Shown in pieces: positions 1 through 36,355 of a stretch of 36,355 nt of DNA. The position numbers and the translations under genes were made by a program. Origin of the DNA: Bacilli bacterium (lineage in GTDB: Bacteria > Bacillota > Bacilli > Paenibacillales > KCTC-25726); contig DASVDB010000124.1 in assembly GCA_036381315.1 (NCBI GenBank), positions 1 through 36,355 of the forward strand, read 5' to 3'. Each line of letters starts with the position of its first letter. Within the stretch, counting starts at the first letter, position 1. The notes beneath the pieces were generated by a model. The model was not told the DNA's origin. It saw only the letters and a program-made list of their open reading frames with translations, and made no database searches.

Positions 1-971
1 ATTTCGCGGCATTTAATAGAGGAAAAAAAAGCGCGCAGTTCGATTTGCAAAATCCGCATGACCGCAAGCAAGTGCATAAGCTTGCGCTGGCGGCCGACGT
101 CATCGTGGAAAATATTCGCGTCGGTTCGCTTTCGAAATACGGCCTGGGAGCGGAAGATTTGCTGAAAGAAAATCCTCGCTTGATCTATGTATCCATTCGC
201 GGCTACACGGAGCAATCGCCGCGGGCGCTCGATCCGGGATTGGAAGTGATTTTGGAAGCGGAATCCGGCCTCATGTCGATCACAGGCCCCGGTGAAGGGG
301 GAAACCCGGTGCGCCTGGGTGTCGCCGCCATCGACATGATGACGAGCATGCAGGCCGTAGGTTGCGTGTACAGCGCGCTATATCAGCGGGAAAAAAGCGG
401 CCGCGGAGGGCATTTTTCCGTCAGCCTCGAGGAAACGGCGGCGCTCATGATGACGCATCCCTGGCTTATGTATCTGTTGGGCAAGACTGAATATAAGCCG
501 TCGGGCACGGAGCATCCGAATATCGCGCCGTATGAAGTGTTTCCGACCAAAGACGCTCCGTTGATGCTGGGCGCGATTGACGACAACCAATTTGCGCGCC
601 TTGCCAGGGCGCTAAACTGCGAGGAATGGCTGAGCCGTCCCGAATGGGCGACCAACGGCAGCCGGGTGGCCAACCGGAAAAGCTTGCATCAGGCCATTGC
701 GCGGAAGCTTGCCGACAATACCGCCGAGCATTGGCGGAATTTGCTCGCGGAATTGAAACTGCCCGTCGGTATTGTCGAATCGGTGGCTTCCGCCGCAACA
801 AAGTGGGCAAACGGCAACGCCCCGCGGCTAAGCGCGCATCATCCGACGCTCGGACCGATCATATGGCCGGTTTCGCCATGGCGCCCGCAGGGCGGAGATA
901 TCGCGCCGCCGCCGATTTTGGGCGCCGCGACGGAAGAAGTGTTGAACGATTGGCTGCGGGAAAAGAAGTAA
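1..971 (+). CDS. CaiB/BaiF family CoA-transferase (type III), 5'-truncated by window edge
   Basis: The reading frame is open from base 3 and begins mid-domain with FAAFNRGKKS followed by DLQNPHDRK, the usual N-terminal stretch of family III CoA-transferases (xxFNRGKxSxxLDL). The true start therefore lies left of the window, and the internal TTG at 45 is not the start. Further family features are VVENIRVGSLSKYGLG-like text near the left, then PRLIYVSIRGYTEQSP and a C-terminal half with the conserved HP(W/T)LG-like segment. Members move CoA between an acyl-CoA and a free carboxylate; the substrate cannot be told from sequence. The usual catalytic Asp (in a GYGQ-GP-like loop) should sit near DPGLEVILEAESGLM. 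A strong terminator follows the stop, so this is the end of its transcript. Family confidence is high, substrate unknown. Confidence 0.88.
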   Translation, partial: FAAFNRGKKSAQFDLQNPHDRKQVHKLALAADVIVENIRVGSLSKYGLGAEDLLKENPRLIYVSIRGYTEQSPRALDPGLEVILEAESGLMSITGPGEGGNPVRLGVAAIDMMTSMQAVGCVYSALYQREKSGRGGHFSVSLEETAALMMTHPWLMYLLGKTEYKPSGTEHPNIAPYEVFPTKDAPLMLGAIDDNQFARLARALNCEEWLSRPEWATNGSRVANRKSLHQAIARKLADNTAEHWRNLLAELKLPVGIVESVASAATKWANGNAPRLSAHHPTLGPIIWPVSPWRPQGGDIAPPPILGAATEEVLNDWLREKK

Positions 972-1004
972 AGCGTAAGCAGCGTTATCCGATATAAGGG
1001 GGAA

Positions 1005-1062
1005 CATGCGCCTGAATTTCCGAAACGGCGGTTTTTCGGAAATTCAGGCGCATGTATGTTTT
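1005..1062 (+). terminator. Rho-independent terminator after the CoA-transferase
   Basis: A perfect 21-bp inverted repeat (1005-1025 with 1034-1054) around an 8-nt loop is followed by TATGTTTTT. It starts 33 bp after the CoA-transferase stop and isolates that gene from cysJ. Confidence 0.9.
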
Positions 1063-1217
1063 TACGCGCAAGTTTATTTATCAGAAAAAATTATTAATTT
1101 TATAAAAACTTTATCATCGCTTTTTTGGCGAATTCCTGCGATAATCATATGCATAAATAGAATTAAGTGCATCAGAATTGTCGGAATTGATTTTGGTGCC
1201 AGGTGGGGTGGACAAAT

Positions 1218-3044
1218 TTGGTGCTTCAGGTGACGAACAGTCCTTTCAGTCAAGAGCAGACGGAGCTTCTGAATCGTTTGCTGCCTTCGCTTACGCAAAT
1301 GCAGCGCATGTGGTTGAGCGGCTACCTTTCCGCCGATGTGGCAAACGTCGAAACGTTGGCGCCGCTAACGGCTGCGCCCATGGAAGCTCTGTCAATTTCC
1401 GCGCCGGCTGCATCCAGGGAAATAACCGTTCTTTACGGATCGCAAACCGGCAACTGCCGGAAGCTGGCCAAAAAGCTGGTCGATTTGCTGCAGGAGCGCG
1501 GCTTTCGGGCTGCGCAATCATCGATGCTTGATTTTAAAACGAATACGCTCAAAAAAGTGCAAACGTTGCTGGTCATTGTCAGCACGCACGGCGAGGGCGA
1601 GCCGCCGGACGACGCATTGTCCTTCTACGAGTTTTTGCACAGCAAGCGCGCGCCGCAATTGGATGGGTTGCCGTTTTCCGTGCTGGCGTTAGGCGACACT
1701 TCCTACGAATTTTTTTGCCAAGCCGGTAAAGATTTTGACAAGCGCCTTGCCGAACTGGGAGGCAAACGCCTTGCTCCGCGCGTTGATTGCGACGCCGACT
1801 TTGAGGAGGCGGCGGCGGAGTGGATGCGGCAAGTGCTTGCCGCCCTTGGCGGTCCGTCGGCAAATCCCGCACCGGTCAAGGCCGGCGGGACAACAGCCGC
1901 GGGAACCGTGCAAACGGTCTATTCAAAAGCGAACCCGTTTCCGGCAGCGGTATTGGAAAATCTGAATCTGAACGGCCGCGGCTCGGACAAAATAACCCGG
2001 CATCTCGAGCTTTCGCTGGAAGGCGCCAATCTGCAATATGAACCGGGCGATTGCCTGGGCATTTATCCGGAAAATCATCCCGGACTTGTGGAAGATCTCA
2101 TGCAAGCGATGGGCTGGAATCCGGAAGAGGCGGTCCCGCTCGGCAAAAACGGCGCGATCGGCAGCTTGCGCGACGCGCTCTTGCGCCATTATGAAATTAC
2201 GGTAGCGACAAAACCGCTGCTTGAGCAAATCGCGAAGCTTTCCGCAAACAAGAAACTGAAAGAACTGCTGTCGGCAGGCCGTGAAGAGGAGCTCAGAAGC
2301 TATTTGCGCGACCGCGATTTGCTGGATTTGGCGCAAGATTTCGGATTGCGCGGAATACCGGCAAAAGAGTTCGTAACCGTTTTGCGGAAATTGCCCGCCC
2401 GCCTTTATTCCATCTCCAGCAGCCCCTTGGCGTATCCTGACGAGGTTCATCTCACGATTCGGGCGGTGGCCTACGAAGCCCACGGGCGGAGGCGGTACGG
2501 CGTCTGCTCGACTTATGTCGCCGAGCGGGTGCAGATTGGCGACACGCTTCCCGTCTATGTGCATCAGAACCCGAATTTCCGGCTGCCGCAAAATCTGGAC
2601 ACGCCCATCATCATGATTGGGCCGGGCACCGGGGTTGCGCCGTTTCGGGCTTTTCTCGGGGAACGGGAGGAGCTTGGCGCGAAGGGGAAAACGTGGCTGT
2701 TCTTTGGCGACCGGCATTTTTCCACGGATTTCCTCTACCAGACCGAGTGGCAGCGCTGGCTGAAGGAGGGCGTTTTGACGCGCATGGATGTGGCGTTTTC
2801 CCGCGATACGGAGCAAAAAGTTTACGTCCAGCACCGCATGCTGGAGAAGAGCAGAGAGCTGTTTCAATGGCTGGAGGACGGGGCGCATTTGTATGTGTGC
2901 GGCGACGAAAAGAAGATGGCGCATGACGTCCACGCCACGCTCGTGGATGTGCTTGGCAAAGAAGGCGGGTTGACCGCGGAGCAAGCAGCGGAATATCTCG
3001 CGACGATGCAGCGGGAAAAACGCTACCAACGCGACGTTTACTGA
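1218..3044 (+). CDS. cysJ: Assimilatory sulfite reductase (NADPH) flavoprotein alpha subunit CysJ
   Basis: This diflavin reductase passes electrons from NADPH through FAD and FMN to the CysI hemoprotein, which reduces sulfite to sulfide for cysteine synthesis in the cytoplasm. Visible modules in order are an N-terminal helical lead ([12 protein letters not shown]...), a flavodoxin domain starting at [16 protein letters not shown] with [11 protein letters not shown], an FAD domain with RLYSISSSP, an NADPH site with [12 protein letters not shown], and the family C-terminus [12 protein letters not shown] choose the TTG at 1218, giving 608 aa, because the protein then begins [10 protein letters not shown] in register with Bacillus CysJ and follows an AGGTGGGGTGG ribosome binding site. 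An in-frame GTG at 1203 lies inside that site, and GTG 1221 is also possible. cysI follows 35 bp downstream as an operon partner. Confidence 0.95.
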
Positions 3045-3079
3045 TCTTTTTGACAAATCCGGCGAATGGAGATGATACG

Positions 3080-4801
3080 ATGTCAGACAACAATCTGCTT
3101 TCCCCAAACAGCGAGCCGTTCAGCGATGTTGAGCGAATCAAACAGGAAAGCAATTATTTGCGGGGCACTTTGGCCGAATCATTCGAGGACAGAATTACCG
3201 GCGCGATCAGCCATGACGATATCCGGCTGATGAAATTTCACGGAAGTTATTTGCAGGATAACCGGGATCTCCGCAATGAACGCGCCAAACAGAAGCTGGA
3301 GCCGGCATACCAGTTTATGCTGCGCGTGCGGGCCGCCGGCGGCGTCGTAACGCCCGGGCAGTGGCTGACGCTCGACAGTCTTGCGCAAGCTTACGCCGGG
3401 AACACGATCCGGTTGACGACCCGGCAGTCTTTTCAATTTCACGGCATCATTAAATGGAACATGAAACATGTCATCAAAACGATCAACGAAGCGCTATTGA
3501 GCACGCTTGCCGCCTGCGGAGACGTGAACCGCAACGTCATGTGCAATCCGAACCCGTACCAATCGGAAATCCATGGAGAAGTGTACGAATGGGCGAAAAA
3601 GTTGGCCAGTCATTTCAATCCGCGCACCAGGGCTTACCACGAAATATGGCTGGACGACAAAAAGGTGGTGGATACCCGCGAGGAGGAAGAGGAAGAGCCG
3701 ATTTACGGCAAATTGTATTTGCCGCGCAAATTCAAGATCGGCATCGCCGTGCCGCCGGCCAACGAGGTGGATGTTTTTTCCCAGGACCTGGGGCTGATCG
3801 CCATTCAGGAAAACGGCAAGCTGCAAGGATTCAACGTGGCTGTTGGCGGCGGCATGGGCATGACCCACGGCGACCCGCTGACGTATCCGCAAGTGGCGCG
3901 CGTGATCGGCTTCGTCAAGCCGGAGCAGTTGCTTGAAATGGCGGAAAAAACGGTGACAATCCAGCGGGATTACGGAGACCGCTCGGTGCGCAAGCATGCC
4001 CGCTTCAAATATACGATTGACGACCGCGGCATCGAATGGTTTATCGATGAGCTGCACAAACGCCTGGAATGGAAGCTGGAAGAAGCGCGGCCGTACCATT
4101 TTGATCATAACGGCGACCGTTACGGCTGGGTGAAGGGTACGAACGGCAAATGGCATTTTACGCTGTTTATTCAAAACGGCCGAATCATCGATTCGGAAAA
4201 CTATCCGCTTATGACCGGATTGCGGGAAATCGCCAAAGTGCATACCGGGGATTTTCGCCTTACGCCTAATCAGAACCTGATTATCGGCAATGTTGACAAT
4301 AGGAACAAGAAAAAAATCGAAGAATTGATTAAAACCTACGGATTAACCGACGGCAAGAACTATACCGCATTGCGGCGAAACTCCATGTCATGCGTGGCGC
4401 TGCCGACGTGCGGTTTGGCGATGGCGGAATCGGAGCGCTATTTGCCCTCGCTTTTGGATAAAATCGAACCGATATTGGACGAAGCGGGTTTGCGCGACGA
4501 GGAAATCGTCATCCGCATGACCGGCTGCCCGAACGGCTGCGCTCGTCCGGCGCTCGCGGAATTGGCGTTCATCGGCAAGGCTCCGGGCAAATACAATATG
4601 TATTTGGGCGGCGGCTTTGCCGGGCAGCGGCTGAACAAGCTGTATCGGGAAAATATCGGCGAGGCGGAGATTTTGGCGGAATTGCGCCCGATTTTGCTTC
4701 GATACGCGAAGGAGCGGAAGGTCGGCGAGCATTTCGGCGATTTTTGCATCCGCGCGGGATATGTGAAAGAAGTCCGTTCGGGACTTGATTTTCGCGATTG
4801 A
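3080..4801 (+). CDS. cysI: Assimilatory sulfite reductase hemoprotein beta subunit CysI
   Basis: CysI catalyses six-electron reduction of sulfite to sulfide on a siroheme/4Fe-4S centre, taking electrons from CysJ. The four cluster ligands are visible as C-x5-C (Cys438 and Cys444 in [13 protein letters not shown]) and C-x3-C (Cys483 and Cys487 in [10 protein letters not shown]). Other landmarks are [12 protein letters not shown] near the N-terminus, [11 protein letters not shown], and [11 protein letters not shown]-like spacing for siroheme contacts. Length of 573 aa is normal. An in-frame upstream ATG exists at 3050, but the ATG at 3080 is preceded by GGAGATGATACG, a proper ribosome binding site, and gives the usual MSDNNLL-type start. 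It forms a two-gene unit with cysJ. No convincing terminator is seen directly after it; the repeat-rich gap begins at once. Confidence 0.95.
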
Positions 4802-5260
4802 AACTTCTTGCGCAAAATTAAAAACGGTGCGGCGCCTCTCTGCACAACGCTCATGCGCAACGCTAGCGGTCGCCGCAGAGGCTAAGCGCTAAAACTGGGG
4901 GGCGCCTCACCGCACAACGCTATCGTTAAGCCTTACCGCACAACCCACCCGCCAGCGCATCGCAAGCGTTCCTCCTGCATATTCCTCCTCGCCAAGCACT
5001 AACGGACGCAGCAGAGGCTATTTGCCGAAAAAAGGCGGTGCAAAAATTTTAACGGACGCTTGAGCGGCTATTCGTCTTATTTTAGCCTGAATACCGCACA
5101 AAGTGCTAAATTAAGCGCGCCTACGATCGTTAAATTTGAAAACCGGACGTAAAACCGAAAATAGCCTCTGTCACGTACGTTAGAAACGAAAAGCGGGCAA
5201 TTTGCGCCAAATAAACTCTTCCGCGACCGTTAAAGGCTGCAAGCCGGCAAACCGGCCGAG
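4802..5260. repeat. Intergenic array of short dispersed repeats (family A copies)
   Basis: No gene is supported here. At least four copies of a roughly 26-bp element with consensus TAACGGACGC-N4-GAGGCTATTTG are visible: 5000-5026 and 5050-5074 on the plus strand, 5156-5183 and 5208-5233 on the minus strand. A separate direct repeat (GGCGCCTC-CTGCACAACGCT-like) occurs at 4831-4851 and 4901-4921, exactly 70 bp apart. Related copies occur at 24379-24684. This looks like a host-specific intergenic repeat family of the kind that litters Paenibacillus chromosomes; its function is unknown. Confidence 0.7.
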
Positions 5261-5536
5261 TATCTGTTGGCGAGCTTTAGGTGGCTTTAGGCACAGATTG
5301 CTTTTCCGCGAGACTCTTGCCTGAACAGTCGGCTTTCAGCCGCTGCCAGAAACCTACCGGCTTTAGCCGGTTGCCGTTTAGTTTCTATACGCCGAGGATA
5401 GACTTGCCCGCCCACCTGTTCGCCTGCCCGCCAGCTTGATTGTCTGTTTCCGCCGATTACCCGTCTGCCTGCCTGTTCCTGGCGGCCAGCTTTCGGCAGC
5501 GCATTGACAATGCCTGTTGGCGCTATGGGCTACGCC
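5261..5536. other. Non-coding stretch with small hairpins
   Basis: No coding sequence is supported. It contains small GC hairpins such as ACCGGCTTTAGCCGGT near 5357-5372 and degenerate GCC/CTG-rich text (5405-5490) whose short open frames lack ribosome binding sites or recognisable protein features. Confidence 0.5.
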
Positions 5537-5636
5537 ATAACGGCAAAAATGCGGATATAGCGCCCCATGTGAAGCGAACCAGCGCCTATAACGGCAAAAA
5601 TGCGGATATAGCGCCCAATGGCTGATATAGCGCCCC
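5537..5636 (+). repeat. 51-bp tandem repeat, two copies plus a partial third
   Basis: A 29-bp segment beginning ATAACGGCAAAAATGCGG is repeated identically at 5537-5565 and 5588-5616, a 51-bp period, with a third partial unit (GATATAGCGCCCC) at 5624-5636. It lies in non-coding DNA downstream (3' side) of the permease gene. Confidence 0.75.
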
Positions 5637-5638
5637 AT

Positions 5639-5830
5639 GCATGCGGGAAATCCTCCTGTATAAATGGCGGAAAAACCGTTTATCTGATCTTATGTCGGAA
5701 AAACTCCCGTATAATTTCGCCGTTTTTCAGCTATTAGCGGTTTTCAGAGAATTATGCGGGAGGTTTTCCTGCATAATTTCATTTTTGCGTAAATTTGCCG
5801 AAAATAACGGGAGGTTTTCCCGCATACGGT
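5639..5830. repeat. Cluster of palindromic GGGAGGTTTTCCCGCAT-like elements
   Basis: Four related units occur in under 200 bp: around 5640-5666, 5704-5718, 5752-5781 and 5810-5826. The third is a self-complementary hairpin (AATTATGCGGGA paired with TCCTGCATAATT) and the fourth pairs GGGA with TCCC. They resemble small palindromic interspersed repeats. No coding function is seen. Confidence 0.55.
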
Positions 5831-5888
5831 CGAGGCGCACCCATTCACCCGGTTACCGATAGCGGATCGGACGTAAAAATTTCGGCAA

Positions 5889-5934
5889 CAAAAAACCAGC
5901 CTGCAAATGTCCCAAACAGGGCAATGCAGGCTGG
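5889..5934 (-). terminator. Terminator downstream of the NCS2 permease
   Basis: On the minus strand a perfect 10-bp stem (5925-5934 with 5896-5905), with a secondary GGGCA/TGTCCC pairing inside, is followed by a run of T (plus-strand A5889-A5895). It lies 60 bp after the permease stop. Confidence 0.85.
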
Positions 5935-5993
5935 ATAACATGCTGCGCCGCTTTCGCGCAGGCGCGCTTTGTTGCGCTACCGTTAGGCGGCGC

Positions 5994-7286
5994 TTACGTT
6001 TCCAACCGGGACCAGGGAATCGTATTTTCAAGAATCACGGCTATAATAATGCCGACTAGCATCCCATTGGAAAGAATCGTGTGCATAAAACCGGGAATGT
6101 CGGCAAAACTGCCGCTTGGCGTTGCCTGTATGGCAAGGCCCACCAGCGTCGGCAAGGCGATCCGGAAAATGCTCTTGAAATTGAAGCGCATTCCCTCGAT
6201 ATTGCCTAAAGCGGAGCCGAATAGCTGCAAGTAGGCGACGAATAACACGGCGTCGCCTACGCTGAGCGGCAGCGTGGAGAAGAAACTTACGACTTGCGGA
6301 ACGCAGCCAAGCACGGCGAACAAAACCGCGCCGATGATAAACGGCGCCCGTTCGTACAAGCGGGTTGTCCGCAAAAACCCGATCGAAGACGTATAGGGAG
6401 CGTACGGGACAAGGGCAAAAATGCCCGAGAATACGGTAAAGATCCCCGACCATATAAACGATCGGCGATATGCTCCGTCATTGATCGACATGTTAAAAAC
6501 CGGTTCCGCCGCCCTGAATGTCGCAACAGCGTTGGAAGTATTGATCAGTCCCGTACATACGCCCGCGGCAAGGATGCCGAAATCGAAAGATGGCTTGCCC
6601 CAGACGAACATTTCCGTCATATCGGTGAAACGGGGGATAACGATTTTGGCCGCGCTGCCAAACAGGAGAACATACGCCACCCAACCAATTACGATGCCGA
6701 TCAGGATGGAAAAATTGCTCAAGCTTCCCCGCCCGGCAATGGTCAAGATGGACACCGCAATAACCAGAAAAACGGAAAGCAAGGCGACCGGACCTTGCAC
6801 TTTTCCAGTGCTCGTTATACCCGTCATTCCCGCGAAGAAAATATCTATTAACTGGGAGGCGAGCAAAAATAAAAGAACCGCCATCACAATCGGCGTAAAC
6901 CATTTTTTAAGCATTCGGTGCAGGCCAAACGTGCCGAATAAAATGATGGCGGCCCCGCCCGCCATGATTCCGACGGAGAGACTGCCGCCCACTTCGACAA
7001 TGGATTTCCCCGAGGATATTCCCAACGAGGCAATGCTCAGAATGACGCCCCACCACAGGCCGGTTTGCCCTTCCATCAAGGGAAGGCGATGGCCGAACAA
7101 GGCCTGCATCAGGCAGGCCAATCCCGTAAAAACAAACGAGCGGGCCATGCTGCCGCTGATCTCAATAGGCGATAGTTGATAGGCCTCCCCCACCGACAAT
7201 GGAATAACAACGGTATTCGCGAATAAAAAACTTAGCCATTGCAAGCTGGCCAAGGTTGTTTTCGTTGTTTCCTTCAGCTTGTACAA
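5994..7286 (-). CDS. NCS2 family nucleobase:cation symporter (uracil/xanthine permease type)
   Basis: An integral membrane permease of about 12-14 hydrophobic segments, 430 aa, of the nucleobase/ascorbate transporter (NCS2) superfamily. Such proteins import purines, uracil or related ring compounds with protons or sodium. Visible family traits are LPLMEGQTGLWWG in the first third, the glycine-rich half-helix segments, and GVCTGLINTSNAVATF in the position of the NCS2 substrate loop; the shorter, YwdJ-like sequence suggests a branch distinct from classic UraA or PbuX. The start is TTG at 7286 with AAAGGAG ten bases upstream. A good promoter (7322-7349) lies in front and a terminator behind. It is divergent from an amidohydrolase and likely shares its regulation. 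Substrate cannot be fixed from sequence. Confidence 0.85.
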   Translation of the reverse strand: MYKLKETTKTTLASLQWLSFLFANTVVIPLSVGEAYQLSPIEISGSMARSFVFTGLACLMQALFGHRLPLMEGQTGLWWGVILSIASLGISSGKSIVEVGGSLSVGIMAGGAAIILFGTFGLHRMLKKWFTPIVMAVLLFLLASQLIDIFFAGMTGITSTGKVQGPVALLSVFLVIAVSILTIAGRGSLSNFSILIGIVIGWVAYVLLFGSAAKIVIPRFTDMTEMFVWGKPSFDFGILAAGVCTGLINTSNAVATFRAAEPVFNMSINDGAYRRSFIWSGIFTVFSGIFALVPYAPYTSSIGFLRTTRLYERAPFIIGAVLFAVLGCVPQVVSFFSTLPLSVGDAVLFVAYLQLFGSALGNIEGMRFNFKSIFRIALPTLVGLAIQATPSGSFADIPGFMHTILSNGMLVGIIIAVILENTIPWSRLET

Positions 7287-7321
7287 AGAGGTTGGTGCTC
7301 CTTTCTTTTTGCTTTACAATG

Positions 7322-7349
7322 TTTATAAAAGCACTTTTCGACATGTAAA
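7322..7349 (-). promoter_or_regulatory. Sigma-A-type promoter of the permease with TTTCGACAT box in the spacer
   Basis: Read on the minus strand: TTTACA (7349-7344), 16-bp spacer, TATAAA (7327-7322). The plus-strand 9-mer TTTCGACAT at 7336-7344 sits in the spacer, an operator-like position, and recurs at 8739 and 8803. Confidence 0.6.
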
Positions 7350-7434
7350 TAAAGTAGTATTTTAAAAAAAGAGGTTTTCTTGAAAACGGCCGGATGAGCG
7401 ATGCCGGGCCAAAAGTCTGCGGAACTTGTCAAGA

Positions 7435-7460
7435 GCGGCCATTCGGGGGCGAATAGCCGC
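7435..7460 (+). promoter_or_regulatory. Hairpin just upstream of the amidohydrolase ribosome binding site
   Basis: Arms 7435-7445 and 7450-7460 (GCGGC-y-ATTCG with its complement, one mismatch) enclose GGGG. The SD AAAGGAG starts 6-7 nt later and TTTATAAA intervenes. It could be a weak attenuator or an mRNA-stabilising hairpin. Confidence 0.4.
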
Positions 7461-7482
7461 TTTATAAAGGAGAGAGTATGCC

Positions 7483-8649
7483 GTGCCAACTTCACATGAA
7501 CTGGAAAAAGCCGCCGCGATCAAAGATCGGCTGATTGCGTTTCGCCGGGAATTGCATCAATATCCCGAGCTTTCGATGGCCGAATATGAGACGACCGCCC
7601 GAATCAAGAGATGGGTGCAGGAGATCGGTCTTACCGTCGTAAAGATCGATACCCCGGTCGGCGTCGTGGCCGAAGTAATCGGAGCGAAGCCCGGACCGAC
7701 GATTGCGCTGCGCGCCGATATCGACGCGCTGCCGGTAACCGAGGAAACCGGTTATCCGTTTGCTTCACAAATTCCTGGGCGGATGCACGCCTGCGGCCAT
7801 GATTTTCATACGGCAGCCATGCTCGGCGCGGCGATTCTGCTGCAAGAACAGGCGGCGGAAATGAGCGGCCGCATCCGCTTTATTTTTCAACCCGGTGAAG
7901 AACAGGCGGTCGGCGCCCGCGCCTTGATTGATGCCGGGGCCCTGCAAGGCGTCAAAGCGATCCTCGGCATGCATAACAAACCCGATCTGCCGGTCGGAAC
8001 GATCGGCTTGCGCCCGGGGCCGCTCATGGCCAATGTGGATAAATTCGCCTTGCGGATTATCGGCAAAGGCGGGCATGCGGCCATCCCGGACAGCGCAGTC
8101 GATCCCATAACGGCTGCGGCGGGCGTGATCAGCGGCCTGCAAGCCGTGATCAGCCGCAATATCAGCCCGCTGGATCAAGCGGTTATCAGTGTTTGTCATA
8201 TGCAAGCCGGCTCTATCTGGAATGTGATACCCGATGAGGCGTTTTTGGAAGGAACCGTCCGCACCTTTCTTGCGGCGACAAGAGCAAAAGTATCGGAGAT
8301 GATGGCCCGTACTGCCCAGGGAATCGCCGCCGGATATGGCGCCAAAGCCGAATTTGTCTGGACTTCCTGCCTGCCTTGCGTCAACAATGACGCCCGGTTG
8401 ATCGAGTTGATGGCGGCGGCGGCGACAGAAGTCGGCCTGCGCGTGGAAGAAGCGCGGCAATCGCTGGGAGGCGAAGATTTTGCCCTGTATCAGGAACAGG
8501 TGCCGGGTTGTTATATCTGGATGGGAACAAGCGGGACGGAAGAATGGCACCATCCCCGCTTTACGCTGAATGAAGATGCCTTGCCGTTAAGCGCAGCCTT
8601 GTTTGCCGTGGCCGGCCAATCGGCACTGCGTTTGTTTGAACGTCAATGA
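7483..8649 (+). CDS. M20 family metallo-amidohydrolase (N-acyl-amino acid / IAA-conjugate hydrolase type)
   Basis: A cytoplasmic zinc amidohydrolase of 388 aa that cleaves an amide bond of an N-acylated amino acid or similar compound. Metal-binding and catalytic motifs are clear: HACGHD at residues 102-107, the RADIDALPV segment, FQPGEE with the catalytic glutamate pair, GMHNKPDLPVGT, the dimerisation-domain GKGGHAAIP, and LGGEDFALY near the C-terminus with the last metal ligand. The GTG at 7483 follows AAAGGAGAGAG; an out-of-frame ATG at 7478 is not used. It is divergent from an NCS2 permease and precedes the VOC/Liv transporter set in the same direction, so it may hydrolyse the compound these import. 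The substrate is not predictable from the motifs. Confidence 0.9.
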   Translation: MPTSHELEKAAAIKDRLIAFRRELHQYPELSMAEYETTARIKRWVQEIGLTVVKIDTPVGVVAEVIGAKPGPTIALRADIDALPVTEETGYPFASQIPGRMHACGHDFHTAAMLGAAILLQEQAAEMSGRIRFIFQPGEEQAVGARALIDAGALQGVKAILGMHNKPDLPVGTIGLRPGPLMANVDKFALRIIGKGGHAAIPDSAVDPITAAAGVISGLQAVISRNISPLDQAVISVCHMQAGSIWNVIPDEAFLEGTVRTFLAATRAKVSEMMARTAQGIAAGYGAKAEFVWTSCLPCVNNDARLIELMAAAATEVGLRVEEARQSLGGEDFALYQEQVPGCYIWMGTSGTEEWHHPRFTLNEDALPLSAALFAVAGQSALRLFERQ

Positions 8650-8660
8650 TGCGCCAAATA

Positions 8661-8717
8661 TCGCGGCCAGACAGGAAAATAAACAGTTTGCCGTCTTTAT
8701 CGGCAATCTGGCCGCGA
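8661..8717 (+). other. Nested hairpin between the amidohydrolase and the VOC gene
   Basis: An outer perfect 11-bp stem (8661-8671 with 8707-8717) stacks on an inner stem TTGCCG/CGGCAA (8688-8693 with 8701-8706), leaving a 16-nt 5' bulge. No T-run follows, so it is not a typical terminator; it may be an mRNA processing or stability structure. Confidence 0.45.
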
Positions 8718-8757
8718 GCGTCAAGGTATTTCGCCCTATTTCGACATATTTTGCGGT

Positions 8758-8811
8758 TTGACTAATTCGGAGTTATCCGATAGGATATACCCAAAATGTC
8801 ATTTTCGACAT
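8758..8811 (+). promoter_or_regulatory. Candidate promoter and operator of the VOC-Liv operon
   Basis: TTGACT (8758-8763), 17-bp spacer, TAGGAT (8781-8786). The spacer holds the inverted repeat TCGGA-gtta-TCCGA (8767-8780), and two TTTCGACAT boxes flank the site (8739-8747 and 8803-8811), the second about 20 bp after the -10. Both patterns suggest regulator binding. Confidence 0.5.
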
Positions 8812-8838
8812 TTATCATGCTTGGTCATGTGAAAAGAG

Positions 8839-9678
8839 GTGAATAGACTGCAGTTTTATTTCGATCATCTGGTTCACCTTGTGAACGATCCCGATCGATG
8901 TGTCGACGAGCTGCGGCAGCGCGGCATCAGCGCAATGCGGGGAGGTCGGCATGAGCGGTGGGGAACCTATAACTCTTTATGTTATTTTGATCTCAGCTAT
9001 ATTGAGTTTTTGGGCGTTGATCATCCCGATTTGGCTTTAACCGTAACCGATAATGATTTGGCCAGGCAAGCGGCAGCGGATCTTCCGGAAAATGAAGGGC
9101 TGGCGCGGATCGGGATCAGGAGTTATAATATCGGACAAGCAGCGGAGCGGGCGCAGGCGCTCGGTTATCAGGTGACGGGGCCTTTTGCCGGCAGCCGGAC
9201 GCGAACGGACGGAACCGTTTTGCGCTGGAAAATGTTTTTTATCCGCGACGGCGCAAGCGGGCTGCGAATGCCTTTTTTCATTCAATGGGAACATACGGAT
9301 AAACAAAGGCAAAACGATTTGCGGCGGCAGGGGATGATCAAAGATCATCCGTTGGGGCGGCTCAGGTTGGAATATGTGGCCATTTCCGTCCGCAACCCGC
9401 AGCAGTCCGCCGCCGCTTGGGGCAAACTGCTCGGCATGGAACCCGAACCGCCGTATTATGATGCAACCTTGCAGGCAATATGCCGCGCCCTGCCGCTTCC
9501 GGGCGGCCGGTTACTTTTTTTAACGCCTTCGGAAAACGATAGCGGCGCCGACATACTGCGCAAATACGGCGAACGCCCGTATCTGGTATGTATCAGCGGC
9601 GCGTCCAAAGAAGAGACATGGAAGCTGCGAGGAGCAATCTATCAGTTGAAAAAAGAAAAGGGGATATCTCAACGATGA
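8839..9678 (+). CDS. VOC/glyoxalase-like domain protein
   Basis: A protein of up to 279 aa starting FDHLVHLVNDPDRCVDELRQRG, the opening strand-helix pattern of the glyoxalase-like (Glyoxalase_3) VOC fold. A second half-repeat begins near RLEYVAISVRNPQQSAAAW. Putative metal or substrate residues are the His in FDHLVH and Glu in YIEFLGV. The start is uncertain: GTG 8839 overlaps the only good ribosome site (AGAGGTGA at 8835-8842), so a CTG at 8848, seven bases behind that site, may be the real initiator; an in-frame TGA at 8830 excludes anything earlier. The stop overlaps the ATG of the binding-protein gene (ATGA), so the two are translationally coupled. Its link to a Liv-type importer suggests a role in metabolism of the imported compound. 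Reaction unknown. Confidence 0.8.
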   Translation: MNRLQFYFDHLVHLVNDPDRCVDELRQRGISAMRGGRHERWGTYNSLCYFDLSYIEFLGVDHPDLALTVTDNDLARQAAADLPENEGLARIGIRSYNIGQAAERAQALGYQVTGPFAGSRTRTDGTVLRWKMFFIRDGASGLRMPFFIQWEHTDKQRQNDLRRQGMIKDHPLGRLRLEYVAISVRNPQQSAAAWGKLLGMEPEPPYYDATLQAICRALPLPGGRLLFLTPSENDSGADILRKYGERPYLVCISGASKEETWKLRGAIYQLKKEKGISQR

Positions 9679-10847
9679 ACAGAGCGAAAAAAATAATTTT
9701 GACCGGAGCTTTAACCGTCGCCATGGCGTTTGCCGCCGTCGGTTGCGGAGCTTCCGGAAACGTGCAAGATGATACGGGAGCCGCTAACAGCGGCGATAGC
9801 AATGGCGACATTACGATTGCGGTAGCCGGACCGATGACCGGGGACGGCGCGCAGTACGGCAAGGCTTTCAAGGAAGGCGCCGAATTGGCGGTTGAGCAGT
9901 TCAATGCCGCCGGGGGGTACAACGGCAGGAAGGTGAAAGTGATTTACGGCGACGACAAGAACGATCCGAAAGAAGCGGCGAATGTTGCGCAAAACCTTTC
10001 ATCCAACAAAGATGTCGTTGCGGTTATCGGCCACTGGAGCAGCTCGGCAACCTTTGCCGGAATCCCGATTTACCAGCGCAACCAGGTTCCGATGCTGGCG
10101 CCTACGGCTTCAACGCCCAGCATTACAAAGCCGGAAACAACATGGATCTTCCGCAGCACCAACACGCAGGATACGGAAGGAAAGAACCTGGCGGACTACG
10201 CCGTCAACAAATTAAACAAGAAAAAAATTGCGGTTCTCTACTTAAACTCCGACTGGGGCAAAGCCAATGCCGAATTCTTCAAAACGAATGTCGAAAAGCT
10301 GGGCGGTACGATCGTTTCCTACGAATCATACCCGTCGGGCCAAAATCTTGATTACTCGGCTTCGCTGACCAAAGTGAAGGGCTTAAACCCGGACTTGCTG
10401 TACATCGGCAGCACTTACAGCGACGGCGTTCTGATTATCAAACAAGCGAAAGCGATGAATCTGAACATTCCGATCATGGGGCCGACGACGCTCGCCTCCG
10501 ACGGCTTCCTGCAAGCCAAAGACGCGGTCGAAGGGGTCTATTTGGATTCCGCCTTTTTCCCGCAGTCGGACAGGCCGGAAGTGCAGAAATTTGTTTCCGA
10601 ATTCCAGCAAAAATATAACCACATACCCGGTACGTTCAATGCTTTGTGCTATGATGCAACCAATATCGTGTTGGAAAGCATCAAACGCGGCGGCCCGACG
10701 CGTCAGGGAATTCGCGATGCCATGGCCAAAATCGCCAATTTCCCGGTTGTTACGGGGACGGTTACTTTCAACGAAATTCGCAGCGACAACAATAAAACGT
10801 ATTCCGACCTGGTGGTCAAGGACGGCAAGTTTGTACTTTTCCATTAA
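9675..10847 (+). CDS. Branched-chain amino acid type ABC transporter substrate-binding lipoprotein
   Basis: A 390-aa periplasmic-binding-fold protein of the Leu/Ile/Val (type I, Peripla_BP_6) family, anchored outside the membrane as a lipoprotein: residues 1-25 form a signal with a positive start (MNRAKK), hydrophobic core and lipobox ending AVGC, followed by a Ser/Gly/Asp-rich linker. Family motifs include AGPMTGDGAQYGKAFKEGAEL, where the ligand loop lies, and VIGHWSSSATFAG and PTASTPSITKP. The ATG at 9675 overlaps the VOC stop and is preceded by AAAGGGGATATC. An in-frame start at 9588 exists but would give no signal peptide, so it is rejected. Members bind amino acids, but also amides, urea and aromatic acids, so the substrate is open. 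Confidence 0.93.
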   Translation: MNRAKKIILTGALTVAMAFAAVGCGASGNVQDDTGAANSGDSNGDITIAVAGPMTGDGAQYGKAFKEGAELAVEQFNAAGGYNGRKVKVIYGDDKNDPKEAANVAQNLSSNKDVVAVIGHWSSSATFAGIPIYQRNQVPMLAPTASTPSITKPETTWIFRSTNTQDTEGKNLADYAVNKLNKKKIAVLYLNSDWGKANAEFFKTNVEKLGGTIVSYESYPSGQNLDYSASLTKVKGLNPDLLYIGSTYSDGVLIIKQAKAMNLNIPIMGPTTLASDGFLQAKDAVEGVYLDSAFFPQSDRPEVQKFVSEFQQKYNHIPGTFNALCYDATNIVLESIKRGGPTRQGIRDAMAKIANFPVVTGTVTFNEIRSDNNKTYSDLVVKDGKFVLFH

Positions 10848-10895
10848 AACGGAACGAAAGACATCAACCAATCTCACCTAACCGGAGATAGACCA

Positions 10896-11771
10896 ATGAT
10901 ATTGTTTGAGCAGTTGATTAACGGATTGGCGTTGGGCGGAGTTTACTCCCTCATCGCCCTGGGATTTACTTTGATCTTTGGCGTTCTGCGTTTGTTCCAC
11001 ATCTCCCACGGGGACGTCTTTATGTTCACGGGTTACATCGTCATCACGATTGTGGCGTTCGCCCGCTTGCCGCTTGCCGCCGCCCTGTTGATCGGGGTCG
11101 TGCTGGCAGCCTTGTTGGGAATTGTGGTGGAGCGGGTCGCGTTCAAACCGTACCGCAAATCGGACGAAATTATCCCGTTGATCAGCGGTATCGGCGTTTC
11201 GTTGACGCTGGAAAATCTGGCGATGCTGATCTGGGGACCGGAACAAAAGAGCTTCAAGCTTGGCGGAGATTTGGGCAGCGTAGACTTCGGTTCCGTGCAT
11301 ATCGCGGGGATTCGCCTCATTATTCTCGCCGCCTGTCTCCTCATCATGATTTTGTTCAATTACTGGTTGTTTCGCACCCGTACCGGGCGCGCCATCCGGG
11401 CGACGGCGGCGGATCCGGAAACGGCCAGCATGATGGGGATCAAGCCGGAGTTGGTGATTATGATTACGTTTGCTGTCGGCTCGTCGCTGGCCGGCGCGGC
11501 AACCGTGCTGGTCGGCGCATTGTACGGCGCCATTTATCCCACGCTTGGGTTCACGATGGGCATGAAAGCTTTCGCCGCTTCGATTCTCGGGGGCCTGGGC
11601 AGCATGACCGGGGCGATTGTGGGCGGCATGACTTTGGGCATTCTCGAAGTTTTCACCGCCGGATATATCAACATCGCTTATCAGGACTCGATCGCCATGG
11701 CGATTTTGATTCTTGTGCTGCTTTTGCGGCCGAACGGGATTCTGGGCAAGTCAGTTGAGGAGAAATTATGA
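10896..11771 (+). CDS. livH: Branched-chain amino acid type ABC transporter permease LivH-like
   Basis: A 291-aa inner membrane protein with about eight hydrophobic segments, matching the LivH branch (LILFEQLINGLALGG-like start, ALGFTLIFGVLRLFHISHGD, and ASILGGLGSMTGAIVGG near the C-terminus, which contacts the ATPases). It forms the translocation channel with the LivM-like protein encoded next. The ATG at 10896 has CCGGAGATAG upstream. The stop overlaps the next start as ATGA, showing translational coupling. The gene symbol reflects subfamily, not a proven leucine specificity. Confidence 0.92.
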   Translation: MILFEQLINGLALGGVYSLIALGFTLIFGVLRLFHISHGDVFMFTGYIVITIVAFARLPLAAALLIGVVLAALLGIVVERVAFKPYRKSDEIIPLISGIGVSLTLENLAMLIWGPEQKSFKLGGDLGSVDFGSVHIAGIRLIILAACLLIMILFNYWLFRTRTGRAIRATAADPETASMMGIKPELVIMITFAVGSSLAGAATVLVGALYGAIYPTLGFTMGMKAFAASILGGLGSMTGAIVGGMTLGILEVFTAGYINIAYQDSIAMAILILVLLLRPNGILGKSVEEKL

Positions 11772-12700
11772 GAAAAATGTGGATTGGAGCCGGTTTGTTG
11801 CTGCTCATCTGTTTTCCTTTTTTTGTTCATGATTTGTACATCGTGCGGATTGCGGTGATCGCGGGAATTTATGCGATACTGGCTTTAAGCCTGGGACTTA
11901 TTGTCGGGAAAATCCGCCTGGTCTCCGCCGGTCATGCCGCCTTTTTCGGAATCGGCGCGTATACTTCGGCAATCTTGACAACCAGGCTGGAACTGCCGTT
12001 TTTGGCCGGTTTTGCGGCTGCCGCGGTGCTTGCCGGCTTCATCGGATATTTGCTGGCTTTTCCGATCTTGCGCCTGAAAGGGCATTATTTGGCGATGGCG
12101 ACGCTGGCGTTCGGCATTATCGTGCAAATGGTGATGCTGAATTGGGAAGGACTGACGAATGGGCCGAACGGAATTCCCGGCATCCCGTTCGCGTCCTTGT
12201 TCGGCTATGTCCTGGACAGCGACCGGAAGATGTATGGGTTTGTCGCTTTTCTGCTGGTTGCGCTGCTGCTCTTTTTGCGGCGGTTGTATCAATCGTCGCT
12301 CGGCCGCACGCTGGACTATATTCGGGAAGACGAAATCGCCGCGCAAGCTTTGGGCATTCGTGTCAGGCGTTACAAAACGCTTGGCTTCACCCTCTCGGCC
12401 GCGCTGGCTGGTCTCTCGGGGAGCCTGTTTGCCCACTATATGGCCTTTATCAATTATGATTCCTTCAATCCGATGGAGTCGTTTATGGTTTTGGCCATGG
12501 TTGTCGTGGGCGGAATGTCCACGCTGCTCGGCCCTGTGCTGGGAGCGGTGCTGTTGACGGCAATACCCGAGATATTGCGGTCGCTCGCCGATTACCGAAT
12601 GCTGATTTACGGCCTGGTTTTGATCATCGTCCTCTATTTTCGCCCGCAAGGAATTTTGGGTGTCCGCAAAGCTGACGGAAAAGAAAGGAATGCCGAATGA
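11768..12700 (+). CDS. livM: Branched-chain amino acid type ABC transporter permease LivM-like
   Basis: A 310-aa permease with roughly nine to ten membrane segments. LivM features are SLGLIVGKIRLVSAGHAAFFGIGAY-like text near residues 40-65, the NGPNGIPGIP loop, GRTLDYIREDEIAAQALGI (the cytoplasmic EAA-like coupling region), and VVGGMSTLLGPVLGA near the end. It starts at the ATG overlapping the LivH stop and its own TGA overlaps the LivG ATG. It is the second half of the importer's channel. Confidence 0.92.
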   Translation: MRKMWIGAGLLLLICFPFFVHDLYIVRIAVIAGIYAILALSLGLIVGKIRLVSAGHAAFFGIGAYTSAILTTRLELPFLAGFAAAAVLAGFIGYLLAFPILRLKGHYLAMATLAFGIIVQMVMLNWEGLTNGPNGIPGIPFASLFGYVLDSDRKMYGFVAFLLVALLLFLRRLYQSSLGRTLDYIREDEIAAQALGIRVRRYKTLGFTLSAALAGLSGSLFAHYMAFINYDSFNPMESFMVLAMVVVGGMSTLLGPVLGAVLLTAIPEILRSLADYRMLIYGLVLIIVLYFRPQGILGVRKADGKERNAE

Positions 12701-13491
12701 CAGAGGTGGACGGGTTGACGGACAAACTGTTGACAGGAACGCGCTTAAGCAAATATTTTGGCGGTGTCAAAGCTGTCGATGACATCGATTTTTCGTTGCG
12801 GGAAGGGGAACTGGTCGGCCTGATCGGTCCGAACGGGGCAGGGAAATCGACCGTTTTTAACTTGTTAAGCGGGGCGATTGCGCCGTCGCACGGCACCATC
12901 CATATCCGCGGCGTCGATATGACCGGAAAGAAATTGTTTCAGTTTGCGGAAAAAGGCGTCGCCCGAACTTTTCAAAATATCCGGCTGTTTAAAGGAATGA
13001 CCGTATTTGACAACGTGTTGGCCGGTTTTCACCGGGAATTGGATACCGGTTTTTTGCACAGCATTGCAAACTTTTCCTCTTCCCGCAAAAAAGAGCAATT
13101 AGCCAGGGCCAAGGCGGAAGAGCTGCTGCGCGCTTTCGGGCTTTACGCGCACCGGAACAAACTTGCCACCCACCTTTCCTACGGCGACCAACGCCGTGTG
13201 GAAATTGCCCGGGCGCTTGCCGCAAATCCGCAAATCCTGTTGCTGGATGAGCCGGCCGCCGGCATGAACGCTTACGAGGGGCAAGAGCTGGTAAAGCTGA
13301 TCGGCGACGTTTGGCGAAACTATCATTTGTCGATCGTATTGGTCGAACATGACATGGAAGTCGTTATGAATCTGTGCCAAACGATTTACGTAATGGATAG
13401 CGGCAGACTGATTTTTCACGGAACGCCGGAAGCGGTCAGACAAAGCAAGGTTGTTCGCGAAGCCTACCTTGGAGGCGATCTGGATGCTTGA
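12697..13491 (+). CDS. livG: ABC transporter ATP-binding protein LivG-like
   Basis: A 264-aa cytoplasmic ATPase. Walker A is GPNGAGKST, the signature is LSYGDQRRVEIARAL (the variant LSYG seen in LivG), Walker B is ILLLDEPAAGMN and the switch His follows in LVEHDM. The LivG insertion after the Q-loop (ENIRLF-like ARTFQNIRLFKGMTVFDNVL) is present. It powers import together with LivF. The start overlaps the LivM stop (ATGA), and the 3' end overlaps livF by 8 bp. Confidence 0.93.
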   Translation: MTEVDGLTDKLLTGTRLSKYFGGVKAVDDIDFSLREGELVGLIGPNGAGKSTVFNLLSGAIAPSHGTIHIRGVDMTGKKLFQFAEKGVARTFQNIRLFKGMTVFDNVLAGFHRELDTGFLHSIANFSSSRKKEQLARAKAEELLRAFGLYAHRNKLATHLSYGDQRRVEIARALAANPQILLLDEPAAGMNAYEGQELVKLIGDVWRNYHLSIVLVEHDMEVVMNLCQTIYVMDSGRLIFHGTPEAVRQSKVVREAYLGGDLDA

Positions 13492-14209
13492 ATTGCAAGA
13501 TGTTTCGCTTGCGTATGATTCCGGCGACGTCGTCCGCCATGTCAACATGGAAGTGCGAAAAGGGGAAATTGTCGGATTGATCGGTTCAAACGGCGCCGGC
13601 AAAACGACGATCATGAAATGCATTTCCGGTCTGGTGCGGGTGAAGGACGGCAAGGGCGCGATTTTTTACAACGGGCAAAACGTGACGAATTTTTCTCCCG
13701 ATCGCATCCTGAAACTCGGGATTAGCCATGTGCCGGAGGGGCGGCGGATTTTTTCCGACCTCACGGTTGAGGAAAATTTGTATTTGGGCGGCTACCGCCA
13801 TGGCCGGGCGGATCTTTCGGGTGACTTCGCAAAAGTATACAAATTGTTCCCCATCCTGCAGGAACGCAAAAAGCAGCGGGCCGGCAATTTAAGCGGAGGC
13901 GAACAGCAGATGCTGGCGCTTGGCCGGGCGCTGATGTCGCGCCCTGACTTTCTGATCTTGGACGAACCTTCCCTGGGGCTGGCGCCGCTAATGGTCAAGA
14001 CAGTTTTTCAGCTGATCCGGGAAATTCACGCTGCCGGGGTAACGGTCCTGCTGGTCGAGCAAAATGTGGACCTGGCGCTGAAGTATGTGGACCGCGCGTA
14101 TATTATACAATCGGGACTAATCGTGCTCGAGGGCAGTCCGGATACGATCATGAGCTCCGGCGACATTATGGAAGCGTATCTTGGTCGGACAAGCCGCGAG
14201 AAGCAATAG
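13484..14209 (+). CDS. livF: ABC transporter ATP-binding protein LivF-like
   Basis: A 241-aa ATPase of the LivF type: Walker A GSNGAGKTT, VPEGRRIFSDLTVEENL typical of LivF, signature LSGGEQQMLALGRAL, Walker B FLILDEPSLGLAP, and VEQNV with its switch region. The ATG at 13484 begins MLELQDVSLAYDSG and sits behind GGAGGCGATCTGG inside the end of livG; an earlier in-frame ATG at 13451 would place eleven extra residues within livG and is not used by the family. It closes the five-gene importer and is followed at once by a perfect terminator. Confidence 0.93.
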   Translation: MLELQDVSLAYDSGDVVRHVNMEVRKGEIVGLIGSNGAGKTTIMKCISGLVRVKDGKGAIFYNGQNVTNFSPDRILKLGISHVPEGRRIFSDLTVEENLYLGGYRHGRADLSGDFAKVYKLFPILQERKKQRAGNLSGGEQQMLALGRALMSRPDFLILDEPSLGLAPLMVKTVFQLIREIHAAGVTVLLVEQNVDLALKYVDRAYIIQSGLIVLEGSPDTIMSSGDIMEAYLGRTSREKQ

Positions 14210-14219
14210 GAAATATGGA

Positions 14220-14270
14220 TAGCAGCAGAAAGCCGCTCGCAAAAACGAGCGGCTTTCTGCTGCTATTTAA
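14220..14270 (+). terminator. Terminator of the Liv operon
   Basis: A perfect 20-bp stem (14220-14239 with 14246-14265) with a CAAAAA loop, followed by TTTAAA, lies 10 bp after the livF stop. Confidence 0.88.
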
Positions 14271-14303
14271 AGTTGGGGAGCAAGTGCCGGCTTGGAATAT
14301 TTA

Positions 14304-14327
14304 TTGAACTGCGCCAACTCAGTTCAA
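14304..14327 (-). terminator. Short hairpin directly after the lyase stop
   Basis: TTGAACTG/CAGTTCAA (14304-14311, 14320-14327) abuts the lyase stop codon on the minus strand and is followed there by TAAATATT. A weak terminator candidate. Confidence 0.4.
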
Positions 14328-16700
14328 TTATTGTACTTTTATAATCTGCCACTGTTGATTATATCCCCCGTTATCCTGCCATTGCAGGATATTACCGCCG
14401 TCCGCGGTCGATAATCCTTCTACGTCTGCCACCTTGCCGCTGTTGCGGTTGACAAGCTTATAATAGCCGTTGCCGATGTCGGAAATTTGCCACTGCTGGC
14501 CGCTGCTGCCGTTGTCCGTCCATTGCAGAATATTCGCTCCGTTCGCAGTCGAATTCCCGTCAACAGCCATTGCCTTGCCGCTATTTCGGTTGATCAGCTT
14601 GTAATAACCGCCGCCGGCATCGACAATCCGCCACTGCTGGTTATATCCGCCATGGTTGGACCATTGCAGGATATTTGCCCCGTCGGAGTATGAACCGCCC
14701 TCGACATCCGCCACCTTGCCGCTGTTGCGATTAACAAGCATGTAATAGGCATTTGGATCCCAGGTGCCGCCTGTACCGTCGCCGTTATCGCTGCCGCCGA
14801 CCAGGTAAATGTTCGGAACGGGGGGAGGCGCCATTCCTTCGCCAAGGAAGAAGGATGTATGCGGCGGCTGATTATAGGCGACATTCTGCCAGGCAACGCC
14901 CAGGCGATAAACCGGATCGTGCATCAAAGTGTAAATCCGGTAATTTGTGACGGCAGTAGTGGTGTAAATTCGCAGGGCAGAGCTGTCTTGCGTCCGCCAC
15001 ACGGCTTCTTCCCGCCAGTCGCCCAAGATGTCGGCCTGCAGGCTGGGCGTTCCTTTCGTACCGTTGTTGGAATATGCTCCGTTTGCTGTCAACAACGTAT
15101 TGGTTCGTTGGTTGGCGTAATCCCATTTGCTGATCGTGCCGACCCCCGAACTATGATCGAGCAGTTCGCGGAGCAGATCCCCATCCCACCAAATACCGAA
15201 GTTAATGGATGAAGGTGTCGAACTGCTAAGCTTTGTCCCGTCGATTGTATAAAGCCCAACACCATTCGATGCCCAGACCTCTTCGCCGGGATGCCTGGGA
15301 TCGATATCCGCCGCCATACCGCGGCCTGTATCGCCGTTACCCGTAACCCTCCATATAACATGGCCGTTCGCCGCATCCCAAACGGCTGCGCCATATGGGC
15401 TGTTTTCCAGAACCTTAAACACTTCCAGTCCGGCTCTATTCGGGTTCAGATCACCGAAATGCATGGCATCGCCATGTCCAAGGCCCGTGTTATACAAACC
15501 GGCGCCATTATCATCGACAGTCATCGCTCCGTAGACAATCTCGTCTTTGCCGTCGCCATCCGCATCGCCGATGCTCAGATTGTGATTTCCCTGCCCCGCA
15601 TATGAGGAATAGCCGGAATTGTTGCTGTCGAATTTCCACAGTTTCGTCAACTGGCCGTTGCGCCAGTTGTAGGCCGTAAGTACGGTACGGGTGTAATAAC
15701 CGCGCGCCATAATCAAGCTCGGCCTTGTTCCATCCAGATAAGCGATACCGGCCAAAAACCGATCGACACGATTCCCGTAGCAGTCGCCCCAATCGCAAAC
15801 TTTACCCCTGGGCGGATCATAGTTTACGGTAGCCATGGCCGCTCCGGTTTGTCCGTTGAAAATCGACAAGTACTCGGGGCCGCTCAAAATATAACCGCTG
15901 GAGTTCCGGTAATCGGCACTCGCATTGCCGATGACGGCGCCTTTTCCGTCCACGGTGCCGTCTGCAGTTTTCATCGCGACTTCGGCTTTGCCGTCGCCGT
16001 CCAGATCATACACCATGAATTGGGTATAATGCGCGCCGGCGCGAATGTTTCTGCCCAGATTGATCCGCCACAGGCGGGTCCCGTCCAGTTTATAAGCATC
16101 TACATATACATTCCCGGTATAGCCGGATTGCGAGTTATCTTTCGAATTGGAAGGGTCCCATTTCAGTACAATTTCGTATTTTCCGTCGCCGTCCAGATCA
16201 CCGACACTGGCATCATTGGCATTGTAGGTATAGTTTACGCCGTCCGGCGTTGTCCCGCCCGCCGGTTTTTGCAGCGGAACAGTCAGATAATTGGTTCCCC
16301 ATACATTGACTGCCTCCGACGGCGCTTGCTCCGTCCCGTTTATTACCGGGCGCACAACATACGTGGAATTTGCCGTGCCGCCGGTGTCCAGATAATTGGT
16401 GCTTGTCGTGATGGGTGATGAATTGATCTTGCTTCCGTTGCGGTAAAGGTTAAAACCTATGTTGCCGGGATCGTTGCCGAACATCCGCCAACTGACAAAG
16501 ACGCCGTTCGTTACCTTGACGGCAATAAGCCCGCGATCCAGAAATTCCATCTGCCGCCCGGACGATGCCGCCGATGCTGCCTGCACGCCGGCCAACGCCG
16601 GATATTGCATCGTATAAATCGTATAATAGGATGCAATCAGAACAAGGCCAAGCAAAATTAAACATAATTGTTTCCATATGCGATTTGCATGCGTAATCAT
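14328..16700 (-). CDS. Secreted rhamnogalacturonan lyase (PL11) with C-terminal ricin-type carbohydrate-binding domain
   Basis: A 790-aa extracellular enzyme that cleaves the rhamnogalacturonan I backbone of pectin by beta-elimination. It has an N-terminal signal (basic HANRIWK, hydrophobic core LCLILLGLVLIASYY, cleavage near AASA). The PL11 beta-propeller follows from MEFLDRGLIAVKV to about residue 640, with the Bacillus YesW/YesX-like opening NGVFVSWRMFGNDPGNIGFNLYRNG and calcium-binding loops DLDGDGKYEIVLKWD, DLDGDGKAEVAMKTADG and DADGDGKDEIVYGAM. The last 139 residues (652-790) are three tandem 45-47-aa beta-trefoil units, each with NRNSGK, NILQW and a QQW motif. The ATG at 16700 follows AAGGAGATGAGTTT. 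No other pectin genes adjoin, so it acts as a lone plant-polymer enzyme here. Confidence 0.93.
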   Translation of the reverse strand: MITHANRIWKQLCLILLGLVLIASYYTIYTMQYPALAGVQAASAASSGRQMEFLDRGLIAVKVTNGVFVSWRMFGNDPGNIGFNLYRNGSKINSSPITTSTNYLDTGGTANSTYVVRPVINGTEQAPSEAVNVWGTNYLTVPLQKPAGGTTPDGVNYTYNANDASVGDLDGDGKYEIVLKWDPSNSKDNSQSGYTGNVYVDAYKLDGTRLWRINLGRNIRAGAHYTQFMVYDLDGDGKAEVAMKTADGTVDGKGAVIGNASADYRNSSGYILSGPEYLSIFNGQTGAAMATVNYDPPRGKVCDWGDCYGNRVDRFLAGIAYLDGTRPSLIMARGYYTRTVLTAYNWRNGQLTKLWKFDSNNSGYSSYAGQGNHNLSIGDADGDGKDEIVYGAMTVDDNGAGLYNTGLGHGDAMHFGDLNPNRAGLEVFKVLENSPYGAAVWDAANGHVIWRVTGNGDTGRGMAADIDPRHPGEEVWASNGVGLYTIDGTKLSSSTPSSINFGIWWDGDLLRELLDHSSGVGTISKWDYANQRTNTLLTANGAYSNNGTKGTPSLQADILGDWREEAVWRTQDSSALRIYTTTAVTNYRIYTLMHDPVYRLGVAWQNVAYNQPPHTSFFLGEGMAPPPVPNIYLVGGSDNGDGTGGTWDPNAYYMLVNRNSGKVADVEGGSYSDGANILQWSNHGGYNQQWRIVDAGGGYYKLINRNSGKAMAVDGNSTANGANILQWTDNGSSGQQWQISDIGNGYYKLVNRNSGKVADVEGLSTADGGNILQWQDNGGYNQQWQIIKVQ
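14331..14747 (-). repeat. Three tandem ricin-like (QxW) repeats encoded in the lyase
   Basis: Units encoded at 14607-14747, 14466-14606 and 14331-14465 each start YY(M/K)L(V/I)NRNSGK and end QQW(R/Q)I. High identity between units points to recent duplication; together they form one beta-trefoil sugar-binding domain. Confidence 0.85.
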
Positions 16701-16844
16701 AAACTCATCTCCTTGTTTATTTTGGCTTCATTTCCGTCTTCGGGTCCTTTTCACCTCACACGAAATTGTTTTTCACCTTGTCCCAATCAAATTTTATGGC
16801 GGTAAAAATAACATAAAAACCACCCCCTAACACCTTATAAATAT

Positions 16845-16874
16845 AGTATAATGTGGAAAATATTGATTTGTAAA
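16845..16874 (-). promoter_or_regulatory. Candidate promoter of the rhamnogalacturonan lyase
   Basis: Minus strand TTTACA (16874-16869), 18-bp spacer, TATACT (16850-16845). It predicts a leader of about 138 nt before the ATG at 16700. Confidence 0.55.
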
Positions 16875-16983
16875 TCACGAAGAATGATGAAAAGTTTCGG
16901 CGTAGCTGTGAAAACCTTCATGAAGATTGCGGTAATTCAGATTATGTCGAACAGATTTCGTACGATACGTAATTTATGACATC

Positions 16984-17012
16984 GGAGGACATTTTCAAAT
17001 GTCCTCCTTTAA
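16984..17012 (+). terminator. Hairpin with short T tract after a 31-codon open frame
   Basis: GGAGGACATTT (16984-16994) pairs perfectly with 16997-17007, followed by TTTAAC. It starts 4 bp after the stop of the small plus-strand frame 16884-16979. Confidence 0.5.
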
Positions 17013-17084
17013 CATACGGGAGGGATATTGTGTTTCGTAGCTTTTGTTACTATTCTCATTATTTTAACTTCATGTACTCATAAA

Positions 17085-17364
17085 ACGTTGACCACGAGTT
17101 ACATTAATGGGCCATCCCTCTTCTTCGGCATCATCAAAGTCAATGGATTGTCTGTGCCCGATCATTAGTGCCAGCGCTGTCCCACCTGCTAAATATGCTT
17201 CTGGAATCGGTGATACTGCCAAGGGAAATTTCATCGCCCATATTCAATACCCGCTCAATGATAAAGTGACGATTTTCCTTGATATCCAGGGAGTGCAAAT
17301 CTGTATCCCAGAACAGCCTTGTCACATCTTGTTGAACTCCGTGCAAATCCGACAATCTCCTCAC
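17085..17364 (-). pseudogene. Remnant of a DUF6922 / AbiEii-type nucleotidyltransferase toxin-antitoxin locus
   Basis: On the minus strand one frame reads LFWDTDLHSLDIKENRHF then IIERVLNMGD (about 17310-17234), the hallmark start of DUF6922 antitoxin-like proteins. Immediately downstream in another frame (17224-17085) the text FPLAVSPIPEAYLAGGTALAL continues into MIGHRQSIDFD, the nucleotidyltransferase core of AbiEii-family toxins (LAGGTALAL..GHR.S.DFD), and then DDAEEEGWP, which resembles that family's C-terminal YFDDAEEE segment. Most of both genes is missing: the antitoxin stops after about 40 residues and the toxin core is joined to its tail near the DFD/FDD similarity. This is a deleted, frame-broken relic. 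Family identification rests on motif memory. Confidence 0.65.
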
Positions 17365-17536
17365 CCAGCTTTATTTTCTATATTTTCGAGTGATATAACA
17401 CACTTGCGATTGCCGTGGCGGCCTGCTTGCAGAATATAGTCCATCATTTGCATCACATACTGAAATGTCGACCGATTTGCGGAACAGCTAAACTGAAACT
17501 GTGAAAATGTTAATAAGACTGAAGAGGTGTCTGGTT

Positions 17537-17695
17537 ATGGCTGTACAAAATGAAGTAAAAGTATGGGAGACGATAAAGACAATCCCCACTTATGGAATCG
17601 GCGCACCGGGTAAAAATCCGCTGTTTTTGGAAAAACGGGTGTACCAGGGCAGTTCGGGGAAAGTTTACCCGTATCCGGTGATCGACAAAATTGAA
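17537..17695 (+). pseudogene. N-terminal fragment of a DUF5107 (TPR) family protein
   Basis: The frame begins at ATG 17537 behind GAAGAGGTG and reads EVKVWETIKTIPTYGIG, PGKNPLFLEKRVYQGSSG and KVYPYPVIDKI. This is the N-terminus of large (about 1000-residue) DUF5107/TPR proteins linked to carbohydrate metabolism. After VIDKI near 17695 the similarity ends abruptly and the rest of the frame to 17971 is unrelated antisense text. Only about 53 residues remain, so the gene is truncated by a rearrangement. The intact start and ribosome site suggest fairly recent loss. Confidence 0.75.
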
Positions 17696-17699
17696 GTCG

Positions 17700-17870
17700 A
17701 TAGCTCTGGCCCCCGCCTGATAATCATCACAGCATGTAACGACACTTCCTCATTCTTGCAACATTCATTTGCCTCTGCCATTCCTTCACTTAACTGTTGT
17801 ATCGGCGGAATCGGCAAGATTTTTGCAAAAATGTGCTTTACAACTGTACGATCATGCTGCAAATCGTTTT
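17700..17870 (-). pseudogene. Possible frameshifted remnant of a response-regulator receiver domain
   Basis: Downstream of the ComP-like kinase on the same strand, where its response regulator is expected, pieces of receiver-like sequence appear in alternating frames: IFAKIL, then ADSADTTV in the next frame, SEGMAE, MLQE, and EEVSLHAV or SVVTCCDDYQAGARAI. Combined they resemble a receiver start (KILxADxxTTVxEGMxxMLQ). Several frameshifts and stops are needed and the fragment ends at the DUF5107 junction. The call rests on weak pattern and on position. Confidence 0.35.
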
Positions 17871-17905
17871 CCGATTTTGGACGAACTCTCCATACTGCCG
17901 TTTCT

Positions 17906-20221
17906 TCATGCCGATATCGATGCTTGCAGGGGAAAAGAAATTTTCAATTTCAGCCCCTCGCCCGCTTTTGAATGAATGTCCAACTGGCCGTGCAGATCGA
18001 GGACACGGCTTTTCATCTGCAGCATGCCGACGCCGGTTTTGCCCGGCACCGGATCGGGAATTTGGTCAAAGCCGATGCCGTCGTCGCGATATTTGAGCTT
18101 GACCGTTCCGTCTTTTGCGGACAGTTCAATCGCCACTTTTGCGGCTTTGGCGTGCTTCTTCGCATTGCTGATCAGTTCTTGCACAATCCGAAACACATGG
18201 CGTTTCTGGTCAAGGTCGAGCTTTTCGATCTGACTTTTGTTGAATACGCGGAATTCGATTTCGCACGTTGCGGCGGCGTTTTCAAATTCCACTGTTTTTT
18301 CAATCGAATTGACCAAACCGGTAGTGCGCAGCAGATGGGGGTAAAGCTCAAAGCAGCTTTGCCGCAGATTGGTGTTGATGATTTCAATATATTCGGTCAA
18401 CTTGTTCAGCTCGGATTGGTCTTCTTCGGTTAATGCGTATTTTTCCAGAAGCGCGGTCAGCTTGCGCTTCAAATACAAAAGATCCTGCATGGTCGTATCG
18501 TGCAGATCGTTGGCTATCCGTTGGCGCTCTTTTTCCTGCATTTCAAACATGGACTTGCGAAACCATAAAAATTCTTTGGCGGCCTGTTCATCGGGCGCCT
18601 GCGCGGCAAACTCGTGCAGTTTTGTCGTCAGCTTGCGGATCAAATACAAATTTTCCAGGCTGACGGACAAATATGTGATGATCAGGTTCAGCCAATCCAG
18701 TTCCTCCTTGACGAGCATCGTCTTCGCTTTCTTTTCGGAGACGATGAGGAAGCTGCTGTATTCTTCATGGTGGTTGATCGGGAATATGGTGCAACAATCG
18801 CAACTTTTTCGTCCTTCTTTGATATGCCTTTCGATTTTCCCATAATCAACTTCGCCGATGCCGATCGTTTCCAACTCTTCCGCAGACTGAAAGACGATCG
18901 CGCAGCCGTGCACCTGCAGCGTATTGACAATGTCCACCAACACAATCTCTTTAATTTCCCGAAAATTGGATATTGTCGCGAGATCGCGCGATATTTTCCC
19001 CAATGCCCGCTGCAAATAATACTTGCGCGGGAACATGACTTTATTCAATTTGGTCGTAATGTATTCAAGCGAATATAAAACGAACGTCCCCAATGTCACG
19101 GTAATGATGAACAGGATAACCAACCGGTCCACGGAAATGGTTGGAGCGAGCAGAGCCGCTGCGATGGCGACTGTGACGGCGCTGGGAATGATGGCGATCA
19201 TAACGGTAAACAGGATGCGTCTGACCACGTTTGGAATATCATACAACCGATTCGTCGCCATCAAATAAGTGAAGGATAACGGGAAAAAGAGGATAAGCCA
19301 GGAAAAATCCAAAAAGCCGATCGATATTTGTTTGAATAATAGTTGCGCCAAAATGTTCAAAACAACAAAGGGGACAAAGGAAATAAACAAGGTAACCCAA
19401 ATCGTTTTGATAATAACGGAAATATACAGGTTTTCTTTACGATGTTTCCAAAACAGGTAGCTTAACAAGCCGAAGTTCCACAAAATTCCACCAATAAAAT
19501 ATGGGTAAGCAATAAAATAACTGATTTTGTAAATCAAATTTGCAGTCTGCGGTATGAAAAAGTTAAACAGAATTATGCTGATTATGGCGATAAAACCATA
19601 TAAATATTTCAAACTGGAGGAGCCGAGATTGATGTTTGCTTTTTCCCGTAAAAAGACGATTAAAAAATGCTGGAAGACGGTTGGCGTCAACATGACAGTG
19701 GTTGCGATCAAAATTTTGCCCACAGCGTCTCCGCGCACAGATGCGCCCAGTCCGGTAAAGGCCAATCCGATGACAACAAACAAAAGCGCGAGATGCCTGG
19801 CGGAGGGGGAATTTTTTAGCTTTCGGAGCAACAATCCAGCCATGTAAAAACAAATAATCTCCGCAAAAATAATCATGACATTTTGACCATCATGGCCACG
19901 TTCATTGCTTAAATCCAGTTTCAATAATTGGCCGGCTTGCGAAACTGTGAGCGAATCGGTCTGTTCAACTTGCCTCCATTTTTTTACGGAAAAATGATCG
20001 AAAGGATCCTTGTCGTTGATTTTTAAGATGACGTCACCCGGTCGGATGCCAAGACGGTAACCGGCACCATCTCTGTCCAATTCAGATACTATCCATTCTT
20101 GGTTGGAAGACAGTTGCAATCTAATACCCATGAATGGATATCTAAACATTAAATATAAAAACCAGCACTGAATAAAAACAAACATGAATAAAAGTAGAAT
20201 AAAAATTGTTCGTTTTAACAT
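17906..20221 (-). CDS. ComP-like membrane sensor histidine kinase with PDZ domain
   Basis: A 771-aa kinase very close in architecture and length to Bacillus ComP, which senses the extracellular ComX pheromone. Order: one membrane segment (1-28), an extracytoplasmic PDZ-like domain (about 36-100, with GYRLGIRPGDVILKINDKDP), six to eight membrane segments (about 115-385), a linker with a GAF-like part, the HisKA_3 dimerisation helix with ERQRIANDLHD and phospho-acceptor His574, and an HATPase_c domain with Asn686 in ELISNAKKH and the DDGIGFD loop. Short C-terminus ends FPLQASISA. The ATG at 20221 follows AAAGGGAGAGAATTT. A ComX-like peptide is encoded divergently 69 bp away. No intact response regulator lies downstream, only degraded sequence, so its partner must be elsewhere or lost. 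Confidence 0.9.
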   Translation of the reverse strand: MLKRTIFILLLFMFVFIQCWFLYLMFRYPFMGIRLQLSSNQEWIVSELDRDGAGYRLGIRPGDVILKINDKDPFDHFSVKKWRQVEQTDSLTVSQAGQLLKLDLSNERGHDGQNVMIIFAEIICFYMAGLLLRKLKNSPSARHLALLFVVIGLAFTGLGASVRGDAVGKILIATTVMLTPTVFQHFLIVFLREKANINLGSSSLKYLYGFIAIISIILFNFFIPQTANLIYKISYFIAYPYFIGGILWNFGLLSYLFWKHRKENLYISVIIKTIWVTLFISFVPFVVLNILAQLLFKQISIGFLDFSWLILFFPLSFTYLMATNRLYDIPNVVRRILFTVMIAIIPSAVTVAIAAALLAPTISVDRLVILFIITVTLGTFVLYSLEYITTKLNKVMFPRKYYLQRALGKISRDLATISNFREIKEIVLVDIVNTLQVHGCAIVFQSAEELETIGIGEVDYGKIERHIKEGRKSCDCCTIFPINHHEEYSSFLIVSEKKAKTMLVKEELDWLNLIITYLSVSLENLYLIRKLTTKLHEFAAQAPDEQAAKEFLWFRKSMFEMQEKERQRIANDLHDTTMQDLLYLKRKLTALLEKYALTEEDQSELNKLTEYIEIINTNLRQSCFELYPHLLRTTGLVNSIEKTVEFENAAATCEIEFRVFNKSQIEKLDLDQKRHVFRIVQELISNAKKHAKAAKVAIELSAKDGTVKLKYRDDGIGFDQIPDPVPGKTGVGMLQMKSRVLDLHGQLDIHSKAGEGLKLKISFPLQASISA

Positions 20222-20242
20222 AAATTCTCTCCCTTTTTTAGA

Positions 20243-20269
20243 AATTTAATGATATAATGTCATTAAATT
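20243..20269. promoter_or_regulatory. Perfect palindrome overlapping a TATAAT -10 between the kinase and the ComX-like gene
   Basis: AATTTAATGA (20243-20252) and its exact complement (20260-20269) flank TATAATG, so the plus-strand -10 TATAAT (20253-20258) lies in the centre. No good -35 precedes it. It sits between the divergent genes and suits a dimeric regulator acting on both. Confidence 0.6.
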
Positions 20270-20290
20270 GTGATGAAGAGAGGTGATATA

Positions 20291-20461
20291 ATGCAAGCTG
20301 TTTTGTATTCTCCTCAATTGCATCATGTCGTACGGAAAATGAAAGCCAAGAAAGAAAGCACTTACATTGCCAAGCTCTCGAACGAAGAAACGGTCGCGCT
20401 AACGAAAGTACTTAATTCCAAACAAAAAGGCAAACCGGAAATCAAAGAATATTGGTGGTAA
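20291..20461 (+). CDS. ComX-like pheromone precursor peptide (putative)
   Basis: A 56-residue peptide starting at ATG 20291, six bases behind GAGAGGTGAT; an in-frame ATG at 20270 overlaps the palindrome and is unlikely. It has a charged, amphipathic body (HHVVRKMKAKKESTYIAKL, then SNEETVALTKVLNS) and ends KEYWW. ComX precursors are 53-58 residues, have the pattern of a helical N-terminal half, a short Leu/Ile-x-x-(S/T)-x-x-E segment, and a C-terminal part with the Trp that is prenylated by ComQ. Length, C-terminal aromatic Trp and placement next to a ComP-type kinase fit; the classical SLIG box is not obvious, transcription is divergent rather than co-directional, and no ComQ is present. It could instead be an unrelated small protein. 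A strong terminator closes the unit. Confidence 0.5.
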   Translation: MQAVLYSPQLHHVVRKMKAKKESTYIAKLSNEETVALTKVLNSKQKGKPEIKEYWW

Positions 20462-20487
20462 TTGTTTCTCCTTAATTTTACCAGAAC

Positions 20488-20530
20488 AAAAAGAGGTTGC
20501 ATATATTTTTAAAATATGCAACCTCTTTTT
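20488..20530. terminator. Bidirectional terminator between ComX-like gene and DUF2935 gene
   Basis: A perfect 17-bp stem (20488-20504 with 20514-20530) bearing AAAAAG at its left end and CTTTTT at its right end serves both convergent genes. Confidence 0.92.
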
Positions 20531-20557
20531 GCGGTTTTATGGCTTTTTCCACTTCTC

Positions 20558-21331
20558 TTACAACACCACCCTCTCTTCTAAATTTCTCCACAGGTGGTGC
20601 GCCTCTCTGGCAATGTGTTCCAACAAGTCCGGCGGTGACGTGGTGACGGCGGCGCATTGTTTGATCAGATCGTCCAATTCCAGCTTGAATGCTTCCAGGG
20701 CTTTGGCTTCTTGAATCACCATTTGGCTGAAGCCGTTTAAAGACGGTAACACCTCTTGGCGCGGAGGGCGTATCATGGTTCGGAGCGCGTTGGCTTGCAG
20801 GAATAAATTCTCGAATTTTTTCGTCATTTTTCTGACCCGGGCATGAAGTTCGTAATTTGACGCGTCCAAATAATGGCTGATATAACTGAGATGATCAGCC
20901 ATTTGCCTTAACCAGAAGTAGCTTTCATGAATCATGGCGTCCGCCGGCGCAACCTTGCCGCCTGACTGCAGCAAATTAAACACGGACAGTGTCTCTTCGG
21001 CTTCCCGAATCATATGATCCAGAAGCGATTGCGGCGTGGAAATGATGACATTGCAGCGAAGGGCTCTATCCAATGTATACACGAGCAAGCTATGAAATTC
21101 GGGTACGGCTCGCTGCGCTTCGTGAATCAACGTCCCGGGATCGGCCGATTTTGTTTTTGTTTTTTCGAAAATGGCTCCCAAACGTTGCATGACATGCTGG
21201 TTCGCGCGGGCGAGTTCCCGTTCATAATGGCTTATTTCCCTGTCCAAAAAACGACTGTGATCAAAATTGTTCTGCACCCAAAACGCGATAATTCCATTGA
21301 TATCCCGTTCATAATGATCTGTGTAGGGCAT
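20558..21331 (-). CDS. DUF2935 domain protein (four-helix, putative metal-binding)
   Basis: A 257-aa, almost wholly helical soluble protein of the DUF2935 family, common in Bacilli and some clostridia and related to spore-coat CotB-like sequences. Two copies of a helical hairpin are visible: the first with FWVQNNFDHSRFL and several spaced acidic/His residues, the second with ESYFWLRQMADHLSYI. Conserved Asp-His and Glu pairs suggest a di-metal site, but no reaction is known. The ATG at 21331 lies behind AAGAGGTTGTGCCGCC. It is monocistronic, separated from the ComX-like gene by a bidirectional terminator and divergent from dnaB. Family is fairly sure, function unknown. Confidence 0.8.
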   Translation of the reverse strand: MPYTDHYERDINGIIAFWVQNNFDHSRFLDREISHYERELARANQHVMQRLGAIFEKTKTKSADPGTLIHEAQRAVPEFHSLLVYTLDRALRCNVIISTPQSLLDHMIREAEETLSVFNLLQSGGKVAPADAMIHESYFWLRQMADHLSYISHYLDASNYELHARVRKMTKKFENLFLQANALRTMIRPPRQEVLPSLNGFSQMVIQEAKALEAFKLELDDLIKQCAAVTTSPPDLLEHIAREAHHLWRNLEERVVL

Positions 21332-21553
21332 GGCGGCACAACCTCTTTCTTTTTTTATAACCCTTACTGCACATTATGGTTATTGGCTTGGTTAGGTTCC
21401 TGCCCACACAAAATGATTTTGTCCTCCTAAGTTTTATACTGATCGCATTGAATAACATAATTGATTGTTGAAGAAAATACTGAAAAAAAAAGATGACAAA
21501 ACAGAAAAATGAGTGGACGCGGGATTAACGAAAAAGCCATCATCGCCGATTTA

Positions 21554-21562
21554 TGATACAAT
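21554..21562 (+). promoter_or_regulatory. Extended -10 of the dnaB-dnaI transcript
   Basis: TGATACAAT (TG 21554-21555, TACAAT 21557-21562) lies 31 bp before the dnaB ATG. The -35 match is poor, as is common with extended -10 promoters. Confidence 0.45.
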
Positions 21563-21593
21563 AAAACGTAATTAGGCGATGGATGGTGTATGT

Positions 21594-23075
21594 ATGCGAA
21601 TCGGCAACTTGTTCGATTTTACCGAAAGCCACCGGTTTTACGCTTACCGCGGTTTTTCGCTTGACAGCTTTAGTTTGAAAATACTATATTCCATCTACCA
21701 GCCGATGATCGGCCCGGGAGCGGTCGGATTATACTGCACATTGTATTATTCGGTTCCCATGGACAAGCTGGGCTTTTCCGCGCCCGAACAGCAGCGCCGC
21801 CTGTTTTTGGCTCTCGGCATGGAAATGAACGAAACGGGCCGAAAGCGGCTGATTGAATTTTCTTCCCGTTTGGAAGCGGTCGGGCTGTTGCAAACTGTTC
21901 GCAAATACATAGCTGATTCCGACGAATTTGTTTACGAATACACGTTGCTTGCTCCGCTTATGCCGGATGAGTTTTTTCAAAACCAGCATTTGGTTATGCT
22001 GCTTCGCGACAAGCTGGGCAAGCATGCCGTATTGGCGCTGCGCAACGAGTTCGCCGCGGCATATCCGGCGGACCGCTTGCCGCCTTTGCAAGACAGCGGC
22101 GAGCAATTGACGGTGCCGTTTTACGATTTGTTTCGCTTAAACCTGAATTCCGTTGATGAGGAATTGGAGCAAACGCTGATGCAAATGGCGCCCGCGCGCG
22201 AAACAGCGCCCGCGCCGATCGGTACGTTTCGCGGTTTCAGCTTTGCCGAGTTGCTGATGCGCATACCCAGGCAGTCGGCAAACCGCCCCTATATTGAGGC
22301 GCTGCGCAATGACCCGGAAGGCTTTGCGGCGGTTAATTATACGGCGGCAAAATATATGCTGACATTGGCGGAAACGTGCCGACTGTTGGATGAGGACGGC
22401 ATTTTTTCCCCGGACGGCGATTTGTGGGTGGAAGAATTGCAATATCGCGCCGCCCAACTGTTCAGGCAAAAACAAAAGCATGCGAGCGACCGGAATGTGG
22501 CGCTGGCCAAACTGGCGAAGCAGCCTGCGACCGGCAAAGATTCGCTCCTTCCGCAAAAACCGGTAGATCCCGCAAGCATCGTGGACGTGCCGCAAACGCT
22601 GCAAGGGAATATGACCGCCGAAAGCTACAGTTTATTTTTAAAAAACGCGCCGTATACGCAAGTTTTGGCGCTGTTTTTCCCCGGCGCGGTGCCGTCCCAA
22701 ACATTAAAGCTGTTTGAGACGGTCGACTTTCATTTTAAGCTGCCGGAAGAAGTGATCAACGCGCTCATTCATTATTTGATGGCGAACCGCAAATCAATCG
22801 CCAAACCGTTTGTCGAGGCGATAGTTGCCAATTTGCTGAGCCAGCGGATTCATACATTCGAACAGGCCATCGCTTATTTTCGGGATATTGAGCAGGCGAT
22901 TGGCAAGCGCAAGTCGGCCGCCCCATCGGGAAAAGGCCGCGCCAAGCAAAAGCCGAAGCTGCCGGTTGCTCCTGCCGATGAGCGTCCTCATCCCGTCAGC
23001 GAGGAGCGGCTTGATGAAATTAAAAAACTGGCGCTCAAGCTGAAAAGTAAGCCCGCGGACGAAAGGGGATCGTAA
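21594..23075 (+). CDS. dnaB: Replication initiation and membrane attachment protein DnaB (primosome)
   Basis: The Firmicute DnaB co-loader (not the helicase) acts with DnaD and DnaI to load the replicative helicase at oriC and at restart sites. The N-terminal DnaB/DnaD winged-helix domain is seen as FSLKILYSIYQPMIGPGAVGLYCTLYY, matching the LYQPLIG hallmark. A second domain around residues 330-420 carries the YSLFLKNAPYTQVL and PEEVINALIHYLMANRKSIAKPFVEAIVANLL segments of the DnaB_2 motif. The C-terminus is basic and low-complexity. I prefer ATG 21594 (493 aa), preceded by GGATGGTG; an in-frame ATG at 21579 is the alternative. The adjacent dnaI begins 3 bp past the stop, forming an operon. 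Confidence 0.92.
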   Translation: MRIGNLFDFTESHRFYAYRGFSLDSFSLKILYSIYQPMIGPGAVGLYCTLYYSVPMDKLGFSAPEQQRRLFLALGMEMNETGRKRLIEFSSRLEAVGLLQTVRKYIADSDEFVYEYTLLAPLMPDEFFQNQHLVMLLRDKLGKHAVLALRNEFAAAYPADRLPPLQDSGEQLTVPFYDLFRLNLNSVDEELEQTLMQMAPARETAPAPIGTFRGFSFAELLMRIPRQSANRPYIEALRNDPEGFAAVNYTAAKYMLTLAETCRLLDEDGIFSPDGDLWVEELQYRAAQLFRQKQKHASDRNVALAKLAKQPATGKDSLLPQKPVDPASIVDVPQTLQGNMTAESYSLFLKNAPYTQVLALFFPGAVPSQTLKLFETVDFHFKLPEEVINALIHYLMANRKSIAKPFVEAIVANLLSQRIHTFEQAIAYFRDIEQAIGKRKSAAPSGKGRAKQKPKLPVAPADERPHPVSEERLDEIKKLALKLKSKPADERGS

Positions 23076-23078
23076 TCC

Positions 23079-24032
23079 GTGAAATCGCTCGCTGAAATAT
23101 TAAAACAATTTCCGGCTGCCGCATATGCGGGCAACATGGAGCAAAAAATCGCCCAAATTCTGAACGCTCCGGAAGTGAAAAAGCTGCGCGCCCAATACCC
23201 GGAATTGGACGAACAAATCCTTTTGCGCAATATCAACAAGCTTTATCAATATGTGACGGAGTATCGCAATTGCGCCAATTGCCCGGGGGTGGATCAATGC
23301 CCGAACGAGTTTCCCGGCCACTATACCCGCTTGTCCGTTGAGTTGGTCAATGGAGAGCCGCAGTTGGTCGAGCGCAAAGTAGCCTGCAAAAAATGGCTGG
23401 CGCATCAGGCGCGGGAAGCGGTGCGCAAACGCGTCCGCAGCTTTTATGTTGATGAGCGCGCGCTTGATGAGGGATGCAACATCGAAGAGATTGTGGAGAT
23501 CGACCGCGACCGGGCGGAAGCCGTCGGCAAGATCATCTCCTATATGATTGCGACGAGGGATAACGGCTTGCAGCCAAAAGGATTGTTCCTGACGGGCGGC
23601 TTTGGCACGGGAAAAACGTTTCTGATGTGCTACATGCTGCACGAATTGGCCAAGTCGGGCTACTCCGGGGTCATTGTTTACACTCCCGAATTTGTCGAGG
23701 ATTTAAAATCGATGTTTTCGGAGCCGCAAAAGCTGAAGGAAACGGTGGAATTGATGAAACAATGCGACTTGCTTGTTTTTGACGACATTGGCGCGGAAAA
23801 CTTGAATCCGTGGGTAAGGGACCATGTGATCGGCTCGATTTTGAACTATCGGATGAACCGCAAACCGACATTTTACACGTCAAATTTCAACCTCGAGTTG
23901 TTGGAGCAGCATTTTTCCTTTACCAACAAGGAAGGGGAAGAAGAATACAAGGGGCGCAGGCTGATGGACCGCATCCGGCCGTATGTGGACGTGATCGAGG
24001 TCGCCGGTACAAACAAACGCGGAAACGTTTAA
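23079..24032 (+). CDS. dnaI: Primosomal helicase loader DnaI
   Basis: A 317-aa AAA+ ATPase that loads the DnaC replicative helicase in Bacilli. The N-terminal part binds the helicase and carries a Cys-rich zinc site (NCANCPGVDQCPNEFPGHY). The AAA+ domain shows Walker A GGFGTGKTF with Lys179, Walker B LLVFDDIGAEN, and sensor-like YTSNFNLELLEQHF followed by the arginine-rich RRLMDRIRPY. Translation starts at GTG 23079 behind GAAAGGGGATC, three bases after the dnaB stop. A small terminator follows at 24049. All expected elements are intact. Confidence 0.94.
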   Translation: MKSLAEILKQFPAAAYAGNMEQKIAQILNAPEVKKLRAQYPELDEQILLRNINKLYQYVTEYRNCANCPGVDQCPNEFPGHYTRLSVELVNGEPQLVERKVACKKWLAHQAREAVRKRVRSFYVDERALDEGCNIEEIVEIDRDRAEAVGKIISYMIATRDNGLQPKGLFLTGGFGTGKTFLMCYMLHELAKSGYSGVIVYTPEFVEDLKSMFSEPQKLKETVELMKQCDLLVFDDIGAENLNPWVRDHVIGSILNYRMNRKPTFYTSNFNLELLEQHFSFTNKEGEEEYKGRRLMDRIRPYVDVIEVAGTNKRGNV

Positions 24033-24048
24033 AAATCCTGTTAAAAAG

Positions 24049-24077
24049 CCGATCCTGTCAACGGATCGGTTTCTTTC
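24049..24077 (+). terminator. Terminator after dnaI
   Basis: CCGATCC (24049-24055) pairs with GGATCGG (24063-24069), followed by TTTCTTTC. Confidence 0.7.
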
Positions 24078-24125
24078 GGTTCTAATGGTTCTGTTGGTAA
24101 ACCTTTGCGATATCGGCTTACATGC

Positions 24126-24269
24126 TTATCTGTACGTGCTGATAATCGTGACAATAATCGTAACCACAATGATAAATATAAACATGCCGGCAAATCCGGT
24201 GGCCACATCCGCAAAGTCGTTACGCGGTTCCTCGTTGATATGCAATTCCGGATTGTTTTGTTCACTCAT
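24126..24269 (-). CDS. YqzM-like small single-pass membrane protein
   Basis: A 47-aa protein from ATG 24269, behind GGGGAGGAACATACG. The soluble acidic start (MSEQNNPELHINEEP) is followed by RNDFADVATGFAGMF and a single hydrophobic helix of about 20 residues ending near TIISTYR. The pattern N-D-x-x-D-x-x-x-G-F before a C-terminal helix resembles the YqzM family of Bacilli, whose role is unknown. A longer in-frame extension to 24371 lacks a ribosome site and is rejected. It is convergent with dnaI. Confidence 0.65.
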   Translation of the reverse strand: MSEQNNPELHINEEPRNDFADVATGFAGMFIFIIVVTIIVTIISTYR

Positions 24270-24378
24270 CGTATGTTCCTCCCCAAAATCATACGGACTA
24301 TTTAAACGCCATAGCAGTAGTATAACCCAAAATGCCGTGCGATTGCAAAGGTCTTTTGGCGCATTGTCCATGCCGCCC

Positions 24379-24684
24379 GCGCAAACGATCGTAGTTGTCG
24401 CTGCTGTCTGCGCAAACGATCGTATTTGCCCCTGTGTCCGCGCAAACGTTTTGCCCCAGCCGGTTGCGTAAACGGCTGTATTTTCCCTGCCGGTTGCGCT
24501 AACGGACGTATTTGCCGTTATTTTGCGAAAAAACGGCTTGTTGAAATTTTAACGGACGCTGGTGCCGTTATTTGGGCAAAATTCGGCTCCAAAGCCATGA
24601 AAATAGGCAAATAGGCGCAATGACGTCCGTTTAGAAATTTGAAAGCGCAAAAAACCGCCTGTTAACGTCACTGGCGTCCGTTAG
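24379..24684. repeat. Family A intergenic repeats: tandem GCGCAAACGATCGTA-type units and TAACGGACG copies
   Basis: Units starting GCG(C/T)(A/T)AACG recur at 24379, 24410, 24440, 24466 and 24496 (26-31-bp period). Plus-strand TAACGGACG copies lie at 24500-24527 and 24550-24577, minus-strand copies at 24608-24632 and about 24661-24684. They match the copies at 5000-5233. Confidence 0.75.
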
Positions 24685-24838
24685 AGCGTAACGTGGAGGA
24701 AAACGTTAGAGCGTAACGTGGAGGAAAACGCCAGAGCGTACGTGTGGAAAAACGTTAGAGCGTACGTGGGGGAGATCGTTAGAACGTTCGTGCAACGGAT
24801 TAGCGGGGGAAAACGCCAGAACGTGCGTACAACAGAGG
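24679..24838 (+). repeat. Degenerate 24-25-bp tandem repeat
   Basis: Units begin CG(TT/CC)AGAGCGTA and end GGAAAA. Two identical 25-bp copies (24679-24703, 24704-24728) are followed by diverged ones at 24729, 24753, 24777 (longer, 37 bp) and 24814. The units abut, without spacers. Confidence 0.8.
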
Positions 24839-24884
24839 CTGATGCTGTGCCGGCAGCGGGTTGGCGGAAAAGACTGGCGCCCGG

Positions 24885-24914
24885 TTATGACTTTGGCATA
24901 AATTGTGGTATACT
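24885..24914 (+). promoter_or_regulatory. Candidate trxA promoter
   Basis: TTATGA (24885-24890), 18-bp spacer, TATACT (24909-24914), about 55 bp before the GTG start. Confidence 0.55.
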
Positions 24915-24968
24915 TTAGATGCCGATAAAAGAGGCTATTCAGTTGTTGCAAAAGGAGGAATCTGGAGA

Positions 24969-25295
24969 GTGGCTATCGTAAATGTATCCGATCAAACGTT
25001 CAAGTCCGAAGTTGAGTCGCAGGACTCGGGAACGGTGCTGGTCGATTTCTGGGCGCCCTGGTGCGGTCCGTGCAAAATGATCGCTCCCGTGCTGGAAGAA
25101 TTGGACGGAGAGATCGGCGAAAAATTAAAGATCGCCAAACTCAATGTCGATGACAACCCGGAAGCGGCTTCGCGTTTTGGTGTTTTGAGCATCCCGACAT
25201 TGATCGTGTTTAAAAACGGCGCACCCGTTGATAAAGTGATCGGTTTTCAATCCAAGGACGCTTTGAAAAATGTGCTATCCCGCCATATTGGCTAA
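24969..25295 (+). CDS. trxA: Thioredoxin TrxA
   Basis: A 108-aa cytoplasmic thiol-disulfide reductase that reduces protein disulfides and serves ribonucleotide reductase and sulfur metabolism. The active site WCGPC has Cys32 and Cys35 in FWAPWCGPCKMIAPVLEEL; the cis-Pro loop is SIPTLIVFKNG. GTG 24969 behind AAAGGAGGAATCTGGAGA gives the standard MAIVNVSDQTF start; in-frame extension to 24903 adds no family sequence and lies between the promoter and the ribosome site. A terminator follows and uvrC lies next. Confidence 0.97.
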   Translation: MAIVNVSDQTFKSEVESQDSGTVLVDFWAPWCGPCKMIAPVLEELDGEIGEKLKIAKLNVDDNPEAASRFGVLSIPTLIVFKNGAPVDKVIGFQSKDALKNVLSRHIG

Positions 25296-25322
25296 GATTT
25301 TACCGGGTGCAAGTTGTTTCAA

Positions 25323-25358
25323 AAAAACCGCTCCTTCGCTTCAGAGAGAGCGGTTTTT
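25323..25358 (+). terminator. Terminator after trxA
   Basis: AAAAACCGCTC (25323-25333) pairs with GAGCGGTTTTT (25348-25358), 27 bp after the stop. uvrC begins 28 bp later. Confidence 0.88.
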
Positions 25359-25386
25359 AAGCATTTGAAAAACGGAGTGAAACCGG

Positions 25387-27255
25387 ATGCCGCCCGAAAA
25401 AATAGACGACCCGAAACTTAGGCTGGAAACAATTCGGCAGAAACTCGCGTTATTGCCGGATAAGCCCGGCTGTTATCTGATGAAAAACTGTGACGGCAAA
25501 ATCATATATGTGGGCAAGGCGAAAGTGCTGAAAAACCGGGTGCGCTCGTATTTCACCGGCACTCATAACGCCAAGACACAGCTGCTAGTCAATGATATTT
25601 GCGATTTTGAATACATTGTCACCGCAAGCAACAAGGAAGCCTTGATCCTGGAATGCAATCTGATCAAGCAATACCACCCCCGCTACAATGTGATGCTGCG
25701 GGATGACAAGACTTATCCGTATATAAAAATTACGAATGAAGAGTACCCGCGCCTGGAGATCACCCGGCAAGTGCGGAAAGACAAGGCAAAATACTTCGGC
25801 CCGTATCCGAACGTCTTTGCCGCCCGGCGAATCAAAAAGCTGCTGGATCGGCTGGTGCCGTTAAGCAAATGCGGCCGGAATGACAAGAAACCGTGCCTTT
25901 ACTATCATATCGGACAGTGCGTATGTCCGTATGTGTTCGGTTACGACAAGAACGAATATGAACGGATGGTGCAGGAGGTTGTCCGCTTTCTGCAGGGCAG
26001 CCATGAAGAAATCAAACAGGATTTGGCGCGAAAGATGCATGAAGCCGCGGAACAGTTGCAGTTTGAACGGGCGAAGGAACTGCGCGATGTGATTGCCGAC
26101 ATCGATACGGTGATGGAAAAGCAGACGATTTCCAGCCCGGACGCCGCAAACCGCGACATTTTCGGTTATGCCGTGGATAAAGGGTGGATGTGCGTCCAGG
26201 TACTGTATATGCGCCAGGGAAAAATGATTGAGCGGCATGCTTCCGTTTTTCCTTTCTATGGCGAGGAATACGACGATTTTATCACCTATGTGACGCAGTA
26301 TTACAGCGAAAATCCCGCATTGCCAAGTGAATTGTTTTTGCCCGCGCCGCCCGAACAGAGCGCGGAGAAAGAGGGCGCAAGCGAATCCGGCGCAGCCGAG
26401 ACCATAAGCGCTCTGGAAAATTGGCTGCATGTGCGCGTGCGCATGCCAAAGCGGGGGCCGAAGCGGAAAATGGTGGAAATGGCTGAGAACAATGCGAAAA
26501 TGGCGCTTGCCGAGAAGTTTCTCATGATGGAACGCGATGAAAGCCGCACGGACAAGGCTGCCGCCAATTTGGCGAAGCTGTTCGGCCTTGAGCATTTGCG
26601 GCGCATTGAAGCGTTCGACAACTCCAACATCCAGGGGACGCATCCCGTTTCCGCGATGGTGGTGTTTACGAACGGCCGCCCGGACCGCAAAGAATACCGC
26701 AAATACAAAATAAAAACGGTCAGTGGGCCGGACGATGTCGCCACCATGCGCGAAGTTATCCGCAGACGGTATGAGCGCGTATTGAAAGAAAATTTGCCCA
26801 TGCCCGATCTGATTATCGTTGACGGCGGCAAGGGGCAAATCGCGGCGGCTATCGATGTGCTGGAGAATGAGTTGGGAATTGCGATTCCGGTTTGCGGTCT
26901 GGTTAAAGACGACAAGCACAAAACTTCGCAATTGATGGCGGGCGATCCTCCGGAAATCATCCCGCTTTCCCGGCATAGCCAGGAGTTTTATTTGCTGCAG
27001 CGCATTCAGGATGAGGTGCATCGGTTCGCCATCACATTCCACCGCGAAACGCGCGGCAAGTCGATGATTTATTCGATGCTGGACGCCATACCGGGCGTCG
27101 GCGCCAAACGCAAAAAAGAGTTGCTGCGCCATTTCGGCTCCGTCAAAAAAATCCGCGAGGCGACATTGGACGATTTCCGCCCGCTCGGATTTGGCGACCA
27201 ATTGAGCCGCCGCATTATCGAAGCGTTGCGGGACGCAATGGAGGACCATTCCTGA
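25387..27255 (+). CDS. uvrC: Excinuclease ABC subunit C (UvrC)
   Basis: The 622-aa nuclease of UvrABC nucleotide excision repair, cutting on both sides of a lesion marked by UvrB. The N-terminal GIY-YIG domain ([28 protein letters not shown]) makes the 3' cut. A CxxxxxxxCxxC-like cysteine patch ([18 protein letters not shown]) and the UVR motif ([15 protein letters not shown]) follow. The RNase H-like C-terminal nuclease is seen in [16 protein letters not shown] and [12 protein letters not shown], and two helix-hairpin-helix motifs close the protein ([18 protein letters not shown] and [15 protein letters not shown]). ATG 25387 follows GGAGTGAAACCGG. Its last 41 bp overlap the convergent protease gene. 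Confidence 0.97.
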
Positions 27256-28807
27256 CCTTTCGGTCGTGCAGCCATTTGATGAACAGGGCGATCAACGCCG
27301 GTGACAGGAGGTAGCCGACTCCCGTAAGCGCATTGAGCGTTCCGCCCAAATACATGATGGAAATCCCCATCAAGACCGAGTCCATGCTGGCGTGCGCGAA
27401 CAGCGAGGTCAGCAAACCATAGCGCAAAAAAGCCAAACCGAAAAACAGGCCGAGTATAGTGACCTCAATGAGTCTTGTATAAAAAGGGTAAAACGGATAC
27501 CCGACATGCAACATTGCCCAGAAAAAGCTGGGGATCAGCATGGCGATGAAGGTGTTGCGGAACAGCTTTTTGCACAGGGCGATGCCGAACAACCGGTAAA
27601 CCGCTTCTTCGGAAATGGCCGCAGCCCATGCCAAAAGCGGGAACAAGGCGGGCCAGAACAAATTATAGATCGAACTTGTCGGGTCTTCGACCGACCAAAC
27701 GGCAAAAAGCCTGCCTTCTGTAGCGAACAAGACCGCCTGAATGCCCAAAATGATGGCGGCAATCGCATAACCCCGCAGCATGGCGCGCCTGGTTTGGTTG
27801 CCAAAGTCGGGTTCCCGCCATGCCGGCCATACTTTTTTGCCGAAGCTTTTCCACAGGCTGTCGCCCACCGTCAACGCCAAATATGTTAACGTCCCCATCA
27901 ACAGAATCGTGATCTGGTTGAACACGACCGCTAACGTTCCGTACAGGCTGTTGTCCGTCATGGCGCGCATTCCCGGGTACGCATTGATATTATAAATTGC
28001 GTAGATGGCAACAAACGCCAACGTCAGCAATAACCCTCTGCGAAACGAAATGAACCGCTTGCGGATTACGGCGGTTGCAATGGCGCCGATTGTAAGCAGC
28101 AAGCCAACAAGCAAGCCCAATATGCCGATTCGTTCGGCGGATTGTTGCTGATGGTCCATCCAGCCCGTAAACGATTGCGGCAAAACGAATGAAGGGGAGA
28201 ATTCCACGGGGATCTTTCCCCGCATGGCGATCCGGATCTGCAAATACGCCTGGCCAATTTGTTCCTTCTTGTCCGTGAACACCCACAAACCGTCCGATTG
28301 TTGAAAGGATGCCGCAAATCGCGCGGGGTCATAACCCATGGCCGCAAGCCAGGACTTGGCCATATTCGGATCCGGCGCGTTAACCGGATCACCTACGCCG
28401 CCGGTTTGCGCCCAGCCGAAGACCGTTCCCGAGCGGATGTCGACGTCCGCTTTATATTTCTTTTTCCCGGCGGAATCGGCAAGTTCCACTTCATAGTAGT
28501 CGATCGGGAAATCGGGATACGTCTTGGCGAATGCTTCCGTCAAATGTTCTTTTTGCAAATAACCGCTTAAGCGATCATGCGATTGGAACACAACGAATGA
28601 TTGATCCGCATGCACCGCAAACTGGCTGCGCAGAAAATCCGCCGCATGCGCCGCCGCTTTTTCCCTGGATATGGCCGGTTGCACTTCCTCGCTATTTTCA
28701 TCCGCATTCAACGCGAAAAAAACGACCGCGCCAACAATCGCCAATAAAATCAATACGAACGCTTCCCCATTTTTCGCTAACCGCGACGGTTTGCGCACAG
28801 AAGTCAT
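27215..28807 (-). CDS. CPBP-family intramembrane metalloprotease with N-terminal PepSY-like region
   Basis: A 530-aa membrane protein. After a first membrane helix (15-33) comes a long extracytoplasmic region (about 40-225) with PepSY-like helix-strand patterns ([38 protein letters not shown]). About eight further membrane segments follow. The C-terminal CPBP (Abi, Rce1-like) protease core has all three motifs: EEAVYR (Glu-Glu-x-x-x-Arg), FFWAMLH and HASMD. Relatives cleave prenylated or other membrane peptides, mature bacteriocins, or process anti-sigma factors; the target here is unknown. ATG 28807 lies behind AAGGAGCAATCAC. Its 3' end overlaps uvrC by 41 bp, tail to tail. Function beyond family level is not inferable. 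Confidence 0.85.
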
Positions 28808-28893
28808 GTGATTGCTCCTTGGTCCTGTTATTTTCCAGTTCTAAATTACCATAAAATGCTTCACTTATGCCAATTTATTCCTCATTTCATTTG

Positions 28894-28921
28894 TTGACAG
28901 GATGGAGATGTTAGATAAAAT
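28894..28921 (+). promoter_or_regulatory. Promoter of ktrB
   Basis: Consensus TTGACA (28894-28899), 16-bp spacer, TAAAAT (28916-28921). It predicts a leader of about 78 nt, too short for a ydaO-type c-di-AMP riboswitch. Confidence 0.65.
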
Positions 28922-29005
28922 AAGAGAATCGGTAAAAGATGCCGCAAAAGCGGTCGAATAATGGCGGATTGAGTTCGGGTTTGGCCGCGGGTAAGGAGTC
29001 GGGAC

Positions 29006-30349
29006 ATGAAATCGCTGCATCGCAATCTGAGTTTGTCGCCGCCGCAAATTCTCGTCTCGGGATTTGCACTGATCATTTTCGTGGGCGCCATCTTGCTGTC
29101 GCTGCCTGTATCGTCCGCGGACGGCAAGGCATTTCCGCTGATTGACGCGTTTTTTACGGCGACTTCGGCAACTTGCGTGACGGGGCTTGTCGTCGTCGAC
29201 ACGGGAACGCATTTCAGCGTTTTCGGGCAGATCGTGTTGCTTTTACTTATCCAGGTCGGCGGTCTGGGCTTCATGACCATGTCGTCGCTGTTTGCGTTCA
29301 TGCTGCGCAAGCGGATCACCTTTCGCGAACGGCTTGTTCTGCAGCAGGCCATGAACCAGACCAGTATGGAAGGCATTGTGCGGTTGATCCGCAAAGTCAT
29401 TTTATATTCATTAACGATTGAAGCGGTCGGGGCGGTTGTGTTGACGCTTCGCTGGTCGCTCGATATGCGTTTTGGCGATGCGGCGTATTTTGGCGTGTTC
29501 CATGCCGTTTCGCTGTTCAACAACGCCGGTTTCGATCTGTTTGGCGAATTTAAAAGCCTGGCGGAATATGCCGCCGATCCGGTAATCAATATAATGGCCA
29601 TGTTTTTGATTTTTACGGGTGGAATCGGCTTTGTCGTGCTCGCGGAGATTGTCGATTGGTCTCGTTACCGCAAAAAGCTTTCCCTGCACAGCAAAGTCGC
29701 TCTAACGACCACCGTTTTTCTGATTCTTTTCGGAGCTATCGTCCTGTTCATCTTTGAATTCAGCAATGCCAAAACGTCCGGGCAACTGAACTGGTCGGGA
29801 AAAATTCTGTCCGCATTTTTCCAGTCCGTATCGTCGCGGACGGCTGGAGCAAATACGCTTAATATCGCCGACATGCGGCAAGCTTCGCAGTTTTTCCTCA
29901 TTCTGCTCATGTTTATCGGCGCATCCCCGGGTTCAACCGGCGGCGGGATCAAAACGACTACTTTTGCCGCGCTGATAGCGGCGATGATCGCGATGTTCCG
30001 CGGCAAGGAAGATGTTGTGCTGTTTCGCTTCCGCTTGGGCAAGGACCGGATCTACAAAGCGCTGACGATTACGCTGTTCTCGTTGTTTTTGATCATTCTC
30101 GGGGCGATGGTGCTGTCCACAACGGAAGACCACCAATTTTTGATGATTTTGTTTGAAGCGACTTCGGCGTTCAGCACGGTCGGCTTGTCCATGGGCTTGA
30201 CGCCGACTTTGACGGTTTTCGGCAAGATTATCATCATGCTGATGATGTTTATCGGCCGTTTGGGTCCGCTCACAATGGTGTACGCCTTGAACAAAAAGAC
30301 GCCGAAAGAGCTGTACCGCCATCCCGAAGGGAAGATCATCATCGGATGA
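29006..30349 (+). CDS. ktrB: Ktr/Trk-type potassium transporter membrane subunit KtrB
   Basis: A 447-aa K+ (Na+-dependent) channel-like transporter of the TrkH/KtrB family with four M1-P-M2 repeats. The four pore-loop glycine signatures are visible: ATCVTGLVV, NNAGFDLFG, SSRTAGANT and FSTVGLSMG; the intramembrane loop in the third repeat is GASPGSTGGGIKTTTF. The length matches Bacillus KtrB/KtrD rather than the longer TrkH. ATG 29006 follows GTAAGGAGTCGGGAC. The regulatory RCK partner (KtrA) is not within the window, as in the unlinked ktrC/ktrD arrangement. It is convergent with the LysR gene, 23 bp apart. Confidence 0.93.
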   Translation: MKSLHRNLSLSPPQILVSGFALIIFVGAILLSLPVSSADGKAFPLIDAFFTATSATCVTGLVVVDTGTHFSVFGQIVLLLLIQVGGLGFMTMSSLFAFMLRKRITFRERLVLQQAMNQTSMEGIVRLIRKVILYSLTIEAVGAVVLTLRWSLDMRFGDAAYFGVFHAVSLFNNAGFDLFGEFKSLAEYAADPVINIMAMFLIFTGGIGFVVLAEIVDWSRYRKKLSLHSKVALTTTVFLILFGAIVLFIFEFSNAKTSGQLNWSGKILSAFFQSVSSRTAGANTLNIADMRQASQFFLILLMFIGASPGSTGGGIKTTTFAALIAAMIAMFRGKEDVVLFRFRLGKDRIYKALTITLFSLFLIILGAMVLSTTEDHQFLMILFEATSAFSTVGLSMGLTPTLTVFGKIIIMLMMFIGRLGPLTMVYALNKKTPKELYRHPEGKIIIG

Positions 30350-30372
30350 TCGTCGGATCAGCGGATAAGCAA

Positions 30373-31263
30373 TTATTTCGCATATTGGCGCTGAACCAGC
30401 TGGATAAAGCGGATCGCCGCGTCATTCAGCGTGTCCGGATCGTTGTAAATCAACGAAGTTGTCCGCACGGTTTGCCGCAATTCGGCGATCAGGACTTGCG
30501 CGAGTCCATTGTCGTCAAGCATATTTTGGCGCAAATAGGATTCCGGCAGCAAGGCCGCCAGATGGCAAGTGGCAATGAGCCGCAAGATGGCTTCGAACGA
30601 GTCGATTTCCATCTTGATTTCCGGCATGACGGAATAGCGGTGAAACAGATCATCCATGAGAATGCGGTACCAGGTGCCTTTGGAAAATACGATCATCGGC
30701 ATCCGGTTGAGATCCCGGATTTTCGCCTCGCCAACGGCTGCCAGCGGATGGCGCTGCGGCACGACCAGCGTGAGATGGTCGTCAAACAGCGGAATGCAAT
30801 TTAGCGAGCGGTCGGAAATGGCCGACGCGACCAGACCGACATCGACTTTTTTCTCCTTGACCAGCGTGACGATTTCATGCGTTTTGCCGGTTACCGTCTT
30901 GATATCGGTTGTGGCGTCATATTGCCGCATAAGCGAAATGACATCGGGCAACGTCGATTGCAATGTGGTCAGACTCGCCCCCAGCGTCAGGCTTTCCTTG
31001 TCCAACCCATTGTGGCGGAGAAGTTCCTGCGCAAATCTTTTTTGCAGCATTCTGAACTCCAGGGCGAAGTCGTAAGCGATGCGCCCGGATTCCGTCAATT
31101 CCAGCCTCTTGCCGCGTCTTGTGAACAAGTTGATCCCCAGATTTTCTTCCAGCAGGCGGATTTTCCGCGATAATGCGGGCTGGGAAAGGTTCAGCACGCG
31201 TGAAGCCTTGTTTAAACTGGATAATTCCACTACGGTCGCAAAAATCTCCAAATCCTCAATCAT
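30373..31263 (-). CDS. LysR-family transcriptional regulator divergent from sdhCAB
   Basis: A 296-aa regulator: N-terminal winged helix-turn-helix (LEIFATVVELSSLNKASRVL followed by NLSQPALSRKIRLLEE) and a two-lobed effector domain from about residue 90. Start ATG 31263 has GGGGGACAGC upstream. Divergent placement 222 bp from the succinate dehydrogenase operon makes sdhCAB a likely target, as LysR proteins usually control adjacent divergent genes. The co-inducer is unknown. It lacks features that would name it CcpC with confidence. Confidence 0.88.
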   Translation of the reverse strand: MIEDLEIFATVVELSSLNKASRVLNLSQPALSRKIRLLEENLGINLFTRRGKRLELTESGRIAYDFALEFRMLQKRFAQELLRHNGLDKESLTLGASLTTLQSTLPDVISLMRQYDATTDIKTVTGKTHEIVTLVKEKKVDVGLVASAISDRSLNCIPLFDDHLTLVVPQRHPLAAVGEAKIRDLNRMPMIVFSKGTWYRILMDDLFHRYSVMPEIKMEIDSFEAILRLIATCHLAALLPESYLRQNMLDDNGLAQVLIAELRQTVRTTSLIYNDPDTLNDAAIRFIQLVQRQYAK

Positions 31264-31316
31264 AGCTGTCCCCCGTTAAACCAATTCTTTTTCATCGCGT
31301 TGCATATATGTTTTGT

Positions 31317-31354
31317 TTATAACAGATTATAATATATCGGCAATTCCATTATAA
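31317..31354. promoter_or_regulatory. TTATAA triplet in the LysR-sdhC intergenic region
   Basis: TTATAA recurs at 31317-31322, 31327-31332 (10 bp apart, one helical turn) and 31349-31354. The first pair forms a T-N11-A-like dyad as LysR sites do, but AT-richness makes this weak. Confidence 0.3.
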
Positions 31355-31485
31355 GCGAGTTAGGTGTAAACTGGTACAGGACACAAATTGTTCACAAAAT
31401 CCTGGCTTGAATGCATGGAAGTACAGGTTTGCTTGGAAGAATATGTGTTACCGAAACTAATTTTTGAGGAGGGAAACAGCGCAGT

Positions 31486-32127
31486 ATGGCTTACAATTCT
31501 TACTACGCCCGCAAAATCCATTCGCTGCTCGGTGTTATTCCAATCGGTTTTTTTCTGATTGAACACTTTTTATCCAATTATGAATCGGTGAATGGCAATG
31601 CGGCGTTCACAAAGCAGGTGGAATGGCTGCATCATTTGCCGTTCCTGTTTTTTCTTGAATTGTTTTTGGTCTGGCTGCCTTTGCTTTACCATGGCATATA
31701 CGGCCTGTACATGACCTACCAGTCGCAAATTAACGTCGGCAGATACGGCTATTATCGCAACTGGATGTATACATTGCAGCGCGTCACCGGTGTCATCACA
31801 TTTATTTTCATTGTCTGGCACGTGGCGCAGACCCGGCTTCAGGTAGCTTTGGGCAATGTAGCGTATGAAGATTTGGGCAAACTTATGGTGGATGTGTTCG
31901 CCAATCCGGTCAGTTTGACCTTGTATATCATTGCGATTGTGGCCGCCTCGTTCCATTTTGCCAACGGCATGTGGCTATTCCTCGCGCAATGGGGAATCAC
32001 GGTGGGCCCGCGGGCACAGCGCATTTCTTCCGTTGTTTGGATGGTATTTTTTGTCGTGTTTGCGCTTGTCGGCATTTTGGCGGCGCTTGGCTTTAGAGAT
32101 CCCGACTTTTTCACGAAAGGAGTGTAG
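31486..32127 (+). CDS. sdhC: Succinate dehydrogenase cytochrome b558 subunit SdhC
   Basis: A 213-aa membrane anchor with five transmembrane helices binding two b hemes and reducing menaquinone in complex II. The likely axial heme ligands are His27 (LIEHFL), His69 (LLYHGIYGL), His112 (FIVWHVAQTR) and His157 (ASFHFANGMW), which align with the Bacillus set H28/H70/H113/H155. ATG 31486 follows GAGGAGGGAAACAGCGCAGT, a somewhat long spacing. First gene of sdhCAB. Confidence 0.95.
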   Translation: MAYNSYYARKIHSLLGVIPIGFFLIEHFLSNYESVNGNAAFTKQVEWLHHLPFLFFLELFLVWLPLLYHGIYGLYMTYQSQINVGRYGYYRNWMYTLQRVTGVITFIFIVWHVAQTRLQVALGNVAYEDLGKLMVDVFANPVSLTLYIIAIVAASFHFANGMWLFLAQWGITVGPRAQRISSVVWMVFFVVFALVGILAALGFRDPDFFTKGV

Positions 32128-32130
32128 AAC

Positions 32131-33876
32131 GTGGCAAAAACTAAACTGATTGTAGTCGGCGGCGGTCTCGCCGGTTTGATGGCAACCATTAAGGCGGCGG
32201 AGGCGGAAGTCCACGTTGATCTGTTCTCGCTCGTTCCGGTAAAACGTTCGCATTCCGTTTGCGCTCAGGGCGGAATTAACGGCGCGGTGAACACGAAAGG
32301 CGAGGGCGATTCCCCCTGGATTCATTTTGACGACACCATTTACGGCGGCGACTTTTTGGCCAACCAGCCTCCGGTCAAGGCGATGTGCGAGGCGGCTCCC
32401 GGCATCATCAATCTGATGGACCGCATGGGCGTCATGTTCAACCGCACTCCGGAAGGATTGCTGGATTTCCGCCGGTTCGGCGGCACAAAACATCATCGCA
32501 CGGCATTCGCCGGGGCCACGACCGGGCAGCAATTGTTGTACGCGCTGGATGAGCAGGTTAGGCGTCATGAAGTGGCAGGCTTTGTCACCAAATATGAGCA
32601 GTACGAATTTTTATCGCTGGTCATTGACGATGACGGCGTTTGCCGCGGCATTACCGCGCAAAATTTGCGGTCGATGGAAATATCCGTGTTCAAAGCGGAT
32701 GCGGTCATTTTGGCAACCGGCGGTCCGGGCATTATTTTCGGCAAATCGACGAACTCGATCATCAATACCGGAACAGCGGCAAGCGCGGCCTATCAGCAAG
32801 GCGTTTACTATGCGAATGGCGAATTTATCCAGATTCACCCGACCGCAATTCCCGGCGACGACAAGCTGCGCTTGATGTCCGAATCGGCGCGCGGCGAAGG
32901 CGGACGCATTTGGACGTATAAAGACGGAAAACCGTGGTATTTCCTGGAAGAGCGTTATCCGGCATACGGCAATCTTGTGCCGCGCGATATTGCGACAAGG
33001 GAAATCTTCAACGTCGTTGTCGATATGAAGCTCGGCATCAACGGGGAGAACATGGTGTATCTGGACTTGTCCCATAAAGATCCGAAAGAGCTGGACGTCA
33101 AGCTCGGCGGGATTATCGAAATTTATGAGAAATTTATGGGCGACGATCCGCGGAAAATTCCGATGAAAATTTTCCCGGCCGTGCATTATTCCATGGGCGG
33201 CATGTGGGTCGACTACAATCAGATGACCAACATTCCCGGATTATTCGCGGCGGGCGAATGCGAATACCAATATCACGGCGCCAACCGCCTTGGGGCAAAC
33301 TCGCTGTTGTCCTCGATTTTTGGCGGCATGGTGGCCGGACCGAAAGCGATCGAGTACATCAAAGGTTTGAAAAAAGCGACGGAAGACGTGGCGGAGGCTC
33401 CGTTCAACAACGAATTGAAACGGCAAACCGAAAAGTTCGCCAATATCATGAAAATGGACGGTCCGGAAAATCCGTATATGCTGCATAAGGAATTGGGCGA
33501 ATGGATGACCAATAACGTGACGGTCGTACGTTACAATAAAAAGCTGCAGGAAACCGACGAGAAAATTCAGGAATTGATGGAGCGCTACAAACGCGTCGGA
33601 CTTCCCGACAAATCGCTCTGGAGCAATCAGGGCGCGTCGTTCACGCGCCAACTGTGGAACATGCTGCAATTAGCCCGCGTCATTACGATCGGCGCGCTCA
33701 AGCGGAATGAAAGCCGCGGCGCCCATTACAAGCCGGAGTTTCCGAAGCGGGACGACGAAAATTTCCTGAAAACAACCATCGCCAAATACACGCCGGACGG
33801 CCCGGAAATTTCGTACGAACCGGTGGATATCTCCTTGATCCCGCCGCGGGAACGTGATTATACAAAAGAACACTAA
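32131..33876 (+). CDS. sdhA: Succinate dehydrogenase flavoprotein subunit SdhA
   Basis: A 581-aa peripheral subunit carrying covalent FAD, oxidising succinate to fumarate. The FAD-binding start VVGGGLAGLMA, the segment RSHSVCAQGGINGAVN (containing the usual flavin-linking His region), the active-site loop HPTAIPGDDKLRL, ESARGEGGRIW, and GGMWVDYNQMTNIPGLFAAGEC are all present. GTG 32131 is four bases after the sdhC stop and follows AAAGGAGTGTAGAAC. The close Bacillus-type sequence fits a menaquinone enzyme. sdhB follows after 29 bp. Confidence 0.96.
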   Translation: MAKTKLIVVGGGLAGLMATIKAAEAEVHVDLFSLVPVKRSHSVCAQGGINGAVNTKGEGDSPWIHFDDTIYGGDFLANQPPVKAMCEAAPGIINLMDRMGVMFNRTPEGLLDFRRFGGTKHHRTAFAGATTGQQLLYALDEQVRRHEVAGFVTKYEQYEFLSLVIDDDGVCRGITAQNLRSMEISVFKADAVILATGGPGIIFGKSTNSIINTGTAASAAYQQGVYYANGEFIQIHPTAIPGDDKLRLMSESARGEGGRIWTYKDGKPWYFLEERYPAYGNLVPRDIATREIFNVVVDMKLGINGENMVYLDLSHKDPKELDVKLGGIIEIYEKFMGDDPRKIPMKIFPAVHYSMGGMWVDYNQMTNIPGLFAAGECEYQYHGANRLGANSLLSSIFGGMVAGPKAIEYIKGLKKATEDVAEAPFNNELKRQTEKFANIMKMDGPENPYMLHKELGEWMTNNVTVVRYNKKLQETDEKIQELMERYKRVGLPDKSLWSNQGASFTRQLWNMLQLARVITIGALKRNESRGAHYKPEFPKRDDENFLKTTIAKYTPDGPEISYEPVDISLIPPRERDYTKEH

Positions 33877-33905
33877 GAAAGAACCAAGAAGGGAGTAGAT
33901 CGGAC

Positions 33906-34670
33906 ATGGGTGAGACAGCCGTTGCCAAAAAGACGGTTAGACTGATCATCAGCCGTCAGGACAGTCCTGATTCCAAACCGTACACCGAAGAGTTTGAAAT
34001 TCCGTACCGTCCGAACATGAACGTGATCAGCGCATTGATGGAAATCCAGCGCAATCCGGTAAATGCGCAAGGCAAAAAAACAACGCCGGTTGCGTGGGAG
34101 TCGAATTGTTTGGAAGAAGTATGCGGCGCCTGTTCCATGGTGATTAACGGGAAAGCGCGGCAGGCGTGCACGGCACTTATAGATAAATTGGAGCAACCGA
34201 TTCGCATCGAGCCGATGCGCAAATTCCCGGTATTGCGCGATGTGATCGTCGATCGCAGCAGAATGTTCAACACATTAAAACGCATCAAGGCCTGGATTCC
34301 GATTGACGGCACGTATGATCTTGGTCCCGGACCGCGCATGGCGGAGAAGGAACGGCAGCGCAATTACGAATCGTCAAAATGCATGACCTGCGGCGTTTGT
34401 CTCGAGGTTTGTCCGAACATTAACGGCCGCAACAGCTTCATCGGATCGTTCGCGATCAATCAGGTGCGTTTGTTCAATGCCCACCCGACCGGGAAAATGA
34501 ACGCGGAGGAACGCCTGGATGCGCTAATGGAAGATGGCGGCATCGAAGGCTGCAGCAATTCGCAAAACTGCGTGCAGGCTTGCCCGAAAGGGATTCCGCT
34601 CACAACATCCATCGCGGAAATCAACTTGCAAACAACGAAGCATCTGTTCAAAAAATGGCTGCGCAGCTGA
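33906..34670 (+). CDS. sdhB: Succinate dehydrogenase iron-sulfur subunit SdhB
   Basis: A 254-aa electron-transfer subunit linking SdhA to the SdhC hemes. The 2Fe-2S cysteines lie in NCLEEVCGACSMVINGKARQAC; the 4Fe-4S motif is CMTCGVCLEVCPN and the 3Fe-4S region is CSNSQNCVQACPKGIPL. ATG 33906 follows AAGGGAGTAGATCGGAC. It ends the operon and is followed by a terminator shared with the convergent exporter gene. Confidence 0.96.
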   Translation: MGETAVAKKTVRLIISRQDSPDSKPYTEEFEIPYRPNMNVISALMEIQRNPVNAQGKKTTPVAWESNCLEEVCGACSMVINGKARQACTALIDKLEQPIRIEPMRKFPVLRDVIVDRSRMFNTLKRIKAWIPIDGTYDLGPGPRMAEKERQRNYESSKCMTCGVCLEVCPNINGRNSFIGSFAINQVRLFNAHPTGKMNAEERLDALMEDGGIEGCSNSQNCVQACPKGIPLTTSIAEINLQTTKHLFKKWLRS

Positions 34671-34686
34671 AATTGCCGCGCGCAAG

Positions 34687-34736
34687 AAAGGCCTTTTCCC
34701 GCAAATCCGCAAGGTTTGCGCGGGAGAGGCCTTTTT
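34687..34736. terminator. Bidirectional terminator between sdhB and the CDF gene
   Basis: AAAGGCCTTTTCCCGC pairs with GCGGG-ag-AGGCCTTTTT across an inner GCAAA/TTTGC stem; T-runs exist on both strands. Confidence 0.82.
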
Positions 34737-34763
34737 ATTAAGGAGAACTGATTGCCTGAGATC

Positions 34764-35741
34764 CTAAATGGATTTGGGGAAGGAGGCGCCAGCGTTTGCC
34801 GCTGCAGCGGAAGCTTCTTTTTGCCGCAAAAATTTTTGGCCGTATTCGCCGTGCGGATGAAACGCCGCATGCTCGATTTGCACGGTCGTATGCGCAATGC
34901 CGAATTTTGCTTTCATCGTTTCGGTAACCGCCAGCGTTACGCAAAACGGTTCGGCTTTTTCGCTGATAAATACATGCGCGGTGAGCGAGTAATGGTCGGT
35001 GGATACAGACCACAGATGCAATTCGTGCACGTCTTCAACGCCGTCGATCGCGCCGATTTCCGCGCGGATTTCGTCAAGGTCGAATTGATCCGGCACTTTC
35101 TCCATCAAAATCATGCCGGATTCCTTGATAATTTTAAACCCGCCGGCGAAAATAATGGCGCCGATGACCATACTGATGAGCGGATCAAACCAGGATAATC
35201 CTGTCCAATAGATCAGGATCGCGGAAGCGATCACGCCGATTGAGCTGAGCAAATCGCCGATAAAGTGCCATAGCGCGCTTTGCACGTTCAGATTGTTTTC
35301 TTCCCTCATGCTGCGGCTTAAAATGTATGTCAACACAATATTGACCGCAAGGCCGATTACGGCAATGACCAGCATCAGCTCCTGCTCGACTTTCTGCGGC
35401 ACGATGAACCGATGAATGCCTTCATAGAAAATGCCGATCGCGATGGCGCATAACGTTAACCCGTTTAAAAAAGAGGCGATAACCTCAAAGCGGAGAAAAC
35501 CAAACGTGTATTTCGCGTCCGGCGGCCGGGTCGCCAGATAGATGGCCGTCATGCTGAGAGCCAGGGCAACGACGTCGGATACCATATGCGCGGAATCGGA
35601 TAGCAGCGCGAGCGAGTTGGAAATCAGTCCTCCGGCTATTTCGGCGCAGGTAAAAAAAAGCGTCAATAAAAGCGTGGTCCATAGCGTTTTTTTGGACCGG
35701 GTCTGTTCTTTTTGATGGCGAAGATGATGATAATCGTACAT
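34764..35741 (-). CDS. Cation diffusion facilitator (CDF) metal exporter
   Basis: A 325-aa proton-coupled divalent metal (zinc-type) exporter with six membrane helices. Both metal-site motifs are present: NSLALLSDSAHMVSDVV (helix 2, DSAHMVSD) and ALWHFIGDLLSSIGV (helix 5, HFIGD), which match the HxxxD sets of zinc-specific CDFs. A cytoplasmic domain from about residue 210 carries VEDVHELHLWSV and ends in a His-containing HAAFHPHGEYGQKF. I choose ATG 35741, which follows AGGTGAAAAGC and begins MYDYHHLRHQKE; a 20-residue longer frame to 35801 has no ribosome site. Similar to CzcD of Bacilli. Confidence 0.9.
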   Translation of the reverse strand: MYDYHHLRHQKEQTRSKKTLWTTLLLTLFFTCAEIAGGLISNSLALLSDSAHMVSDVVALALSMTAIYLATRPPDAKYTFGFLRFEVIASFLNGLTLCAIAIGIFYEGIHRFIVPQKVEQELMLVIAVIGLAVNIVLTYILSRSMREENNLNVQSALWHFIGDLLSSIGVIASAILIYWTGLSWFDPLISMVIGAIIFAGGFKIIKESGMILMEKVPDQFDLDEIRAEIGAIDGVEDVHELHLWSVSTDHYSLTAHVFISEKAEPFCVTLAVTETMKAKFGIAHTTVQIEHAAFHPHGEYGQKFLRQKEASAAAANAGASFPKSI

Positions 35742-35929
35742 GCTTTTCACCTGATTTCGGGAAGCGGCCTGCGCCATACGGCTTATACGCCGTTGTCGCA
35801 ACCATTATACGTCAGCATCCTGTTTCCTGCAATCATTTGCAATCCGCCGCGCCATTTGACTATAATTATAAATAGAATTTTTATATATCTATCTTATGAT
35901 AAATCCATTTGATAAGGCGGATGGCCGGA

Positions 35930-36355
35930 ATGAATCTTAATCAACTGGAAACGCTGCTTATGATTTCCCGCACCATGAGCTTTCGCAAAGCGGGCGAGAT
36001 GCTGAATTTGACGCAGCCTGCCGTTTCGGCGCAAATCAAAAGTCTGGAAGAAGAGTTTCAAACCGTTCTGATTGACCGAACGCAGCCTGTTACTTTAACC
36101 GAAGGCGGCAAGCTTTTTCTCGAGCACGCGCAAATCATTTTGCGCACCGTTGCGGAGTTGAAGCAAAAACTGGCGGATTTGGAGCGGTTGCCGCAGGGCC
36201 ATATTGAATTGGGCACGACAACTTCAATCGCGATTCAGATTTTGCCCAGGGTGCTTTCCTATTTTCAAAACCAGTTCCCGTTTATCAAAACGACCATCCA
36301 TTCGATGACTTCTTCGCAAATTTTGGCCAGCGTGGAAAACGGTTCGATTGACCTC
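35930..36355 (+). CDS. LysR-family transcriptional regulator, 3'-truncated by window edge
   Basis: The frame from ATG 35930 stays open to the window end (142 codons). The N-terminal winged helix is clear: LNQLETLLMISRTMSFRKAG followed by LNLTQPAVSAQIKSLEEEF. The start of the effector domain GHIELGTTTSIAIQILPRVL is seen. AAGGCGG at 35914-35920 is a ribosome site nine bases before the ATG; the in-frame ATG at 35921 is too close to it. It is divergent from the CDF exporter. The target is unknown. Confidence 0.87.
   Translation, partial: MNLNQLETLLMISRTMSFRKAGEMLNLTQPAVSAQIKSLEEEFQTVLIDRTQPVTLTEGGKLFLEHAQIILRTVAELKQKLADLERLPQGHIELGTTTSIAIQILPRVLSYFQNQFPFIKTTIHSMTSSQILASVENGSIDL

Follow-up and report, generated by a model that had tools for sequence, protein, structure and literature searches.

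To our knowledge, work on ComX signalling has dealt almost exclusively with the Bacillus subtilis group, where it is encoded by a tight four-gene locus. Described ComX precursors are 52-73 residues long and carry a Trp near the C-terminus, and the 2014 census of com loci included hypothetical comX genes on the opposite strand in three B. cereus strains and L. fusiformis, as well as a Paenibacillus curdlanolyticus locus in the canonical order comQ-comX-comP-comA; neither a divergent comPAQ layout in Paenibacillus nor a dispersed system was reported there (PMC4008528). The prenylating enzyme ComQ follows a pattern in which the first Asp-rich motif is kept and the second is degenerate (PMC10853753).

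Here we analyzed a 36,355-nucleotide stretch of DNA (the window) from a bacterium of the order Paenibacillales, in which a small peptide gene lies divergent from a ComP-type kinase. Across the Paenibacillales a divergent comX accompanies comP-comA-comQ, and in this genome the genes of what is very probably a ComX-type system lie at three separate loci and include two pairs of signal and receptor. No description of either the divergent or the dispersed layout was found in the literature searched, with most subscription journals outside its scope.

The divergent peptide gene and kinase

The first-pass annotation had placed a 56-aa ORF and a 771-aa kinase in divergent orientation 69 bp apart, and had ascribed the ComP plan to the kinase. 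Coordinates, gap and orientation are all as it gave them, and PDZ, HisKA_3 and HATPase_c domains were found in the kinase together with many hydrophobic segments. The features of the region are:

17906..20221, minus strand: 771-aa membrane histidine kinase of the ComP type, made up of a first helix, a PDZ domain, a multi-helix sensor, HisKA_3 and HATPase_c
20222..20290, no strand assigned: divergent intergenic region, 69 bp, with a palindrome (20243-20269) over a TATAAT-like -10 and the peptide RBS; role putative
20291..20461, plus strand: 56-aa ORF ending in ...KEYWW, very probably the gene of a ComX-type precursor peptide (conserved in the family with an invariant C-terminal Trp, under purifying selection, profile match to ComX)
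20475..20483, minus strand: TGGTAAAAT, an extended -10-like element beside the hairpin, pointing through comX to the kinase and conserved in relatives; putative promoter
20487..20531, no strand assigned: conserved hairpin after comX, core GGTTGCATA/TATGCAACC; predicted terminator and/or regulatory element

The peptide, MQAVLYSPQLHHVVRKMKAKKESTYIAKLSNEETVALTKVLNSKQKGKPEIKEYWW, extends from an ATG at 20291, preceded by a Shine-Dalgarno-like AGAGAGGTG, to a stop codon at 20459-20461, and has Trp at residues 55 and 56. Its start codon and that of the kinase are separated by positions 20222-20290. In the kinase, the phospho-acceptor His lies in RIANDLHD (HisKA_3), and the N and G boxes of HATPase_c are kept. 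It thus has the multi-helix N-terminal half, the HisKA_3 and HATPase_c domains and the adjoining comX by which a ComP is recognized, and the PDZ-HisKA_3-HATPase_c plan is also that of the canonical-order ComP of Desulfosporosinus and Calidifontibacillus. No response regulator follows the kinase. The DNA downstream of it (17070-17900) holds gene debris, namely pieces of AbiEii and DUF6922 and a short ORF that matches no family.

Full-length relatives of the window kinase were found in 17 of the 61 genomes of the order, its own included (E < 1e-130). Whether a C-terminal Trp peptide would be missing beside orthologous kinases had been set as a test beforehand, and it is not: a divergent ORF of 30-130 aa with a Trp in its last three residues adjoins 54 of the 60 distinct kinases of the clade, whereas the rate expected from other ORFs at the same loci is 6.4% (binomial p ~1e-57; such an ORF was found upstream of 25 of 390 other large ORFs in these loci). 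When 24 divergent peptides were aligned, one C-terminal Trp proved invariant; of 61 non-redundant peptides, 44 have their last Trp in the penultimate position, 15 end in it and 2 have it third from the end. When 20 homologue pairs were compared, dN/dS was below 1 in every computable pair, mostly 0.05-0.35, with a value of 0.57 in one nearly identical pair. Judged from the conservation of divergent Trp-ending ORFs and from these dN/dS values, the 56-aa ORF is a real gene that encodes a protein and is under purifying selection.

The association of kinase and peptide is not strict, since five of the 60 clade kinases, all of them orphan copies in Chengkuizengella, have no recognizable peptide beside them; the sixth kinase scored without one is L101, whose ORF start is over-extended. 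Four orphan Chengkuizengella kinases without a small ComX (L076, L077, L079 and L081) have a codirectional, conserved protein of 125-130 aa upstream, ending in ...HLKAWI, an ending that may be due to chance or may mark an enlarged precursor.

Relationship of the peptide to ComX

As the first-pass annotation had proposed, the window peptide was compared with the Pfam ComX model (PF05952). It scored 12.6 bits, below the cut-off of 25, in an alignment that is colinear over residues 29-55. Pfam and NCBIfam scans of the window peptide gave no family above cut-off, and Pfam scans of the peptide family, member by member, gave a ComX match in only 2 of 24. Single-sequence HMMs being too weak for this family, we used profile-profile comparison with shuffled controls. 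A profile of 61 divergent peptides matched one of ComX, the latter built from 19 ComX-type sequences from Bacilli genomes and canonical-order loci, with an hhalign probability of 94.7% over 54 columns, end to end. The best of 200 column-shuffled profiles reached 3.3%, and the match still had a probability of 91.6% when the last five residues were cut from both sides. The SLIG-E-AI-F stretch of ComX matches an LS-E-AL-F stretch of the divergent family; the window peptide itself has no clear SLIG box, as had been remarked from the sequence at the outset.

The divergent and canonical layouts are bridged by three Paenibacillus/Bacillus loci, because the peptides of these canonical-order loci start with the divergent-family motif, WSPQLKE or WSKQLKE, and their kinases branch beside the divergent clade. 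This branching was seen in a FastTree subtree that carries long-branch warnings among its canonical-order rows; the one placement in it that was tested again is that of the window pair. The length of the window peptide, 56 aa, and its Trp at residues 55 and 56 are within the range described for ComX precursors. Our combined comparisons suggest that the small gene is very probably a ComX-type signal peptide gene. The earlier proposal of a ComX variant beside a ComP-like kinase is therefore upheld by conservation, by profile similarity to ComX and by co-occurrence with ComQ (below), though not by the PF05952 score, whereas the other proposal, a new peptide class, is not supported.

A prenyltransferase, a regulator and a second pair at other loci

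The divergent order had been regarded as a departure from known loci. Within the Paenibacillales it is not unusual: comX divergent from comP-comA-comQ, with comQ last, was seen in almost all retained relatives and is the commonest layout found. A W-terminal small ORF adjoins 71 of the 76 kinases that have a regulator and ComQ behind them, and several of the five misses are truncated kinases or contig ends. Four adjacent genes on one strand, the defining arrangement of comQXPA, are found neither in this genome, with its three loci, nor in those relatives whose comX is divergent.

That the pair is without ComQ is true of the window, which encodes no prenyltransferase, but not of the genome. The genome-wide search suggested in the first-pass annotation revealed three polyprenyl-synthase genes, the weakest of which (PF00348, 59 bits), on contig C163, encodes a 313-aa ComQ homologue. 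It lies directly behind a gene for a 206-aa NarL-type, ComA-like regulator, and both genes are intact. Of the two possibilities raised earlier for this peptide, a distant prenylase is the one that agrees with a comQ away from the window kinase, and the absence of any prenylase is unsupported. The C163 protein combines the polyprenyl-synthase family with the Asp-rich motifs that mark ComQ, keeping the invariant DDxQD and having NDxxD as the second motif, and is a putative Trp prenyltransferase; a PDB sequence search with the ComQ profile retrieved nothing beyond ordinary prenyl synthases and enzymes related to them. All 17 genomes of the order with the kinase have a ComQ of this type, as does 1 of the 44 without it (Fisher p 3e-14). 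Where it occurs among the 61 genomes searched, there is one ComQ per genome, also in those with two or three comX-comP pairs. This genome has a single ComA of this type, the next regulator being 24% identical. In the species-genome collection, C163-type ComQ was found in Paenibacillus, Cohnella, Chengkuizengella, Desulfosporosinus and Calidifontibacillus, and the com loci of the last two genera are in canonical order where their flanks are readable. Paenibacillus athensensis has four ComQ homologues in one genome (L121, L149, L155 and L156), with no kinase of the window type within the stretch examined around L155 and L156.

A second pair, on contig C108, consists of a peptide ending in ...VQVKAWWS and a kinase 60% identical to the window kinase. 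ComQ and ComA of this genome are sisters of those of G001, its nearest relative and the sole other genome of the family in the comparison (SH-aLRT 96 and 99), and both genomes have an orthologous SRAP gene close to comQ; because of this sisterhood and synteny, C163 resembles the ancestral locus from which comX and comP are missing. The two kinases, in contrast, are sister to each other and not to the kinase of G001, a forced grouping with which was rejected (AU p 0.02), and therefore the comX-comP module has a different history from that of comQ and comA. Identity between the two kinases is 36-52% in the sensor half versus 69-78% in the catalytic half, a contrast to be expected if the two receptors bind different ligands and share one partner. 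In the kinase tree at least six changes are needed to account for the orphan state, so that unlinked comX-comP pairs have probably arisen repeatedly.

A cis element is common to all three loci. The hairpin after comX in the window folds with z values of -7.5 and -9.0, and its core follows the pattern GRTTGYRYA...TRYRCAAYC, often followed on the kinase strand by TTTGGTAAAAT. Of the four matches to this pattern in the genome, three lie at the window pair, the C108 pair and the C163 comA, and the fourth lies elsewhere, on C157. It occurs 17 times in 77 distinct kinase upstream regions and not once in the remaining 1.05 Mb of those kinase loci; no Rfam family matched the hairpin above any gathering score. 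The loop varies in length, which points to an RNA hairpin or terminator, and the letters of the stem are conserved, which points to a protein site. The adjacent TGGTAAAAT could start a kinase transcript running antisense through comX.

The intergenic region upstream of comA on C163 has elements of its own. At 2354-2392 of this locus (L058), between comA and a 72-aa ORF, two tandem TTGCGC-N4-GCGCAA palindromes flank a TATAAT. Each half-site differs by one base from the consensus of the B. subtilis ComA box (PMC4797271). The same box is absent from the window intergenic region, and its background in the genome is high (52 hits versus 18 in a reversed control); these ComA-like boxes are only a lead. 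The 72-aa ORF, together with a homologue of the sporulation inhibitor Sda (PF08970, E 5.6e-12), is divergent from comA (G000:C163, 2498-2911, plus strand), and Sda-like ORFs are also divergent to tandem ComP-like kinases in Chengkuizengella (L061, L062, L067 and L071).

A probable dispersed ComX system and its described counterparts

We consider it likely that these genes make up one ComX/ComP/ComA/ComQ system whose members have come apart, with one ComQ and one ComA serving two comX-comP pairs. The shared part of this explanation, that a single enzyme and a single regulator serve two signals and their receptors, is probable. The 56-aa ORF would encode a pheromone precursor, on which the ComQ-like enzyme from C163 would prenylate a C-terminal Trp, as in ComX biology, and which would then be cut and exported. 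The divergent membrane kinase would sense the processed peptide and phosphorylate, across loci, the ComA-like regulator encoded beside comQ. Were the C108 pair to use the same ComQ and ComA, two pheromone-receptor channels would share one enzyme and one output, and the system may regulate its own expression. Here we infer the pairing of ComQ and ComA with the unlinked window kinase.

Alternatively, the window pair could be a decaying satellite, an orphan copy left without a working output after rearrangement. Such decay would fit the lack of a regulator after the kinase while comA-comQ lies elsewhere, the fragmentary downstream ORFs (pieces of AbiEii and DUF6922, the next without a family) and the loss of the peptide beside the orphan kinases of Chengkuizengella. 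However, the kinase is intact with all catalytic motifs present, its conservation relative to the C108 kinase is concentrated in the catalytic half (69-78%, versus 36-52% in the sensor half), and the start, RBS and hairpin of the peptide gene are intact, as are comQ and comA, so we regard decay as unlikely. The physical separation of comQ from the window pair, and a peptide ending in two Trp such that the modified residue is not obvious, would also be compatible with a peptide that is sensed unprenylated or owes its modification to a different enzyme, in which case the C163 ComQ would act for the C108 pair only or have some other use. The invariant Trp, the strict co-occurrence with one ComQ per genome across the 61 genomes and the hairpin common to all three loci argue against this, and make it very unlikely.

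Hardly credible, in our view, is a PalQXP-like RiPP cluster, with an NHLP-leader peptide and PalQ, in place of ComX. PalX also ends in a C-terminal Trp and adjoins a kinase in Paenibacillus (PMC10853753), but the window peptide has only 56 aa and no NHLP match in the Pfam or NCBIfam scans, the family profile aligns with ComX over its full length, and PalQ is described as clustering apart from ComQ (PMC10853753).

Extending the preferred explanation of an unlinked ComX system, we lean slightly towards a trans-encoded network in which one ComQ and one ComA would serve several scattered, independently diverging comX-comP pairs, tied together by a system-specific hairpin. If so, pheromone-receptor modules could be copied and exchanged, with the enzyme and the output left in place. 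Many species of this largely soil-dwelling order carry a ComX system in another gene order, one that the standard ComX model misses. Several genomes have more signal-receptor pairs than prenylases and offer a natural test of how new pherotypes arise; in this view of their origin, receptor and signal would duplicate together and diverge, with enzyme and regulator common to the pairs.

Compared with ComQXPA of Bacillus subtilis and its relatives (PMC4008528), the system has the same components: a short precursor with a C-terminal Trp, a prenyl-synthase-like ComQ, a multi-helix ComP with HisKA_3 and HATPase_c and a NarL-type ComA, with peptide profiles that align over their full length. It differs in that comX of the Paenibacillales is divergent and comQ last, in that their peptides have LSxxE instead of the SLIG box and a Trp at or next to the C-terminus, and, in this genome, in the distribution of the genes over three loci with two comX-comP pairs. 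The 2014 census loci are similar in having hypothetical comX genes with a C-terminal Trp, one type of them on the opposite strand, but, unlike this genome, keep all four genes together (PMC4008528). PalQ-PalX-PalP of Paenibacillus alvei likewise joins a kinase, a C-terminal Trp peptide and a Trp prenyltransferase of the isoprene-synthase fold; PalX, unlike the window peptide, carries an NHLP leader, with cleavage after residue 72, and PalQ is described as a sequence cluster separate from ComQ (PMC10853753).
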